DNA of 64,000 nt from Pelagibacterales bacterium SAG-MED01. Lineage in GTDB: Bacteria > Pseudomonadota > Alphaproteobacteria > Pelagibacterales > Pelagibacteraceae. The first letter of the stretch is position 1; every line of letters begins with the position of its first letter. The notes under the pieces were generated by a model that was not told the DNA's origin, made no database searches, and worked only from the letters and a program-made list of their open reading frames with translations. The stretch spans positions 20,171 through 84,170 of the forward strand of contig JACWCY010000007.1 of NCBI GenBank assembly GCA_014654455.1, written 5' to 3'. Shown piece by piece: positions 1 through 64,000 of this stretch. Position numbers and translations under genes: made by a program.

Positions 1-61
1 CAAATAAGTTCAATTTTTTTAATTAGCTCATGTATTTATTTTTTATATATAAATACAAAGC

Positions 62-1390
62 TTAACTAACAGCTTTTAAAGTTCCTTTTGAAGATTTGTT
101 TAAAGCTTGATCTAAATCGTCAATTATATCGTCTATATGCTCTAAACCGATACATAATCTTACGTAGCTTTGAGTAACACCTGAAGCTGCTAATTCTTTC
201 TCATTTAGTTGACTATGAGTTGTACTTGCAGGATGTATAGCTAAACTTCTAGCATCACCTATATTTGCAACGTGATAAAACATTTTTAAAGACTCTATAA
301 ATCTTTTACCCGCTTCAATACCTCCTTTTAATTCAATTCCAACCATAGGTCCATTCCCACCTTTAAGGTATTTTTTAGCTCTTTCTGCTATAAGTTTATC
401 ATGTTCAGTAGAATAAATTACTTTTGTTACTTCCTTATGTTTTTTTAAATACTCAACGACTTTTTGAGCATTATCACAATGTTGTTTCATTCTTAAAGCA
501 ACAGTTTCTAGTCCTTGGATTATAGCAAAAGCATTATCTGGTGAACATGCTGAACCTAAGTCTCTTAATAAACATACTCTAGCTCTAACTGCAAAAGGAA
601 CATTTGCTCCAGTAAGTTCAGGTACAACTTTACCCCAAATTGCTCCATTATAACTGGCATCTGGTTCATTAAACAATGGTTGTCTTTTGGGATCAGCTGT
701 CCAATCAAAATTACCGCTATCGACTATACTTCCTGCAATAGCAGTACCATGTCCTCCAATATACTTTGTCAAAGAATGTATTACTACTGCGGCCCCATGT
801 TCTATAGGTTTACATATTACTGGTCCAGCTGTGTTATCCATAATAAGTGGTATATTATACTTTCTACCTATGTCTGAAACTTCTTTGATGGGAAATACTC
901 GCAAGTATGGGTTAGGCAAAGTTTCACCGTAAAAAGCTCTAGTTTTATCATCAATTTTTTTTTCAAAGTTTTTAGGATCTTTTGGGTCAGCATATCTTAT
1001 TTCAATACCAAGTTTACTTAAGGTGTGAGTAAATAATGATACAGTACCCCCATAGAGATCAGTTGAACTAACAATATTATCCCCAGCTTGAGCAACATTT
1101 AATACTGAAAATAGTGATGCCGTTTGTCCTGATGCAACAGTTAAACATGCCAAACCACCCTCGAGAGCTGCAATTCTTTTTTCTAAAACATCATTAGTAG
1201 GGTTCATTATCCTTGTGTAGATATTGCCAAACTCTTTTAGAGCAAAAAGGTTGGCAGCGTGGTCTACACTGTTAAATTGATAAGATGTAGTTCTGTATAT
1301 AGGCACAGCAACAGCATTTGTTGCTGGATCACTTCTGTAGTCCCCACCATGAATTGCTATGGTTTCTGGATTATTTCTTTTTTTACTCAT
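62..1390 (-). CDS. metY: O-acetylhomoserine sulfhydrylase / aminocarboxypropyltransferase (PLP enzyme)
   Basis: The 442-residue protein has the Cys/Met-metabolism PLP fold of MetY: an N-terminal TIAIHGG start, an ASGQTA phosphate-binding stretch near residue 86, and a SLTKY motif placing the PLP lysine at about K209. The family condenses O-acetylhomoserine with sulfide (or methanethiol) to give homocysteine (or methionine) in the cytosol. The ATG at 1390 has a good AAGGAG ribosome site 5 bases upstream, embedded in a SAM-V-like aptamer, so control by S-adenosylmethionine is expected. It is divergent from rplM. The family call is secure; the preferred sulfur donor is not visible in the sequence. 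Confidence 0.93.
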   Translation of the reverse strand: MSKKRNNPETIAIHGGDYRSDPATNAVAVPIYRTTSYQFNSVDHAANLFALKEFGNIYTRIMNPTNDVLEKRIAALEGGLACLTVASGQTASLFSVLNVAQAGDNIVSSTDLYGGTVSLFTHTLSKLGIEIRYADPKDPKNFEKKIDDKTRAFYGETLPNPYLRVFPIKEVSDIGRKYNIPLIMDNTAGPVICKPIEHGAAVVIHSLTKYIGGHGTAIAGSIVDSGNFDWTADPKRQPLFNEPDASYNGAIWGKVVPELTGANVPFAVRARVCLLRDLGSACSPDNAFAIIQGLETVALRMKQHCDNAQKVVEYLKKHKEVTKVIYSTEHDKLIAERAKKYLKGGNGPMVGIELKGGIEAGKRFIESLKMFYHVANIGDARSLAIHPASTTHSQLNEKELAASGVTQSYVRLCIGLEHIDDIIDDLDQALNKSSKGTLKAVS

Positions 1391-1395
1391 TTTAA

Positions 1396-1450
1396 CTCCT
1401 TTTTTAGTGCTTTAACTTAATGTTAGGCGCACAATAAAGTTCAAATGCCT
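1396..1450 (-). promoter_or_regulatory. SAM-V-like riboswitch overlapping the metY ribosome binding site
   Basis: On the minus strand the leader reads GGCATTTGAACTT, then TTGTGCGCC, then AAGTTAAAGCAC, then TAAAAAAGGAG. AACTT (1441-1437) pairs with AAGTT (1418-1414), and GTGC (1432-1429) pairs with GCAC (1410-1407), an H-type pseudoknot. Its 3' strand runs straight into the AAGGAG Shine-Dalgarno of metY. This arrangement is that of the SAM-II/SAM-V family, in which ligand binding hides the ribosome site. The assignment is by eye against remembered consensus; covariance scoring would settle it. Confidence 0.8.
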
Positions 1451-1472
1451 GCCGATTGTGTAATGAGTTATT

Positions 1473-1517
1473 CCTGTTTAGCAGTTGTATGCCCGCAATA
1501 GGATCAAATCGGCATTA
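1473..1517 (-). promoter_or_regulatory. SAM-II-like riboswitch, first aptamer of a tandem pair
   Basis: The minus strand reads ATGCC (P1 5' strand, 1515-1511), a loop GATTTGATCCTATTGC, GGCAT (P1 3' strand, ending at 1489), and GCTAAACAGG (1482-1473). The loop and the GCTAAA-AGG tail closely follow the alphaproteobacterial SAM-II consensus. It lies about 23 bases upstream of the SAM-V-like aptamer of the same transcript, so metY appears to have two S-adenosylmethionine sensors in series. Confidence 0.8.
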
Positions 1518-1560
1518 ACTTTTTATCAGATTGGTCTTATTTTACAAGCTAAATATCAAA

Positions 1561-1588
1561 TTGACTTTGTAATTAATAATAGTACAAA
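1561..1588 (+). promoter_or_regulatory. Candidate sigma-70 promoter of rplM-rpsI
   Basis: TTGACT at 1561-1566 is a near-consensus -35 box. TACAAA at 1583-1588, 16 bases on, is a plausible -10. It lies just upstream of the rplM ATG at 1599, giving a very short leader. The -10 is weak, so this is tentative. Confidence 0.4.
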
Positions 1589-1598
1589 TCCTCGCACA

Positions 1599-2057
1599 AT
1601 GACTAAATTCATAAAAAAAGACCAAATAACATCTAGTTGGTATGAGATTGATGCGAAAAATGCTGTAGTCGGAAGATTAGCGACTATAATTAGCAAAATT
1701 ATAAGAGGGAAAAATAAAAATACTTTCACTCCTCATATGGATAATGGTGATTTCGTAGTAGTCAAAAATATTGAACATATAAAATTTACTGGAAAAAAAT
1801 TTCAAAATAAAAAATATTACAGACATACTGGACATCCTGGGGGTATCAAAGAAACATCACCTGAAAAACTTCATAACAAAAAACCAGGAGAAACATTAAA
1901 ACTTGCTGTTAAAAGAATGTTGCCAGGTGGTGTCTTAGGAAAAAAACAACTCAATAAACTAAAAATTTATTCTGGTAATGAACATCCTCATTCTTCACAA
2001 AACCCAAAAATAATTGAATTAAGTAAACTAAATAATAAAAATATTGTACGAAACTAA
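1599..2057 (+). CDS. rplM: 50S ribosomal protein L13
   Basis: Large-subunit protein L13. The sequence shows the L13 signatures WYEIDAKNAVVGRLAT near the N-terminus, YRHTGHPGG in the middle and RMLPGG in the C-terminal third. The frame is open further upstream, but ATG at 1599 gives 152 residues, the normal family length, and begins with the expected N-terminus just after a promoter-like stretch. rpsI follows after one base, as in nearly all bacteria, so the two are co-transcribed. Confidence 0.96.
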   Translation: MTKFIKKDQITSSWYEIDAKNAVVGRLATIISKIIRGKNKNTFTPHMDNGDFVVVKNIEHIKFTGKKFQNKKYYRHTGHPGGIKETSPEKLHNKKPGETLKLAVKRMLPGGVLGKKQLNKLKIYSGNEHPHSSQNPKIIELSKLNNKNIVRN

Positions 2058-2058
2058 T

Positions 2059-2496
2059 ATGGAAAACACTCAAACAAATACAAAAAGTCCAAAATTAAAA
2101 TTAGACTTCAAAGACAGTAAATATGCTACAGGAAGAAGAAAAACATCGATAGCAAAAGTTTGGTTAAAAAAAGGTTCTGGTAAAATTTATGTAAATGGTA
2201 AATTATTTAATGAATATTTTTCAAATGATAATCATAAGATGCAAATAACAAGACCTTTTGAAATAATAAATCAAGCAACAGAATATGATGTAAGATGCAG
2301 TGTAAAAGGTGGGGGAGCTACAGGTCAAGCTGGTGCAATGGTACATGGTATTTCAAAAGCACTTGTAATGTTTGATGAAAATTTTAAATCTACCTTAAAA
2401 CTAGAAAAACTTACCACAAGAGACTCTAGAGCAGTCGAGAGAAAAAAGCCTGGAAGAAGAAAAGCTAGAAGAAGCTTCCAATTCTCTAAAAGATAA
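2059..2496 (+). CDS. rpsI: 30S ribosomal protein S9
   Basis: Small-subunit protein S9, 145 residues from ATG 2059. It has an N-terminal lysine-rich extension, the family motif YATGRRKTSIAKVW, the glycine-rich KGGGATGQAGA segment and the invariant basic tail KKPGRRKARRSFQFSKR, which reaches the P-site tRNA. It directly follows rplM as a two-gene operon. An earlier in-frame ATG at 2044 lies inside rplM and is unlikely to be used. Confidence 0.96.
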   Translation: MENTQTNTKSPKLKLDFKDSKYATGRRKTSIAKVWLKKGSGKIYVNGKLFNEYFSNDNHKMQITRPFEIINQATEYDVRCSVKGGGATGQAGAMVHGISKALVMFDENFKSTLKLEKLTTRDSRAVERKKPGRRKARRSFQFSKR

Positions 2497-2529
2497 TTTT
2501 TTTTTAACTTTAACCTGTTATAATATAAA

Positions 2530-3549
2530 ATGCTCAAGCTAAACGCTTTAATTGCTGGATCAACTGGTTACATTGGTGTTCAACTAATCAAATTATTAGT
2601 TAAACATAAAAATGTAAAAATCAAATATCTTTGTGGAAATTCTTCTATAGGAAAAAATATTTCCTTTTATGATAGTTCCTTAAGAATTAAAAATTTGCCT
2701 AAAATTATAAAATTTAAAAAAGAATATTTAAAAAATGTTGATATTGTATTTACAGCTTTACCAAATGGGGAAGCTCAAAAAATTTCAAATAATCTATCAA
2801 AAAATAATATATTAATAGATTTGTCAGCTGATTTCAGACTTAAGAAAAGTTCTGAATACCTTAAATGGTATAAATTAAAACATAAAGCGATAGATAACAT
2901 AAAAAAAAGTGTTTATGCATTACCTGAATTTATTGGAAAAAAAATTAAATCATACAATATTATAGGTTGTCCGGGCTGTTATCCTACGTCAATACTTTTA
3001 CCTTTAATTCCACTGATCCAAAAAAATATGATAAGAACAGATAATGTTATTATAGACTCAAAGTCAGGTTATTCTGGTGCAGGTAGGAATGTTCATAAAA
3101 AATATAAAGATAATAATTTATATGAGTCACTAAGTGCATATGGAGTAGGCTTTCACAGACATAACTCAGAAATTTATCAAGAGCTTAATAGTTATACTAA
3201 ATCAAAAATTGATTTTTCTTTTACACCTCATTTAATACCTATGTTTAAAGGTATTTTGAGTACAATATATGTTGATTTAAAACCAGGAATTACAATAAAT
3301 CATATACAAAAATTACTTAAAAAATATCATAAAAAAAATAGATTTATCAAAATTATGAATATTAATACTTTATTAAGTACAAATAATGTAATTAATACAA
3401 ACAATTGTTTTATTTCAGTTTGTAAAACAAAAAATAAAAAAAAGATTATTATTTTATCTGTAATAGATAATTTAATTAAAGGTGGTGCAGGACAAGCTAT
3501 GCAAAATATGAATTTATTATTTGATTTAAAAGAAAATGAGGGTTTCTAA
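2530..3549 (+). CDS. argC: N-acetyl-gamma-glutamyl-phosphate reductase
   Basis: NADPH-dependent third step of arginine synthesis, reducing N-acetylglutamyl phosphate to the semialdehyde. Residues 8-16 form the nucleotide-binding IAGSTGYIG loop; the catalytic cysteine is C150 in GCPGCYPTS; GVGFHRH follows in the dimerisation domain. At 339 residues it is normal for the family. The stop codon overlaps the start of the next small gene (TAATG), indicating translational coupling into an argC-lipoprotein-hom operon. Confidence 0.95.
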   Translation: MLKLNALIAGSTGYIGVQLIKLLVKHKNVKIKYLCGNSSIGKNISFYDSSLRIKNLPKIIKFKKEYLKNVDIVFTALPNGEAQKISNNLSKNNILIDLSADFRLKKSSEYLKWYKLKHKAIDNIKKSVYALPEFIGKKIKSYNIIGCPGCYPTSILLPLIPLIQKNMIRTDNVIIDSKSGYSGAGRNVHKKYKDNNLYESLSAYGVGFHRHNSEIYQELNSYTKSKIDFSFTPHLIPMFKGILSTIYVDLKPGITINHIQKLLKKYHKKNRFIKIMNINTLLSTNNVINTNNCFISVCKTKNKKKIIILSVIDNLIKGGAGQAMQNMNLLFDLKENEGF

Positions 3550-3719
3550 TGAAAAAATGTTTATTATTTATAATTTTGTCATTAAGTGCTTGTTCCAATA
3601 ATCAAGATTCTAAAGTAATTGATAAATTTAATTTTGATGACAATTTAAGTTTGGAGGAATTTAAGTTGAAAGTTGAAAATTATGTAAAACAAAGTTCTTA
3701 CCCTAATATAGATGATTAA
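3549..3719 (+). CDS. Small predicted lipoprotein (56 aa) between argC and hom
   Basis: A 56-residue ORF starts with the A of the argC stop (TAATG) and overlaps hom by 8 bases, so it fits exactly into the operon. It begins MKKCLLFIILSLSACS: a charged start, a hydrophobic stretch and a lipobox (LSAC) with the lipidated cysteine at position 15. The rest is acidic and has no motif I recognise. The tight overlaps and the lipobox argue for a real gene; its function is unknown. Confidence 0.75.
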   Translation: MKKCLLFIILSLSACSNNQDSKVIDKFNFDDNLSLEEFKLKVENYVKQSSYPNIDD

Positions 3720-5013
3720 AGATAATAATAATATAAATATTGCTATTATTGGATTGGGTCAAATTGGATCATTCCTGTACAATGAAATTAATCTTAGAAA
3801 AAAAGACATTGAGTTAAAAACTGGAAAAAAAATAAAAATTGTTGCCATTTCAGCTAAAAACAAAAATAAAAAAAGAAAATTTAAGATAGATAAAAAAATA
3901 TTTTATTCAAATCCTTTGAATATAATTAAAAAGAAAAATATAGACATTATTTTTGAATCAATAGGATTGTCTGACGGTATTTCTAAAAAAATTGTTGAAA
4001 GTTCACTTAAAAATAAAATTAATGTTATCACTCCAAACAAAGCCTTAATTGCTAAACATGGTGATTATTTATCTAAATTAGCTGAAAAAAATAATGTTAA
4101 TTTAGAGTTTGAAGCTGCTGTTGCTGGAGGTATTCCAATTCTTAGAACTATAAAAGAGGGTTTGGCAACTAATAAAATTAAAAAAGTTTATGGAATTTTA
4201 AATGGCACAACTAATTACATTTTATCAGAAATGGAAAAAAGTAATGAAATTTTTGAAAATGTTTTGAAGAAAGCTCAAAAACTTGGTTATGCTGAACCTG
4301 GTAATCCAAAGTTAGATCTTAATGGTTTTGATGCATTTGCTAAAATAAGAATTTTATCTGCTCTATCATTTAACACTAAAATATCAAAAAGTAAGTGCAT
4401 TATGGAGGGTATTCAGAATATAAAATTAGAAGATATTAAGATTGCAAGTCAATTAGGTTTTAGAATTAAACTTCTAGGTATTTCAGAAATTATCAATGGT
4501 CAATTATTTGAAACTGTTCATCCATGTTTAGTAAGTAAAAAAACATACATAGGAAATGTTAATGGTGTAATGAATGCTGTTATTACAGAAGGTAGACCTG
4601 TTGGAGAGAGTGTTCTGCAAGGCGAGGGTGCAGGACCAGGACCTACATCATCATCATTATTATCTGATCTTTTATCTATTTTACGAGGTAACATTAAATA
4701 TCCATTTGGTATTCCCTCTAATAAAAGAAAATTAATCAAACCATTTAATAACAATTATTACTCTAATTCTTTATATATTAGATTTGAAGTTAAAGATGTA
4801 CAGGGTGTTCTATCGTTAATTACTAATCGTTTGGCTAAATACAGAATTTCTGTAAAAAGATTAATTCAAACTCCAGATAAGAAAAATAAGAAAGCTACTA
4901 TTGTTATAATAACTCATAAAACAACAGAGATTAATGTAAAAAATTGTTTGTCTATATTCAAAAAAAATAAAAATATTTTAAGATTTCCAACTTTGATCAG
5001 ACTTTATAATTAA
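3712..5013 (+). CDS. hom: Homoserine dehydrogenase
   Basis: Reduces aspartate semialdehyde to homoserine, the branch point to threonine and methionine. The 433-residue chain has an N-terminal NAD(P) site (IGLGQIG near residue 12), the family block GILNGTTNYIL, the substrate-domain motif AEPGNPKLDLNGFDA, GEGAGPGPTSSS, and a C-terminal ACT domain from about residue 350. The ACT domain normally gives feedback control by threonine. It overlaps the preceding lipoprotein gene and shares a base with the following methyltransferase (TAATG). Confidence 0.95.
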   Translation: MIKDNNNINIAIIGLGQIGSFLYNEINLRKKDIELKTGKKIKIVAISAKNKNKKRKFKIDKKIFYSNPLNIIKKKNIDIIFESIGLSDGISKKIVESSLKNKINVITPNKALIAKHGDYLSKLAEKNNVNLEFEAAVAGGIPILRTIKEGLATNKIKKVYGILNGTTNYILSEMEKSNEIFENVLKKAQKLGYAEPGNPKLDLNGFDAFAKIRILSALSFNTKISKSKCIMEGIQNIKLEDIKIASQLGFRIKLLGISEIINGQLFETVHPCLVSKKTYIGNVNGVMNAVITEGRPVGESVLQGEGAGPGPTSSSLLSDLLSILRGNIKYPFGIPSNKRKLIKPFNNNYYSNSLYIRFEVKDVQGVLSLITNRLAKYRISVKRLIQTPDKKNKKATIVIITHKTTEINVKNCLSIFKKNKNILRFPTLIRLYN

Positions 5014-6194
5014 TGAATAAATTTTTTCTTGATTTAGGAAAACAACCATTAGCAAATAACTACCTTAGTATTTATAAAAAAAAACAAACAAAGTACAATC
5101 TTAAATTATTCTTTAATACGAAAAATAAAACAGTTTCAATATCAAAAAGAATTCCATCAGAAAAAATGTTCACAAATAAATACCCTTATAGATCATCAAT
5201 GTCTAAAACCATGAGAAATTCATTTTATAAATTATCATTAGAAATTAAAAAAAAATTTAATCCTAAAAAAATTTTAGAAATAGGTAGTAATGATGGAGCA
5301 TTAATTAAAAATTTTAACAAAAAAATAGTGATAGGTGTTGAACCTTGTAATAATCTAGCAAAAATTACATCTAGAAAAGGATATCTTACTTATAACAAAT
5401 ATTGGAATTTCAATTTAGCTAAAAAAATTAGAAAAAAAAATGGTAAAATAGATCTGCTTTATTCAGCAAATACTCTTACGCATATCAGTAATTTAGCTGA
5501 AGTTTTTAAATCAATATCTTACTTATTATCAAACGATGGAGTATTGATTATAGAAGATCCATCATTATTAGAATGTATTAAAAAAAATTCATATGATCAG
5601 TTTTATAATGAACACATATATCTCTTTTCAGCAATATCAGTAAAAAATATAATAAATAAGTTTAATTTTGAAATATTTCATATCAAAAATCTTACTACAC
5701 ATGGTGGATCTCTTAGATATTACATTAAAAAAAAGAATAACAAAAAATTGAAAATATCAAGAAGTGTACATAAACAAATTAGTAAAGAGATTAAATATGG
5801 ACTTCATAAATTTAAGACTTACACAAAATTTTCTACAAATGTTCAAAAATCAAAAAGAAATTTATTAAAAATATTAAATAAATTAAAAAAAAATAATAAA
5901 AAAATAATAGGATATGGAGCAACAGCAAAAGCTGTTACAATAATAAATTATTGCAATATCAATAAAGATCTTATTTCAAATTTTGTAGATGTTACTCCTG
6001 AAAAAATAAATAAATTTATGCCAGGTAAAGACATAAAAATTTTGAATTATGATAGAAATATTCTAAAAAAATATGATTTTGCTTTTTTAGGTGCATGGAA
6101 TTTTAGAAATGAGATTTTCAATAAAGAAAAAAAATTTTTAAAAAGGGGAGGCAAATTTATAATTCATGTACCATTCCCAAAAATTATAAAATGA
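5013..6194 (+). CDS. Class I SAM-dependent C-methyltransferase (sugar C-methyltransferase type)
   Basis: A 393-residue three-part protein. The N-terminal part corresponds to the zinc-binding cap of TylCIII/NovU-type C-methyltransferases but lacks its cysteines. The central Rossmann methyltransferase has the SAM loop ILEIGSNDGALI around residue 90. The C-terminal domain carries the typical GYGATAKAVT motif. Family members add a C-methyl group to nucleotide-activated deoxysugars. Here it opens the surface-sugar region, overlapping the next gene by 4 bases. The exact substrate cannot be inferred. Confidence 0.82.
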   Translation: MNKFFLDLGKQPLANNYLSIYKKKQTKYNLKLFFNTKNKTVSISKRIPSEKMFTNKYPYRSSMSKTMRNSFYKLSLEIKKKFNPKKILEIGSNDGALIKNFNKKIVIGVEPCNNLAKITSRKGYLTYNKYWNFNLAKKIRKKNGKIDLLYSANTLTHISNLAEVFKSISYLLSNDGVLIIEDPSLLECIKKNSYDQFYNEHIYLFSAISVKNIINKFNFEIFHIKNLTTHGGSLRYYIKKKNNKKLKISRSVHKQISKEIKYGLHKFKTYTKFSTNVQKSKRNLLKILNKLKKNNKKIIGYGATAKAVTIINYCNINKDLISNFVDVTPEKINKFMPGKDIKILNYDRNILKKYDFAFLGAWNFRNEIFNKEKKFLKRGGKFIIHVPFPKIIK

Positions 6195-6991
6195 AAAACG
6201 AACCAGTAGTTTGCTATTTATTTACATCATTTGATGAACATAGTTCTTTAAAAAATTTTATTATAAACTATAAAAACTATAAATCAGGTATAAACCATAA
6301 GTTGGTTATTTGCTTTAAACTATTTAAAAATCATGAAATTAAAGAACTAAAAAATTTTTTGATTAATTTAGAATATACTTCTTTTATTGACCCAATAACA
6401 ATTAATGATTTTGATTTTGGCAGTTACAAAAGGGTAGCTGAAAAATATCCACAAAATCAAATACTTTTTTTAAATAGCCATTCTTATCCTATATGTGAAA
6501 ATTGGCTATTAAAACTAATTAATTATAGCAATGATAATACACTAATTGGGACTTCTGCTTCAAACGAAAGTATTTTAGACTCTATAATTCTTAAGAAGAA
6601 ATACAAAATTATATCTCATATATTTAAAAAAGTTTATTTAAAAAAAAGATTTCAAGTATTTCCAAATCCACATATCAGAACATCTAGCTTTTTATTATAT
6701 GGTGAGAAATTTTTAGATTATATGAATAATAAAAAGATTGTTTCAAAACAAGATACATGGGAAATAGAGAGTGGTAAAAATAGTCTTTTTAATCATTTTA
6801 AAGATAATAATTATAATGTTTATATAATTAATTCAGATGGAAATAAATTTGAGGAAAAAGATTGGAAGCTAAGCGAAACTTATAATTATTTTAAGCAATC
6901 CAAGTCAATTATTTCAGATAAACATACTAGAAAATATGAAGCTTTAGATGATAGTGATAAATTTTTATCACGAATGAAAGTTTGGGGGTAA
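6191..6991 (+). CDS. Putative glycosyltransferase-like protein (266 aa)
   Basis: The protein has the layout of a GT-A-like transferase: an N-terminal beta strand (VVCYLFTSFD), a DFDFGSYKRVAEKYP helix segment, ILFLNSHSYPICENWL near residue 100 where GT2 enzymes bind the divalent metal, and a later PHIRTSSFLLYG stretch. No canonical DxD is certain. It is translationally coupled (ATGA) to the C-methyltransferase before it and converges on a GT2 gene. I infer a role in surface glycan building with moderate confidence. Confidence 0.6.
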   Translation: MKNEPVVCYLFTSFDEHSSLKNFIINYKNYKSGINHKLVICFKLFKNHEIKELKNFLINLEYTSFIDPITINDFDFGSYKRVAEKYPQNQILFLNSHSYPICENWLLKLINYSNDNTLIGTSASNESILDSIILKKKYKIISHIFKKVYLKKRFQVFPNPHIRTSSFLLYGEKFLDYMNNKKIVSKQDTWEIESGKNSLFNHFKDNNYNVYIINSDGNKFEEKDWKLSETYNYFKQSKSIISDKHTRKYEALDDSDKFLSRMKVWG

Positions 6992-6995
6992 TGAA

Positions 6996-7835
6996 TTATG
7001 GTCTTAAACTTGATTTTTTACCCTTTATAGATTTTGATAAACCATCAAATCTTGCTCTATATTTATCCAATAACAAGTCTTTTTTTATGACTTTATATAA
7101 TGCAATTCTAAATAATATTCTAATTATTAAAGGTATAAAAATAATTAACGATATGACTTTTCCAAATTTTTTTTTATTAAAATAGAATTTAGACCAAATA
7201 AAATGCCAAATTAGAATATTTGAAAAATTTTCATCTTCTATATTTACTGATCTTCCTATTGATTTTACTTTTGATTTATTAATTTGATATGAAAAATATC
7301 CTTTTTTTTTAGCTCTATAACAATATTCAGTTTCTTCAAAATAAAGAAAAAAATTTTCATCAAATTTTCCAATATCTAAAAATGATTTTTTATTTATAAA
7401 CATGCAAGAACCATGTATTGAGTCAATCTCATCGAATTCTAAATTCTCCTTTATTTGTTTATGACTTTTTTCTTTAACATCTAGAAATCTTGGTCCTATA
7501 GCTGCAAAAATATCATTTTTTTCTTTTGCAAAATTTAAAAATAAATTTATATCTTCAAAATTAAAATCTATATCTGGGCTTATTTGTAAAAAATATTTCG
7601 TTTTAATTTTGTTTACTGCAAAATTTAATGCTGAACTAACACCATTATTTTCTTTTATGAATAATGAAATATTTTCATATTTTTCTTCAATATCTTTTTT
7701 AAGTTCATAATTTTGTGAATTTTCTATTATTATTGTTTTTATTTTTGAAGGTATTTTTTTTATAAAATCATATATTATTTTTTCACTTTTATAGGTAATT
7801 ATTACAATCGTTACATCACTTAAATTCTGACTCAT
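6996..7835 (-). CDS. Glycosyltransferase family 2
   Basis: 279 residues with an N-terminal GT2 fold: VTIVIITYKSEKIIYDFI, a nucleotide-binding ENNGVSSALNFAV block, ISPDIDFNF at the metal-binding position, then HGSCMFINKKSFLDIGKFDENFFLYFEETEYCYRAK split by usual acceptor-site features (FDEXFFLY-EE). The C-terminus has one hydrophobic membrane-associating segment (IISLIIFIPLIIRILF-like). It resembles rhamnosyl-transferases. Its start overlaps the stop of the recombinase gene (ATGA), an unusual pairing. Confidence 0.88.
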   Translation of the reverse strand: MSQNLSDVTIVIITYKSEKIIYDFIKKIPSKIKTIIIENSQNYELKKDIEEKYENISLFIKENNGVSSALNFAVNKIKTKYFLQISPDIDFNFEDINLFLNFAKEKNDIFAAIGPRFLDVKEKSHKQIKENLEFDEIDSIHGSCMFINKKSFLDIGKFDENFFLYFEETEYCYRAKKKGYFSYQINKSKVKSIGRSVNIEDENFSNILIWHFIWSKFYFNKKKFGKVISLIIFIPLIIRILFRIALYKVIKKDLLLDKYRARFDGLSKSIKGKKSSLRP

Positions 7836-8785
7836 ATTTTTACTTTATTTAAAGCGTTGTTTTTAAATATATTTGCCTCTCTTATATATCTTCTTACCAT
7901 TTGTGTTGTTTTATGTCCTGTCATTGCCATGATACTACGTTCGTCTGCTCCAGACTCTGCTGCAACAGTTGCAAAACCTGATCTTAAACTATGGCCAGAA
8001 AAATTTTTATTTTCAATTCCTGCTAAATTTAAATATTCTTTCATTAACAAAACAACAGATTGGTCTGTTAATCTATTGCTTGTTAAAGATGATCCTTTGG
8101 AAAATCTTCTAAAAATAGGTCCTGATTTTATTTTAGAAGTTTCTAACCATTTTTTTAAATTAACTACCGGGCAATATGTTTCACTGGTGAAGTAGGGCAG
8201 TCCTTTAACCATTCCCTCGCCAAATTGGTCTGTTTTGGATCTTTTGATTGTAATTTTAAGTCCTTCAAGAACAAATTCTAAATCCTCATAGTCAATTGAG
8301 ATCAGCTCAGTTCGTCTAAAACCACCTCCAAAACCAATTAAGATTATTGATTTGTCTCTTAGTTTTTTAATTTCTTCTATTTTTTGTTCATTTATTACAT
8401 CAATTATCGATTTTAAATGATTGATTAATATAGGTTTTTTACCTTTTTGAATACTTCCTTTTGCCCTTCTGATTCCCATTAAATTTTCTACTATAATCGG
8501 ATGTTTTGTATCTAAATAATGTCCTTTTAGCTTGTGAACCATTCCTATTGATACCAATCTTCTTCTGAGTGTACTTATTTTTAAATTTTTAGATAGATGA
8601 GTTAGATATAAAGAAACTATTTTTGGTTCTGATGGCAATGAATTTAAACCGTGCTTAACACAAAAAGCTCCGAAATCTTTAAAGTCTGATTTGTAGGCTC
8701 TTAGAGTATTGTTAGCTTTAGAGCTTTTGAGATTATTTAAAGTTGCCTCATGAAGAGATTTTAAGTCTGTTGTAAGTTCAGTCAT
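7832..8785 (-). CDS. Tyrosine recombinase / integrase (XerC/D-like)
   Basis: 317 residues. An N-terminal SAM-like core-binding domain (about 10-105) is followed by the catalytic domain with the complete active site: R157 (GFRRTEL), K184, H265 and R268 (HSLRSG), H291 (GHKT) and Y300 (RRYIRE). It cuts and rejoins DNA through a 3'-phosphotyrosine. It sits inside the glycan region, transcribed in the same direction as and overlapping a GT2 gene, with no tRNA or visible att site next to it. It is not one of the usual chromosomal xerC/xerD neighbourhoods I know, so it may belong to a mobile cassette. Confidence 0.88.
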   Translation of the reverse strand: MTELTTDLKSLHEATLNNLKSSKANNTLRAYKSDFKDFGAFCVKHGLNSLPSEPKIVSLYLTHLSKNLKISTLRRRLVSIGMVHKLKGHYLDTKHPIIVENLMGIRRAKGSIQKGKKPILINHLKSIIDVINEQKIEEIKKLRDKSIILIGFGGGFRRTELISIDYEDLEFVLEGLKITIKRSKTDQFGEGMVKGLPYFTSETYCPVVNLKKWLETSKIKSGPIFRRFSKGSSLTSNRLTDQSVVLLMKEYLNLAGIENKNFSGHSLRSGFATVAAESGADERSIMAMTGHKTTQMVRRYIREANIFKNNALNKVKI

Positions 8786-8868
8786 AGTATTACTATTGAT
8801 AACAATTAATTATCATTAGTAATATATCAAGTGATTTTTATTGTCAATAGTTTAAATATAAAAATATT

Positions 8869-9045
8869 ATGGGTTCAATTGATGGAGAAATTCCTGCGTT
8901 ATGGTTTTTAATAAGCTCGATTGGTTTTGTTATATTAGCTTTTATTCAATATCGAAACACTGGTAAAAGCTTTAACACAATATTTTTATCTGTAATGGCT
9001 ATTATATTCTTTATAAGTTATATAATTTTAATGATTCCACGCTAA
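8869..9045 (+). CDS. Small membrane protein (58 aa), unknown function
   Basis: ATG 8869 opens a 58-residue ORF with two hydrophobic helices (ALWFLISSIGFVILAFI and a second, FLSVMAIIFFISYIILMI) joined by a short basic loop QYRNTGKS. It ends 6 bases before the MGMT-domain gene and reads in the same direction, so the two are probably co-transcribed from the 83-bp gap shared with the divergent recombinase. I do not recognise the family. Confidence 0.6.
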   Translation: MGSIDGEIPALWFLISSIGFVILAFIQYRNTGKSFNTIFLSVMAIIFFISYIILMIPR

Positions 9046-9051
9046 AATTCT

Positions 9052-9321
9052 ATGAGAGGAACTAAGTTTCAATTAAAAGTCTGGAAATACCTCAAAAGTA
9101 TACCAAAAGGTAAAGTAAAAACCTATAAACAGGTGGCTATTGGCATAAAAAGCCCTAAATCAGCACGTGCTGTGGCTAATGCTTGTGCTAGAAACCCATA
9201 TGCTCCAAAAATACCTTGTCATAGAGTAATTAGGTCTGATGGAGCTCTTGGAGGCTACTCTGGGAGAGGTGGAATTAAGCAAAAGCTTAAATTACTTAGG
9301 TCTGAAAAGGTAGCAATTTAG
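9052..9321 (+). CDS. MGMT/ATL-type single-domain protein (methylated-DNA protein cysteine methyltransferase domain)
   Basis: 89 residues that correspond only to the C-terminal helix-turn-helix/active-site domain of O6-methylguanine-DNA methyltransferase: FQLKVWKYLKSIPKGKVKTY, then RAVANACARNP, then the active-site PCHRV and a GGYSGR loop. The nucleophilic cysteine of PCHR is present, unlike alkyltransferase-like proteins where it is replaced. The N-terminal domain of Ada/Ogt is absent. It may repair O6-alkylguanine or flag it for other repair. Confidence 0.85.
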   Translation: MRGTKFQLKVWKYLKSIPKGKVKTYKQVAIGIKSPKSARAVANACARNPYAPKIPCHRVIRSDGALGGYSGRGGIKQKLKLLRSEKVAI

Positions 9322-9782
9322 GCTTATTTTAAGGCTTTTTTATATTAAAAATATCAGTAAAATCAACATTTTTTGATCTATTTATGTGCTTTTTCATTAA
9401 ATATCAAAATTCATCCTTCAGTTGTACCATATATGAACATATGCTTAAAATAGACCCCTCTATGGACGTTTAAATGGTATATTCAATTAGTGCATCGCTC
9501 TACTATTCAACTATATCAACGCTTTTATACTACCCTATTTTCCGATTAATTTCATAATCACAACGTTAAAAAACCCTTGATTTTAAAGGATTATGTAATC
9601 TTTTTAATAATTAGCCAGAAATTTAAAGCCTTCTGCAGCAAAAAAGCTTTTTTAATTTTTTAATTATTCGAAATTATCTGATAATTAGATTATTTATAAT
9701 ATCAAAAAAATTTAATAAATACAGTATTTTATATCTTATAGTTAATGTAATACTTTAAATATTAGTAAATATATAATACCTA
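9322..9782. other. 461-bp stretch without a gene
   Basis: No ORF of credible composition is present on either strand. It contains a 14-base palindrome AAAAAAGCTTTTTT at 9640-9653 followed by T-rich sequence, which could help terminate transcription. The first bases after the MGMT-domain gene are also T-rich. This is the longest gap in a window where gaps are usually below 100 bp, so decayed sequence or an unrecognised RNA is possible, but I see no conserved structure. Confidence 0.5.
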
Positions 9783-10634
9783 TTACTTAACTTTTTTAAC
9801 TAAATTCTCTCTTCTAGAAATGTAGATACCACTCAATACGATAATAAATAAACCTAAAAAGGTCCAATTATCAGGGAAATCACTAAAGAAATAATACCCT
9901 ATAATGATGTTCGTAATAATCTCAAAATAGCTAAATGGAGCTAATTTAGAGGCATCTGCATATTTAAGTGACAGTATTAAAAATAAATGACCTATACAGG
10001 CAAATACACCTATAGCAGCCATCATAGACCACTGATTTAAGGTAGGTTTAATCCAAACAAATGGCATTAGAGTGGATACTATTACCGCCCCTACTACACC
10101 AGTTAACAATAATGTTAATAAAGGATTGTCTGAGGTACTTAGTTTACGAGTAATAATTAAATAAAATCCATACATTACTCCTGTTCCAAGAGCAGCTATG
10201 CTTGCTAAATTAATTTCAACAAAACCTGGCCTTATAACCACTAAAGAACCTATAAAACCTATAATTACTGCAGACCACCTTCTAAATCCTACCTTTTCAC
10301 CTAAAAAAACTGGAGAAAAGGCTGTAACAATTAAAGGTGCAACAAAGGCTAGAGTTAACGCTTTAGCTAAAGAAATAACCGAAATTGCATAAAAAAAACA
10401 AATATTAGCAGTTAAAAGAATTATACCTCTAATGAATTGCAATTTTGGTTTATCCGTCCATACAAGATTTTTTCGAAAAAAGAAAAACATAACTGGAAAA
10501 GTGAAAGCTACTGTAAAAAAATATCTTGCCCATGTAATTTGTAATACTGGAAGATCCTTACTTAAATATTTTGCAAATCCATCCATTATAGGAAGCATTA
10601 CCCATGCCAATAGATTAAAAGTTATAGCCTTCAT
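9783..10634 (-). CDS. DMT-superfamily (EamA) transporter
   Basis: 283 residues with ten predicted hydrophobic helices in two EamA repeats, each with the usual small-residue-rich ends (FVAPLIVTAFSPVFLGEKV at the end of the first half, a YFEIITNIIIGYYFF segment in the second). Inner-membrane permease for metabolites; the substrate is not predictable. It is separated from the AEC transporter by about 20 bases on the same strand, so the two are probably co-transcribed. Confidence 0.88.
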   Translation of the reverse strand: MKAITFNLLAWVMLPIMDGFAKYLSKDLPVLQITWARYFFTVAFTFPVMFFFFRKNLVWTDKPKLQFIRGIILLTANICFFYAISVISLAKALTLAFVAPLIVTAFSPVFLGEKVGFRRWSAVIIGFIGSLVVIRPGFVEINLASIAALGTGVMYGFYLIITRKLSTSDNPLLTLLLTGVVGAVIVSTLMPFVWIKPTLNQWSMMAAIGVFACIGHLFLILSLKYADASKLAPFSYFEIITNIIIGYYFFSDFPDNWTFLGLFIIVLSGIYISRRENLVKKVK

Positions 10635-10654
10635 TTTTAGAAGAAGGATATAGA

Positions 10655-11557
10655 TTAATTAAAGTATTTTAAAGCAAAGAATACAACAATTGGAACAGTT
10701 ATAAATGACATCAATGTTGACACAACAATAGTACTAGCAACACTATCAACAATTTTTTTAGGTGAATATATTGAAGCCACTAAGTAATTTAAAACAGCAC
10801 TAGGCATAGAACATTGAATTAATAAAACACCAGCTGCAAAACCTTCCAAATTAAAGTATAGAATTAATAAATAACCTATTATGGGTCCAACAATTACACG
10901 CCCTATAGAAGAGAATATAGCTTTATTAAGAGAAAAAACTTTTAGTCTTGTTAATGCAATTCCTAAAGACATTAAAATAAGAAATATTGTTGCATACATT
11001 AATAAGAAAGTAGTATTTTCAACAAATTTTGGAAGTTCTAAATCATAATAAAGTAAAAATACTGCTACTATTATTGCATAAAAAGGAGGACTTTTAATTA
11101 TAACATTTATACTAAATTTTCTGTCAGCTAAAAAAACTCCTAAAGTAAAGTGACACAAAATAATTAAAGCAGATATCGCTGCTGAAACACCAAGGCCTTG
11201 GGAGCCATAAGCAAATAAACATATTGGTAAACCCATGTTTCCTGTATTGGGCATTGCTAAAGGAGGAAGTTCTCTAATAATATCTTTGGTGTTCAAAAGA
11301 TATAAAATGATAATTCCAGTAATAATAAATCCACCAATAGCTAAAGCATAATACCAAAAATAACTTATAAAAATGTCAAATGAAATATTTACTGGATTTA
11401 AAGCATATATAATCATTGCAGGAGTTCCTACATTTGCTGCAAAATTAGTTATAAAAGTAGTATCAATTTTTGGATTATTTTTACCCAAGTAATAACCAAT
11501 ACCAACTACAAAAAAAACTGGAAAAAGGACTTCAAATAATTTTAGTAATATATCCAT
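10655..11557 (-). CDS. AEC-family (auxin efflux carrier type) transporter
   Basis: 300 residues, about ten membrane helices. It has the AEC pattern of an N-terminal VFFVVGIGYYLGK helix, a central PNTGNMGLPI motif (conserved asparagine/proline crossover) and a C-terminal helix ending in FFALKYF. Members export or import organic acids such as malate. It lies 5 bases downstream of rfbC in the same direction. The family is clear; the substrate is not. Confidence 0.88.
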   Translation of the reverse strand: MDILLKLFEVLFPVFFVVGIGYYLGKNNPKIDTTFITNFAANVGTPAMIIYALNPVNISFDIFISYFWYYALAIGGFIITGIIILYLLNTKDIIRELPPLAMPNTGNMGLPICLFAYGSQGLGVSAAISALIILCHFTLGVFLADRKFSINVIIKSPPFYAIIVAVFLLYYDLELPKFVENTTFLLMYATIFLILMSLGIALTRLKVFSLNKAIFSSIGRVIVGPIIGYLLILYFNLEGFAAGVLLIQCSMPSAVLNYLVASIYSPKKIVDSVASTIVVSTLMSFITVPIVVFFALKYFN

Positions 11558-11562
11558 AAAGA

Positions 11563-12087
11563 TTATCTAAAACTATCAAGTTCAAGTCCATCACTATCTT
11601 TTTTTGATAGAATAGGTTTTCTAATAGGCCACTTGATTTTTATAGAATTATCATTCCAAGCCAAAGTTTTTTCAAACTTGGGGCTTCTATATTCTGAACA
11701 TTTGTAATTTACGGTACATTTTTTTGATAGACATAAAAAACCATGTGCAAATCCTTTTGGTATCAAAAAAGAAAAATCTGATTTATCTGAAATAATAATT
11801 GATACATATTTACCAAAGGTTTTTGATCTTTTTCTAAGATCAACTGCAACATCAAGAATTTTTCCATGTGTCACAGTAATAATTTTTGCTTGTGGGCTTT
11901 TGGTTTGAATATGTAATCCTCTTAAAACATTTTTTTTTGAAAATGACATTACATCAAAGGGAAAATCTAAATCTTTAGTTAAATGATTTCTAAATGTTTC
12001 TCTTAAATATCCACGTTTATCATAAAATAACTTTGATTTGATAATTTTTGGGCCGTTAAGTTTAGTTTTTAATAGTTTCATTGTCAT
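11563..12087 (-). CDS. rfbC: dTDP-4-dehydrorhamnose 3,5-epimerase family protein
   Basis: 174 residues with the RmlC cupin signatures: DKRGYLRETFR near the N-terminus, VLRGLHIQ carrying the catalytic-base histidine, DVAVDLRKRSKTFGKY and IPKGFAHGFLCLS. The family epimerises C3 and C5 of dTDP-4-keto-6-deoxyglucose on the way to L-rhamnose or related sugars. No rfbA, rfbB or rfbD is in the window, so it may serve a dTDP- or CDP-sugar pathway encoded elsewhere. It overlaps the upstream GT2 gene by 4 bases. Confidence 0.88.
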   Translation of the reverse strand: MTMKLLKTKLNGPKIIKSKLFYDKRGYLRETFRNHLTKDLDFPFDVMSFSKKNVLRGLHIQTKSPQAKIITVTHGKILDVAVDLRKRSKTFGKYVSIIISDKSDFSFLIPKGFAHGFLCLSKKCTVNYKCSEYRSPKFEKTLAWNDNSIKIKWPIRKPILSKKDSDGLELDSFR

Positions 12088-12971
12088 AATAAATTATTTC
12101 TATTTTTAAAATTATATATGTATTTAATATAATAAAGATTTAACTTACATATAAATAAATTAAATAAAAATATAAAATTTTTATTTGGTTCAGTTAGTTT
12201 ACCATTGTATCTACTTTCAGATTTTAAAAAAAATCTTTTAAAAAAATTTATAGATATACCCCATTTTAACAAAAATATTTTAGCACCTCTACTGCCTGAC
12301 TCTGTTTTAATTGTTGGATGATTTTTATATCGTCTGGTAACTATTGAGCCAAAATGATAAACTTTAAAATCATTAATGCCTTTAAATATTCTAACACCAA
12401 TATTCCAAAGTTTCATATTTAAGTCAGGATCTGATCCTGTGCCTGGAAAAAATTCCTCACTAAATCCACCAACCTTGTTCCAAATTTTTTTATGAATCAA
12501 ATGTGGTGCCCAAGTTGATCCCTGGAAATCAAATAAGTTATGTTCCTTATAATTATTTAAAAATTTTTTTTCATCAAAATTTTGAATTGAGTCTCCACAA
12601 TCAAATTTTATCTGACCATTATTCATCATTGTTCCAGATAAGTAAAAATCATTATGACCTATTAAATTAATTTCATTTTTTAGAGTAAGATCCCAATCTG
12701 GACAAAAGTAAAAATCATCATGAGCATATAATAGATATTCTTTAGTCGATTTATTTGCAGCTAGGTTCATTCCTTTGCATATGCCAGCATTATAATCAGT
12801 AAATGTGTAATCTATATTTTCTTTCTTAAGATATTTTAAAGTACCATCATTACCTATATTCACATGTGGTAATATCTCATGATTAAAATTAGAATTTTTT
12901 TTAATACTCTCTATACAAAATTTTAGATATTCTAAATTATTTAGTGTTGGAATAATGATTGAGAATTCCAC
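12084..12971 (-). CDS. Glycosyltransferase family 2
   Basis: 295 residues. A GT-A fold starts with FSIIIPTLNNLEYLKFCIESI, followed by YNAGICKGMNLA (nucleotide-sugar loop) and LLYAHDDFYFCPDWD, whose HDD/DDF acidic cluster near residue 97 corresponds to the metal-binding DxD. The C-terminal half has the GSDPDLNMKLW acceptor motif. It shares a base with the 704-residue glycosyltransferase upstream and overlaps rfbC downstream, making a compact glycan operon. Confidence 0.88.
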   Translation of the reverse strand: MEFSIIIPTLNNLEYLKFCIESIKKNSNFNHEILPHVNIGNDGTLKYLKKENIDYTFTDYNAGICKGMNLAANKSTKEYLLYAHDDFYFCPDWDLTLKNEINLIGHNDFYLSGTMMNNGQIKFDCGDSIQNFDEKKFLNNYKEHNLFDFQGSTWAPHLIHKKIWNKVGGFSEEFFPGTGSDPDLNMKLWNIGVRIFKGINDFKVYHFGSIVTRRYKNHPTIKTESGSRGAKIFLLKWGISINFFKRFFLKSESRYNGKLTEPNKNFIFLFNLFICKLNLYYIKYIYNFKNRNNLL

Positions 12972-15085
12972 TATTTATCCCAAACAAATTTTTTTTTAGA
13001 TTTAAATTGTAAAGTTTTTGACAAGATAAATTCGGAAACTAAATCAGAGTTAAAATATTTTAAATATTTTCTTTTTCCTAGTTTAGCAATTTTTCTTCCG
13101 TTTTTTTTGTCTTTTTTATATTTATTTAGTTTATAACTAAGATCATCCATATCTTTATAAAAGACTAATTCTTTTGACGAAAAGAAATCACTTAAATAGG
13201 TATTCTTATCTATAAATGTTAAAAGTCCATTTCCTACTAATTGCACAATTCGATCACTACTATAATATTTTATAGGTTTTCCTCTACTTAAATTAATACC
13301 CATATAAGCATTTGATATTTTTTTTAAAAATTGGTCTGCCCAAACAGGCTGAACATTATTCATTCCATATACATCAAACTTAAGATCTTTATTCAAATTA
13401 ATAAGTCTATTAATAAATTTTTCTCTATCGTCTTCTTTACCACTTTTTAATTCACCTCTATGAACACCGTGACTCATCGCAAAAAAAACATCAAAAGAAC
13501 AATCTTTTTTATAATTTTCTAATACTTCAAAAGATTTATCTGAGGGATTTGGTATAAAAAAAGAATTCTGAACTTTGATTGGTAGAGATTTGGGATCGGT
13601 TGTTAAAAAAGTATTATCTATATAATCAATCTTATCTAATATTCTTTTAGAATTATTTAAATGATCTGGACCATATTTGGATAATGGGTCTAAAAACCAC
13701 TGAGCAATTTTAACGTCCCTGTTTCTTTCTTTTATTATTTCTAATGTTTTGTTACTTACACGATCTGCATGACCTAAAATTAATATGTTTGGCCTAAAGT
13801 TATCAAAAGTTTCAATAATTTTTTTTTGTAAAAAATTTTTACCTTTAAAATCTACTAATTTTTTTTGATAATGCACTGTATCTCTATCGCTAATTGTTAA
13901 AACATTGTGTCCATTTCTGATAAATCCATTATTAATTCTTCGACCTGTATTATAATGTAATCTCCCATTAAAACGTTCATTAACATTTGTGATATGCATA
14001 ATTTTAAAAAAATTTTCTTTTTTGATATTAAATGTTTTTATGTTTATAAATTCATCCCTAACATTATCAATTAAGTTTGAAATATATTCGTGATTGAAAA
14101 TAAAATTTTTATAATTAGATTTTTGTAAAGAAAGTAATTTTTTAGAATTTAAAATAAGTTTTTCTATTTCTAAAAAAATTTCATTAGATGATAACTTCTT
14201 TAAAATAATTGCACTCCTAGAAGTTTCGGGTAATCCACCTCTTTTACTTATGATTACAGCAGAACCTCTGCTCGCAGCTTCAAGGCTAGTTCGACCAAAT
14301 GGCTCCTCCCATCTGGAACAAATTACTGAAATACTTATTTGTTTTAAAGATCTTAAAACTGAATCATGCTTAGTGTATCCCTGAATTTTAAGATTTTTAT
14401 GATTAAACGAAATTTGTTCTCTAGGCTCATCACCTACAACAATAGATTTCCAATCAGGATATTTATCTAAAATTTTAATGATAGCACTACCAAATAAATC
14501 ATAACCTTTTGCAGAATTAAGTTTACCTATAAAAGAAATTATTTTTCTTTTTTTTTTAAAATTAATTGGTACTTTAGATGTTGATTGAAAACAAACAGAC
14601 GTTTTTTGTTTTAGAAGTTCATCATTTTCTATATTTATAAAAAATCTTTTTTGTGACCATTTGCTATTAAATAAAATTTTATCAATATTGTTTAAAAGAT
14701 AAAGTCTATCTCTAACAGTTGATGAACCATTCATTGAAAGTGGATCGTTATGAAAATAAAGTATAATTTTCTTATTTTGAGTATTCTTAAAATATTTAAT
14801 ATAATTTGGTCTATTATGAATTTCGATTATATCTGAATTAATTTTTTTTTCTTGTTCTAAAAATTTTTTAATATAATTTTTACTATTACTTTGTAAAAAA
14901 CTTTTATTTAAATCAACATTTATATAATTATTTAAAAAAGCTTTTTTAAATGACATATTACCAAAAACATATGTTGATTTAAAAAATTTACTATTAATAA
15001 CTGTATCCTTTACAAATAAAGAAACAGCACCCGCATAATTTGGTGAGAAATTTTCTTTATAGGGAAGAAGAACTGATATTTTCAT
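12971..15085 (-). CDS. Two-domain glycosyltransferase: GT4 fused to a CgeB-like transferase
   Basis: 704 residues with two complete GT-B-type units. Residues 1 to about 345 are GT4-like (FIGKLNSAKGYDLF, then SRWEEPFGRTSLEAASRG with the nucleotide-sugar-binding glutamates). From about 360 a second unit resembles spore-maturation CgeB transferases (HITNVNERFNGR, LGHADRVSN, IAQWFLDPLSKYGPD, then SRGKPIKYYSSDRIVQLVGNG). It probably adds two sugars in sequence to a surface glycan. Its start lies 29 bases inside the GIY-YIG gene. Donor and acceptor are unknown. Confidence 0.82.
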   Translation of the reverse strand: MKISVLLPYKENFSPNYAGAVSLFVKDTVINSKFFKSTYVFGNMSFKKAFLNNYINVDLNKSFLQSNSKNYIKKFLEQEKKINSDIIEIHNRPNYIKYFKNTQNKKIILYFHNDPLSMNGSSTVRDRLYLLNNIDKILFNSKWSQKRFFINIENDELLKQKTSVCFQSTSKVPINFKKKRKIISFIGKLNSAKGYDLFGSAIIKILDKYPDWKSIVVGDEPREQISFNHKNLKIQGYTKHDSVLRSLKQISISVICSRWEEPFGRTSLEAASRGSAVIISKRGGLPETSRSAIILKKLSSNEIFLEIEKLILNSKKLLSLQKSNYKNFIFNHEYISNLIDNVRDEFINIKTFNIKKENFFKIMHITNVNERFNGRLHYNTGRRINNGFIRNGHNVLTISDRDTVHYQKKLVDFKGKNFLQKKIIETFDNFRPNILILGHADRVSNKTLEIIKERNRDVKIAQWFLDPLSKYGPDHLNNSKRILDKIDYIDNTFLTTDPKSLPIKVQNSFFIPNPSDKSFEVLENYKKDCSFDVFFAMSHGVHRGELKSGKEDDREKFINRLINLNKDLKFDVYGMNNVQPVWADQFLKKISNAYMGINLSRGKPIKYYSSDRIVQLVGNGLLTFIDKNTYLSDFFSSKELVFYKDMDDLSYKLNKYKKDKKNGRKIAKLGKRKYLKYFNSDLVSEFILSKTLQFKSKKKFVWDK

Positions 15086-15338
15086 TATCTAAATATTTTT
15101 TTTTGATTCTTGATCTTAAATTATAATCCTTTTTTAATTTATACTCTTGTTTTAAAGCAACACTTTTTGTTTTATATGTTTGATAATAAGCCAGTTTCCA
15201 TGATCTACCTTTAGTAAATTTTGCACCTTTTGAATCATTATGTAATTTTACTCTTTTTTTTAAATTATTTGTATAACCAACATAAGAAATTAAGCGATTT
15301 TTATTTTTTGTAACTATTAGATATACGTAAAAAATCAT
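15057..15338 (-). CDS. GIY-YIG domain nuclease (UPF0213-like)
   Basis: 93 residues consisting of one GIY-YIG domain: FYVYLIVTKNKNRLISYVGYTNNLKKRVKLHN, with the two tyrosine-containing strands (YVYLI and YVGYT), a catalytic arginine in the KKRVKLH helix and a later glutamate in LKQEYKLKK. Small stand-alone members have poorly defined DNA-processing roles. The start is 2 bases past the end of tRNA-Glu and the 3' end overlaps a glycosyltransferase. This makes it the first gene of the variable region next to a tRNA. Confidence 0.85.
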   Translation of the reverse strand: MIFYVYLIVTKNKNRLISYVGYTNNLKKRVKLHNDSKGAKFTKGRSWKLAYYQTYKTKSVALKQEYKLKKDYNLRSRIKKKYLDNENISSSSL

Positions 15339-15340
15339 AA

Positions 15341-15415
15341 TGGCGGTCCCTAGGGGAATCGAACCCCTCTTTCGAGGATGAAAACCACGTGTCCTAACCG
15401 ATAGACGAAGGGACC
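15341..15415 (-). tRNA. tRNA-Glu (anticodon UUC)
   Basis: A 75-nt cloverleaf on the minus strand: acceptor GGTCCCT pairs with AGGGACC, followed by G and an encoded CCA. The T arm is GGGGTTCGATTCCCC and the anticodon loop TTTTCAT gives UUC. The anticodon stem CGTGG/CCTCG contains one U-U mismatch. A GIY-YIG gene starts immediately downstream and glpX ends upstream. Confidence 0.93.
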
Positions 15416-15450
15416 AAAAGTTGTTTTTTTATTGTATAAACTATTATTAA

Positions 15451-16407
15451 TCAAGTGTTATTAGCTTCTAGTATTTCTTCTAATTTAATAATTTTATTTA
15501 ATCCACTTGATTTATGAGTTACTAAAGTTTCTGAGCTAAAAGTGTCTTTATTCAACTTAATACCACCGACTAAATCACCTGATGTAATTCCTGTTGCACA
15601 AAAAATAGAGTCACCAGAAACTATTTCATTTATTTCATATTTTTTATCAAAATCATTAATACCCATTTTTTTTGCTCTATTTTTATCTTCGTCTGTTTTA
15701 AAAATAAAACTACCCTGGAAAAAGCAATTATAAGCATCTAATGCAGAGGCTGCTAGTACACCTTCGGGACCACCACCTATACCCATAAACATATCTATAT
15801 TATATTTTGGATCTGAAACATAAAGTGCTCCCATAACATCCCCATCTGTAATCAGTTTAATGTTTACATTTAAATCTTTAAGTTCATCAATAATTTTTTT
15901 GTGTCGTGGTCTATCCAGTATACAAACTGTTAATGATGAAATATCTTTATTTTTATATTCAGATAAATTTTTAATATTCTTATTTAAAGGATAATCTAGA
16001 TCAATTAATCCTTTTTCAATTTTTCCAGTTGCTATCTTATTCATGTAGGTTTCAGGAGCGTTAAATAAATTTCCTTTTTCAGCTATAGCTAAAACAGTTA
16101 ATCCACCAGGCAAATTATTTGCTACAAAATTAGTTCCTTCAACAGGATCTACTGCAATATCAAAATTTGGACCATTTTTAGTACCTAAAATTTCTCCAGT
16201 ATATAACATCGGGGCTTCATCTAAAGTACCTTCACCAATAACAACTTCACCAGTCATATTTATCTTATTTAATTGAGACCTCATTGAGTCTACTGCAGCC
16301 TTATCAGCTGCTATTTTATCTTTTTTACCTATAAATAATGATGATGCATAGGCAGCTTTTGAAGTTACTTTAATAAATTGATCAATAAATTTTTTATCTA
16401 TTGTCAT
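15451..16407 (-). CDS. glpX: Class II fructose-1,6-bisphosphatase
   Basis: 318 residues from the ATG at 16407 (a TTG three bases earlier is also in frame). GlpX signatures are GEVVIGEGTLDEAPMLYTG, the metal-binding DPVEGTN near residue 88, KLITDGDVMGAL and GIGGGPEGVLAA. It dephosphorylates fructose-1,6-bisphosphate in gluconeogenesis, using a divalent metal. The start overlaps the stop of the upstream hybrid ORF (TGATG). The first 187 codons belong to a 1055-bp segment repeated directly upstream; this is the intact copy. Confidence 0.95.
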   Translation of the reverse strand: MTIDKKFIDQFIKVTSKAAYASSLFIGKKDKIAADKAAVDSMRSQLNKINMTGEVVIGEGTLDEAPMLYTGEILGTKNGPNFDIAVDPVEGTNFVANNLPGGLTVLAIAEKGNLFNAPETYMNKIATGKIEKGLIDLDYPLNKNIKNLSEYKNKDISSLTVCILDRPRHKKIIDELKDLNVNIKLITDGDVMGALYVSDPKYNIDMFMGIGGGPEGVLAASALDAYNCFFQGSFIFKTDEDKNRAKKMGINDFDKKYEINEIVSGDSIFCATGITSGDLVGGIKLNKDTFSSETLVTHKSSGLNKIIKLEEILEANNT

Positions 16408-16900
16408 CAAATTTTTTCATCAATTAATTCTTTTTCAATTATTTGAGACTCAAATTCTCTTAATCTTTTATAAACACTAGCAAGTTCAATGATTGTTGGC
16501 CATGATCTTAAAAGATACTGCATAGACCCTTCTACCCTACCAAAAGCTCTTATGATCTGTTGCATAACACCTAAAGTAACTACACCAGCCACTATTGCTG
16601 GTGCTAAAAAAACATAAGCTGACAATACATTTGCCTGCAAGTAAGCCATTCTGCCAATATTAAAATATAAATATCGGACATAGCTTAAAAAATGAATTGA
16701 ACGAACATCTGTAAATAATTCTTCAATTGTTTTTGGTCTAACATTTTGATCATCTTCGGCTATTACCAAGATTTTCCTATATGCAGCTTCTTTTTTTTGA
16801 AGATCATACTCAACACCAACCAAACTTAATAACCAGCCTAACCCAATTAAAAAAATTGTTCCTCCCAAAGTCCAAAGCAATGCTCCAGTAATCAAACCAT
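15846..16900. repeat. Tandem duplication, copy 1 (1055 bp)
   Basis: Every base I compared is identical to 16901-17955. The unit spans the 5' part of glpX and the 3' part of the sbmA-like gene. The 4-base string CCAT occurs at 15842, 16897 and 17952, that is at the left edge, the junction and the right edge, so the breakpoint shows microhomology. The lack of any visible divergence means a very recent event or an assembly/amplification artefact. Confidence 0.97.
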
Positions 16901-17462
16901 CTGTAATCAGTTTAATGTTTACATTTAAATCTTTAAGTTCATCAATAATTTTTTTGTGTCGTGGTCTATCCAGTATACAAACTGTTAATGATGAAATATC
17001 TTTATTTTTATATTCAGATAAATTTTTAATATTCTTATTTAAAGGATAATCTAGATCAATTAATCCTTTTTCAATTTTTCCAGTTGCTATCTTATTCATG
17101 TAGGTTTCAGGAGCGTTAAATAAATTTCCTTTTTCAGCTATAGCTAAAACAGTTAATCCACCAGGCAAATTATTTGCTACAAAATTAGTTCCTTCAACAG
17201 GATCTACTGCAATATCAAAATTTGGACCATTTTTAGTACCTAAAATTTCTCCAGTATATAACATCGGGGCTTCATCTAAAGTACCTTCACCAATAACAAC
17301 TTCACCAGTCATATTTATCTTATTTAATTGAGACCTCATTGAGTCTACTGCAGCCTTATCAGCTGCTATTTTATCTTTTTTACCTATAAATAATGATGAT
17401 GCATAGGCAGCTTTTGAAGTTACTTTAATAAATTGATCAATAAATTTTTTATCTATTGTCAT
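16407..17462 (-). pseudogene. GlpX-SbmA hybrid ORF created by tandem duplication
   Basis: A 351-residue open frame. Residues 1 to about 187 equal the N-terminus of GlpX up to KLITDG; from there it is the C-terminal half of the SbmA-like transporter (LITGALLWTLGG onward to the same C-terminus). The junction is in frame by chance. The GlpX part loses its C-terminal catalytic blocks and the transporter part loses its first helices, so neither function should survive. It exists only because of the 1055-bp duplication. I label it a pseudogene; if the repeat is an assembly error the ORF does not exist. Confidence 0.85.
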
Positions 17463-17955
17463 CAAATTTTTTCATCAATTAATTCTTTTTCAATTATTTG
17501 AGACTCAAATTCTCTTAATCTTTTATAAACACTAGCAAGTTCAATGATTGTTGGCCATGATCTTAAAAGATACTGCATAGACCCTTCTACCCTACCAAAA
17601 GCTCTTATGATCTGTTGCATAACACCTAAAGTAACTACACCAGCCACTATTGCTGGTGCTAAAAAAACATAAGCTGACAATACATTTGCCTGCAAGTAAG
17701 CCATTCTGCCAATATTAAAATATAAATATCGGACATAGCTTAAAAAATGAATTGAACGAACATCTGTAAATAATTCTTCAATTGTTTTTGGTCTAACATT
17801 TTGATCATCTTCGGCTATTACCAAGATTTTCCTATATGCAGCTTCTTTTTTTTGAAGATCATACTCAACACCAACCAAACTTAATAACCAGCCTAACCCA
17901 ATTAAAAAAATTGTTCCTCCCAAAGTCCAAAGCAATGCTCCAGTAATCAAACCAT
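16901..17955. repeat. Tandem duplication, copy 2 (1055 bp)
   Basis: Second copy of the unit at 15846-16900, directly abutting it. Its left edge joins glpX codon ~187 to the middle of the sbmA-like gene and creates the hybrid ORF. Its right edge continues into the unique 5' half of the intact sbmA-like gene. Confidence 0.97.
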
Positions 17956-18454
17956 ATTGCCAATCGCCAAAAAAGAAAATTGGTATACCAATAGATAATC
18001 CAAGCAAAATTGGAACAAATTGAAATAGAACCATTATAGACTCAATAAAACTTGTGCCAAGCCCCTCCATAATACGTGTAAATTTAATTGTATCTTCTTG
18101 AACTCTTTGTGATGCTCCCTCTATCTTTGCAGCCTTATCATAAACGCTATGATACCACTCTACCATTGCAGTTCTCCATCTAAATAAATAGTGTGCTGTA
18201 AAAAAACTAATAGCAACATAAAGAGCAATATACATACCAGCTAATGTAATAAATGATGCTAAACTTGACCAATATTCTTCTATTGTTATTGCATTTGGTG
18301 CAGCAAGAGCTTTCTGTATCATGTCATAAAAAACACCAAACCATTCATTAATTTTTACATCTATTTTAACCTGTACCCACAATGATAATAAAATAATTAG
18401 TGATCCTAACCAAGACCATACAAACCATTTTCTTAATTTAAAAAATCTAAACAT
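17462..18454 (-). CDS. SbmA/BacA-like peptide transporter (short form)
   Basis: 330 residues resembling E. coli SbmA/BacA along its whole length: FYDMIQKALAAPNAITIEEY, SFFTAHYLFRWRTAM, IEGASQRVQEDTIKF, KKEAAYRKILVIAEDD, RYLYFNIGRMAYLQ and the end YLLRSWPTIIELASVYKRL. About six to seven hydrophobic helices. The roughly 80 N-terminal residues of E. coli SbmA are missing. The family is a proton-driven importer of peptides and peptide antibiotics in the inner membrane. It follows the NDUFS4-like gene by 4 bases and, without the duplication, would overlap glpX (TGATG). Confidence 0.88.
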   Translation of the reverse strand: MFRFFKLRKWFVWSWLGSLIILLSLWVQVKIDVKINEWFGVFYDMIQKALAAPNAITIEEYWSSLASFITLAGMYIALYVAISFFTAHYLFRWRTAMVEWYHSVYDKAAKIEGASQRVQEDTIKFTRIMEGLGTSFIESIMVLFQFVPILLGLSIGIPIFFFGDWQYGLITGALLWTLGGTIFLIGLGWLLSLVGVEYDLQKKEAAYRKILVIAEDDQNVRPKTIEELFTDVRSIHFLSYVRYLYFNIGRMAYLQANVLSAYVFLAPAIVAGVVTLGVMQQIIRAFGRVEGSMQYLLRSWPTIIELASVYKRLREFESQIIEKELIDEKI

Positions 18455-18458
18455 ATAA

Positions 18459-18740
18459 TTAGACTAAAAAATTATCTGCGTAAGATTTTTTAATAGTTTT
18501 CCTTTTCTTAGGTTCTATTAGTTCATAATCAATTTTCATTTTTTTGGCATAATTGATTGCAAGTTCTTTTGATGAAAATTCTAGTTTCAATTCTGATAAT
18601 GTATCATTCGAACTTTCCCAGCCCATTAAAGGGTTTCTTGTTGGATCATTTGTTTCAAATTCCAATACCCATTTATTGGTTTTACCCAGTCCGGATTGCA
18701 TTGGGCTTTTATTTGGAATATAAATTTTAGCTTTTTTCAT
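18459..18740 (-). CDS. NDUFS4-like complex I accessory subunit (ETC complex I subunit domain)
   Basis: 93 residues from ATG 18740. AKIYIPNKSPMQSG, KWVLEFETNDPTRNPLMGW, LKLEFSSKELAINYAKK and KSYADNF match the mitochondrial 18-kDa subunit NDUFS4 block by block. The protein is known in alphaproteobacteria and mitochondria as a peripheral stabilising subunit of NADH dehydrogenase. The frame stays open into the tRNA fragment upstream, but that extension encodes att sequence and is not credible. The start is 6 bases from the displaced tRNA-Pro end, so the gene probably lay right behind tRNA-Pro before the insertion. Confidence 0.88.
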   Translation of the reverse strand: MKKAKIYIPNKSPMQSGLGKTNKWVLEFETNDPTRNPLMGWESSNDTLSELKLEFSSKELAINYAKKMKIDYELIEPKKRKTIKKSYADNFLV

Positions 18741-18746
18741 AAATCT

Positions 18747-18770
18747 ATGGTCGGAGTGGCAGGATTCGAA
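18747..18770. repeat. attachment-site direct repeat (displaced tRNA-Pro 3' end)
   Basis: 24 bases identical to 20345-20368, covering the 3' end of tRNA-Pro from the CCA through the T arm. The match stops abruptly at 18771. This is the usual footprint of tyrosine-integrase insertion at a tRNA 3' end: the tRNA is kept whole on one side (20346-20422) and a spare 3' fragment marks the far side. Confidence 0.9.
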
Positions 18771-18900
18771 ATTGTAGACCAAACCGCTCAGAACTATTGT
18801 TTTATAACACTAAACTTCTAGATTGCATTAGATAAATTGTCATTAATGCAATGATTATTAGGTTTATTTTAAAGGGATATATCAGAATGAGTTATCCCTC

Positions 18901-18922
18901 ACTACCGATTTACTACCGATTT
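18901..18922. repeat. Arm-type direct repeats, left end of element
   Basis: Two perfect copies of ACTACCGATTT in tandem (18901-18911 and 18912-18922). The same 11-mer occurs twice at the other end of the element and nowhere else that I noticed in the window. The distance from the att core is about 130 bp, compatible with an integrase arm-binding site. Confidence 0.75.
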
Positions 18923-18954
18923 TTTTTGATCGTTAAGCAGGAATCCTGACACCA

Positions 18955-19566
18955 TTAATTGTTACTTTTTCTGATATTATCTTTACAGAACATTGGTTGC
19001 AAATTTGAGAAATGATTTGCTTTGTCTATTTCGCTTAAGTGAAATTTCGAAACAGCTTTTATGTGATCAATATTCCAAACTTTACCATAGTTATCCCAGT
19101 TCATTCCTTTTTTAAATTTTTTTTCGATCCATTTTTTTAAGAAAATATTGGAGCATCCAATAGATTTATATAAACTTGAATTTTTTGGTTTATTTTTTAA
19201 TTTTAAAAATGCTTTTACTCTATTACTTACATTTCCTCTTATTCTATAAGCAACATCATCTTGTCTTCTTTTTCTCTTATAAAGCTTATTTTTCTCTCTC
19301 CCCAAATCAGACTGATCATAAATATTAGTCCATTTTCTATTTATAATCTTGCCTTTTTCAGTTTTTAAAAATTCCTTATTGTGTAAAGATCTTTTGTTTT
19401 TGCCATTTAAAGTACTATAGTATTTTGCAGATTTATTACTGTCACAGATTATACAAGATTTATTTAAATATCTTTCAGCTATATGACCATTAATACATAC
19501 TTTGCCTGTAAAGTATCTTTTTAACCCCTTTTGTATTGCCTCTTGTCTGGAAATTATTTTTTTCAT
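18955..19566 (-). CDS. Phage-type HNH endonuclease
   Basis: 203 residues. The N-terminus has TGKVCINGHIAERYLNKSCIICD, a CxNGH...C..C zinc-ribbon-like start common in phage homing-type HNH proteins. The middle is lysine-rich (RIRGNVSNRVKAF). The C-terminus has a GCS block and MNWDNYGKVWNIDHIKAV, then NLQPMFCKDNIRKSN, giving the histidine-asparagine pattern of the HNH nick site. It overlaps the upstream HNH gene (TAATG), so both are made together. Role: DNA nicking within the element or against other DNA; not determinable further. Confidence 0.8.
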   Translation of the reverse strand: MKKIISRQEAIQKGLKRYFTGKVCINGHIAERYLNKSCIICDSNKSAKYYSTLNGKNKRSLHNKEFLKTEKGKIINRKWTNIYDQSDLGREKNKLYKRKRRQDDVAYRIRGNVSNRVKAFLKLKNKPKNSSLYKSIGCSNIFLKKWIEKKFKKGMNWDNYGKVWNIDHIKAVSKFHLSEIDKANHFSNLQPMFCKDNIRKSNN

Positions 19567-20252
19567 TAAATAATTTTATCACTTTTTGATAAATTATGAC
19601 GCGCACAGAGTAATTGTATATTTTTTGAATCTATTGATGTTCCTCCTTTTGAATAAGGCAGTATGTGATCAAAGTGCAAATGATCTTTACTACTACATTG
19701 AACACATTGACCCTTGTCTCTTTTCCAAACTTCTGCTTTAACTTTAGAAGGAATTAATCTTGCATGTTCTTTTATTTCTATATCTTCTTTTAATTCATCT
19801 ATTTCTTCATCAGTTAAAAGTAAAATAAATTTAAAAACTGTTCTTTCATCAATACTTTTTTCATATGCATCTACTAATTTAAAAATTCCATTAAATGACC
19901 AAATACCATCCTTAATTTTTTCATAAACTCTTACAATTTCCGCTTCTCTTTCATTGTTTTTAAAACCTAAAGCTGCTTTTTCAAATTTACCATTATCTGT
20001 AAGTGAGCCCTTTGGTGTTTGTCTAGGTTGATTTACTGTATATGGATCTCTATCAGTATATTGTTTATAAATATTATGACCTTCATAAATTAAAACTCTA
20101 CCATCTGCAGCAATCTCATCTTCAAATGGTGCTCCGTCTCTAGTTGACATTAGTAGAACAGAATAATTTGGATTACATCTATAGTTCATTCCTTTTTGTA
20201 AATTCATTTTTTCAATTTGAACAATCTGGTTGTAATGAATTATAGAAGTCAT
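19566..20252 (-). CDS. HNH endonuclease with a possible SRA-like modified-base-reading N-terminal domain
   Basis: 228 residues. The C-terminal 60 form a clear HNH nuclease: VWKRDKGQCVQCSSKDHLHFDHILPYSKGGT and NIQLLCARHN, with two CxxC-type zinc ligands, the catalytic DH pair and the closing histidine. The N-terminal 150 residues (VLLMSTRDGAPFEDEI, LIYEGHN, TPKGSLTDNGKF, VRVYEKIKDGIWSFNG) resemble the SRA/YDG-like domain found ahead of HNH in modification-dependent restriction enzymes; this part is from memory of the family and less sure. Start could also be an internal ATG near residue 16 or 22. Confidence 0.75.
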   Translation of the reverse strand: MTSIIHYNQIVQIEKMNLQKGMNYRCNPNYSVLLMSTRDGAPFEDEIAADGRVLIYEGHNIYKQYTDRDPYTVNQPRQTPKGSLTDNGKFEKAALGFKNNEREAEIVRVYEKIKDGIWSFNGIFKLVDAYEKSIDERTVFKFILLLTDEEIDELKEDIEIKEHARLIPSKVKAEVWKRDKGQCVQCSSKDHLHFDHILPYSKGGTSIDSKNIQLLCARHNLSKSDKII

Positions 20253-20280
20253 AAAAAATTAAATTATAGTAAAATATTTT

Positions 20281-20303
20281 ACTACCGATTTCACTACCGA
20301 TTT
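20281..20303. repeat. Arm-type direct repeats, right end of element
   Basis: Two copies of ACTACCGATTT (20281-20291 and 20293-20303) separated by one base, matching the pair at 18901-18922. They lie about 42 bp from the att core in tRNA-Pro and just upstream of the first HNH gene, so they could also act on its promoter. Confidence 0.75.
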
Positions 20304-20345
20304 TTTATAAAAGAAGGAATTTATATTGATATACAACTACTTTAA

Positions 20346-20422
<77 letters not shown>

Positions 20423-20514
20423 AGAGGATACTTAATACAGTACTTATTAATTATTTAAAAGTATAAAGATTATCAAATTAAGGTATTTTTATTTAAATCT
20501 GATATATAAATATA

Positions 20515-20982
20515 ATGATTATTGAGTGCATTAATTGTAGCAAAAAGTTCGAAGTTAACTCAGATTTAATACCAGAGGAAGGTAGGACCATACAATGTGG
20601 TGCATGTAATCATGTCTGGTTTTATGATTTAAAAAGCCAATTAAATATTAATCCCTCAGATGAAAAAATTGAAATCAAAAATGAATCACTCATTCAAAAA
20701 GAGACTAAATATAAGAATGAAAATAATACAACTAAACAAAAAATTGATAAATTAGATATTAAAGAAAAAGCTTTAATAAAATACCAAGAAAAAAATCAAT
20801 TTAAATTAAGTAAATTTCTTTCTTATATTCTTGTATTAATAATAACATTTATAGGTCTAATAATTATTCTTGATACATTTAAGAACCCATTAAGTATTTT
20901 TTTTCCTAATCTAGAGTTGTTATTGTTTAATTTATTTGAAACATTAAATGATATGTTTTTATTTATAAAAGATTTAAAATAA
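20515..20982 (+). CDS. MJ0042-type zinc-ribbon membrane protein
   Basis: 155 residues. An N-terminal zinc ribbon has two CxxC pairs (IECINCSKKFEV and IQCGACNHVWFY) as in the MJ0042 zinc-finger family. A charged lysine/glutamate-rich linker follows, then one strong transmembrane helix near residue 105 (LSYILVLIITFIGLIIIL). Similar proteins are common near the cell-division gene ftsE in alphaproteobacteria; here nhaA follows by 6 bases. The molecular role is unknown. Confidence 0.75.
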   Translation: MIIECINCSKKFEVNSDLIPEEGRTIQCGACNHVWFYDLKSQLNINPSDEKIEIKNESLIQKETKYKNENNTTKQKIDKLDIKEKALIKYQEKNQFKLSKFLSYILVLIITFIGLIIILDTFKNPLSIFFPNLELLLFNLFETLNDMFLFIKDLK

Positions 20983-20988
20983 TTATTT

Positions 20989-22170
20989 ATGATTAATTAC
21001 ATATCTAAACCTTTTAAATGGTTTTTCAAACTTGAAGCAGCAAGTGGTTTATTTTTATTATTTGCAGCTATAATTGCTCTTATTATAAGTAATTCAAATT
21101 TTTCAGATCTGTATTTTTCTACCTTAGATAAATATTTATTTATAGGTATGAATAATTTTGGATTAAAATTATCTGTATTACATTGGATCAATGATGCCTT
21201 AATGGCAATTTTCTTTTTTTTTGTTACCTTAGAAATTAAAAGAGAGTTTTTGCAAGGGGAACTTTCTAATATTAAACAAGCCTTATTACCAATAATAGCT
21301 GCTGTTGGAGGAATGTTAGTTCCAGCATTATTTTATGTTTTCATAAATTTAGGTGATAGTGAAACTTTAAATGGATGGGCTATTCCGTCAGCTACGGATA
21401 TTGCCTTTTCTTTAGGAGTCTTATCTTTGTTGGGTAAAAGAGTTCCTTTATCGTTAAAAGTATTTTTAACTGCATTAGCTATTATTGATGATTTAGGAGC
21501 AATAGTAATTATTGCCCTATTCTATTCTGGAGATTTGAGTATTAAGTATTTAACTTTAATGTTACTGGCTTTTATTATTTTATTATTAATTAACAAATTT
21601 AAAATTAAAAAATTTCTACCTTATTTAGTTGTTGGACTTTTCCTTTGGGATTTTACTCATAACTCTGGTATCCATGCTACTATTGCTGGTGTTTTGTTGG
21701 CTATGACAATTCCTCATAGGAAAAAAGAAAAAGATTTTTCTTTATTAATAAATATAGAACATGCAATTAGTCCATATGTTGCTTTCGGAATAATGCCTCT
21801 ATTTGCATTCGCAAATGCTGGGGTATCTTTAGAAGGGTTATCTTTTGCTTCTTTATTAGATAAGGTTCCCCTTGGTATCGTATTAGGATTATTCCTAGGT
21901 AAACAACTGGGAGTTTTCATATTTTCTTATGTATCTATAAAATTAAAAGTAGCTCAAATGCCAAACGACACAAGTTGGTATAATTTTTATGGTGTGGGAG
22001 TTCTCACCGGGATTGGTTTCACAATGAGTTTATTTGTTGGAAATTTAGCTTTTGCTGAAAACATACAATATATGGATGGTGTAAAAATAGGAGTACTAAC
22101 TGGGTCCTTATTATCCACTTTATTTGGTTATTTTTTGATATTACTTACACCAAATAAACCTAACAAATGA
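20989..22170 (+). CDS. nhaA: Na+/H+ antiporter NhaA
   Basis: 393 residues with about 12 membrane helices. It has the NhaA hallmarks FFFVTLEIKREFLQGEL, SATDIAFSLGVL, the paired aspartates AIIDDLGAIVIIALFY that bind Na+ and protons, HATIAGVLLAMTIP, PLFAFANAGV and TGIGFTMSLFV. It exchanges external protons for cytoplasmic sodium in the inner membrane, sensible for a marine cell. The stop overlaps gpx by 4 bases. Confidence 0.95.
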   Translation: MINYISKPFKWFFKLEAASGLFLLFAAIIALIISNSNFSDLYFSTLDKYLFIGMNNFGLKLSVLHWINDALMAIFFFFVTLEIKREFLQGELSNIKQALLPIIAAVGGMLVPALFYVFINLGDSETLNGWAIPSATDIAFSLGVLSLLGKRVPLSLKVFLTALAIIDDLGAIVIIALFYSGDLSIKYLTLMLLAFIILLLINKFKIKKFLPYLVVGLFLWDFTHNSGIHATIAGVLLAMTIPHRKKEKDFSLLINIEHAISPYVAFGIMPLFAFANAGVSLEGLSFASLLDKVPLGIVLGLFLGKQLGVFIFSYVSIKLKVAQMPNDTSWYNFYGVGVLTGIGFTMSLFVGNLAFAENIQYMDGVKIGVLTGSLLSTLFGYFLILLTPNKPNK

Positions 22171-22709
22171 GAAAAGTAATATTTGTATTATCTATAATTA
22201 TGTTTTTTTTTAAAACTTCAGCAACTGCGAACTATGAAAAAAAAATTTATGATTTCAGTATTGAAAGTATAACTGGTGAGACAATAAATTTTAAAGAATA
22301 CAAAAATAAAGTTATCTTAGTTGTGAATACTGCTAGTTATTGTGGTTTCACAAAACAATATGATGAATTACAGGAGTTATGGGATCTATATAAAGAAAAA
22401 GGTTTGATAGTTCTCGGTGTTCCATCTAATTCATTTAATCAAGAAAAAAATAACAATGCAGATGTGAAAGAATTTTGTGAAGTAAATTTTAATATTAACT
22501 TTCCACTAACAACTATAACAGAAGTTAAAGGTAAAAATGCTCATGAAATTTTCAAATGGGCAAAAGAAAATCATGGTAAATCAGCAGTACCCAAGTGGAA
22601 TTTTCACAAAATTTTAATTAATAAAGAAGGCAAGATAGAAGATACATTTGCATCTATGACAAAACCAATGTCAAAAAAGTTAGTTAAAACTATAGAAGAT
22701 ATTTTATAA
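22167..22709 (+). CDS. gpx: Glutathione peroxidase family protein (exported)
   Basis: 180 residues with an N-terminal signal peptide (RKVIFVLSIIMFFFKTSATA). Family motifs are VVNTASYCGFTKQY with the peroxidatic cysteine C59 in place of selenocysteine, VLGVPSNSFNQE, and KWNFHKILINKEG with the active-site tryptophan-asparagine. It reduces hydrogen or lipid peroxides, often using thioredoxin in bacteria, and probably works in the periplasm. It is coupled to nhaA and its 3' end overlaps the convergent MBL gene by 6 bases. Confidence 0.93.
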   Translation: MRKVIFVLSIIMFFFKTSATANYEKKIYDFSIESITGETINFKEYKNKVILVVNTASYCGFTKQYDELQELWDLYKEKGLIVLGVPSNSFNQEKNNNADVKEFCEVNFNINFPLTTITEVKGKNAHEIFKWAKENHGKSAVPKWNFHKILINKEGKIEDTFASMTKPMSKKLVKTIEDIL

Positions 22710-23474
22710 GTTTATAGTTAATCCATCATGCGCTGGAATAACATTTTTTGGCAATTTTTTTTTAAGTTCTTTATAATCTAAATCTGAATGTAAATTTGTT
22801 AGTATAGCTTTTTTTGGTGAAAATTTTTTTATTAATTCTATGGATTGTTCTAAATTAAAATGCGATGGATGATATTTATACCAAAGACAATCAATTATAA
22901 GATATTTTAAATTTTTGAAATTTTTATAATCTTTTTTAAAAATTTTACTCACATCACTTATATAAGCAATTTTTTTAGGTATTAAATAACAAATACTTTT
23001 AATATCACCATGTTTAACTTTAATAGAAATTATTTTTATTTTTTTTGATCCATCATTTATATAAAAAAATTTTTTAAGTGGATTTAATTTTAGTGTAATT
23101 GGATAGCCTTTGCTTACATTTTTAAAACAATATGAAAAATTATTTCTTAAATATTTAGATGTAACTTGATCAGCAAATATTGAAATAGGTTTTTTATTCT
23201 TAATAAAAAAAGCTCTTAAATCATTTATACCATGAGTTTGGTCAGCATGCATATGAGAGTATAAAACTTGATCAATTTTTTTAATATTATTTCTTAAAAG
23301 TTGAATTCTTAAATCTGGAGATGTATCAATCAAAATATTCTTTTTTTTCATTTTTAATAGAGCTGAACATCTGGTTCTATGATTTTTTTTATTTTTTGGA
23401 TCACAGTTTCCAAAAAAACCATCTGCTCTTGGAACGCCCATTGAACTTCCACATCCTAAAATAATAAATTTCAT
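22704..23474 (-). CDS. MBL-fold metallohydrolase (PhnP-like)
   Basis: 256 residues, metallo-beta-lactamase fold. GCGSSMGVPRADGFFGNC near the N-terminus is typical of the PhnP/phosphodiesterase branch; the metal-binding motif is SHMHADQTHGIND; LIDTSPDLR precedes it and LTNLHSDLDY closes the site. Members hydrolyse cyclic phosphodiesters or act on RNA ends. It is the last gene of the operon running from rarD through metG and tatD, as in many alphaproteobacteria. Confidence 0.88.
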   Translation of the reverse strand: MKFIILGCGSSMGVPRADGFFGNCDPKNKKNHRTRCSALLKMKKKNILIDTSPDLRIQLLRNNIKKIDQVLYSHMHADQTHGINDLRAFFIKNKKPISIFADQVTSKYLRNNFSYCFKNVSKGYPITLKLNPLKKFFYINDGSKKIKIISIKVKHGDIKSICYLIPKKIAYISDVSKIFKKDYKNFKNLKYLIIDCLWYKYHPSHFNLEQSIELIKKFSPKKAILTNLHSDLDYKELKKKLPKNVIPAHDGLTINL

Positions 23475-23482
23475 GTTTATAA

Positions 23483-24241
23483 TTAATCGAATAAAGAATT
23501 AAAATTAAATGATGTTTCATAAATAAGATCTTTTGTGGATATATCTTTAATATTAGCAAGTTTTTCTGCGGTGTATTTAATAAATGATGGTTCATTTTTT
23601 TTACCACGATTTGGTTCTGGTGCTAAAAAAGGACTATCAGTTTCTATTAATAAATTTTTTACTGGTATAGATTTAAATGTTTCTTGCAATACAACTGAAT
23701 TTTTAAAAGTTATAATACCACTAGCTGAAAAATAAGCATTTAAATCTAACAAATCCGATGCAAAACTTTTTGATCCGGTAAAACAATGCATTAATATTTT
23801 TAACTTTTCATTTTTGTAATTATTAAAAATTTCCAATGTCTCTTTTTCAGCGTTTCGAGAGTGGACAATTAAAGGAATATTCAATTTAATAGATGCTTCG
23901 ATATGCTGCTCAAAACTTTTTATTTGTTCATATTTTTCACTATTATTATAATAAAAATCCAATCCTGTTTCACCTATACCAATAATTTTTTTGTTATTAT
24001 TAACTTCTTCAATGATTAAATCAGAGGTTACTTTATCACTTTTAGCTTCATGAGGATGAATGCCATAAGTGCCAAATATAATCTCATCTTTTTTTATTAT
24101 TTCTTTAATTCTAATAAAACTATTTAAAGTTGTACAAATAGTTAAGATTTTACTAATTCCAGTAGCTTTAGATCTTTCAATTATATTATCCAAATTACTA
24201 TTTAATGGCTCATGATCTAGATGACAGTGTGAATCAATCAT
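23483..24241 (-). CDS. tatD: TatD-family metal-dependent hydrolase/DNase
   Basis: 252 residues from ATG 24241, chosen because it begins MIDSHCHLDHEPL with the TIM-barrel HxH metal site at the very N-terminus and overlaps metG by 8 bases. GIGETGLDFYY, HSRNAEKET, MHCFTGS and IETDSPFLAPEPNRGKKNEP follow in family order. TatD proteins are 3'-5' DNases involved in DNA repair and quality control. The long upstream extension in the same frame overlaps metG and is not needed. Confidence 0.93.
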   Translation of the reverse strand: MIDSHCHLDHEPLNSNLDNIIERSKATGISKILTICTTLNSFIRIKEIIKKDEIIFGTYGIHPHEAKSDKVTSDLIIEEVNNNKKIIGIGETGLDFYYNNSEKYEQIKSFEQHIEASIKLNIPLIVHSRNAEKETLEIFNNYKNEKLKILMHCFTGSKSFASDLLDLNAYFSASGIITFKNSVVLQETFKSIPVKNLLIETDSPFLAPEPNRGKKNEPSFIKYTAEKLANIKDISTKDLIYETSFNFNSLFD

Positions 24242-25769
24242 TAGTTTTCTCAATTTTTTTAAAAAGAATTTCAATTTTGGTAATATTAGTATTCTCTTTT
24301 AAATATTTATGATTTTTTAAAGTTGAAAAGTCTATTTCATTTTCTTTGATTCCAAAAATTTTTAATGCATTTAAAGATGATTGGGGAATGATTGGATAAA
24401 GCATATAAGATATTTTTCTGACTATTTCTAAAGTAGTATAAATTATAGTGTTTAATCTAATTAAATCATCTTTTTTATTCCAAGGTTCTTCATCATTAAA
24501 ATATTTGTTTGTGTCAAATAATGAATTCACTATAAAATCAATATAATAATTTATATCTTGTTTGTTAATTTTTTCTCTAATTAAACTCAAATTAAACTTG
24601 TCTAAAATCTTTAAATCATTTTTTTCAAATTTTACTTTATTTGGAATTTTTCCTTGGAGATTTTTAATAGTAAAAGCTGTAACTCTTTGACATAAATTTC
24701 CAAAGTTATTCGCTAAATCACTATTTATGCAAACTTCAAGTCTTTCCTGAGATATGTTTCCATCATTACCAAAAGAAACTTCTTTTATTAAATAATATCT
24801 CAATGCATCTAATCCATATTTTTCAATAATTTCTATAGGGTCTAAAATATTTCCTTTAGATTTAGACATTTTTTCTTCTCCTGAAAGTATCCAGCCGTGA
24901 CCATAAATTTTTTCTGGTAATGGTATTTTAGCAGCCATTAAAAACGCAGGCCAATAAACAGCATGAAATCTTAAAATATCTTTTCCTATTAAATGAATAG
25001 AAGCTGGCCAAAATTTTTGAAATAATGAGTCATTTATACTTGGGTAATTTAGAGCGCTTATATAATTTGTAAGTGCGTCAAGCCATACATAAATTACATG
25101 TTCATTATTTCCTGGTACTTTAATGCCCCATGAAAAACTCTTCCTACTAACAGAAAGATCCTTTAAACCACTTTTAACAAAACTAATTACTTCATTTTTT
25201 TTTGATTCAGGTAATATAAAATCAGGATTTTTTTCATAGTATTCAAGCAATGGTTTTTCCCATTTAGATAATCTAAAAAAATAAGATTCTTCATCCATCC
25301 ACTCAACAGAAGACTTAGATATAATAGCTCTTTTAATACCTTCGATTTCTTCAATTTCATCGTTTGTATAAAAAGCTTCATCTGAAACTGAATACCAGCC
25401 AGAATATTTTGATAAATAAATGTCATCATTTTTTTCTAATTCTTTCCACAAACTTTGAACCGATTTTTTGTGACGTTCTTCTGTGGTTCTTATAAAATCA
25501 GTGTTTGTAAGATTTAGAGTTTTAGAAAGATCTCTAAATGTTTGACTAATTTCATTGCAAAATTTTAAAGTTTCAATTCCTTTTTTTTCAGCAGCTCTTT
25601 GTATTTTTAATCCATGTTCATCTGTACCTGTTAAAAAACACACTTTAAAACCATCAATTTTTTTAAATCTTGCAAAAAAATCTGCTATAATACTAGAGTA
25701 TGCGTGACCCATATGAGGTTTTGCAGAAGGATAATAAATTGGAGTAGTTATATAATAATACTTATCCAT
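24234..25769 (-). CDS. metG: Methionyl-tRNA synthetase
   Basis: 511 residues, class I aminoacyl-tRNA synthetase. It carries TPIYYPSAKPHMGHAYS (HIGH signature as HMGH), TGTDEHGLKIQ, VWLDALTNYISAL, the catalytic loop GEEKMSKSKGN and a helical anticodon-binding C-terminal domain. There is no C-terminal dimerisation domain, consistent with the short alphaproteobacterial type. Charges tRNA-Met. It overlaps holB by 8 bases and tatD by 8 bases in the replication/wall operon. Confidence 0.96.
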   Translation of the reverse strand: MDKYYYITTPIYYPSAKPHMGHAYSSIIADFFARFKKIDGFKVCFLTGTDEHGLKIQRAAEKKGIETLKFCNEISQTFRDLSKTLNLTNTDFIRTTEERHKKSVQSLWKELEKNDDIYLSKYSGWYSVSDEAFYTNDEIEEIEGIKRAIISKSSVEWMDEESYFFRLSKWEKPLLEYYEKNPDFILPESKKNEVISFVKSGLKDLSVSRKSFSWGIKVPGNNEHVIYVWLDALTNYISALNYPSINDSLFQKFWPASIHLIGKDILRFHAVYWPAFLMAAKIPLPEKIYGHGWILSGEEKMSKSKGNILDPIEIIEKYGLDALRYYLIKEVSFGNDGNISQERLEVCINSDLANNFGNLCQRVTAFTIKNLQGKIPNKVKFEKNDLKILDKFNLSLIREKINKQDINYYIDFIVNSLFDTNKYFNDEEPWNKKDDLIRLNTIIYTTLEIVRKISYMLYPIIPQSSLNALKIFGIKENEIDFSTLKNHKYLKENTNITKIEILFKKIEKTND

Positions 25770-26694
25770 TTAAAATTTTATCCTCAAATTCCATAAATAA
25801 AGACTCTTCATCTAAATTAAATCTTTTTGTATCTGAAATCTTTTTTAAAAAATAAGTATATTTATCATGAAAATTTGTAGAAACAGATAAGTCTAATTTA
25901 GTAAAATAAAATTCTACAAAGTCATAAATTAAATATTTAATTGAGTCATTTTTTTTATAATGACCATTTCTTATAATAGTTTTTAAAAAATCTTTTAAAT
26001 TAAGACTTGATAAATCATACTCATTTAATTCTCCAAATTTAAATAGGTTATAAATATTTCCAGGTGTTAAGTAGTAGTTAATTAAATCTTTATTTATTGT
26101 TTCATCTAATCTTTCATTCAATAACTTATTTGCTACATCTAAGCTTTCTTTATTAGTTAAAGTGATTTTAAAGTTTATACATCTTGAAGACAAAGTTGGT
26201 AAAATTTTTTTATTACTATTAATAAGTATAAAATGAACATTGCTTGTTGGTTCTTCTAAAACTTTAAGTAGTGCATTTACAGAATTAAGATTTAAAAACT
26301 CAACATTATCTATTAATACAAATCTAGGTTTTTTATTAAATGAAGATTTATTTAAATTTAAAATTAATTCTCTAATTTGACTAATATCTATAAATTTTTT
26401 TTCTAAACTAATATCAATTATATCTAAATTAGGATTCGACTTATTTAAGGTTGTTTTAAAAGAGTGATTTTTCTCATTAATTTCAAATTTTTTTATATCA
26501 TATGTGAATTCTTCATCCTTAGATAACACGTAATTTACTAAATGATATGCCAAAGTTGATTTCCCTAAACCTTTTTGACCACTTAGCAAAATTTTGTTAG
26601 GTAAATTATTATCTTCGTATAATTGAATTAATTCCATAAAAAATTTTTCTAAACCAAGTAATTTTTTTTGATTTATGGGTTCTAAATCACTCAT
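25762..26694 (-). CDS. holB: DNA polymerase III delta-prime subunit
   Basis: 310 residues, AAA+ clamp-loader fold. It has a Walker A GQKGLGKSTLA near residue 42, FVLIDNVEFLNLNSVNALLKVLEEPTSN (Walker B/sensor region) and ILPTLSSRCINF with the SRC arginine-finger motif. The usual zinc-binding cysteines between Walker A and B are absent. It loads the beta clamp together with gamma/tau and delta. Position between tmk and metG is the conserved alphaproteobacterial order. Confidence 0.9.
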   Translation of the reverse strand: MSDLEPINQKKLLGLEKFFMELIQLYEDNNLPNKILLSGQKGLGKSTLAYHLVNYVLSKDEEFTYDIKKFEINEKNHSFKTTLNKSNPNLDIIDISLEKKFIDISQIRELILNLNKSSFNKKPRFVLIDNVEFLNLNSVNALLKVLEEPTSNVHFILINSNKKILPTLSSRCINFKITLTNKESLDVANKLLNERLDETINKDLINYYLTPGNIYNLFKFGELNEYDLSSLNLKDFLKTIIRNGHYKKNDSIKYLIYDFVEFYFTKLDLSVSTNFHDKYTYFLKKISDTKRFNLDEESLFMEFEDKILNG

Positions 26695-27302
26695 ATTAAT
26701 TTTTCAATTTTTCTTATTATTAATGATTTGTTTTGATTTATATCTAAATTTGAGTCTACTATTTGATATTTATTTCTATTTTTTTTAGATAATTTCAAAA
26801 AACCATTTTGTACTTTACTATAAAACTTATTATTAAATTTATCATATCTATTAAGAGATTTTCTTAATTTTAACCGCTTAATCATATTGGTTTTATTAAC
26901 AATATTTAAAAAGGTAAAATCAATTTTAAATCCTTTTAAAAGATGATTATTAATTAAATTAATCAATTTGATATCAACACCTAAACCATAATGTTGGTAA
27001 GCGATAGTTGAGTCAATAAATCTATCAATTAAAATAATTTTTTTTCTGAAATATTTTTTTAACAAACTAATATTTTCACTTCTTGAAGCTAAATAAAGTA
27101 ACAAATCGGTATACTTATTAAAATTAGATTTATTATTAAGAATTAATCTTCTAATTTTTTCAGAATTTAAATTCCCTCCTGGTTCTCGAATTTTTATATA
27201 ATCAATTTTTTCTTTATCTAAATATTTAGATACATTTGAAATATGATAGCTTTTTCCACTACCTTCTATCCCTTCGAAAACAATAACAGGTTTTTTAGAC
27301 AT
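26691..27302 (-). CDS. tmk: Thymidylate kinase
   Basis: 203 residues. The P-loop FEGIEGSGKSYHI is at the N-terminus, the DR(Y/F) motif appears as LIDRFIDSTIAYQHYGLG, and the LID region is KRLKLRKSLNRYDKF. It phosphorylates dTMP to dTDP for DNA synthesis. It overlaps dacC upstream by 8 bases and holB downstream by 4, so expression is coupled with the rest of the operon. Confidence 0.94.
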   Translation of the reverse strand: MSKKPVIVFEGIEGSGKSYHISNVSKYLDKEKIDYIKIREPGGNLNSEKIRRLILNNKSNFNKYTDLLLYLASRSENISLLKKYFRKKIILIDRFIDSTIAYQHYGLGVDIKLINLINNHLLKGFKIDFTFLNIVNKTNMIKRLKLRKSLNRYDKFNNKFYSKVQNGFLKLSKKNRNKYQIVDSNLDINQNKSLIIRKIEKLI

Positions 27303-28449
27303 CGCCCCAGATTAAATAATTCAAAGATTTCATTAATCTAGAAAAGATATTAACCTTTTTAACTTCATTTAGAGCAAGTAAATCGTATTCACCTATTTGA
27401 TCCTGATCATAAATAATTTTTAATTTTGCTAATACTTGATCTTTTTTAATAGGAGCTTCAATTGGTCCTTTATAAGTAATTTTTACTAATAGTTTTTTTT
27501 TCTGACCTTTTTTAATTGTTTTGTAAATATCTTTTTTTGTATAAACATTTACAGTGTTATTTTTGCCTAACCATACTTCGACTTTATCAAAAGGTTCGTT
27601 TTTTTTTGAGATTTCAACTAAATCAAAGTTGGTGAGACCATAGGTTAAAAGTTTGGTACTTTGCCTTGATCTAGAGTTTTTAGTTTCAAATCCACTTCCT
27701 ACAGCAATTAGCCTTCTTCCATTTCTTTCTATAGATGATGCTAATGAATATCTTTCTACTGCCAAATAACCAGTTTTTATACCATCCGCGCCAAGATTTT
27801 TATATAAAAGAGGATTTCTATTTCCTTGAGTTATTGGATCACCACCAGTTCTATCCCAGGTAAATTCTTTTTCACTAAACCATTTATAATATTCAGGATG
27901 TTTTTTTATAAGATAATTTGACATCAACATGATATCTCTAACTGTTGAATAATTGTCAGGATCATTTATTCCTGAAGAATTAGCAAAGTTAGTGTTTTGC
28001 ATTCCTATTTCTTTTGCTTTTGAAGTCATCATTATAGCAAATTCATCTTCCGTACCGGCTATACCTTCAGCTAATGCAATACAAGCGTCATTTCCAGAAG
28101 CAATAATTATACCTTTAAGTAAATCTTCTACTGATACTTCATCCCCTATCATTACAAACATTGAAGAATAGCCTGCAGTAGATAATCTCCATGCTTTTTC
28201 TGAAATAATAAATTTTTCATCTAAATTTAAATCACCAGATTTAATTAAGTCAAAAGCAATTATACTTGTCATAATCTTTGTCATTGACGCTGGATAAATT
28301 GATCTATCTGGTTCTTTCTCATATAAAATTTTACCAGATAAATAATCTTGCAAAATAGCTGTTCGGGCTTGAATATCTAGATTTGCAGATGAAACATTAT
28401 TTATTAAAATAAATTTTATAAAAACAAATAATAATAATTTTTTAAACAT
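27295..28449 (-). CDS. dacC: D-alanyl-D-alanine carboxypeptidase (PBP5/6 type)
   Basis: 384 residues with a signal peptide. The serine-peptidase S11 triad is complete: SMTK (S55-K58) after RSIYPA, SGN in IIIASGNDACIALAEG, and KTG in DGIKTGYLAVERYS. A C-terminal beta-rich domain follows, ending in an amphipathic segment (FSRLMKSLNYLIWGDV) that should anchor it to the inner membrane. It trims the terminal D-alanine of periplasmic peptidoglycan stem peptides. Sits between rlpA and tmk. Gene letter (dacC versus dacF) is conventional. Confidence 0.93.
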   Translation of the reverse strand: MFKKLLLFVFIKFILINNVSSANLDIQARTAILQDYLSGKILYEKEPDRSIYPASMTKIMTSIIAFDLIKSGDLNLDEKFIISEKAWRLSTAGYSSMFVMIGDEVSVEDLLKGIIIASGNDACIALAEGIAGTEDEFAIMMTSKAKEIGMQNTNFANSSGINDPDNYSTVRDIMLMSNYLIKKHPEYYKWFSEKEFTWDRTGGDPITQGNRNPLLYKNLGADGIKTGYLAVERYSLASSIERNGRRLIAVGSGFETKNSRSRQSTKLLTYGLTNFDLVEISKKNEPFDKVEVWLGKNNTVNVYTKKDIYKTIKKGQKKKLLVKITYKGPIEAPIKKDQVLAKLKIIYDQDQIGEYDLLALNEVKKVNIFSRLMKSLNYLIWGDV

Positions 28450-29197
28450 TTCTTAAAATTTCTATATTTTCAAAGTTTAGGGAATGCATCTTTTCAAATG
28501 ACTCCTTCAAGCTTTTTATATCATTAAAAGGACCTATTAATACCCTAAATTTTGTTTTTGATATTTTTATAATTCTGGAGTTTTTTAAACTTGTTTCTTT
28601 ATTAATACGATCAATCATCATTTTTGCTGTGTCGTTATAGAAAAAATCAGCTATCTTAATAGAGTATGAAAAAGATTCATTTTCTTTTTTTGTGGTATCT
28701 AACTTAGTGGTATTGTTCAAATCGTTAATTTGAATCCCATCAATTGGAGCTTTTTCAGCTACTTCTTTTTCTTCATCAAAGGTTTTAGATTTTTTTGCAA
28801 CAAAGGTTGAATTTTTTGAAATGAGAACAATTTCTATATATGGTTCATTAATATTAAGTTCTAAATTTTCAGCTATTCTTTCAGTAATTACAGAATTATA
28901 GAAATCAGAGAAATTAACCTTATTAGATTTTACCTCAGCAATTAAAGATTTACCATTTTTTAAATTAGTGATTTTAACCATTGATTTTCTTTTTAGTTTT
29001 TTGTGATGAATGGTTAACGATCTATTATCAAGCTTTTTAATCTTTTTAAGATTATCGCTATAAATTAAAGCAAAACCTGAATTCTTAAATCTTTTTTCAA
29101 TTTTAAATTTAGCCTTATTGTTATTGCCAAATGGAGATTCACCACACCCATAAATGAAAAAAATCAAAAAAAAAGTAATAATAATTCTATAATTCAT
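28442..29197 (-). CDS. RlpA-like lipoprotein with SPOR domain (divergent)
   Basis: 251 residues. It starts with a lipoprotein signal (FFLIFFIYGCG, lipidated C18). Residues about 40-125 look like a worn double-psi beta-barrel (MVKITNLKNGKSLIAEVKS, FSDFYNSVITERIAENLEL), and the last 75 residues fit a SPOR domain (YSIKIADFFYNDTAKMMID, RVLIGPFNDI). RlpA proteins cut or bind glycan strands at the septum. The catalytic residues are not obvious, so enzymatic activity is doubtful. Position between mltB and dacC supports the call. Confidence 0.72.
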   Translation of the reverse strand: MNYRIIITFFLIFFIYGCGESPFGNNNKAKFKIEKRFKNSGFALIYSDNLKKIKKLDNRSLTIHHKKLKRKSMVKITNLKNGKSLIAEVKSNKVNFSDFYNSVITERIAENLELNINEPYIEIVLISKNSTFVAKKSKTFDEEKEVAEKAPIDGIQINDLNNTTKLDTTKKENESFSYSIKIADFFYNDTAKMMIDRINKETSLKNSRIIKISKTKFRVLIGPFNDIKSLKESFEKMHSLNFENIEILRNV

Positions 29198-30188
29198 TCT
29201 TAAATTTTTCCTTCAATGTACATACAGCTAGTGCAAATCTCAAAGATCGGTTCCATTTTAAAACAATTTCATAATTATTAAATACCACATAAGCTGGATT
29301 AAGTGTTTCAGCATTAGGTATAATATCTTTATCAGGTGTTATAATTGCAACGTTCGAGTTTTGATCTAAATCATTTAGGTAAGTATAATCATTAATATAT
29401 TTTTTAAAAAATTTTAATTTTTTTTTATTATGAATTTTTTTTGCTGAAACATTTAAAAATTTTTTTGGAATTTTTTGATTAAGCTCAATTTTATAAAAAC
29501 ATGGTGAATTTTTATCCCATCCAATACTTTTAAGGTAATTTGCTGCTGAGGCGTATGCATCTTCAGAATTTTTTAAATCTATATATTTGTCGTTATTGTA
29601 ATCTATTGCATAATTTTTAATGGTTGATGGCATAAATTGAAAAAAGCCAAAAGCACCTGCCCATGAACCATATAAAGTTGTGTAATCAATGTGATTATCT
29701 TCTATTAATTTTAATAGAGTTATAAGCTCATTTGTAAAGAATTCTGATCTTCTTTTATCGTAACTTAAAGTTGCTAATGATGATAATATGTCCATTTTTC
29801 CTACATATGTTCCAAAGTTTGTTTCAATACCCATCAATGCTAAAAGGAGTTCTTTTTCAATTTCATATTTTTTTTCAACAGAATTTATTAAATCCTTATA
29901 ATTTATATAAAAATTTATTCCTTTTTTAAGTTTTTTATTAGATGACCTTTTAGAAATATATGTTTTTGTATCTTCATAAAATTCGGGTTGAAATCTATCG
30001 TATTCAATTACTTTTGGCAAAAACCTAACATTTGACATAACTAGATTAAAAGTTTGTTCAGAAATATTATTTTGCAATGCTTTAACTTTGAATTTTTTTT
30101 TCCAATTATTAAATTCATCATTTTCATTAGCAAAAACATTGCTCATAAAAATAAAAAAAAACAGTAAAAAAATTTTAATTAGTTTCAT
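29187..30188 (-). CDS. mltB: Lytic murein transglycosylase (MltB family)
   Basis: About 333 residues from ATG 30188 (another in-frame ATG lies 9 bases upstream). It has a signal peptide, FLPKVIEYDRFQPEF, the catalytic glutamate in LLALMGIETNFGTYVGK, GSWAGAFGFFQFMPSTIKNYAIDYN, DAYASAANYLKSIGW and a closing NYEVVLKWNRSLRFALAV-type block seen as IVLKWNRSLRFALAV. It cleaves peptidoglycan glycan strands to 1,6-anhydroMurNAc ends in the periplasm. It overlaps rlpA and rarD, as part of the wall operon. Confidence 0.93.
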   Translation of the reverse strand: MKLIKIFLLFFFIFMSNVFANENDEFNNWKKKFKVKALQNNISEQTFNLVMSNVRFLPKVIEYDRFQPEFYEDTKTYISKRSSNKKLKKGINFYINYKDLINSVEKKYEIEKELLLALMGIETNFGTYVGKMDILSSLATLSYDKRRSEFFTNELITLLKLIEDNHIDYTTLYGSWAGAFGFFQFMPSTIKNYAIDYNNDKYIDLKNSEDAYASAANYLKSIGWDKNSPCFYKIELNQKIPKKFLNVSAKKIHNKKKLKFFKKYINDYTYLNDLDQNSNVAIITPDKDIIPNAETLNPAYVVFNNYEIVLKWNRSLRFALAVCTLKEKFKNEL

Positions 30189-31059
30189 AAAGATCATTTA
30201 AATATATAATTACAGCAATCCAAATAATAATAAAACTTACAAATTTAAGTAAAGAAAAAGCCTCATTATAATAGAAATAACCCAAAACAAACTGTAAAGT
30301 AGGTGTAATATAAAAAATCATTCCTGTAGGACCTAATCCAATTAATTCAACTCCTCTTACATAAAGAAACAAGGGAATCACTGTCATAGGGCCTGCCAAC
30401 ATCAAAAAAATACTCAATGCTGGGTCCTTAAAACTAAAATCATTTAGATTCATTTGTGCTATTAAATAAAAAGCAATTAAAGCAAATGGAAATATATATA
30501 AGCTTTCTATTAACAATCCTACATCTGTATCAATATTAATTTTTTTTCTGATAAGATTGTAAAAAGCCCAACTTAAAGCAACAATTATACCTACCCAAGG
30601 TAAACTTTTTAAATTAAAAAACACTAATATTACTATAGATATAAAAACCATTAATATTGAAATAGCTCTCGCTTTATTAAGTTTTTCTTTAAAAAAAATA
30701 TAGCCAAGAAGAACACTAATAATAGGCATAATAAAATAACCAAAACTTGCATCTATTATCCTATCTGTTGCTACAGCATAAATCCATACCGCCCAATTAA
30801 CAAAAATTAAAAAGCCTGAAGCAAATAATCCAACGAGATTTATTTTATTTGATATAATCTTTAAAAAAATATTCCATTTTGAAAGAATAGAGGTTGTAAC
30901 AATCAACATCACTGCAGTCCATAAACATCTATGAACAACAAGTTCGACATGTCCTATAAATGAAATAGATTTAAAATATAATACTCCTATAAAACCCCAC
31001 CAAAAAGATCCCAAAGATGTTAATAATATTCCTTTATTAAATTGATGGTTTATTTTCAT
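30175..31059 (-). CDS. rarD: RarD-type EamA transporter
   Basis: 294 residues, about ten membrane helices, closest to the RarD (chloramphenicol-sensitive) subgroup: GILLTSLGSFWWGFIGVLYF at the start, VELVVHRCLWTAVML, WAVWIYAVATDRIIDASFGYF, LPWVGIIVALSWAFYNLIRKK, and PLFLYVRGVELIGLGPTGMIFYITPT. Inner-membrane permease of unknown substrate. It is the first gene of the long minus-strand operon, divergent from a methyltransferase gene 84 bp away. Confidence 0.9.
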   Translation of the reverse strand: MKINHQFNKGILLTSLGSFWWGFIGVLYFKSISFIGHVELVVHRCLWTAVMLIVTTSILSKWNIFLKIISNKINLVGLFASGFLIFVNWAVWIYAVATDRIIDASFGYFIMPIISVLLGYIFFKEKLNKARAISILMVFISIVILVFFNLKSLPWVGIIVALSWAFYNLIRKKINIDTDVGLLIESLYIFPFALIAFYLIAQMNLNDFSFKDPALSIFLMLAGPMTVIPLFLYVRGVELIGLGPTGMIFYITPTLQFVLGYFYYNEAFSLLKFVSFIIIWIAVIIYLNDLYETN

Positions 31060-31142
31060 ATAAAATTAATTGTTAAAATGATCTAATAGACTATTTTATA
31101 GTTGATTAAAATATTTATAATTACTAAAACATTTTAATTTGA

Positions 31143-31754
31143 ATGAGTAAAACTTCTTTTTTATATGAGTCATTAGTTTCGTACAGACATAAAATCTTAA
31201 AAATTATACTATTTGAATTATTTTATACATTTAAATACTTTAAAAAAAATGAAAAATCGTTTAAGGAACCACATATTCATCCATGTCCCTACTATTTCAA
31301 CCACAAACTGAGTAAATTTATTAATAAAAAAAAAATTAAAAATGTAGTTGAGCTAGGATGTGGATTTGGAAGAATTACAAATTTTTTAGCAGATAATACA
31401 AATGCAAATATTTTTGGTTATGAATTAGATTTGGAGGCATTTGAGTCAGCTAATAAAAATAAGTTCACTAATGTATCAATAATACATAGTGATATATTAA
31501 AAGTTAATTATGAGAAAAATAAATTTGATGCTTATATTTTAAATGATCCTTTTTTTCAACCAACTAAAAAAAATTTAGATATATATAAAAATTTAATAAA
31601 AAAAATTTATAAAAGTAAAAAAAATTCTAAAAAAAAATATTATATATTTGCAATAAATTTTGTTAAAAAAAAAAGAATAGTATTTTCGAAATTTAGATTA
31701 TTAAAAACAATCACAGCTGGACCTGGAAGAAATATTAATATTTATTGCAGTTAA
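31143..31754 (+). CDS. Class I SAM-dependent methyltransferase (203 aa)
   Basis: A short Rossmann methyltransferase. The SAM-binding motif I is VVELGCGFGRITNFL near residue 68, followed by an acidic strand GYELDLEAFESA and a motif IV-like DAYILNDPFFQPT. The rest is lysine-rich with no further domain. It is a lone gene between divergent rarD and a convergent methyltransferase. The acceptor is unknown; the NDPFFQP motif hints at a nitrogen or carbon acceptor, but weakly. Confidence 0.75.
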   Translation: MSKTSFLYESLVSYRHKILKIILFELFYTFKYFKKNEKSFKEPHIHPCPYYFNHKLSKFINKKKIKNVVELGCGFGRITNFLADNTNANIFGYELDLEAFESANKNKFTNVSIIHSDILKVNYEKNKFDAYILNDPFFQPTKKNLDIYKNLIKKIYKSKKNSKKKYYIFAINFVKKKRIVFSKFRLLKTITAGPGRNINIYCS

Positions 31755-31758
31755 TTAT

Positions 31759-32592
31759 TTACTCTAAGATATTTCTCATTTGAGTTGAACCAACTGACAA
31801 ATCACTTTCAATATCAGAGCTGATAAATTTCTTATAAAGATCATGATCTAATTTGTGAAGTGTATAGACTGAAGTTTTAGATAAAGGAAATTTAAAACTT
31901 TTGTGATGATCAACAGAAGTTCCCAGTTTATATTGTGTAAATTTTTTATTAAATTCATCAATTGCCTTAAAAACACCGTTAAAATGTGAAATATAGTTTT
32001 CCGGTACATAAACATCATCAAAGTAGCACAATACTCGTGGAAGCAAACATTGATCAATTTTTGGGATTTGGTTCAAAAAATTAATTGTTGAAGTGTAGAG
32101 GTCAAGATCAAAAAAAATACATGATATATGGTTAGGTTTGATTTTAGCAAAATCATCAACAGTATCTTTCACATCTCCATAAAAAATTTTACTATTTATT
32201 TTTTTAGCTAATGCTTCCTTGTCCATCTTATATAAATCAGTTCTCCAAAAAAAAGGTAAATCCTCATTAACATCCTCAGTTTTAGGTAAACCAATCCCAG
32301 TATCAAATCCGTATATGTTAATTTGTATATCTAAAACTTTTTCAATTTTTTTTTTATATTTCTCTAAAGCAATAATTCCATTTCCACCTGCTACACCTAA
32401 TTCTAAAACTGAAACTTTATTAATACCAAGTTTTTTAGCCTCCAAACAAGACTCATAGAGTATACTTTCATAGTGAGGTTTAAATGATTTAAATTTTAAA
32501 CTTAAATATGCAAGAAGTGCGACTCTTAGTGGCTTATCATAATGAATTATTCTTTTTATTAACAAAGAGATTTTATAAAAAAACTTGTACAT
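31759..32592 (-). CDS. TylF/FkbM-like SAM-dependent methyltransferase
   Basis: 277 residues. VSVLELGVAGGNGIIALE (motif I, about residue 60) and INIYGFDTGIGLP, then IFYGDVKDT, CIFFDLDLYTSTINFL and LCYFDDVYVPE, the DDxx metal-binding pattern of macrocin O-methyltransferase (TylF) relatives. This suggests O-methylation of a sugar or similar hydroxyl with a divalent cation. It converges on the small methyltransferase and is divergent from the cupin gene. Likely decorates surface glycans. Confidence 0.75.
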   Translation of the reverse strand: MYKFFYKISLLIKRIIHYDKPLRVALLAYLSLKFKSFKPHYESILYESCLEAKKLGINKVSVLELGVAGGNGIIALEKYKKKIEKVLDIQINIYGFDTGIGLPKTEDVNEDLPFFWRTDLYKMDKEALAKKINSKIFYGDVKDTVDDFAKIKPNHISCIFFDLDLYTSTINFLNQIPKIDQCLLPRVLCYFDDVYVPENYISHFNGVFKAIDEFNKKFTQYKLGTSVDHHKSFKFPLSKTSVYTLHKLDHDLYKKFISSDIESDLSVGSTQMRNILE

Positions 32593-32680
32593 AATTAATT
32601 AGATAGTCTGAATATATTTATTGATAGTATTATTGAAGTTCATATATATATAATTTAACAAGAAATATATATAATATTAA

Positions 32681-33493
32681 ATGAAATTTAGCGACATTGA
32701 GATAAAAAAAAAATTAGATTTAGATTACAAAAGAAACCCTTTTGTAGTGAAGAAATACGCAAAAAATTGGATAGCATCAAAAAAATGGACTTTCAAATAT
32801 CTTAAGAACATGAAAGGTTCTAATATTCAAGTAAATACTGTTAAAGGTAACGTAACATCTGGTGAAGGCAAAATAAGTTCTATTAAGTTTAAAGATTATA
32901 TAGATAAGATAACATCAAAAAGTACTAAAACTTATTTATCAACTTTTTATCTTTTTAGATATTTTCCAAATTTAATAAAAGATTTAGACTATTCATATAT
33001 TAAATCTAAATCATTAGTTTGTCATTTATTAAGTTGGATCGGTCCTAAAGGATCTATAACTGGATTTCATTGTGATTGGTCGGAAAATATAAATATACAA
33101 ATAAAAGGTAGTAAAAATTTTTATCTAGTATCTCCAAAATATAATGAAAATATGTATATTAGCGATAAGTTTGAAAGAATAAGCTGGACAAGTAAAGTAG
33201 ATCTTAAACAAATTAAAAAAAATAATTTTCCTCTTTTTAAAAAAGCTAAAGTAATCAAAGTTAAACTTAATGAGGGTGATTTAATTTATATACCTAGAGG
33301 TTGGTGGCATTATGTTGAGTCTTTAAGTCCATCTATAGGGATAAGTTTTCATTTTTGGAATTGGTTTGATTTTTTTAGAGACTTATTGTTTGAAACTACT
33401 TTAGTTCTCTTGCATGATATAGGTTTATATAAAAAAAATAATTGTTCTTGTCATTCAATGGATAAATTTGGAAAAAGATTGAAAAGAGGATAA
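32681..33493 (+). CDS. Cupin-like / JmjC-type Fe(II) 2-oxoglutarate oxygenase
   Basis: 270 residues with the double-stranded beta-helix of the cupin_8/JmjC group. The iron ligands are visible as H130 and D132 (GFHCDWSENINIQIKG) and H210 (LIYIPRGWWHYVE), and the KNFYLVSP lysine after it resembles the 2-oxoglutarate anchor. Such enzymes hydroxylate proteins or small molecules; a ribosomal-protein or tRNA target is possible but nothing here shows it. A stand-alone gene just upstream of tRNA-Ser. Confidence 0.8.
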   Translation: MKFSDIEIKKKLDLDYKRNPFVVKKYAKNWIASKKWTFKYLKNMKGSNIQVNTVKGNVTSGEGKISSIKFKDYIDKITSKSTKTYLSTFYLFRYFPNLIKDLDYSYIKSKSLVCHLLSWIGPKGSITGFHCDWSENINIQIKGSKNFYLVSPKYNENMYISDKFERISWTSKVDLKQIKKNNFPLFKKAKVIKVKLNEGDLIYIPRGWWHYVESLSPSIGISFHFWNWFDFFRDLLFETTLVLLHDIGLYKKNNCSCHSMDKFGKRLKRG

Positions 33494-33562
33494 AATTAAG
33501 CCTTCTTTAATAAAGTTTTTTTTAGTTGAATTTTAATATTATACTTATAAAACCTTGCTCAC

Positions 33563-33652
33563 GGAGAGATGGCTGAGCGGTTGAAAGCACCGGTCTTGAA
33601 AACCGGCAAAGGGGCAACTCTTTCCTGGGTTCGAATCCCAGTCTCTCCGCCA
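33563..33652 (+). tRNA. tRNA-Ser (anticodon UGA)
   Basis: A 90-nt class II tRNA: GGAGAGA pairs with TCTCTCC, then G and an encoded CCA. The anticodon loop CTTGAAA gives UGA, there is a long variable arm (AAAGGGGCAACTCTTT region), and the T arm is CTGGGTTCGAATCCCAG. Confidence 0.96.
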
Positions 33653-33655
33653 TTT

Positions 33656-33919
33656 TTATTGTTTATATTTATAGTTTTTAAATAAATTACTAATTTCATT
33701 ATCATCAAATTTATAAATAGTTTCCGAACCATTGTAGAATTTATAGAGATTTTCATCATCTATCTCTAAAAATTTTTCTAAACTTAAAAGTTGTGTTGTG
33801 TCAAGTTTATCAATAAATTTATTAACAAATGAGCTTAGTAACTTATCCATTTCTTTCGTCCCTCTGTATTGAGACCTGTAAATAATTCTTTTTTTTAAAT
33901 TCTCTATATTGATACTCAT
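33656..33919 (-). CDS. sdhE: FAD assembly factor SdhE (DUF339)
   Basis: 87 residues from ATG 33919. The family motif appears as YRSQYRGTKEMDKLLSSF (RGxxEM-type), followed by the conserved helical FLEIDDENLYKF. SdhE helps attach FAD covalently to the succinate dehydrogenase flavoprotein. A longer frame exists upstream but it would run into the recG start region; this ATG fits family length. It is divergent from recG by 22 bases, the usual alphaproteobacterial arrangement. Confidence 0.9.
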   Translation of the reverse strand: MSINIENLKKRIIYRSQYRGTKEMDKLLSSFVNKFIDKLDTTQLLSLEKFLEIDDENLYKFYNGSETIYKFDDNEISNLFKNYKYKQ

Positions 33920-33941
33920 AATTAGATTATATAAATATTTT

Positions 33942-35993
33942 ATGTCTAATAAAAACAATTATAATTATTTATTATCAGACTTGACTAAGTTAAAAGGTGT
34001 TGGTCCCAAAACTGCTAATTTATTAAAAAAAAAAAGAATTAACAATATTTTTGACCTATTATGGAAATTGCCTAAATCCTATACTGATAGAAGTGCTTCT
34101 TCAAAAATTAAAGATTTAAGAATTGGTGAAAATCAAACAGTAACAATTGTGCCTTATAAATATAATTTTCCAAGAATAAGAAATTTACCTAATAAGGTTT
34201 TTTGCAAAGATGAGACGGGAAACTTAGATTGTATTTTTTTTAATAGTTATGAGGGTTATGTTAAAAAAATCTTACCTATTGGAAAAGAGATTACAATTAG
34301 TGGTAAAGTTAGTTATTTTGGAAATAAATATCAAATTACAAACCCAAAATATATATCAGAAGACTCCACTATAATAAAAACAAAACATAATCAATATTCT
34401 TTAACAGAAGGCATAACTGAAAAAATATACAATAATATTATAAAACAAATAATTAAAGACCTACCCAACTTGAAAGAATGGCACAGTAAAAAAATATTAG
34501 AAAAATTTGATAACGTATCATGGAATGAGGCAATAAATGAGCTGCATAAACCAGAAAATATTGGAAAGTTTAAATCTTCTTTTTACAAAAGATTAGCTTT
34601 TGATGAAATTTTTTCTTCATTTTTAGTTCATTCAGAAATTAGAAAAAAAATCAAAAAAATAAAAAAAATAGAAAAAACAATCAACTTAAAAGAACAAAAT
34701 AATTTAATTTCAAAATTAGAATTCGATTTAACAAAAGATCAAAAAAAAACATTACTAGAAATTAATAAAGATTTGGAGTCTAGCACAAAAATGTTTAGAC
34801 TTTTACAGGGTGATGTTGGAAGTGGAAAAACAATTGTTGCTTTAATTGCAGCATTAAATGTAATAAATTCTGACTTTCAAGTAGCTGTAATGACACCAAC
34901 AGAAATTTTAGCAAGACAACATTTCTCTTTAGCAAAAAAAATATTTAAATCTTCAATAAATATTAAACTTTTATCCAGCAAATCTGAATATAAAGAAAAA
35001 AAAGAAATTATTAATGATTTATCTAACAAAAAAATAAATTTAGTATTCGGAACGCATGCTATTTTTCAGAATAAAATAAAATTTAAAAAATTAGGATTAA
35101 TTATTATTGATGAACAACATAAATTTGGAGTAAATCAAAGAAAAAAGCTTTCAGATAAAGGTGGTGATAATTGTGATATACTATTAATGTCAGCAACACC
35201 CATTCCAAGAACTTTAACTATGACAATTTATGGTGATATGGATCTATCTATAATAAAAGAAAAACCTAAATTACGAAAAAATGTAACAACCTATTCAAAA
35301 TTAGAAACTAAAATTGACGAAATTTTAAGATTTATCAAAAAAGAAATTAATTTTGGCAATCAGGTTTTTTGGGTATGTCCACTTATTGATGAGTCAAAAA
35401 AAATTGATCATTCTTCAGCAATCAAAAAATTTGAATATTTAAATAAAATTTTTCCTAATCAAGTTGCGTTACTTCATGGTAAGACTGAACAAGATGAAAA
35501 AGAAACAATTCTTGGTAAATTTTTAAATAAAAGATATAAAATATTAGTTTCTACTACAATTATTGAAGTAGGAATAGATTTTCCAAATGCAAATGTCATA
35601 ATAATAGAAAATGCTAATAAATTTGGATTATCCCAGTTACATCAATTAAGAGGAAGAGTTGGTAGAGGAAATAAACAGTCTACATGCATACTTATGTTTA
35701 AATCATCGCTTACCGAAAACGCAAAAAAAAGACTTAATATTTTAAAAAATTCAAATGATGGTTTTAAAATTTCGGAGGAAGACATGAAATTAAGAGGTTT
35801 TGGGGATATATTAGGATTTAAGCAAAGTGGTTTAAAAACATTTAAACTTGCAGACCCAATTCATAATAGTGATCTATTTATTCTTGCAGAAAAAGAAATT
35901 AAACGTATTGAAAAAGAAGATGAAAATATTGGTAAATTTAAAACATTGATGAAATTATATGATCAAGCAGATATAATAAATGACATTGTTTAG
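33942..35993 (+). CDS. recG: ATP-dependent DNA helicase RecG
   Basis: 683 residues from ATG 33942. The N-terminal wedge/OB domain begins LTKLKGVGPKTANLLKKKRI. Helicase motifs follow: RLLQGDVGSGKTIVALIAA (I), MTPTEILARQHF (Ia), LIIIDEQHKFG (II, DEQH), LLMSATPIPRTL (III), VSTTIIEVGIDFPNA (V), QLHQLRGRVGRG (VI), and the TRG-like end FKISEEDMKLRGFGDILG. It remodels stalled forks and branched DNA. Start choice removes 11 poorly supported residues. Confidence 0.95.
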   Translation: MSNKNNYNYLLSDLTKLKGVGPKTANLLKKKRINNIFDLLWKLPKSYTDRSASSKIKDLRIGENQTVTIVPYKYNFPRIRNLPNKVFCKDETGNLDCIFFNSYEGYVKKILPIGKEITISGKVSYFGNKYQITNPKYISEDSTIIKTKHNQYSLTEGITEKIYNNIIKQIIKDLPNLKEWHSKKILEKFDNVSWNEAINELHKPENIGKFKSSFYKRLAFDEIFSSFLVHSEIRKKIKKIKKIEKTINLKEQNNLISKLEFDLTKDQKKTLLEINKDLESSTKMFRLLQGDVGSGKTIVALIAALNVINSDFQVAVMTPTEILARQHFSLAKKIFKSSINIKLLSSKSEYKEKKEIINDLSNKKINLVFGTHAIFQNKIKFKKLGLIIIDEQHKFGVNQRKKLSDKGGDNCDILLMSATPIPRTLTMTIYGDMDLSIIKEKPKLRKNVTTYSKLETKIDEILRFIKKEINFGNQVFWVCPLIDESKKIDHSSAIKKFEYLNKIFPNQVALLHGKTEQDEKETILGKFLNKRYKILVSTTIIEVGIDFPNANVIIIENANKFGLSQLHQLRGRVGRGNKQSTCILMFKSSLTENAKKRLNILKNSNDGFKISEEDMKLRGFGDILGFKQSGLKTFKLADPIHNSDLFILAEKEIKRIEKEDENIGKFKTLMKLYDQADIINDIV

Positions 35994-35996
35994 TTT

Positions 35997-36605
35997 TTAC
36001 GACGAAGTCCCAGCTGAAACTATAAACTTAGAAGCTTCTTCAAAAGTCATATTTAAATAAATAACATCATCAATTGGAAACATTAATAAAAAACCACTAG
36101 TAGGGTTTGGTGTTGTTGGAACAAATACATTGATTAGTGTTTGATTTGTTTTTTTGGCCATTTGGCCAGTATTTTCTTTAGTTGCAAATCCAACTGCCCA
36201 TACTCCTTTTCTTGGATACTCAACTAATACAACACTTTTTTTGTTATTATCTTTATTTGAAAACGACTCAGTCATTTGTAAAATTGCAGAATATATAGTT
36301 CTTAAAAAAGGTATTCTTTTGAATAAATCATCAATTAATTTTAAAATTTTTTTACCTAAAAATGATAAAGACAAACCACCTACAATTGTAATAAAAATAA
36401 CTGATATTAAAATTTCAATTCCAGGGATTGCATATGGTAAGTAATTATTCGGATTTATATTTTCTGGAATAATTTTAGAAGATATTCCAATTATAAATTT
36501 AGTTAAATATAGTGTAAAACCTATAGGTATTAAAACAAATACTCCAGTAATGAAGTAATTCCTTAAAATAAGTGTAAATGATTTTTTTTTTTTAATTTTT
36601 GTCAT
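35997..36605 (-). CDS. DUF502 family membrane protein
   Basis: 202 residues. Two strong N-terminal helices (LRNYFITGVFVLIPIGFTLYL and IEILISVIFITIVGGLSL) flank the family motif area, then RIPFLRTIYSAILQM, VLVEYPRKGVWAVGFAT and VFVPTTPNPTSGFLLMFP, which together define DUF502. Function is unknown; it often sits next to recG in alphaproteobacteria, as here, converging with it 3 bases apart. Confidence 0.9.
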   Translation of the reverse strand: MTKIKKKKSFTLILRNYFITGVFVLIPIGFTLYLTKFIIGISSKIIPENINPNNYLPYAIPGIEILISVIFITIVGGLSLSFLGKKILKLIDDLFKRIPFLRTIYSAILQMTESFSNKDNNKKSVVLVEYPRKGVWAVGFATKENTGQMAKKTNQTLINVFVPTTPNPTSGFLLMFPIDDVIYLNMTFEEASKFIVSAGTSS

Positions 36606-36717
36606 TAATTCAATTAAAACTTGAGTATATTACAAAAGAAATAGATACTATGAAAAGGAATAATAATATTTTATTATTTAGATTCATTAGTTATTATAAT
36701 ATCAATGTTAGAGCAAA

Positions 36718-37545
36718 ATGAATAGAAGAAAATTTTTATCCTATATGGGTTGTGGATGTTGTGGAATTATTCTCAATTCCTGTTCTACAGCGCCTATTAC
36801 AGAAAGAAGACAGCTTAAAATTATACCAGAAGCAAAATTAAATGCACAAGCGGCACAAATTTACGAAAAAATAAAAGAAAAAGAAAAGATGAGTGACGAC
36901 TCAAAAACGTTAAATCAAATTAAAGAAATTGGAAAAAAAATGGAAAACTCAATTGGTGAGTATTTTTATCAATCTAAGATTAGTGATCCAACTGTTAATT
37001 TTGATTGGGAATATATATTAATAGATAATAAAAAAGTTAAAAATGCATGGTGTATGCCAGGAGGTAAAATTGCAGTCTACACAGGTATTTTAGATGTAAC
37101 AAAAAATACAAATGGATTAGCTGCAGTAATGGGTCATGAAATTGCCCATGCTGTTGCAAAACATTCTGTAGAAAGAGCTAGTAGAGGCATGCTGTTAAAT
37201 ACTGGTACTCAATTAATAGATATTTTTACTGGAGGTAAACTATCTCAAGTTAATAGAGTCTCTGGAATGAACACTGTTGGATTATTATCACAGCTAGGAA
37301 TTATGAATCCATTTAACAGAAAACAAGAAAGTGAAGCTGATTATCTTGGAATGATTTTTTCATCTTTATCAGGTTACGATATTAGAGAAACTGTAAAGAT
37401 TTGGGAAAGAATGAAAGAGTTTAATAAAGGAAAAGCTCCGCCAGAGTTTATGAGTACACATCCGTCAGCTGATAATAGAATTAAAAATATTAATAAATGG
37501 ACAAATGAGATAATTTTAGATTATCCACCAATAAAAGTATCCTAA
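36718..37545 (+). CDS. M48-family metalloprotease lipoprotein (LoiP/YfgC-like)
   Basis: 275 residues. The N-terminus has RRKFLSYMGCGCCGIILNSCS, a twin-arginine-like start followed by a lipobox-like LNSC. The protease motif is MGHEIAHAVAKH (HExxH) near residue 142, and the third zinc ligand glutamate is in KQESEADYLGMIF. It should be a periplasmic or outer-membrane-bound zinc endoprotease for envelope quality control. It has its own promoter space between DUF502 and tRNA-Lys. Confidence 0.9.
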   Translation: MNRRKFLSYMGCGCCGIILNSCSTAPITERRQLKIIPEAKLNAQAAQIYEKIKEKEKMSDDSKTLNQIKEIGKKMENSIGEYFYQSKISDPTVNFDWEYILIDNKKVKNAWCMPGGKIAVYTGILDVTKNTNGLAAVMGHEIAHAVAKHSVERASRGMLLNTGTQLIDIFTGGKLSQVNRVSGMNTVGLLSQLGIMNPFNRKQESEADYLGMIFSSLSGYDIRETVKIWERMKEFNKGKAPPEFMSTHPSADNRIKNINKWTNEIILDYPPIKVS

Positions 37546-37550
37546 AATAA

Positions 37551-37626
<76 letters not shown>

Positions 37627-37711
37627 ACAAATATTCAATAAGAATAACTTGTTATATACAGATTTATTAAAATAATTCAAATGTCAATTTTAACTTTAAA
37701 ATAAATATCTC

Positions 37712-38824
37712 TTACAACTTATCTATGTATTTATCATGAAATTCATTGAAACTTCCAAGTTTAATATTTTCACGAATTGCAGACATTAATTCTTGATAAA
37801 AATTAATATTATGAAGAGTTAAAAGCATAGATCCCAAGATTTCATTGGTATTAAATAAGTGATTTAAATAATTTTTTGAATATTTATTTAAATTCAAGTT
37901 TGTACATTTAGAATCTAAGGGTGAGTTATCATTTTGATATTTTCTATTCTTAATATTAATTCTTCCCTCCCAGGTAAAAGCCAAACCAGTTCTGCCTGAT
38001 CTTGTAGGCAAAACACAATCAAACATATCTATACCTCTCTTTACAGCACCCAAAATATCTGAAGGAGTTCCAACTCCCATTAAATAGTGAGGCTTTTCGT
38101 TTGGTAGAAATTCTTTGATGTTGTCAAGAACAGAAAACATTTCCTCTTGAGTTTCTCCAACAGCTAAACCACCCATAGCATACCCGTCAAAACCAATCTT
38201 AATTAATTCATTTAAAGATGTAATTCTAAGATCCTTAAATAATCCTCCTTGAATAATTCCAAAAAGTGCCTTATGTGGATTATTTCCAAAAGCTTTTTTA
38301 GATCTTTCAGCCCAATATAATGATAAATTCATTGATTTTTTTATTAAGTCATAATCTTCTGATTTTTTAGGACACTCATCCATAATCATTAAAATATCAG
38401 AATTTAAACCAAGTTGAATTTTTATACTTTCTTCGGGACTTAAAAAAAATTTTTTACCATCAACATGAGAGTTGAAAATGGCACCCTTTTCTTTATCAAT
38501 TTTATTTAATTTAGATAACGACATAACTTGAAATCCGCCTGAGTCAGTTAAAATTGGTAAATCACAGTTCATAAATTTATGTAAACCCCCTGAAGACTCA
38601 ATTCTTTCTACGCCAGGTCTAATCATTAAATGATAAGTGTTTCCCAATATGATTTCTGAACCAGTTTTTTTTATATCATCGATTGTACAAGCTTTTACTG
38701 TTGCTTGTGTACCGACTGGCATGAAAGCAGGTGTTTTAATATTGCCCCTGTGAGTTTCTATTAGTCCGCACCTAGCATATTCACTTGTATGTAAAACTTT
38801 AAAGGCAAAATCTTTCAATGCCAT
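37712..38824 (-). CDS. tgt: Queuine/preQ1 tRNA-ribosyltransferase with a degenerate zinc site
   Basis: 370 residues, TIM-barrel Tgt. It exchanges guanine-34 for preQ1 in tRNAs with GUN anticodons. Substrate-pocket D94 (LTDSGGFQVMSL), MGGLAVGE, YLMGVGTP and the nucleophile D269 (FDCVLPTRSGR) are present. The usual CxCxxC zinc ligands are replaced: C307 is kept, but N309 and L312 stand where cysteines belong; H338 (TLHN) is kept. Catalytic residues suggest activity, but the zinc subdomain is unusual. Downstream of ppiB-like and coaD genes in one direction. Confidence 0.93.
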   Translation of the reverse strand: MALKDFAFKVLHTSEYARCGLIETHRGNIKTPAFMPVGTQATVKACTIDDIKKTGSEIILGNTYHLMIRPGVERIESSGGLHKFMNCDLPILTDSGGFQVMSLSKLNKIDKEKGAIFNSHVDGKKFFLSPEESIKIQLGLNSDILMIMDECPKKSEDYDLIKKSMNLSLYWAERSKKAFGNNPHKALFGIIQGGLFKDLRITSLNELIKIGFDGYAMGGLAVGETQEEMFSVLDNIKEFLPNEKPHYLMGVGTPSDILGAVKRGIDMFDCVLPTRSGRTGLAFTWEGRINIKNRKYQNDNSPLDSKCTNLNLNKYSKNYLNHLFNTNEILGSMLLTLHNINFYQELMSAIRENIKLGSFNEFHDKYIDKL

Positions 38825-38830
38825 TAAAAT

Positions 38831-39391
38831 TTACAAGGATTTAAAGCTTATTATTTTATCAGGATCTGAAACTGAACCATTGTTACTTTCATCACCTCTT
38901 TTTATTTTATCGACATATTCCATACCTTCGAGAACTTTTCCAAACACTGTATATTGTCTATCTAAAAATGGAGAAGCTTTAAAACAAATAAAAAATTGAC
39001 TATTTGCACTGTTAGGATCTGATGATCTAGCCATTGATAAAGTTCCTCTATCATGTGGTAAGCTATTAAATTCTTGATTTAAATCAGGTAAATCTGAACC
39101 ACCCATACCAGCTCTCTTTAAATCAAAATTTGCTGATTGAGAATTACCAAACTTAACATCTCCTGTTTGTGCCATAAACCCATCTATAACTCGATGAAAA
39201 ACTACATTATCATATTTTCCAGAATTAGCTAATTCTTTAATTCTATTCACATGGTTTGGTGCAACATCCTCAAATAATTCAATTTTTACATCCCCATCTT
39301 TTAACTTTAAAATCATTATATTCTCCTCTGATATTGATTGGTTGGTTGTTATAAAAAAGAAAACTAATAAACTAATAAAAATTTTATTCAT
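38831..39391 (-). CDS. Peptidyl-prolyl cis-trans isomerase, cyclophilin type, exported
   Basis: 186 residues with a signal peptide (NKIFISLLVFFFITTNQSIS). The cyclophilin core shows VVFHRVIDGFMAQTGD (active-site arginine and phenylalanine), RGTLSMARSSDPNSANSQFFICF and LDRQYTVFGKVLEGMEYVDKI. It speeds proline isomerisation during folding of periplasmic proteins. It overlaps coaD by 8 bases and leads into tgt. Confidence 0.94.
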   Translation of the reverse strand: MNKIFISLLVFFFITTNQSISEENIMILKLKDGDVKIELFEDVAPNHVNRIKELANSGKYDNVVFHRVIDGFMAQTGDVKFGNSQSANFDLKRAGMGGSDLPDLNQEFNSLPHDRGTLSMARSSDPNSANSQFFICFKASPFLDRQYTVFGKVLEGMEYVDKIKRGDESNNGSVSDPDKIISFKSL

Positions 39392-39878
39392 ATTTTTTTT
39401 TTAATAATTTTATAGTACTTTTTGTAGTAAATCTTTTAATGTCACCTTTTAATTTTACAATTTCTTTAACGAATTTAGATGAAATTATTTGATTTTCTAC
39501 ATCTGACATTAAAAATAAAGTTTCAATATTATTATTCAATTTTCTGTTCATGCCTGCTAATTGAAATTCATACTCGAAGTCAGAAACAGCTCTCAAACCT
39601 CTAAGAATAATATTTGATTTATATTTTTTACATAAATCTGTAGTTAGAGATGTAAATGAAACTATAAGAATTTTTTTTTTGTTTAGCTTTAAATCTGAAA
39701 ATAAAGCATTTTTTACTATTTCAATTCTTTCATCTGAGTTGAAAAGGTAATTTTTATTATCAACATCTGAAACAGCCACAACAATTTTATCGAATAATTT
39801 AAGACCTTTTTTAATTACATCAATATGTCCAAATGTGATTGGATCAAATGTACCTGGATAAATAGCAACTTTATTCAT
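39384..39878 (-). CDS. coaD: Phosphopantetheine adenylyltransferase
   Basis: 164 residues. The nucleotidyltransferase T/HxGH motif is PGTFDPITFGHIDVIKKG, followed by RGLRAVSDFEYEFQLAGMN and the ISSKFVKEI segment, all diagnostic of CoaD. It makes dephospho-CoA from ATP and phosphopantetheine. The start touches the gyrA stop (shared A) and the end overlaps the cyclophilin gene. Confidence 0.95.
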   Translation of the reverse strand: MNKVAIYPGTFDPITFGHIDVIKKGLKLFDKIVVAVSDVDNKNYLFNSDERIEIVKNALFSDLKLNKKKILIVSFTSLTTDLCKKYKSNIILRGLRAVSDFEYEFQLAGMNRKLNNNIETLFLMSDVENQIISSKFVKEIVKLKGDIKRFTTKSTIKLLKKKYE

Positions 39879-42457
39879 TAAACCAAGTTATCATCAATTT
39901 TGTTAGCTGAAACAACTTTTTCTTCACCAGTTAATTTAATAATTCTAACACCTTGTGTGTTTCTTCCAGCAGTTCTAATTTCTTTTACCGCAACACGAAT
40001 AACTCTTCCTTTATTTGTTGAAATCAAAATTTCATCTCCATCAAAGACTGGAAATGACGTTGAAATATTACCATTTCTAGGTGAATTAATAATTCCTATT
40101 ATTCCCTTACCACCTCTATTAGTAACTCTGTAATCAATATGATTTGTTTTTTTACCATAGCCATTTTCTGTTACAGATAAAATAAATTTCTCTTTAGCTT
40201 TTGACTCAGATTTTTCATCTTTAGTCTTTTTTCCATTTTTGTTATTTTTACTATTATCTATTATAGATAAAGACACAATTTGATCATTAGGACTTAAAAC
40301 AATACCTTTGATACCTTTTGATGATCTACCCTTAAAAACTCTCAATTTTTTAGACTCAAATCGAATACATTTTCCTAGTTTCGTGCTTAAAATAATATCT
40401 TGATCATCTTTACAAATTTTGACACCGACAATTTTGTCATTTGTATCTAATTTCATTGCAATTTTACCAGATGCATTAATTGACGAAAAATCTTCTAAAC
40501 TATTTTTTCTAATTTTTCCTTGTGCTGTAGCAAAAACTATCTGATAATTTTTCAGTTCTGACTCATCATCGGGAAAAGGCATTATTGAACTAATTGACTG
40601 GTGATTTTTTAAAGGTAATATATTAAATAATGATTTACCTTTAGATATTGATGAACCTTCAGGTATTTTCCAAGCTTTTATTCTATAAACAAGACCTTCT
40701 GTAGAAAAGAATAATACTGACGTATGGGTATTTACTGATAGAGTTTGAACTACAGAGTCTTCATTTCGAGTAGTAATACCTGTTTTGCCTTTTCCACCTC
40801 TTTTTTGCGTTTTAACGCTATTTAAAGAGCCTCTTTTTATATATCCTTGTAATGTTATTGTAATTAAGACTGATTGTTTTTGAATTGTTTCCTCAATATC
40901 ATAATTTAAAACTGCATCGATGATTTTAGTTCTTCTGGGTAAAGAATATTTTTCCTTAATACTTTTTAACTCTTCACTTATTACTTTTTGTAATTCTTTT
41001 TTTGAAGAAATAATCTTTTTGTACTTTGTTATTAATTCAGCTAACTTTTTAATTTCTAATTCAATTTCATTTATTCCTAGAGCCGTTAATTTTTGTAATC
41101 TTAATTCTAAAATTGCATTAACCTGTTCATCAGTAAGAGAATATAAACCTTTAGCTTTTTTACTTTCAACCAAAGAAATCATTTTTTGTGATTTGTTGAT
41201 TTTCCATTTTGTTTTCAAAATTGATTTTTTTGCATCATCGGGTGTTTTTGATGCCCTTATAACTTTAATTATCTTATCTAAATTTTCAACTGATACAGAC
41301 AATCCAATTAAGATATGAGCTCTTTCTTCAGCTTTCTGTAAATCAAACTTTGTTTTTTTAATTACAACATCTTCCCTAAAAGTTAAAAAATTTGATATAA
41401 ATTCTTTAAGGTTGCAAGTTTGTGGTTTCCCATCAACAATTGCCAAAGTGTTGAAGCCATAAGAACTTTCTATTTGTGTATTTTTATATAGTTGCCTTTT
41501 AACAGTTTCTGGTTCAACACCATTTCTTAAATCAATAGATACTCTGATACCTTCTCTATTGGATTCGTCTCTGATATCTCTAATACCCTCTATTTTTTTT
41601 TCTCTAACTAATTGGGCTATTCTTTCATTTAAAACTGATTTATTTACTTGATATGGTATTGAAGTGACAACAAGTCTCTCTCTTCCATTTTTTAATGTTT
41701 CAATAGAAATTTCACCTCTAATTTTAAAAGATCCTCTTCCCTTATTATATCCTTGTTTGATTATATCCTTCCCTATTATAACTCCTCCAGTAGGAAAATC
41801 AGGGCCCGGTATATGTTTCATTAAATCTTTAATTTTAATATCTTTATTTTCTATTAAAGCCAAAGTACCATCAATAACTTCGCCTAAGTTATGTGGTGGT
41901 ATACTTGTTGCCATTCCTACTGCTATACCTCCAGCACCATTAACTAGTAAATTTGGGAACTGTGCTGGTAAAACTGTTGGTTCTTTTTCTGTTTCATCGT
42001 AATTGCTTTTAAAAGAAACAGTATTTTTCTCTATATCATCTATTAAAAATTGAGAAACTTTTGATAATCTTGTTTCGGTATATCTCATTGCAGCTGCTGG
42101 ATCACCATCTATAGAACCGAAATTCCCTTGACCCTGAACCAAAGGTAAGCTCATTGAAAAATCTTGTACCATTCTTACTAAAGCATCATATACAGACTGA
42201 TCACCATGAGGGTGATATTTACCTATAACATCTCCAACTATTCTTGCTGATTTCCTAAATTGTTTTGACCAATCATAACCACCTTTGTACATGGCATATA
42301 AAATTCTTCTGTGAACTGGTTTTAATCCATCTCTTATATCTGGAAGCGCTCTACTAACAATAACGCTCATTGCATAGGAAAGGTATGACGAACTCATCTC
42401 GTCATGAATTGATATTAATTTAACATTTTTATCTTCAGGAACTTCAGTTTTTTGCAT
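39878..42457 (-). CDS. gyrA: DNA gyrase subunit A
   Basis: 859 residues. The breakage-reunion domain contains the quinolone-resistance region [17 protein letters not shown] and the catalytic tyrosine Y126 in [12 protein letters not shown]. The C-terminal beta-pinwheel carries the GyrA box ([10 protein letters not shown]), which separates it from ParC. It introduces negative supercoils with GyrB. Q87 occupies the position of E. coli S83, while D91 (E. coli D87) is kept. gyrA is followed by coaD, a common alphaproteobacterial order, and preceded by ssb. Confidence 0.96.
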
Positions 42458-42462
42458 AGAAA

Positions 42463-42918
42463 TTAAAATGGAATTTCATCATCCATATCATTTGATATTT
42501 GAGATGCATCTTCATTATTATTAGGAGATTGCGTATTGTCATTCGCAATTCCTCCACCAGAATTTCCACCACCTAACATAGTTAAAGATGAATTGTAACC
42601 TTGAATTACTATTTCAGTTGAATATTTATCTTGTCCAGACTGTTCGTCTTTCCATTTTCTTGTTGTTAGTTGGCCTTCTACATAAATTTGAGCACCTTTT
42701 TTTAAGTATTGTTGAACAACGTTAACTAAACCTTCATTGAATACAACTATACGGTGCCATTCTGTTTTTTCTTTTTTTTCACCGGTATTTTTATCTTTCC
42801 AAGATTGGCTTGTAGCAAGACTTAATCTAGCAACACTTTTACCATTTACCATTTGTTTAATTTCAGGGTCTGCGCCCAAACGTCCAATTAAAAGTACTTT
42901 ATTTAAACTTCCAGCCAT
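42463..42918 (-). CDS. ssb: Single-stranded DNA-binding protein
   Basis: 151 residues. The OB fold begins [18 protein letters not shown] and includes [22 protein letters not shown] and [22 protein letters not shown] flexible glycine/asparagine-rich linker leads to the acidic tail MDDEIPF that recruits repair and replication partners. It is divergent from uvrA, a classical ssb-uvrA arrangement, and just upstream of gyrA. Confidence 0.96.
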
Positions 42919-43008
42919 AATATTTTAATATTTGTTAAATTAATTAATTTAAATTATATCACAATTTACTCTGAATATTAATTTTATTAAGTCAAAGCAA
43001 CAAAAATT

Positions 43009-45867
43009 ATGATTAAAAAGATAGTTATTAAGGGCGCTAAAGAACATAATTTAAAGAATATTTCTTTAGAAATTCCTAAAGATAAATTTGTTGTTATTAC
43101 TGGGTTATCAGGATCTGGAAAATCTTCTCTTGCTTTCGATACAGTCTATGCTGAAGGACAAAGAAGATATGTAGAAAGTTTGTCTGCCTATGCAAGACAA
43201 TTTTTGGATAAAATGAAAAAACCTAATGTTGATCTAATCGAAGGACTAAGCCCAGCAATATCTATAGAACAAAAAAATACATCAAAAAATCCTAGATCAA
43301 CAGTTGCTACTGTTACTGAAATTTATGATTATATGAGAGTGTTGTATGCAAGAGCAGGTATACCCTATTCACCTTTTACAGGTAAACCAATTGAGTCTCA
43401 AACAGTAACTCAAATTGTAGATAGGATTAAACAGTTACCAAAAAAAGCTACAATTTATCTTTATGCTCCTGTGGTTAGAGGACGTAAAGGTGAGTATAAA
43501 AAAGAAATTTTAGGTTATAAAAAAAGAGGTTTTAGAAAAATCAAGATAGATGATATTTTATATGAAATTGAAAAAATACCAGACCTCAATAAAAAAATAA
43601 AACATGATATTTCTATTTTAGTTGACAGAATTGTTTTAAATTCTTCATTGGGAAATAGATTAGCTGAGGCAATAGAAACATCAATTAATCTTGCAAATGG
43701 TTTATTATTTGTTGAGTATGAAGATGAAACATTGCCTAAAAAATTTAGAAAATTAGAAAAAATAATTTTTTCAACTAAATTTGCGTGCCCTGAAAGTGGA
43801 TTTACGATTGAAGAAATTGAACCAAGATTGTTCTCATTTAACAGTCCTTTTGGCGCTTGTGAAGAGTGTGAAGGGATAGGTATTAAGCTTAATGTTGATC
43901 CAAATTTAGTTATACCTAATGAAAAAAAAAGTATTATTGATGGAGCAATTGAACCTTGGGCAAAAACTACTACTTTGTATTATGCTCAAACTTTAGCTTC
44001 GCTTGCAAAACATTATAATTTTTCTTTAGAAGATAAGTGGTCAAAACTTTCAAAAAAAATCAAAGATATTATTCTCTACGGTTCAGATGATGAAGAAATT
44101 AAATTTGTTTATGATGATGGATATGAAAAATACTCACATAAAAAGTCTTTTGAAGGTGTAATTAACAATTTAGAAAGAAGATATCTTGAAACTGATAGTG
44201 ATTGGAAAAGAGAGGAGATTGCTCAATATCAATCCGATACAAAATGTGAGAGATGTAATGGCCATAGACTAAAAGATGAAGCACTTTGTGTTAAAATTGA
44301 TGGATTACATATTAGCGAAGTTACAGAAAAATCAATTTTAGATGCTGCTAAATGGTTTGAAAATCTTAAAAATAACCTTGATAAAAGACAAGTAAAAATT
44401 GCTGAACATATTTTAAAAGAAATAAATGAAAGATTAAATTTCTTGTTAAACGTTGGGCTTGATTATTTAACACTATCGAGAGAGTCTGGAACTCTTTCTG
44501 GTGGTGAAGCACAAAGAATAAGGTTAGCATCGCAGATCGGATCTGGATTAACCGGTGTCTTGTATGTGCTTGATGAACCTTCAATAGGACTTCATCAAAA
44601 AGATAATGTTAAATTAATAAATGCATTAAAAAGATTAAGAGACTTAGGAAATACAGTTATAGTAGTTGAACATGACACAGAAACTATGGAAAACGCTGAT
44701 CATATAATTGATCTAGGTCCAGAGGCTGGGAACAATGGCGGAGAAGTAGTTGCTCAAGGATCTTTTAAAGAAATAAGCCAAAACAAAGATAGTATTACTG
44801 GGAAGTATCTATCAAATAAATTGAGAATTAATATTCCACCAAAGAGAAGGTTGGCAAAAAATGGAAGATTTTTAGAAATTACTGGGGCAACAGGTAATAA
44901 TTTAGATAATGTAAATTTAAAAATTCCATTAGGTAGTTTAACTTGTGTTACAGGTGTATCTGGAAGTGGTAAATCAACACTAATTCTTCAAACTTTGTAT
45001 AACGCTTTAAATTTAACTCTAAATAATAATAAATCTAGAAAAATCCCAAAACCCTTTAAAGGATTTAAAGGTACTGAATTAGTAGATAAGATTATAGATA
45101 TAGATCAATCACCAATCGGGCGAACACCAAGATCTAATCCAGCAACTTATACAGGTGCTTTTGGTCCTATCAGAGATTGGTTTACAGGATTACCAGAGTC
45201 TAAAACTAGAGGTTACAAGCCTGGGAGGTTTTCATTTAATGTTAAAGGAGGAAGATGTGAAGCCTGTGAAGGTGATGGGGTTATTACCTATGAAATGCAT
45301 TTTCTACCCGATGTTTATATTCAATGTGATGAATGTAAAGGCACTCGATATAATAGAGAAACACTAGAAATTAAATTTAAAAACAAGAGTATTGCAGATG
45401 TTTTAAATATGACAGTTGATGAGGGTTGTGAATACTTTGAAAATATTTCAAATATAAAAACAAAATTATTAACATTAAAAAAAGTTGGACTAGGCTATAT
45501 AAAAATAGGACAACAAGCTACAACCTTATCTGGAGGCGAGGCTCAAAGAATTAAATTGGCCAAAGAATTATCAAAAAGGTCTACAGGAAGAACAATGTAT
45601 ATTTTAGATGAACCAACAACAGGGCTACATCAACATGATATAAAGAAATTATTAGAAATTCTCCACACTTTTGTCGCTTTAGGCAATTCAGTTGTAGTAA
45701 TTGAACATAATTTAGATGTAATTAAAACTGCCGATTACATTGTAGATATGGGGCCTGAAGGTGGTGTAAAAGGTGGTAAAATTATAGCAGAAGGTAAACC
45801 TGAGGATATTTGTAAAATTAATACAAGTTATACAGGCAAATTTTTAAAACCATTATTAAACAACTAA
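43009..45867 (+). CDS. uvrA: UvrABC system protein A
   Basis: 952 residues with two ABC ATPase units: Walker [15 protein letters not shown] near residue 31 and [11 protein letters not shown] near 640; ABC signatures [16 protein letters not shown] and [15 protein letters not shown]; Walker [13 protein letters not shown] and [12 protein letters not shown]. Zinc-binding clusters include [17 protein letters not shown] and the C-terminal CEACEGDG with [10 protein letters not shown]. It scans DNA for bulky lesions and loads UvrB. Divergent from ssb; no clear LexA box was seen between them. Confidence 0.97.
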
Positions 45868-45913
45868 AAAAATATTGTTATATTTGACTTAAATTAGTAT
45901 ATAATTTCTATAT

Positions 45914-46516
45914 ATGAGCAATTTACTTTCATCATTATCTAAAACGATTCATGCATCGTTAGCTTTAGCTATTATTTTATTTCTTGGATTATTTTATCAA
46001 AATGATGGATTTAGTTTTGATACACTTTTTTGGAGCTGGGTAGCTAGATATACACATGTGGTTGTTGGAATTATGTGGATTGGACTACTTTGGTATTTTA
46101 ATTTTGTTCAAATTCCCAACATGGGTAAAATTCCAGATGAACAGAAACCTGCTATTGGAAAAGTTATAGCTCCAGCAGCACTTTTTTATTTTAGGTGGGC
46201 TGCAGCTTTGACAATCCTATCAGGACTAATACTTGCCGGACTAAACGGATATCTACATGATGCTATGACATTAAGTATTGGTTCAGGTATACCCAAACAT
46301 ACGTCAATTGGAATTGGTATGTGGTTAGGCATTATAATGGCTTTTAATGTTTGGTTTGTAATTTGGCCAAATCAAAAAAGAGCTTTAGGTATTGTTGAGT
46401 GTGATCCTGAATTAAAAGCAAAGTCTGCTAAAACGGCTATGCTATTTTCTAGAACAAATACTTTACTATCTTTGCCGATGCTACTTACAATGGTAGCTGC
46501 TCAAAATTTATATTAA
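45914..46516 (+). CDS. PuuD-like membrane protein (urate hydroxylase N-terminal domain only)
   Basis: 200 residues with about five hydrophobic helices. WVARYTHVVVGIMWIGLLWYFNFVQIP and YFRWAAALTILSGLILA, then MWLGIIMAFNVWFVIWPNQKRALG match the membrane domain of PuuD-type urate hydroxylases. The C-terminal cytochrome c domain of full-length PuuD is absent. Histidines in the helices could bind haem. No purine-breakdown genes are nearby, so urate oxidation is not supported by context. Confidence 0.75.
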   Translation: MSNLLSSLSKTIHASLALAIILFLGLFYQNDGFSFDTLFWSWVARYTHVVVGIMWIGLLWYFNFVQIPNMGKIPDEQKPAIGKVIAPAALFYFRWAAALTILSGLILAGLNGYLHDAMTLSIGSGIPKHTSIGIGMWLGIIMAFNVWFVIWPNQKRALGIVECDPELKAKSAKTAMLFSRTNTLLSLPMLLTMVAAQNLY

Positions 46517-47400
46517 TTTTTATCTTCTTCTCTTAAGATTGTTTTTTGTGAAACTTTAAGTCTAACTAACACTGTGTTAGCAATGTAAATAGATGAATAA
46601 GTTCCAAACACTACACCAAAAATCATAGCTAAAGAAAAACCTTTCAAAATTTCTCCACCAAAAAAAAATATTGATAATAAAGCTAACAATGTAGTTACTG
46701 ATGTAATTAAAGTTCTAGATAATGTTTCGTTAATTGAAATATTTGTTAATTCAAAAATTTTAATATCTGAATATTTTCTTAAATTTTCTCTAACTCTATC
46801 AAAGATAACTACAGTATCATTCATTGAATAACCTACTATTGTTAGAACAGCAGCAATAATTGATAAATTAATTTCAAGTCCAAGTAATGAGAATAAACCT
46901 AGAGTAACTATTACATCATGAAATAAAGCAAGTATCGCACCTAGACTGAATTGCCATTCAAATCTTATCCAAATATATATAAGCATTAATGCTAGCGCTA
47001 CTGATATAGCTATTACGCCCGATCTTAATAGTTCTGCACTTACTTTAGGTCCCACATTTTCTACACGTCTGAAATTAAAATTGTTTCCAAAAGATTTATC
47101 TAGGTTTGTTTTAATTTCTTCAATTACATTTTTGTTATTACTATTTTCAAATTTAATTAAAAAGTCAGTTTCATTTCCAAAGTTTTTTACAGATACATCA
47201 CCCAAATTCATTTGATTAAGATTATCTCTTAAAGAAGAGACGTTAATTTTATTGTCTGATGATCTTAATTCAATAAGTGTTCCACCTTTAAAATCTATTC
47301 CAAAATTTAAGCCTTTGAACACTAAAAAAAATAAAGATATAACAACCAGAGCAGTAGAAAGTATGTTAAATTGATTATAGTATCTATTAAAAGCTATCAT
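46513..47400 (-). CDS. secF: Protein translocase subunit SecF
   Basis: 295 residues with six membrane helices. It has the SecF motifs GLNFGIDFKGGTLIE in the first periplasmic loop and IVGYSMNDTVVIFDRVRENLR in helix 4, and SRTLITSVTTLLALL later. With SecD it uses the proton gradient to pull proteins across the inner membrane. It follows secD with no gap and ends convergent to the PuuD-like gene. Confidence 0.95.
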   Translation of the reverse strand: MIAFNRYYNQFNILSTALVVISLFFLVFKGLNFGIDFKGGTLIELRSSDNKINVSSLRDNLNQMNLGDVSVKNFGNETDFLIKFENSNNKNVIEEIKTNLDKSFGNNFNFRRVENVGPKVSAELLRSGVIAISVALALMLIYIWIRFEWQFSLGAILALFHDVIVTLGLFSLLGLEINLSIIAAVLTIVGYSMNDTVVIFDRVRENLRKYSDIKIFELTNISINETLSRTLITSVTTLLALLSIFFFGGEILKGFSLAMIFGVVFGTYSSIYIANTVLVRLKVSQKTILREEDKN

Positions 47401-48954
47401 TTAAATTAATCCCTCTTTTTCTTTATTTTTTGAAACATACAAAACTGTCAACAATCTTGCTATAAAATATACTGAAAATAGTGTTGTAAAAATTCCAATC
47501 CCAAGAGTTAATGAAAAACCTTTTATTGGACCTGACCCCATAAAAAATAAAATTATTGCTGCTAATAAAGTAGTTATATTAGCGTCAAGAATGGCTGTTC
47601 TTGATTTTACATAACCACTATCAAATGCAATTAAATTATTTTTTTCATTTTTCAATTCCTCTTTAATTCTCTCAAAAATTAAAACATTTGCATCTACCGC
47701 CATACCAACAGTTAATATTATTCCAGCTATTCCAGGTAGGGTTAAAGTTGCTTCAAAAATAGTTAAAATTCCAACTAAAAGAAATAAATTTATGATTAAA
47801 GCAACATTTGTAATCAATCCAAAGATTTTATATTTTATAAATATGAATAAAATAACAAGCACAAATCCAATAACTAAAGCAATCATCCCAGCATTAATAG
47901 AATCTTGACCTAAATCTGGTCCGACTGTTCTTTCCTCTATGATATTTAGCGGAGCAGGAAGTGCACCAGATCTTAAAAGTAAAGCAAGATCTGTAGCTGA
48001 TTGAAATGTAAAACCTCCACTTATTTGACCAGATCCACTTGCTATTGTATCTCTTATAACAGGAGCACTAATAATTTTTCCATCTAAAACTATAGCTAGT
48101 TGCTTTCCAATACCAGTTGAGGTGGCCTTGCCAAATCTTTTAGCTCCTACTCTATCAAGAGTAAAAGAAACAACTGTTTCATTAGTTTCATTATTCATTC
48201 TTGGTTGTGCATCTAGAAGATTATCACCACTTAAGATTATTCTTTTACTAACCATAGACTCTTCCTCACTATCCTCGTACTTCAATTTTTCCGCACCAAA
48301 AGAGTCTTCACTATTATTTGTAACAAATCTAAAAGTTAAATTAGCTGTTTTACCAAGTAATGATTTAATTCTCATAGGATCGTCTAATCCTGGTAGCTCA
48401 ACTAAAATTCTATCATTACCACGTTTAAGTATATTAGGTTCATTAGTGCCAATTTCATCTATTCTTCTTCTCACTATCTCTAAAGCTTGGTCTTGTGATG
48501 AAGTTTTGAGCTCAATGACTCCTTGTCTTGAATAATTAACAAGAAAAAAATTATCTTCTTCAATTATATCCAGTTGATGTGATTTAAATCTTTGATAATA
48601 AGGATTTAAATCACTTTCTTCATCAGTGAATACATCTAATACTGTTTGTTTAAATTCCTCGTCTACAGAAAATGAAAGTTTTTGATTTTCAAGTTTAATA
48701 TTGTTAATTCTAATATTTTTTTCTTTAAAATAATTTCTGATTGTAATTGTTAAATTTTGGAGTTTTTGTTCTATAACTGGGGTATTGTCAATTTCTAATA
48801 AAAGATAAGATCCACCCTGTAAGTCTAAACCAAGGTTTATTTTTTTCTTTAATAATTCATTGCTGAAATTAAAAAAATTAGATGAAGCAAATAAAATAAA
48901 AAATAAAGATACAAAAAAAATAAAAAATATTTTTAATTTTGAAAAGTATAACAC
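47401..48954 (-). CDS. secD: Protein translocase subunit SecD
   Basis: 517 residues. The N-terminal helix leads to KINLGLDLQGGSYLLLEI, then the P1 periplasmic domain with VRRRIDEIGTNEPNI and RILVELPGLDDP, and the six-helix channel region with TLPGIAGIILTVGMAVDANVLIFERIKEEL. Partner of SecF and YajC. Order yajC-secD-secF is the standard operon. Confidence 0.96.
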   Translation of the reverse strand: MLYFSKLKIFFIFFVSLFFILFASSNFFNFSNELLKKKINLGLDLQGGSYLLLEIDNTPVIEQKLQNLTITIRNYFKEKNIRINNIKLENQKLSFSVDEEFKQTVLDVFTDEESDLNPYYQRFKSHQLDIIEEDNFFLVNYSRQGVIELKTSSQDQALEIVRRRIDEIGTNEPNILKRGNDRILVELPGLDDPMRIKSLLGKTANLTFRFVTNNSEDSFGAEKLKYEDSEEESMVSKRIILSGDNLLDAQPRMNNETNETVVSFTLDRVGAKRFGKATSTGIGKQLAIVLDGKIISAPVIRDTIASGSGQISGGFTFQSATDLALLLRSGALPAPLNIIEERTVGPDLGQDSINAGMIALVIGFVLVILFIFIKYKIFGLITNVALIINLFLLVGILTIFEATLTLPGIAGIILTVGMAVDANVLIFERIKEELKNEKNNLIAFDSGYVKSRTAILDANITTLLAAIILFFMGSGPIKGFSLTLGIGIFTTLFSVYFIARLLTVLYVSKNKEKEGLI

Positions 48955-48970
48955 TTTATTTTAACAAAAT

Positions 48971-49258
48971 TTATTTCTTAACTTCTTGAGAATTCATCAA
49001 ACTTTGAATACCTGTGCCTCTAACAACTTCAACAGTAACATTCTCAGCTATTTCTACTTCTACTTTATCATTATCGATAACTCTAGAAATGGTTCCTGTA
49101 ATTCCTCCTGAAGTTACAATTTTATCTCCTTTTTTTAAACTCTCGACCATAGCTTTATGTTCCTTAACTTTTTTTTGCTGAGGTCTTATTAAGAAAAAAT
49201 AAAATATAACAAAAATTAGTATTAGTGGTATAAACTGGCCTATTCCTGAACTTTCCAT
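48971..49258 (-). CDS. yajC: Preprotein translocase accessory subunit YajC
   Basis: 95 residues. One N-terminal membrane helix (FIPLILIFVIFYFFLI) is followed by the family motif RPQQKKVKEHKAMVESLKKGDKIVTSGGI. YajC associates with SecDF. It lies 16 bases upstream of secD and 54 bases downstream of serS on the same strand. Confidence 0.94.
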   Translation of the reverse strand: MESSGIGQFIPLILIFVIFYFFLIRPQQKKVKEHKAMVESLKKGDKIVTSGGITGTISRVIDNDKVEVEIAENVTVEVVRGTGIQSLMNSQEVKK

Positions 49259-49312
49259 AAAACTCCTTAATTAAAAATGAATATTTATACTATCTATTGA
49301 ATTAAAACAACT

Positions 49313-50572
49313 TTAATTGAGTGAAATTTTTTCTAAATTGTTCATATAAGGTCTAAGAACTTTTGGAATAGTTATTGAACCATCTTTTTGTTGGTAATTT
49401 TCTAAAATAGCAATGAGAGTTCTTCCTACTGCTAAACCACTGCCATTAAGAGTGCCTGCATAAAGTGTTTCTTTTTTTTGATTCTTGTATCTAGCTTTCA
49501 TTCTTATTGCTTGAAATGTAGAGCATGATGAACAAGAAGAAATTTCTCTATATTTATTCTCAGAAGGCAACCAAACTTCAATATCATATGTTTTTTCAGC
49601 ACTAAAACCCATATCACCACTACACAAAATCATTTTTCGATATGGTAATTCTAAAAGATCAAGAATTCCAGTTGCACAGTTAGTCATTCTCTCTAGTTCT
49701 TCAAAACATTTTTCTTGTTCAACAATGCTTACCATTTCAACTTTATAAAATTGATGTTGTCTAATCATACCTTTTGTATCTTTTCCATAACTTCCAGCTT
49801 CTTTTCTAAAACATGGGGTGGATGCAACAAATCTCATAGGTAAAGACTTAAGATCTATAATTTTATCTTTGACAATATTAGTTAAAATTACTTCTGCTGT
49901 TGGTATTAGAAATTTTCTATCCGTACCTTCTTCAAGTTTTACTTCAAACTGGTCATTTTCAAATTTTGGAAGTTGACCAGTTCCAAACATTGTATTTTCT
50001 GAAGCCAATAATGGAGGTGAAATTTCTTCGTACCCATTTTTTAAAATATGAGTATCTAACATAAAATTAGAGAGAGCCCTCTCTAACAAAGCTAACTTAT
50101 TTTTAACAAAAACAAATCTTGAACCAGTGGTTTTAGTTGCTAAATCAAAATCAAGCATTCCTAAATTTTCACCTAATTCATAATGAGACTTAGGAGTAAA
50201 ATTAAACTTAGCTATTTCACCAAATTTATTAATTTCAACATTATCATTCTCATCTTTTCCACTAGGAACATCTTTATGAGGTATATTTGGAATATTTGAT
50301 AAAATTCTATCCAAATCATCTTTAGCTAATTTTTGTTCTTCAATAATTTTTTCTAGAACTAATGAGATTTCTTTGGACTTTTCAAATAAAGATTTATCTT
50401 TAGATTTTGAAATATCTTTTTTTTCTTTTTCTAAAGTTTCTCTTTTTTGAATAAAATCTCTATTTTTTATATCTAAATCTTTGAGTTTATCAAAATCGAT
50501 ATTAACTGATCTTTTCTCAAGAGCTTTTTTAAAAGCATCAAAATCTTTTCTTATTTCTTTTAAGTTATGCAT
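49313..50572 (-). CDS. serS: Seryl-tRNA synthetase
   Basis: 419 residues, class II synthetase. An N-terminal long coiled-coil arm (about 30-100, rich in KEK/KDIS repeats) contacts the tRNA-Ser variable arm. The catalytic core shows motif 2 FRKEAGSYGKDTKGMIRQHQF and motif 3 GSGLAVGRTLIAILENYQ, plus TAEVILTN for serine binding. It charges tRNA-Ser. Overlaps tatC by 8 bases. Confidence 0.96.
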   Translation of the reverse strand: MHNLKEIRKDFDAFKKALEKRSVNIDFDKLKDLDIKNRDFIQKRETLEKEKKDISKSKDKSLFEKSKEISLVLEKIIEEQKLAKDDLDRILSNIPNIPHKDVPSGKDENDNVEINKFGEIAKFNFTPKSHYELGENLGMLDFDLATKTTGSRFVFVKNKLALLERALSNFMLDTHILKNGYEEISPPLLASENTMFGTGQLPKFENDQFEVKLEEGTDRKFLIPTAEVILTNIVKDKIIDLKSLPMRFVASTPCFRKEAGSYGKDTKGMIRQHQFYKVEMVSIVEQEKCFEELERMTNCATGILDLLELPYRKMILCSGDMGFSAEKTYDIEVWLPSENKYREISSCSSCSTFQAIRMKARYKNQKKETLYAGTLNGSGLAVGRTLIAILENYQQKDGSITIPKVLRPYMNNLEKISLN

Positions 50573-51335
50573 CAGAATCTTTTAAATTTTTATTTTCTAT
50601 AAATTTTACTGAAAATATTGATAATTCATATAAAATTAATAGAGGAATAGCTAAACCAATTTGTGTGATGGGATCTGGCGGAGTTAATAATGCTGCAGCT
50701 GCAAATATAATTACAACAACATATTTTCTTCTTTTTTTTAGAAATTCAGAATCAACTACACCAACTCTTGCTAATAAACTTAACACTACAGGTAATTGAA
50801 AACTTATCCCAAATGCAAAAATAAGTTTCATTACCAATGAAAGATATTCATTTACTTTAGCTTCTAATTGAATGGGTAAATTTGTCGATAAACCTGTACT
50901 CTCAAATGATAAAAAAAACTTTATCGCTAAAGGCATTATTAAATAATAAACTAACATTCCGCCTAAAAAAAATAAGATTGGTGTTAAGACTAAATAAGGT
51001 AAAATTGCAATTTTTTCATGTTTGTAGAGACCTGGTGCTATAAACTTCCATATTTGCATTAAGATAAATGGACATGTTACAAAAAATGCGGTGAAAAAAG
51101 ATACTTTTAAATATGTTAAAAATGTTTCTTGAAGAGCGGTAAAAATTAATCTTCTATCAGTTCCATCATTTTTTACAGCTTTAGCAAAAGGTTCCACTAG
51201 AAAACCATACAAATGTTCAGCAAAAAAATAACAAGCTATAAAAAAAATTATAAGAAAAATAAAACTATGAATTAATCTTTTTCTTAATTCTGATAAGTGA
51301 CTAATAAAGCCACCTTCTTTTTCTTCATGACTCAT
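50565..51335 (-). CDS. tatC: Twin-arginine translocase subunit TatC
   Basis: 256 residues with six membrane helices. The cytosolic N-terminus has the TatC signature SHLSELRKRLIHS, followed by F(x)TxLKVSFFTAFFVTCPFILMQIWKFIAPGLY. The glutamate in the first cytosolic loop recognises twin-arginine signals. It overlaps tatB by 11 bases, forming tatA-tatB-tatC. Confidence 0.95.
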   Translation of the reverse strand: MSHEEKEGGFISHLSELRKRLIHSFIFLIIFFIACYFFAEHLYGFLVEPFAKAVKNDGTDRRLIFTALQETFLTYLKVSFFTAFFVTCPFILMQIWKFIAPGLYKHEKIAILPYLVLTPILFFLGGMLVYYLIMPLAIKFFLSFESTGLSTNLPIQLEAKVNEYLSLVMKLIFAFGISFQLPVVLSLLARVGVVDSEFLKKRRKYVVVIIFAAAALLTPPDPITQIGLAIPLLILYELSIFSVKFIENKNLKDSDA

Positions 51336-51537
51336 CTTTTTTATCTTCTTTTTTTTCTATATGATTATCTTCAATATCAATATTTGAAACTTCATCTTGA
51401 ATATTATTAATATATTTTTTTGCAGTACCAATCCATGAACCAACTTTTTTTAACATAACTGGAAAGTCTTTAGGCCCAAGTACAATAATAGCTATAGCTA
51501 CTATAATTAAAATCTCAAACCAACCAATAGTAGGCAT
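51325..51537 (-). CDS. tatB: Twin-arginine translocase subunit TatB
   Basis: 70 residues. IGWFEILIIVAIAIIVLGPKDFP is the TatB-type short membrane anchor with the FE and LGP hinge, followed by an amphipathic helix and an acidic/lysine tail. It is shorter than E. coli TatB but takes the middle position between tatA and tatC. Confidence 0.88.
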   Translation of the reverse strand: MPTIGWFEILIIVAIAIIVLGPKDFPVMLKKVGSWIGTAKKYINNIQDEVSNIDIEDNHIEKKEDKKDES

Positions 51538-51542
51538 GCGAT

Positions 51543-51743
51543 TTATTCTTTATTATTTGAGTCTTGATTTTCGTCAGAAATATTTTTAGGATCATTATCA
51601 TCAGTAACGTCTGATGCCATGCCCTTTTTAAAACTTTTAATTCCTTTGGCAACATCACCCATTAGGCTAGATATCTTGCCTCTTCCGAATAATAACACTA
51701 CAAGTATTACAACAATTGCTATTTGCCAAATTCCAATGCTCAT
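51543..51743 (-). CDS. tatA: Twin-arginine translocase subunit TatA
   Basis: 66 residues. [40 protein letters not shown] contains the TatA anchor, the FG(R/P) hinge and the amphipathic helix; the usual proline after FGR/K is changed to G-K. An acidic tail follows. It polymerises into the protein-conducting pore. Five bases upstream of tatB. Confidence 0.92.
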
Positions 51744-51810
51744 AGAAAACTTATAACCTTTTTATCAATAATTTTAAAGTGCCTTTTTTTTAAGTAATGA
51801 TATTACTGAT

Positions 51811-52512
51811 CTATTTGCTATCATCTGAATCAAGAGTGCTACTCAACATTTCATCGATATTTGAATAAATGTCCTCTTTATCATCATCTTTTTTTTCCCT
51901 ATAAAATTTACCTGTTCCAAAAATTGCGTTATCAATATTGGTACTATCAATTAAACCTGCCGCCCCTAACTCATCAACTGTTGGTAAGTCAGATAATTTT
52001 TGAAGGTTGAAATGACTTAAAAAATCATCTGTTGTTATGTACTGAATAGGTTTTCCTGGAACATTTTTTCTACCTCCTGGCTTTACCCAATTGAGTTCCA
52101 TTAATATTTCGAGTGTATTGGTACCAAATGCAACACCTCTTATCTCCTCAATTTCAGCTCTAGTTACTGGTTGATGATAAACGATAATTGCTAGAGTTTC
52201 AATTGCAGCCCTTGATAATTTTTTTTCAACAGTTTTTTCCTGGGTCATCAAGTTGGATAAGTTTGGTGAGGTTCTAAAAGACCATTTCTTTGAAATACAA
52301 ACTAAATTAATACCACGATCTGAATACTCAGATTGTAATTTTAATAATACTTTTTCAACATCAGTTTTTTTTGAAATTTTAGTTTCAATAGTAACAATAT
52401 CTAATGGTTCAGCCGCAGCAAAAACTATCGCTTCAATTTCTTTTTCTATAGTAGATAATTTATTAGGAAAATTTATAACATTATCTTTTTTTTTAATTTT
52501 TTTTTTAATCAT
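51811..52512 (-). CDS. scpB: Segregation and condensation protein B
   Basis: 233 residues. A charged N-terminus precedes the winged-helix core: IEAIVFAAAEPLDI, LSRAAIETLAIIVYHQPVTRAEIEEIRGV and YITTDDFLSHFNL with LPTVDEL close to the ScpB consensus. The C-terminal tail is acidic. ScpB with ScpA bridges SMC heads for chromosome organisation. It overlaps scpA by 4 bases. Confidence 0.93.
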   Translation of the reverse strand: MIKKKIKKKDNVINFPNKLSTIEKEIEAIVFAAAEPLDIVTIETKISKKTDVEKVLLKLQSEYSDRGINLVCISKKWSFRTSPNLSNLMTQEKTVEKKLSRAAIETLAIIVYHQPVTRAEIEEIRGVAFGTNTLEILMELNWVKPGGRKNVPGKPIQYITTDDFLSHFNLQKLSDLPTVDELGAAGLIDSTNIDNAIFGTGKFYREKKDDDKEDIYSNIDEMLSSTLDSDDSK

Positions 52513-53249
52513 TTGTTTTCTTTAATATAGACATCATCAAAAAGTTTTTCTTGTTTAATCTTCAGATTTCCTTCTTTTACAAGTTCTAAAGAACCTGCAA
52601 ATATACCAGCCTTACCCGTTTTTTTGTATCTAGATTCTTTTTTAAAATTTTTAGGTATTAAATCGTCTAATTTCTTCCAATCAAACAATTTACCAAAAAA
52701 CTCTTTTATTGTTTTTATTCCTTCTTCTGTTGTAAAGACTGGCAGCTTAGGAATATTCATTTTTTGAAAATCCTTTGTCATAATTATCGTTGAGTATGTT
52801 TTTAATAATTCAAATAAATTTATCTTATATTCACTATTATAAATTGGCCTAATCCCAGATCTACTACCTCTAGTTCTAATTTCTCTTCCTAGTCTCTTTC
52901 TTTTAAGCATTTGTTCAGATAATAATCGAATTAACTCTAGTTTTTTTAGTTGTAACTTTAATTTTTCCGCAACTTCTTGAACTTTAAATTCCTCTTCTGG
53001 TGTTCCTGGTAATAATAATTTAGATTTCAAATAAGCTAACCAAGTGGCCATTAGCAAATATTCAGATGCAACTTCTAAATTCAAATCTTTTTCATTTGTA
53101 ATAAAATCATGAAATTGGTCAGCTAATTTTGTAATTGATATATTTTCTAGATTAACTTTTTGAGCTTTTGCTAGATCAAGTAAAACATCTAAAGGACCAT
53201 TGTAATTTTCAACATTTACTTTAAATAGAGCGGATTCATTTTCTATCAT
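52509..53249 (-). CDS. scpA: Segregation and condensation protein A
   Basis: 246 residues. The N-terminal SMC-binding domain begins NVENYNGPLDVLLDLAKAQKVNLENISI and continues with the MATWLAYLKSKLLLP block; the C-terminal winged helix ends with GKAGIFAGSLELVKEGNL. It is the kleisin of the bacterial SMC complex. nagZ lies 9 bases upstream on the same strand. Confidence 0.93.
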   Translation of the reverse strand: MIENESALFKVNVENYNGPLDVLLDLAKAQKVNLENISITKLADQFHDFITNEKDLNLEVASEYLLMATWLAYLKSKLLLPGTPEEEFKVQEVAEKLKLQLKKLELIRLLSEQMLKRKRLGREIRTRGSRSGIRPIYNSEYKINLFELLKTYSTIIMTKDFQKMNIPKLPVFTTEEGIKTIKEFFGKLFDWKKLDDLIPKNFKKESRYKKTGKAGIFAGSLELVKEGNLKIKQEKLFDDVYIKENK

Positions 53250-53258
53250 GATGCAATA

Positions 53259-54206
53259 CTAGCTTAAAATTTTATAAAATTGTGATGTTTTTTTACAAAT
53301 AAATTTATTAATTAAAGGAGAGTTTTTTCCAACTATCTCCATTTCATTAAAATTTCCATTACAATGAAGTGCTAAATTGCAACCTGCATTAAACGTTCTA
53401 ATTGTATTTTCTTTAAGAGTTTCTTTCAAACTTTTCATAGATAAATCATCAGAAATTAGGATGTTTTTAAAACCTATCTTATCTCTAATTAATTTGATTA
53501 ATTTTTTAGAATGAGTGACAGTATTTTCTTTATCAATCTTTTTAAAAATAATATGTCCTGTCATTGCAAAAAAAGTTTTTTTCTTTTTAAAAGGAAAAAA
53601 ATCATTCTTTGATAAAAAATTCATTTTTTGTTTTACCACTGGTGTAAAATTGTGACTATCTACTTTAGCTAATCCATGACCTGGAATGTGTTTAATTACG
53701 GTACCAATTCCATTTTCATGAAAATATTTAATACAATAATTGCCTATTTTTGATACTATTTTTGGATCTATTGAAAATGATCTGTCTCCAATAATATTTG
53801 AAGCACCTTTAACCCTTAAATCCAAAACAGGAACAGTATTTATATTTACTCCTATTAATTTAAGTAAATATGAAGTTTTATCGATGTACAATTTATAAAA
53901 GAACTTAAATTCTTTATAATTTTTAATATATTTTTGACCAAAAAATTCAGAAGTAAGATTATCAAAAGAAATTATATTTTTTAATCTATTTACGCGTCCA
54001 CCTTCTTGATCAATTAATATTGGATATTTTTTATCATTAAAAATTTCTCTAATTGAAGAAGTTAATTTTAAAGTTTGCTTGAGACTTTCAATATTTCTAG
54101 TAAACAAAATTACACCCCAGGGTTTATATTTTTTTAAAAAAACTCTTTCTTTTCTAGAAAGTTTAGTAGATTTAATACCAACTATAAATGATCGACGATT
54201 ATTCAT
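53259..54206 (-). CDS. nagZ: Beta-N-acetylhexosaminidase (GH3, NagZ-like)
   Basis: 315 residues from the ATG at 54206, chosen because it starts just before the conserved FIVGIKSTKLS strand and overlaps the upstream small gene by 8 bases. GH3 motifs: ILIDQEGGRVNRL, VLDLRVKG, IGDRSFSIDP, the catalytic-histidine region KHIPGHGLAKVDSH, and ILISDDLSMKSL with the nucleophilic aspartate. It removes GlcNAc from recycled muropeptides in the cytosol. scpA follows directly. Confidence 0.92.
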   Translation of the reverse strand: MNNRRSFIVGIKSTKLSRKERVFLKKYKPWGVILFTRNIESLKQTLKLTSSIREIFNDKKYPILIDQEGGRVNRLKNIISFDNLTSEFFGQKYIKNYKEFKFFYKLYIDKTSYLLKLIGVNINTVPVLDLRVKGASNIIGDRSFSIDPKIVSKIGNYCIKYFHENGIGTVIKHIPGHGLAKVDSHNFTPVVKQKMNFLSKNDFFPFKKKKTFFAMTGHIIFKKIDKENTVTHSKKLIKLIRDKIGFKNILISDDLSMKSLKETLKENTIRTFNAGCNLALHCNGNFNEMEIVGKNSPLINKFICKKTSQFYKILS

Positions 54207-54462
54207 TATTTTCAAGTAATTTCCAAAAATTAAATTTTTTTGTCTTATTTTTATTTGATTGCTCAACGTACTCTATGATATTTTTAGTATCATCTTCTAA
54301 AACAGGTAATTTTTCTGCATATGTAGAGATCTTTTCATCAATGGTAGTCAGAGACCTATATGAATTTTTCTTATTTTCTTCTGAAAAATAGTATCTACCT
54401 GTAAAAAACAAAAATAAAAAAATTATTAACATAAATATTAAATATTTTATTTCTTTAAGCAT
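54199..54462 (-). CDS. Small single-pass membrane protein between argS and nagZ
   Basis: 87 residues with one N-terminal helix (YLIFMLIIFLFLFFTG) and a charged, probably coiled tail. It shares a base with the argS stop and overlaps nagZ by 8 bases. In many alphaproteobacteria a SPOR-domain membrane protein occupies this slot between argS and nagZ, so it may be a cut-down version lacking the SPOR domain; that is inference from position only. Confidence 0.72.
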   Translation of the reverse strand: MLKEIKYLIFMLIIFLFLFFTGRYYFSEENKKNSYRSLTTIDEKISTYAEKLPVLEDDTKNIIEYVEQSNKNKTKKFNFWKLLENNE

Positions 54463-56195
54463 TACATTTTTTCAGGAGCTGAAACACCGACAATATCCAT
54501 TCCAGATTTAATTACATTAGAAATAACCTTTAAAAAAACTAATTTATCATCTGTAATTTTTTTTTGTTCACTAATAAACCTTTTATCTGGATTGTCTTTT
54601 CCTAAGTTCCAGTACGAATGAAATAAAGATGCAAGTTCAAATAAATATGTTGGTATTCTATGTGGCTCAAGTTTATTACTAGCGGCATCAATACATTCTG
54701 GCCATTCAGATATCTTTTTTAAAATTTTGATTTCATCATTCGTGTAATGAAAATCATAATTATTTATTTTTATGTCAGCTTTTAAATCTTTATTGAGATG
54801 TCTAAAAACAGAAGCAATTCTTGCATAACTATACTGGACATAATAAAGAGGATTATCCTTAGATTTTTCAATCACATTATCAAAATCAAAATCAAGTTCT
54901 ACATCACTACTCCTATTTAGCATAATAAATCTTGTTGCATCTTTTCCTACTTCATTAACTAAATCATCTACAGTTATATAGTCGCCTTTTCTTTTAGACA
55001 TTTTGAAAGGTTTTTTGTCTTTAATAAGTTTAACTAATTGGCTTACTTTGCAAATCAATTTTCCTTTTGTATTTGATAAAGCTTCAACTGAAGAAGAAAT
55101 TCTTTTAATATACCCCGCATGATCAGCGCCTAAAATATTAATCAGATAATCAAATTTTCTATCTAATTTATTTTTATGATATGCAACATCACTAGCAAAA
55201 TAAGTCCAAGCACCATCAGATTTTTGCAATGCTCTATCTTTATCATCTCCAAAATCAGTAGATCTGAAAAGTAACTGTTCTCTTTCTATCCATTTATTAT
55301 TATCTTCTCCTGCAGGAGCTTTAATTTTTCCTTTATAAACAAAATTATTTTTATGAAGAAAATCAATAACTTTTTCAACTTCTTGATTGTTAACTAATTT
55401 TTTTTCACTTATAAATTTGTCATGATTTATACCTAGAGTATTAAGGTTATCTTTGATTAATTTTAAAGCTTCTTCAATTGATAAAACAGTTAATTCATCA
55501 AAAACTTTATCAAAATCTTTGAAGTCAATTTTTTTATTTGAATTAATTATGTTTTGGGCAAAATTGATTAAATAATCACCAGGATATAAGTCTTCATTGT
55601 TGGAAGGAAATGGTTCATTAAAAATAATTTCTCTTATTCTAAAATAAACAGATTTTGTAAAATTTATAATTTGATTTCCATAATCATTTACATAATATTC
55701 TTTAGTGACTTTATGATTATTGAATAATAAAATATTAGAAATTACATCACCTATAATTGCTCCTCTACAATGACCTACATGTAAGGGACCTGTTGGATTG
55801 GCTGATACGAACTCAATTAAATAATTTTTCTTTTTTTCATTTGTATTTATTCCAAACGATTTCGAATTTTTTATAATTTTTTCTACAAAGTTTGTCCAAA
55901 AAACAGTTTTAAATTTTATATTTATAAAACCTGGTTTAACTACTGATATATCCTCAATTAAAGGATCGTTTTTCTTGATAGCTTCAACTAAAATGATAGC
56001 CAAATCATTTGGGTTTTTTTTGTTTAACTTAGATAAAACCATTGCCACATTAGTTGAGATATCACTATTAAATTTTGATGGAGGTATTTCAGTGGTAATT
56101 CCATCTAGCTTATCTGGTAAAATTAAATCTCCATTTTTTGATAAATCTAAAAGAATTTTTTTAATTTTATTTAAATACTGATCAAAAATATTCAT
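54462..56195 (-). CDS. argS: Arginyl-tRNA synthetase
   Basis: 577 residues, class I. An N-terminal Add1-type domain (residues 1-110) precedes FVSANPTGPLHVGHCRGAIIGD (HIGH as HVGH), YVNDYGNQI, the KMSKR loop (KMSKRKGDYIT) and the helical anticodon domain ending DIVGVSAPEKM. It charges tRNA-Arg. It overlaps dgt upstream by 4 bases. Confidence 0.96.
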   Translation of the reverse strand: MNIFDQYLNKIKKILLDLSKNGDLILPDKLDGITTEIPPSKFNSDISTNVAMVLSKLNKKNPNDLAIILVEAIKKNDPLIEDISVVKPGFINIKFKTVFWTNFVEKIIKNSKSFGINTNEKKKNYLIEFVSANPTGPLHVGHCRGAIIGDVISNILLFNNHKVTKEYYVNDYGNQIINFTKSVYFRIREIIFNEPFPSNNEDLYPGDYLINFAQNIINSNKKIDFKDFDKVFDELTVLSIEEALKLIKDNLNTLGINHDKFISEKKLVNNQEVEKVIDFLHKNNFVYKGKIKAPAGEDNNKWIEREQLLFRSTDFGDDKDRALQKSDGAWTYFASDVAYHKNKLDRKFDYLINILGADHAGYIKRISSSVEALSNTKGKLICKVSQLVKLIKDKKPFKMSKRKGDYITVDDLVNEVGKDATRFIMLNRSSDVELDFDFDNVIEKSKDNPLYYVQYSYARIASVFRHLNKDLKADIKINNYDFHYTNDEIKILKKISEWPECIDAASNKLEPHRIPTYLFELASLFHSYWNLGKDNPDKRFISEQKKITDDKLVFLKVISNVIKSGMDIVGVSAPEKM

Positions 56196-57310
56196 TTGAT
56201 ATCATTATGAAGGTTAATTGCATATCGATCAGTCATTCCAGATATAAAATCTGAAATTGCTCTGTGCTTATTTTTAGATAACTGTTCTTTTGAAATAAAT
56301 TTTTTTGGATTTTGTTTTATCTTATTAAATAACTTCTTAACTATTTGTTTTCCTTTGTTATTTTTATCTAATACTTTTTTATTATTGTACATTTTTGTCT
56401 TTAAAAAATATCTAATTTCATTTTCAGAATTTTTAACTTTATCAGAAAAATCAACTAATAAAAAATTTGTTTTGTTAACATCTTTATATGTTTTAATATC
56501 ATTAAAATTAAAATTTTTTTTCGTATTATTTATTAAATCTTTAATCATAAAATCAATCGAATCCCTTATAATTTGATAAATAACAACTTTATAATTTTGT
56601 TTATTAATTTTTTTCTTATATTTTTTATAAATATTGCTAAAAAAATTAATTTCAGCCAACTCTTCAATTCTAAATAAATTTGCATTTATCCCGTCTTGAA
56701 TATCATGATTATTATAAGCTATGTCATCAGAAATTGCTGAAATTTGAGCTTCTATTGATGGGTATGTATTAAAATTAATTTTATTTTTCAAATTTTTAAC
56801 ACCTATTAATCTATCAACTAAATCTATATCGTTTACTGGACCATTATGTTTTAAAAGTCCCTCAATAGTCTCAATTGAAAGATTCAATCCGTTAAATTTT
56901 AAATATTTATTTTCTAAAAACATAACAATACGTAAAGTTTGTAAATTGTGATCAAAACCACCATGATCTTCCATACACTCATTTAACGCGTCTTCACCTG
57001 CATGACCAAATGGCGTATGACCCAAATCATGAGCAAGACTTAATGTTTCAGCTAAATCCTCATTAAGTTTAAGATATCTTGCAATAGATCTAGCTATTTG
57101 AGCTACTTCGATTGAATGAGTTATTCTTGTTCGGTAATGATCTCCTTCTGTATTAACGAAAACTTGTGTTTTATGTTTTAGTCTTCTAAACGAAGCACTG
57201 TGAATTATACGATCTCTATCTCTTTGAAAAGGGCTTCTATATTTTGATGTAGATTCATTATAAATTCTGCCTTTGCTTTTAAATAGACCAATGTTTGAGT
57301 ATTTTTTCAT
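56192..57310 (-). CDS. dgt: Deoxyguanosinetriphosphate triphosphohydrolase-like (HD domain)
   Basis: 372 residues. The N-terminal motif RSPFQRDRDRIIHSASFRRLKHKTQVF, THSIEVAQIARSI and the HD metal site SLAHDLGHTPFGHAGEDAL are diagnostic; a later SDDIAYNNHDIQDGI supplies the last aspartate. It cleaves dNTPs to nucleoside plus triphosphate, adjusting nucleotide pools. Divergent from the ErpA-like gene by 50 bp. Confidence 0.94.
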   Translation of the reverse strand: MKKYSNIGLFKSKGRIYNESTSKYRSPFQRDRDRIIHSASFRRLKHKTQVFVNTEGDHYRTRITHSIEVAQIARSIARYLKLNEDLAETLSLAHDLGHTPFGHAGEDALNECMEDHGGFDHNLQTLRIVMFLENKYLKFNGLNLSIETIEGLLKHNGPVNDIDLVDRLIGVKNLKNKINFNTYPSIEAQISAISDDIAYNNHDIQDGINANLFRIEELAEINFFSNIYKKYKKKINKQNYKVVIYQIIRDSIDFMIKDLINNTKKNFNFNDIKTYKDVNKTNFLLVDFSDKVKNSENEIRYFLKTKMYNNKKVLDKNNKGKQIVKKLFNKIKQNPKKFISKEQLSKNKHRAISDFISGMTDRYAINLHNDIK

Positions 57311-57360
57311 CCTTTAAAATAAATTAATAAGTATTATATTAGTAATACCAGTGATCAATA

Positions 57361-57678
57361 ATGATAAAAGAAATTAAATTTACTGATAAAGCACTAAAAC
57401 AGATCAATAGTCTATTGTCTAAAAAAGATAAAGGGTCCTTTTTTAGAATCGCCATTAAAGGTGGTGGATGCTCAGGATTTCAATATGAATTTACATTTGA
57501 TCAATCAAAAGCTGCAGATGATTTAAATTTTGAAAATATTCTAATTGATAAAGCATCTGCAGATCTTTTAAAAGGATCAGAGGTTGATTATGTTTCAGAA
57601 CTAATAGGTGAACAATTTAAAATAACCAATCCACAAACTAAATCATCTTGTGGTTGTGGTGTTTCTTTCTCTCTTTAA
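57361..57678 (+). CDS. erpA: Iron-sulfur cluster carrier (IscA/ErpA family)
   Basis: 105 residues, HesB/IscA fold. The three cluster-binding cysteines are C37 (KGGGCSGFQY) and C97/C99 (SSCGCG near the C-terminus). It receives and hands on Fe-S clusters to target enzymes. The stop codon overlaps the xth start (TAATG). Confidence 0.92.
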   Translation: MIKEIKFTDKALKQINSLLSKKDKGSFFRIAIKGGGCSGFQYEFTFDQSKAADDLNFENILIDKASADLLKGSEVDYVSELIGEQFKITNPQTKSSCGCGVSFSL

Positions 57679-58454
57679 TGCTAATTTCATCTTGGAATGT
57701 AAATTCCGTGCGAGCTCGTATTGAAAATATCAAAAGTTATCTTTTAAAGTATAAACCAGATATTTTAATGATGCAGGAGATCAAAACCGAAGATATAAAT
57801 TTTCCTTATGATGATTTTTCATCTATGGATTATGAAAGTCATGTATTTGGTCAAAAAAGTTATAATGGTGTTGCTATTATTTCAAAAGGAAAATTAAAAA
57901 ATATAAGAACAGATTTAATTAAAGATAAATTAAAACAATCTAGAATAATTTCTGCTGAGGTTGAATATAAGAAAAAAGTTGTTCAATTAATTAATATTTA
58001 TACTCCTAATGGAAATCCAGTTGATACAGAAAAATATGACTATAAAAAAAATTGGATGGATCAATTAATAAAACAGTTAAAAACTTTATCTAAAAAAAAT
58101 TCTAATATAATTCTTGCGGGTGATTTTAATGTTATTCCGGCTGCTGAAGATGTTTATAATGTAAAAAGCTTTGAAGATGATGCTTTGTACAGATTAGAAA
58201 TAAGAAAAAAATTTAGAGAAATGCTTAATTTAGGTTTAAGCGATGTTTATAGACATTTTAATGAAACAAAAGAAGGTTATACTTTTTGGGACTATATGAG
58301 AGGAGCTTGGCAAAAAAATAATGGTATGAGAATAGATCACTTTTTAGTATCAAATTCTTTAATCGATCAAGTTAAATCTATAAATATTAATAAAGACCCG
58401 AGAGGAAGAGAAAAGCCCTCTGACCACACTCCAATTGAAATTAAATTAGCTTAA
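57678..58454 (+). CDS. xthA: Exodeoxyribonuclease III
   Basis: 258 residues from ATG 57678, which begins MLISSWNVNSVRARI as expected. The EEP-fold catalytic set is visible: MMQEIKTEDINF (glutamate), INIYTPNG, ILAGDFNVIP, RIDHFLVS and SDHTPIEI (aspartate-histidine). It is an AP endonuclease and 3' exonuclease for base excision repair. Its 3' end overlaps the convergent Ldh-family gene by 9 bases. Confidence 0.95.
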   Translation: MLISSWNVNSVRARIENIKSYLLKYKPDILMMQEIKTEDINFPYDDFSSMDYESHVFGQKSYNGVAIISKGKLKNIRTDLIKDKLKQSRIISAEVEYKKKVVQLINIYTPNGNPVDTEKYDYKKNWMDQLIKQLKTLSKKNSNIILAGDFNVIPAAEDVYNVKSFEDDALYRLEIRKKFREMLNLGLSDVYRHFNETKEGYTFWDYMRGAWQKNNGMRIDHFLVSNSLIDQVKSININKDPRGREKPSDHTPIEIKLA

Positions 58455-59444
58455 CGATTTTATTTTATTAACTAATTCCTCATTTATATTACGAGGACCT
58501 TTGTCTAGTCTGTTTTTATGTCTTCTTTCACCAGGTAGTCTTACATCACCCATTGATTTCATTTTATCAAAGAATTCATCTGCATGTTTTTGCCAACTTG
58601 TTCCTGCAGTTTTATCTGGTGATATAGCTAAAATAAATTCACCTCCACTAGGTGGACCACCATCATTGTTATCTTTAGCAGCAGTTTCAAAACTAAAATT
58701 ATCACCAACTAAAGCACCAGCCATTAATTCAACCATCATTGCAATTGCAGAGCCTTTGTAACCACCAAAAGGAAGTAATACACCTCCATCAGCTATAGCT
58801 CCTGGATCAGTAGTATCTTTTCCCTCTTTTGTTAAACCAGTTCCTAGTGGAACTTTGTGCCCTTCTCTTTTGGCAACTTGGACTTCTCCCATTGCCATCG
58901 ATGCTGTTGCCATATCATAAACAACCGGCGTTTTTCCAGGCCGAGGCCAAGCAAATGAAATTGGATTTGTACCAAACAATGGTTTGATTGCACCAGCAGG
59001 TGCTACAGCGGGCTTATAAGATGTACAAGCAAAAGCAACTAAACCTTCTTCTGCTAATTTTTCTGTTTCAGGCCACATAGCAGCCATATGGTGAGAATTA
59101 TTTATTGCAAGCACTGCTACACCATTTTCTTTTGCAGCTTTAGCTAATTCAGGCAAACCTTTATTTAAAACAACTGGTGCCAAACAGTTATTACCTTGAA
59201 CTTTAATTACTGATGCTGAAATCTTTTTAACCTCTGGTTTTCCTTTGCCATTAATTTTTCCACTTTTTAAACCACTTACATAAGCTGGCAATCTAAATAA
59301 ACCATGAGATAAAGAACCATCACGTTCAGCATTTCTGATCAAATCTGATAATATAGATGCTGTTTCATCATCACAGCCATTAGCTAATAAAGTCTTTTTA
59401 GCTAAATCAAAAATCTCATCTAATGTAAGGGAAACCGTACTCAC
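58446..59444 (-). CDS. Malate/L-lactate dehydrogenase family (Ldh_2) oxidoreductase
   Basis: 332 residues. The NAD(P)-dependent Ldh_2/YlbC type, not the Rossmann LDH: DGSLSHGLFRLPAYVSGLKSGKI, LAINNSHHMAAMWPETEKLAEEGLVAF with the conserved histidine, PLFGTNPISFAWPR, DMATASMAMGEV and LPFGGYKGSAIAMMVELMAGAL. Members reduce 2-oxo acids or cyclic imines (for example Delta1-piperideine/pyrroline-2-carboxylate). The His-Met-Ala variant next to the active histidine matches the imino-acid reductase branch, but this is a guess. Convergent with xthA. Confidence 0.88.
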   Translation of the reverse strand: MSTVSLTLDEIFDLAKKTLLANGCDDETASILSDLIRNAERDGSLSHGLFRLPAYVSGLKSGKINGKGKPEVKKISASVIKVQGNNCLAPVVLNKGLPELAKAAKENGVAVLAINNSHHMAAMWPETEKLAEEGLVAFACTSYKPAVAPAGAIKPLFGTNPISFAWPRPGKTPVVYDMATASMAMGEVQVAKREGHKVPLGTGLTKEGKDTTDPGAIADGGVLLPFGGYKGSAIAMMVELMAGALVGDNFSFETAAKDNNDGGPPSGGEFILAISPDKTAGTSWQKHADEFFDKMKSMGDVRLPGERRHKNRLDKGPRNINEELVNKIKSLS

Positions 59445-59458
59445 CCTTACATTAAATA

Positions 59459-59923
59459 CTATCTATGTTTTCTTTTCAAATCTTTTTTTAGATCTTCGTG
59501 ATCACCAACAACTGTATGATATCTGCTTTTAGTGACATATTTCTCTAAAAAAGGAACTGCCAATAATGGAAGGAAACCACCGATAACAATTCCATATGCA
59601 GCACTTTGTAAATCTGGATCAGCTAAAGCTGCTATAAAATCTGCAATGATATGAGCTAAAACTATTCCAACTATACCAGCAATCGCTCCATTAGAGATAA
59701 TTTTAAGAAATCTATTGATACTCCAACCAGTATAAAATCCAATTAAAGGTATTAATGTGTGAATAAAGCCAAAAGTTGCTCCTCTTAAAATGCTATGTTC
59801 TTCTATTAGTTCTTCCATAAAGTGAAGAAACTCTGGTAATTCATGTGAATGACCTTCTGCTGCTCTAACAAATGTAAAACCAAAAATACACATTGCTAAA
59901 GTTAAAAAACTTATTTTTTTCAT
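59459..59923 (-). CDS. Zur-operon membrane protein with His-rich N-terminus, unknown function
   Basis: 154 residues from ATG 59923, which shares its A with the zur stop (TAATG); a slightly longer start at 59932 is possible. It has a signal-peptide-like start ending near FVRAAEGHSHELPEFLHF, where histidines and acidic residues could bind metal, then three or four helices (FGFIHTLIPLIGFYTG, GIVGIVLAHIIADFIAAL, GIVIGGFLPLLAVPFL). Co-transcription with zur points to zinc homeostasis. No transporter family is recognised. Confidence 0.75.
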   Translation of the reverse strand: MKKISFLTLAMCIFGFTFVRAAEGHSHELPEFLHFMEELIEEHSILRGATFGFIHTLIPLIGFYTGWSINRFLKIISNGAIAGIVGIVLAHIIADFIAALADPDLQSAAYGIVIGGFLPLLAVPFLEKYVTKSRYHTVVGDHEDLKKDLKRKHR

Positions 59924-60288
59924 TAATTGCACTCCTTACAAGTAGTTAAAACTTCCATGTTAAATGTATTAAAATCATATTTTTTTACGTTGTTTTTTTT
60001 AAACAAACTTTCAAAAAGACTAGATTTTAACTCCTCTGTATCTCCACATCTTTTACATATGGCGATTGCTGTACTGTGATTTTTTGAATGTAAATGATTG
60101 CACAGCATAAAAGTTTTTGTTTGATTAGATTTATGAATTCGTTCTTCTTCTATTAAGCTATCAAGAGCTCTATAAACTGTCATAGGTTGTGTTTTTTTAA
60201 CCTTTTGAAGCTTATCTAATATCTCATAAGCAGTTAAATGCTTTGAAGATTTTTTTATAATATTAAAGACTAATTCCTTATTTGACAT
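59923..60288 (-). CDS. zur: Fur-family regulator, probably Zur
   Basis: 121 residues. A winged helix (YEILDKLQKVKKTQPMTVYRALDSLIEEERIH) is followed by a metal-binding half with HLHSKNHS, CKRCGD and a C-terminal CKEC, the two CxxC pairs of the structural zinc site. It represses zinc-uptake genes when zinc is plentiful. The start lies next to a near-perfect palindrome (60292-60309) of Zur-box type, so it probably represses itself. The next gene overlaps its stop. Confidence 0.88.
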   Translation of the reverse strand: MSNKELVFNIIKKSSKHLTAYEILDKLQKVKKTQPMTVYRALDSLIEEERIHKSNQTKTFMLCNHLHSKNHSTAIAICKRCGDTEELKSSLFESLFKKNNVKKYDFNTFNMEVLTTCKECN

Positions 60289-60291
60289 ATT

Positions 60292-60309
60292 GTTATGTTA
60301 TAACATCAC
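60292..60309. promoter_or_regulatory. Zur/Fur-type operator between zur and the divergent DUF3147 gene
   Basis: GTTATGTTATAACATCAC contains the perfect 12-base palindrome ATGTTATAACAT at 60295-60306, closely resembling the TGTTATAWTATAACA-type Zur consensus. It begins 3 bases upstream of the zur ATG, and a TATAAT at 60332-60337 serves the divergent gene, so one site could control both directions. Confidence 0.7.
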
Positions 60310-60345
60310 AACAATAAGTCAAGAAAAATGATATAATATTTATCT

Positions 60346-60684
60346 ATGATTCTATTCATTGCTAAAGTTATCGGTGCTGCTCTAATTATTGCCTTTGCAA
60401 GCTGGTTATCTGGACAAAATCCGAAATTAGCTGGATTTATAATAGCTCTTCCACTTGTATCGCTTATAGCTATTGCTTTTTCTTACTACGAACACAATGA
60501 TATAGAAAAAACAATTCTATTTACTAAAAGTATATTGGTTGCTGTACCTGTAAGTTATCTATTTTTTTTACCCTTCTTCTTTGCAAAATCTTTAAATATG
60601 AATTTCTTAATGATTTATGGCGCAGGCCTAGGATTGTTAATTATTGGTTTCTTTATTCATAAATATATAACTAATTTTCTCTAA
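60346..60684 (+). CDS. DUF3147-like small membrane protein
   Basis: 112 residues with four hydrophobic helices: FIAKVIGAALIIAFASWL, LAGFIIALPLVSLIAIAFSYYE, a third with LFFLPFFFAKS and a last GAGLGLLIIGFFIHK. The ALPLVSLIAIA segment and length match DUF3147. Function is unknown. Divergent from zur across a 57-bp gap that contains the Zur-type operator and a TATAAT. Confidence 0.72.
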   Translation: MILFIAKVIGAALIIAFASWLSGQNPKLAGFIIALPLVSLIAIAFSYYEHNDIEKTILFTKSILVAVPVSYLFFLPFFFAKSLNMNFLMIYGAGLGLLIIGFFIHKYITNFL

Positions 60685-60744
60685 TACTGTTAAGCCTTAA
60701 TAAATTTGTAACATTAATATAATAATAAATAAGAAGGAGAAAAT

Positions 60745-60966
60745 ATGTTTATAAAAAAATATCTTAAGTGGATCAGTACGTTTTTAGTTTTAGTAGGAAT
60801 ACTTCTTACAAACTTAAATATATATCCTTTAAATATTTATTTTCATGGATTAGGAGTTGTTGGATGGACTATTGCAGGATTTGTGAGCAAAGATAAAGCA
60901 ATTTTAACTAACTTTGGGTTACAAATTCCATTGTTTGTAATTGGCATTTATAAAGTTATTTTTTAA
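60745..60966 (+). CDS. Small two-to-three helix membrane protein (73 aa), unknown function
   Basis: 73 residues preceded by a strong AAGGAG site. Hydrophobic segments WISTFLVLVGILLTNL, HGLGVVGWTIAGFVS and LQIPLFVIGIYKVIF cover nearly the whole chain. It abuts arsC with no gap, so it is probably the first gene of the arsC-aquaporin-NUDIX unit. No family I can name with confidence. Confidence 0.7.
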   Translation: MFIKKYLKWISTFLVLVGILLTNLNIYPLNIYFHGLGVVGWTIAGFVSKDKAILTNFGLQIPLFVIGIYKVIF

Positions 60967-61398
60967 ATGAAGAATATATTGTTCGTATGCACAGGTAATT
61001 CAGCCAGAAGTATTATTGCTGAAAGTATAATAAACAACGAGTATGACGATTTGTATAAAGGTTTTAGTGCTGGAAGTAATCCAACAGGAAAAATTAATGA
61101 AGATGTGAAGAATTATTTATTATCAAAACATTACGATCTTTCAAATTATCAGTCTAAAAATTTTAATGTATTTATCAAAAGTCAGATAAAAATGGATTAT
61201 GTGATTACAGTTTGTAATAATGCCAATAATGAAGTCTGTCCTATTTGGCCAAATAAAGATCAGATAATTCATTGGGATATAGAGGATCCTGTTAAATTAC
61301 TTAATGAAACAAATGACTTGAATAAAAAAGATGAAATAATAGAAAAAGTTTACAATAATATTCATAAAAGAATAAAGGAACTAATTAATGAAAAATAA
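60967..61398 (+). CDS. arsC: Arsenate reductase, low-molecular-weight phosphatase type
   Basis: 143 residues. The P-loop ILFVCTGNSARSIIAES gives the nucleophile C8, and CNNANNEVCPIWP supplies the other redox cysteines seen in thioredoxin/glutaredoxin-linked ArsC; the acid DIEDP follows. It reduces arsenate to arsenite. The 3' end overlaps an aquaporin gene by 11 bases, the arsenic-type pairing. Confidence 0.9.
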   Translation: MKNILFVCTGNSARSIIAESIINNEYDDLYKGFSAGSNPTGKINEDVKNYLLSKHYDLSNYQSKNFNVFIKSQIKMDYVITVCNNANNEVCPIWPNKDQIIHWDIEDPVKLLNETNDLNKKDEIIEKVYNNIHKRIKELINEK

Positions 61399-62047
61399 AA
61401 GTCGTTATTTTCTTGCTGAACTATTAGGCAGTTGTTTTTTGGTAATGATTATTGTTGGCTCAGGTTTAATGGCTGAAAACTTAACTAATGACGTTGCTGT
61501 AATGTTAATTGCAAACACAATAGCAACAGGAGCAGGTTTATTTGTCCTTATTACAGTATTTGCTGATGTATCAGGAGCTCACTTTAATCCATTTGTAAGT
61601 ATCGCAATGACAATAACAGGTAAATTAAAAAAGAAACTATTACCCTTTTATATTATTGCTCAATTGGTTGGTTGCTTGATTGGTGTTGGTTTAGCTAATT
61701 TCTTTTTTGAACATGAAATTTATGAATTATCTACTAAGTCAAGAGATGGAATTTACATATTCACATCTGAGATAATAGCAACATTAGGTCTTATAATAAT
61801 AATTTTTGGCTCCATGAAGTCAGGTAAAATTGCTGTTGCTGCTAGTGTTGGTCTTTATATTACTGCTGGTTATTGGTTTACTTCTTCAACTTCATTTGCA
61901 AATCCAGCTGTTGCAATTGCTAGAACATTTACAGAGTCTTTTACTGGTATTAGTTATTTAAACACTCCTTATTATATTTTAGCTGAGCTTATCGGAATGT
62001 TAATTGCTGTATTTATTGTTAAAAAGTTATTTTTAGAGAAAAATTGA
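61388..62047 (+). CDS. MIP-family channel (aquaporin, probable arsenite exit, AqpS-like)
   Basis: 219 residues with six helices. The two pore loops are HFNPFVSIAM and FANPAVAIART, i.e. NPF (degenerate NPA) and NPA, and the first helix begins YFLAELLGSCFLVMIIVGSG. Coupled to arsC as in Sinorhizobium meliloti, where AqpS lets arsenite leave the cell. No arsB, acr3 or arsR is visible, so the channel would be the exit route. The inference from context is good but not proof. Confidence 0.88.
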   Translation: MKNKSRYFLAELLGSCFLVMIIVGSGLMAENLTNDVAVMLIANTIATGAGLFVLITVFADVSGAHFNPFVSIAMTITGKLKKKLLPFYIIAQLVGCLIGVGLANFFFEHEIYELSTKSRDGIYIFTSEIIATLGLIIIIFGSMKSGKIAVAASVGLYITAGYWFTSSTSFANPAVAIARTFTESFTGISYLNTPYYILAELIGMLIAVFIVKKLFLEKN

Positions 62048-62535
62048 AAAATATAAAACTTACCAATCGAATAAGTTTAATTAACAAAAAATTTAAGAAA
62101 AAAGAGTTTTATCATTATCTTAAAACTTCTAATCTTTCATTAGTAATACCTAAGATTAAAGACAAATATATAGTAGTATCTCAAAAAAGAGTTCCGATTA
62201 ACAAAATTAATTATGAGTTTCCTTCTGGGATAGTAGAAAAAAAAGAAACAACTCTACAATCAGCTCATAAGGAATTAAAAGAAGAAACAGGGTATAAATC
62301 AAGATCAAAATTGAGTAAAATTATAACTTTTTATACTGAGCCTGGGCGATTAACTACTAAAATTACTGGTTATTTTACGAAAGACTTAATAAAAATTTCA
62401 AAGCCAGAAAAAGGTATTAGAATTCATCTGTTTAATCAAAGCGATATATTTAAATTAATATTAAATCAAAAATTTGATAATAGTTCTCACATAGCAATGT
62501 TTTTATATTTAATAAAAAATATTAAAAATCTATAA
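62044..62535 (+). CDS. NUDIX hydrolase (ADP-ribose pyrophosphatase-like)
   Basis: 163 residues from a TTG start overlapping the aquaporin stop. The Nudix box is complete: GIVEKKETTLQSAHKEL followed by KEETGY (GX5EX7XEXXEEXGU with lysine for the first arginine), with PSG just before it and TEPGRLTTKI after. It probably cleaves ADP-ribose or another nucleoside diphosphate. Bases 62098-62191 of this gene reappear inverted at the right edge of the window. Confidence 0.82.
   Translation: MKNIKLTNRISLINKKFKKKEFYHYLKTSNLSLVIPKIKDKYIVVSQKRVPINKINYEFPSGIVEKKETTLQSAHKELKEETGYKSRSKLSKIITFYTEPGRLTTKITGYFTKDLIKISKPEKGIRIHLFNQSDIFKLILNQKFDNSSHIAMFLYLIKNIKNL
62098..62191 (+). repeat. 94-bp perfect inverted repeat, internal copy (within NUDIX gene)
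   Basis: Identical, on the opposite strand, to 63907-64000. Here the sequence is a normal in-frame part of the NUDIX gene (KKEFYHYL to SQKR), so this is the original copy. Confidence 0.97.
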
Positions 62536-62617
62536 ACTACAGGTTGTATCAAATTAACTTTTAGATTTATGAATTATGTGATTAAATTAGTCATATAATA
62601 ATAATTTGGAGGTGAAA

Positions 62618-62824
62618 ATGGGAAAAAAATTAAAAAAAAATGAGAAGAAAAAAACAAAAATTTTAAAAGCAATTGATAGACTGAAAAATAAAATTACAGC
62701 TAAAGAGAAAAAGTTATCAAATGTTAATATTAAAATTGCTGGTTTAGAAAAAAAGGTTGCAGAAAAAAAAGCAAAAAAACTTGCTAAAAAAGCAGAGCAG
62801 TCTCCTGCATCTATAAATAATTAA
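62618..62824 (+). CDS. Lysine-rich coiled-coil small protein (68 aa)
   Basis: 68 residues from ATG 62618, chosen for its TTGGAGGTGAAA ribosome site; an in-frame start 12 bases earlier is less likely. The chain is a continuous basic helix with heptad spacing (AIDRLKNKITAKEKKLS, IKIAGLEKKVAEKKA) and no motif. Such strongly basic helices could bind nucleic acid. The strong ribosome site is notable in this genome. A hairpin follows at 62840. Confidence 0.7.
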   Translation: MGKKLKKNEKKKTKILKAIDRLKNKITAKEKKLSNVNIKIAGLEKKVAEKKAKKLAKKAEQSPASINN

Positions 62825-62839
62825 TATAAAATAAATCGT

Positions 62840-62873
62840 CTTACTTCCTTCTCTCTATTGAGAAGGAAGTAAG
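62840..62873 (+). terminator. Perfect 14-bp hairpin between small genes
   Basis: CTTACTTCCTTCTC (62840-62853) pairs with GAGAAGGAAGTAAG (62860-62873) around a 6-base loop. There is no long T-run after it, so it may act as a mRNA stabiliser or weak terminator rather than a classical Rho-independent terminator. Confidence 0.6.
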
Positions 62874-62908
62874 TAGTTAATTAACAAAATTTAACTATTA
62901 GGAGGAAA

Positions 62909-62998
62909 ATGATGAGACTTAATATCTTAAATTTTGTTAAAATCCTTATAGATAAACTAGGTTACAAAATAATTTACTTATTGTTAAAGTTTAATTAA
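62909..62998 (+). CDS. Possible 29-residue peptide with a consensus Shine-Dalgarno
   Basis: ATG 62909 is preceded by TTAGGAGGAAA, the best ribosome site in the window. The ORF encodes MMRLNILNFVKILIDKLGYKIIYLLLKFN, i.e. an amphipathic or membrane-associating basic/hydrophobic helix (given here as a description: about 60 percent hydrophobic, five lysines/arginines), then TAA TTAA. Too short to be sure. Confidence 0.5.
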   Translation: MMRLNILNFVKILIDKLGYKIIYLLLKFN

Positions 62999-63005
62999 CT
63001 TCAGT

Positions 63006-63906
63006 TTATTTTGAATTATTTGAGTAAATTACTCTTGGTTCCAAAAATAATTCTCTAGCAAGAGCTTTAAATCTTTTAGTAACTTGTTTTGAGATTATTT
63101 CTTGATGTTGTGATGGAATTTTCAAAAATACAGCATTACCTCTTTTATATAATTTAAATTCTTCAAGGAATATCGTAGATATCGAGGTCAATGATTGTGA
63201 AAATCTCAATGCCGCTCCCACTTGTTTGCTTGAAAAAATTTCATTATTATTTAAAAAAGTTAGATACTCCATTTTTGGATTATATTTGATACTGCAGTAG
63301 CGCCAATAACACGACAAAGCTAATTGTATTCTTTCTTTGTGAGTTAATCTAAGTAATGGGGTGTTAATCGTTTCTTGAAATACTAATTCGGCTTTTTGAA
63401 ATGCGCCTAATCCCCAATCCATATGACTTAATACACATGACAAATATAATAACTTCTTATTAAAGTGCTCATTTCCTTCAAAAACTGGCTGAATAAAATC
63501 ATAATATTTTTTATAATTCGATCCTAAATCACCTCTTTTTTTCGCAACATTCTCAAGAGCTTTATGAAAAATTTCTGAGTCTTTTACATCTTTAAAATAG
63601 TCAATTGATAAAGAACCTTCACGCAAACCACTTATAGAACAAATAATATTTTTTGGATTTGTAGCTCTCATAATTTCATCAAGTATAATGCAACTATAAG
63701 GTAAATATGGTGTTCTAGATTTTGAAATATATTCAACTGTTTTAAGTTTAGATTTATTAAAAGAAGAAATTTTTTCAACAAACTTAGATAAAACATTATT
63801 ATCAATGCTATATTGATGAATTATATGTACCGGATGATTATTTTGAAAAAGATGTAATTTAAATAATGATCGCCAAGTACCTCCAACTAAATATAAATTA
63901 TTAAAC
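63006..63906 (-). CDS. ppx: Exopolyphosphatase/GppA family protein, 5'-truncated by a rearrangement junction
   Basis: The readable part covers the second ASKHA half and the C-terminal region: LYLVGGTWRSLFKLHL, then PVHIIHQYSI, ISGLREGSLSIDYF, LSCVLSHMDWGLGAF and RLTHKERIQLAL, all Ppx/GppA features. The family degrades polyphosphate or pppGpp. The frame is open upstream of the internal ATG at 63671 until the sequence turns into an inverted copy of the NUDIX gene at 63906; stops follow at about 63940. The N-terminal half is therefore missing here. Confidence 0.82.
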
Positions 63907-64000
63907 CTCTTTTTTGAGATACTACTATATATTTGTCTTTAATCTTAGGTATTACTAATGAAAGATTAGAAGTTTTAAGATAATGATAAAACTCTTTTTT
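63907..64000 (-). repeat. 94-bp perfect inverted repeat, copy at the right edge
   Basis: Reverse complement of 62098-62191, running off the window. It begins where ppx stops making sense (after AGAG, shared by both), and the repeated segment reads as NUDIX protein in the other frame. This is the hallmark of a palindromic or inverted chimera joined at a short homology. Confidence 0.95.

Follow-up and report, generated by a model that had tools for sequence, protein, structure and literature searches.

A compact, terminator-free SAM-II-type element ahead of SAM-V in a Pelagibacter metY leader, and a predicted helix through which it may act

The metY leader analyzed here raises the question of what a SAM-II-type element does ahead of a SAM-V riboswitch when no terminator lies between the two. 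In the available portions of PMC2704228 (Table 1) and PMC11508383, SAM-II/SAM-V tandems are reported from bhmT, as an earlier note on this DNA had stated, and in the accounts covered these tandems always carry a terminator. The 2022 review PMC9481103, as far as available, counts 149 tandems in all, with a terminator always after SAM-II in the original 120, and reads terminator tandems as SAM-II ending transcription and SAM-V blocking translation. According to the accessible part of PMC2704228, metY is the commonest SAM-V setting; the HTCC1062 rows of its Table 1 list SAM-V alone at metY and mmuM and SAM-II/SAM-V only at bhmT, and the accessible part of PMC5069961 names SAM-II only at bhmT and metX. 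In the literature covered, to which the founding paper (Poiata et al., 2009) does not belong, no other account of a compact element at metY or mmuM was recognized. The window (the whole stretch of DNA analyzed, 64,000 nucleotides of Pelagibacterales bacterium SAG-MED01) carries the following features at this locus:

62..1390, minus strand: metY, O-acetylhomoserine sulfhydrylase, 442 aa (open reading frame; TIGR01326, 571.7 bits, cut-off 495.1)
1393..1459, minus strand: SAM-V riboswitch (RF01826, 75.7 bits, gathering threshold 41)
1396..1400, minus strand: Shine-Dalgarno-like AGGAG of metY, at the SAM-V 3' end (sequence; start codon 6 nt on)
1451..1471, minus strand: linker joining the SAM-II-type element and SAM-V, without terminator (sequence and terminator scan)
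1472..1515, minus strand: compact SAM-II-type element (model R1, 20.6 bits; RF00521, 15.5 bits, below 36; pairs by eye, counted over relatives)

The metY start codon lies at 1390 on the minus strand. With the whole window searched, RF01826 matches 1459–1393 of that strand with E = 1.3e-10, and the SAM-V pairs can be assigned by eye (P1, AGGC 1450–1447 with GCCU 1428–1425; P2, GUGC 1432–1429 with GCAC 1410–1407). By position SAM-V sits over the metY ribosome site, with AGGAG (1400–1396) at its 3' end, as the earlier note had described; its regulatory action there is predicted. The same note's identification of the gene as O-acetylhomoserine sulfhydrylase agrees with the TIGR01326 score, and a SAM-II-type element and SAM-V were both located where it had put them, in series before metY on the minus strand; judged from sequence, the tandem is real. 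Selective SAM binding is known for SAM-V relatives (PMC6061858, in the part available). The metY SAM-V riboswitch treated in that part (RF01826) is of the same gene and aptamer class as that of the window, but was studied as an RNA of 53–55 nt from which the upstream element was left off. The linker in the window has 21 bases (from the last SAM-II-type base, 1472, to SAM-V P1 at 1450), and its length in 157 metY leaders is 17–27 (median 20).

The upstream part of the leader can be read as a small SAM-II-like H-type pseudoknot, its parts including UCCUAUUGC and GCUAAACAGGA. In P1, AUGCC (1515–1511) pairs with GGCAU (1493–1489), with a core of GCC (1513–1511) and GGC (1493–1491); L1 is GAUUUG (1510–1505), the P2 end pairs UCCU (1503–1500) with AGGA (1475–1472), and the core stretches are UAUUGC (1500–1495) and GCUAAA (1482–1477). 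Core letters and pseudoknot layout are those of canonical alphaproteobacterial SAM-II (RF00521, SAM_alpha), from which the compact element differs in its short P1, its short L3 (5–9 nt) and its sub-cut-off score. Scoring with both Rfam models, which the earlier note had proposed, thus upheld SAM-V (75.7 bits against 41) and failed for SAM-II: RF00521 gives 15.5 bits against a gathering threshold of 36 (1525–1457; E = 0.63 in 601 bases), and the element is not among its matches in a whole-genome search with E up to 10. That note took a score below threshold as refutation; the rule is too strict, because RF00521 (E up to 10) also misses the canonical bhmT SAM-II of L250, in the HTCC1062-matching genome (G423, taken as HTCC1062 on the ground that its SAM-V places match the HTCC1062 intergenic regions of Meyer et al. 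in the available Table 1 of PMC2704228). Rfam scans may under-count SAR11 SAM-II. Taken by itself the score of this element would carry no weight, and the case therefore rests on relatives.

Leaders were taken from the best 80 metY loci of a longer list, that is, the nearest metY proteins, and SAM-V was searched in 399 genus genomes (183 matched), 397 family genomes (254), 147 order genomes (51) and 52 chosen handles; the sets overlap (many genomes recur across the genus, family and order searches), most further loci were picked for high SAM-V scores, the sample leans to close metY relatives, and the counts describe this sample and not the genus. metY was named by TIGR01326, metX by NF001209 above cut-off (L345; L350 partial), and mmuM by similarity below cut-offs (99.5 and 91.4 bits) together with coordinates in the available part of PMC2704228; in other genomes the name bhmT was assigned from a motif, L257 having only a weak homocysteine S-methyltransferase match. 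Removal of duplicates and short rows leaves 173 compact leaders, namely 157 metY leaders without a terminator (by which is meant a linker lacking any run of 7 T), 6 metY leaders with a terminator, which are from other genera, and 10 mmuM leaders. The 173 exclude duplicates, leaders with less than 128 nt of upstream sequence and loci that escaped the selection pattern; L053 lacks a leader, L175 was judged compact by eye and is uncounted, and L288–L295 were added separately. P1 is GCC/GGC in 172 of the 173 and ACC/GGU in one, and the P2 end varies among UCC/GGA, ACC/GGU and AUCA/UGAU, with few changes. The core is intact in 173/173, partly by construction, as the pattern demanded [GA]ATTT, TTGC and GCTAAA; the counterparts of the bases by which SAM-V contacts SAM (PMC6061858, available part), UUU in L1, UU before GC, and UAAA, are likewise present and likewise demanded by the pattern.

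The covariance model R1 was built from all 37 listed canonical SAR11 SAM-II elements and contains no compact member. Its best match in the window is 1517–1471 on the minus strand (20.6 bits, E = 0.0037 in 230,215 bases), the next one there reaching 12.2 bits (E = 0.67). In a search of 65 sources (60 compact, 4 controls and 1 canonical, whose locus was in the training set) R1 locates the element where expected in 60/60 compact leaders, with E from 8.8e-8 to 0.49 (43 at E ≤ 0.01 and 17 between 0.016 and 0.49), and matches 0/4 SAM-V-only metY controls, two of which are nearly identical. The metY leader of the HTCC1062-matching genome (L248) scores only 14.3 bits with R1 (E = 0.19). Chance resemblance to SAM-II was considered and dropped on the 60/60 and 0/4 results. 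A small upstream reading frame using the SAM-II-type AGGA as ribosome site was also considered and dropped, no consistent ATG being seen after it by eye. The compact element likely binds SAM.

A model of the compact class itself (R2, from 65 of 103 distinct compact elements) gives two strong matches in the own genome, both of them training rows: 69.8 bits at mmuM and 67.9 bits at metY, the next match reaching 17.2. The mmuM site (L002, 1501–1622 on the minus strand, contig C13) is a second compact SAM-II-type element with SAM-V, before a homocysteine S-methyltransferase-like gene; in G423, too, a compact element stands in both the metY (L248) and the mmuM (L249) leader. Matches to R2 occur in 54 of 197 family genomes. 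Twenty same-genus genomes are listed without an R2 match, of which 18 are also listed without SAM-V and two (G252, G545) have SAM-V alone.

Several neighboring arrangements were seen alongside. A fourth SAM-V in G423 (L251, C1:1126163–1126227, 57.6 bits) has no SAM-II-type element visible upstream, and some Pelagibacter metY leaders (L222, L233, L252, L254, L255, L265, L267) have a divergent SAM-V with no such element upstream. On contig C12 of the own genome a SAM-II-like element with canonical P1 lies 32 nt before metX (L345, 1501–1555, plus strand; R1 34.9 bits; metX NF001209 518.6 bits); it is absent from the RF00521 list (E up to 10). Elsewhere in the family, other genera have SAM-II-like elements with a short P1 on their own upstream of metX-like genes (L350–L356, L360, L362, L363), with AAGGA or GAGGA at the P2 end; L350 and L351 count in favor of the compact element. 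The metX elements L345, L350 and L351 have the L1, UUGC and GCUAAA core in common with the metY element, and L350 and L351 also the GCC/GGC P1 and the AAGGA end; they stand alone, about 20–30 nt before metX, whereas the metY element is followed by SAM-V. Three metY leaders of other genera (L357, L358, L359) have a SAM-II-like element with P1 GUC/GAC and no SAM-V in the stretch read. At L212 (1467–1573, plus strand) an Rfam freshwater-2 RNA match of 26.1 bits (gathering threshold 49.9) spans terminator and SAM-V.

The metY leader resembles the bhmT tandem in its order (SAM-II type, then SAM-V), in the position of SAM-V at the ribosome site and in serving a methionine gene. It differs in what lies between. 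At bhmT, SAM-II has a P1 of 5–6 bp and pairs through its 3' strand with a terminator; the metY leader has a short P1 and no terminator, and its linker is predicted to pair with the 5' strand of the SAM-II-type element. The possibility that the window's linker contains a terminator was considered and dropped, as the scan found no terminator-like site in the metY leader, and a run of 7 T is lacking from the linker in 157/163 compact metY and 10/10 mmuM leaders. Canonical tandems pair GCUAAAGCG, the 3' strand of SAM-II, with CGCUUUAG of the terminator, by at least 9 bp in 33/52 and at least 7 bp in 42/52, and this pairing would serve as an antiterminator; in compact metY leaders the 3' strand pairs with the linker by at most 5 bp in 151/157. 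The metY leader is thus a variant of the SAM-II/SAM-V tandem that lacks a transcription platform, and to what the earlier note had seen are added the mmuM copy and the linker helix described below. Comparison of the leaders suggests a series, from canonical SAM-II with terminator through compact with terminator to compact without, along which linker pairing shifts from the SAM-II 3' to the 5' strand.

The last stretch of the linker could pair with the SAM-II-type element's 5' strand (GCC of P1 and GAUUU of L1), which predicts a helix, P0, with these strands:

1450..1457, minus strand: P0 3' strand AAUCGGCA, ending on the base that opens SAM-V P1 (minimum-energy fold; conserved in relatives)
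1507..1514, minus strand: P0 5' strand UGCCGAUU, overlapping SAM-II-type P1 and L1 (minimum-energy fold; relatives)

The mean duplex energy of P0 is −9.81 kcal/mol, against −3.10 (sd 1.85) for shuffled linkers, with p ≤ 0.05 in 155/157 metY leaders; by a position-weighted score 131 of the 157 are significant. Each base of the UCGG core is 97–99% conserved, and the rest of the linker drifts. UCGG or UUGG is present in 155/157 compact metY leaders, in 4/6 compact metY leaders of the terminator type and in 0/64 other SAM-V leaders, which comprise canonical metY (0/11), metY-class leaders without SAM-II match (0/11, of which L195 is not metY and L300 and L303 show remains of a canonical element), canonical bhmT (0/28) and other canonical leaders (0/14), and exclude small unclassified groups of 4, 4, 1 and 1 leaders (also 0). 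Because the strand is absent before other SAM-V elements, the idea that P0 belongs to SAM-V was rejected. A P0 helix at the bhmT tandem was rejected as well (−7.26 kcal/mol, against −6.33, sd 2.12, for shuffled linkers). Fold programs, which here have no pseudoknot representation, include P0 in the minimum-energy fold of 147/157 compact metY, 6/6 terminator-type metY and 2/10 mmuM leaders; the fold of the window with P0 has −29.1 kcal/mol and z = −2.08, with 5/200 shuffles as good.

P0 is weaker elsewhere. Before mmuM it is significant (p ≤ 0.05) in 2/10 leaders by duplex energy and 5/10 by position-weighted score, and UCGG or UUGG is found in 0/10, L249 having UUGG slightly further upstream of its P1; in terminator-type compact metY leaders it is significant in 3/6 and 2/6, respectively. 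Counting against its specificity, the leader's own 5' strand pairs by at least 6 bp with the same linker stretch in 12/53 canonical leaders, versus 135/157 compact ones. Two-sided changes in P0 are few and were counted regardless of relatedness: L278 has A-U for G-C at the first base of L1 (a register with one mismatch; by eye a neighboring register pairs six consecutive bases), L279 has A-U for U-A before P1, and L249 has A-U for G-U at the first base of P1. The SAM-II-type fold and P0 share GCCGAUUU, and because both need it the two are mutually exclusive.

The reading preferred here, put forward tentatively, is that the compact SAM-II-type element, terminator-free and likely SAM-binding, acts on SAM-V by competing with P0. 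At low SAM, P0 would form, opening the SAM-II-type element and taking the first bases of SAM-V P1, and the metY ribosome site would thereby stay open; at high SAM the SAM-II-type element would fold first during transcription and block P0, upon which SAM-V would fold and metY would be switched off. In this way the upstream sensor would gate the downstream one and sharpen the response, and a steeper response from two sensors is possible. Coupling to SAM-V was inferred because the compact element lacks both a terminator and a start codon and P0 is the only conserved competitor found; that P0 couples the two sensors is likely, the sign of the effect being a prediction. The sign (open at low SAM) was chosen because both sensors should agree and because in terminator-type relatives P0 could arise only once a transcript has read through the terminator. 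At its longest, P0 reaches one or two bases into SAM-V P1 in 128/157 leaders and ends immediately ahead of P1 in 25; this overlap, like the shorter SAM-V P1 of the compact class (counts below), speaks for the preferred reading. Besides the weaker P0 noted above, it counts against this reading that P0 takes at most two SAM-V P1 bases, that stacking could stabilize SAM-V instead, and that some metY leaders have SAM-V alone. More doubtful, if still conceivable, is the stricter form: the first aptamer would lack a separate expression platform and act solely by gating a second aptamer, of another class for the same ligand, via a shared switching helix. Equally guarded is the suggestion that such aptamer-to-aptamer coupling in Pelagibacter metY was overlooked because the P1 of the first aptamer is too short for the library model.

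The stacking just mentioned could give the effect the opposite sign: P0, whose 3' strand runs directly into SAM-V P1, would stack under that helix and aid SAM-V folding, and the SAM-bound SAM-II-type element would weaken SAM-V and broaden the response. In its favor, compact leaders also have a shorter SAM-V P1 (at most 4 bp in 109/157 compact metY leaders versus 12/53 canonical leaders). This serious rival is considered unlikely, however, since two SAM sensors would then oppose each other, and since in terminator-type relatives the P0 3' strand comes after the terminator, so that P0 is confined to transcripts that have read through, and an OFF signal there would serve little purpose. Somewhat less probable still is an effect on mRNA life, with P0 shielding the 5' end at low SAM and the SAM-bound fold exposing the 5' end or the A+T-rich linker to decay. 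It would fit the available Table 1 of PMC5069961, in which metY mRNA is up 7.14-fold, mmuM mRNA 6.08-fold and MetY protein 2.24-fold in sulfur-limited exponential phase, neither gene having a terminator before SAM-V in that genome; but translation alone can alter mRNA level, the linker is partly single-stranded in both states, and promoter-like sites are within chance (1 found, 1.6 expected).

That the upstream element is a remnant which no longer binds SAM, SAM-V working alone, is improbable. P1 is only 3 bp long in most relatives, the element scores poorly with Rfam, some metY leaders do without it, and SAM-II of the bhmT tandem falls silent in vitro because of the linker (PMC11508383, in the part available); yet two genes have retained the element, a few paired changes occur in P1 and P2, and the complementary linker strand is found in 0/22 metY leaders without a compact element. 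Two independent switches, SAM-II ending transcription and SAM-V blocking translation, are the published reading for terminator tandems (PMC9481103, available part), and the earlier note had offered such separate control for metY. Its suggestion found no support: with no terminator-like site in the leader, no 7-T run in 157/163 linkers and the SAM-II 3' strand unpaired with the linker, it is very improbable here.

If a SAM-II-type element also belongs to the metY and mmuM leaders of Pelagibacter, the commonest SAM-V setting would have been studied minus its first half, and the metY leader would be a natural test of terminator-free coupling between two different aptamers for one ligand. It would also bear on the rise of SAR11 metY mRNA in sulfur limitation, where only a translational switch was listed; given that rise at metY and mmuM (PMC5069961, as far as available), an effect of the leader on mRNA level is possible.
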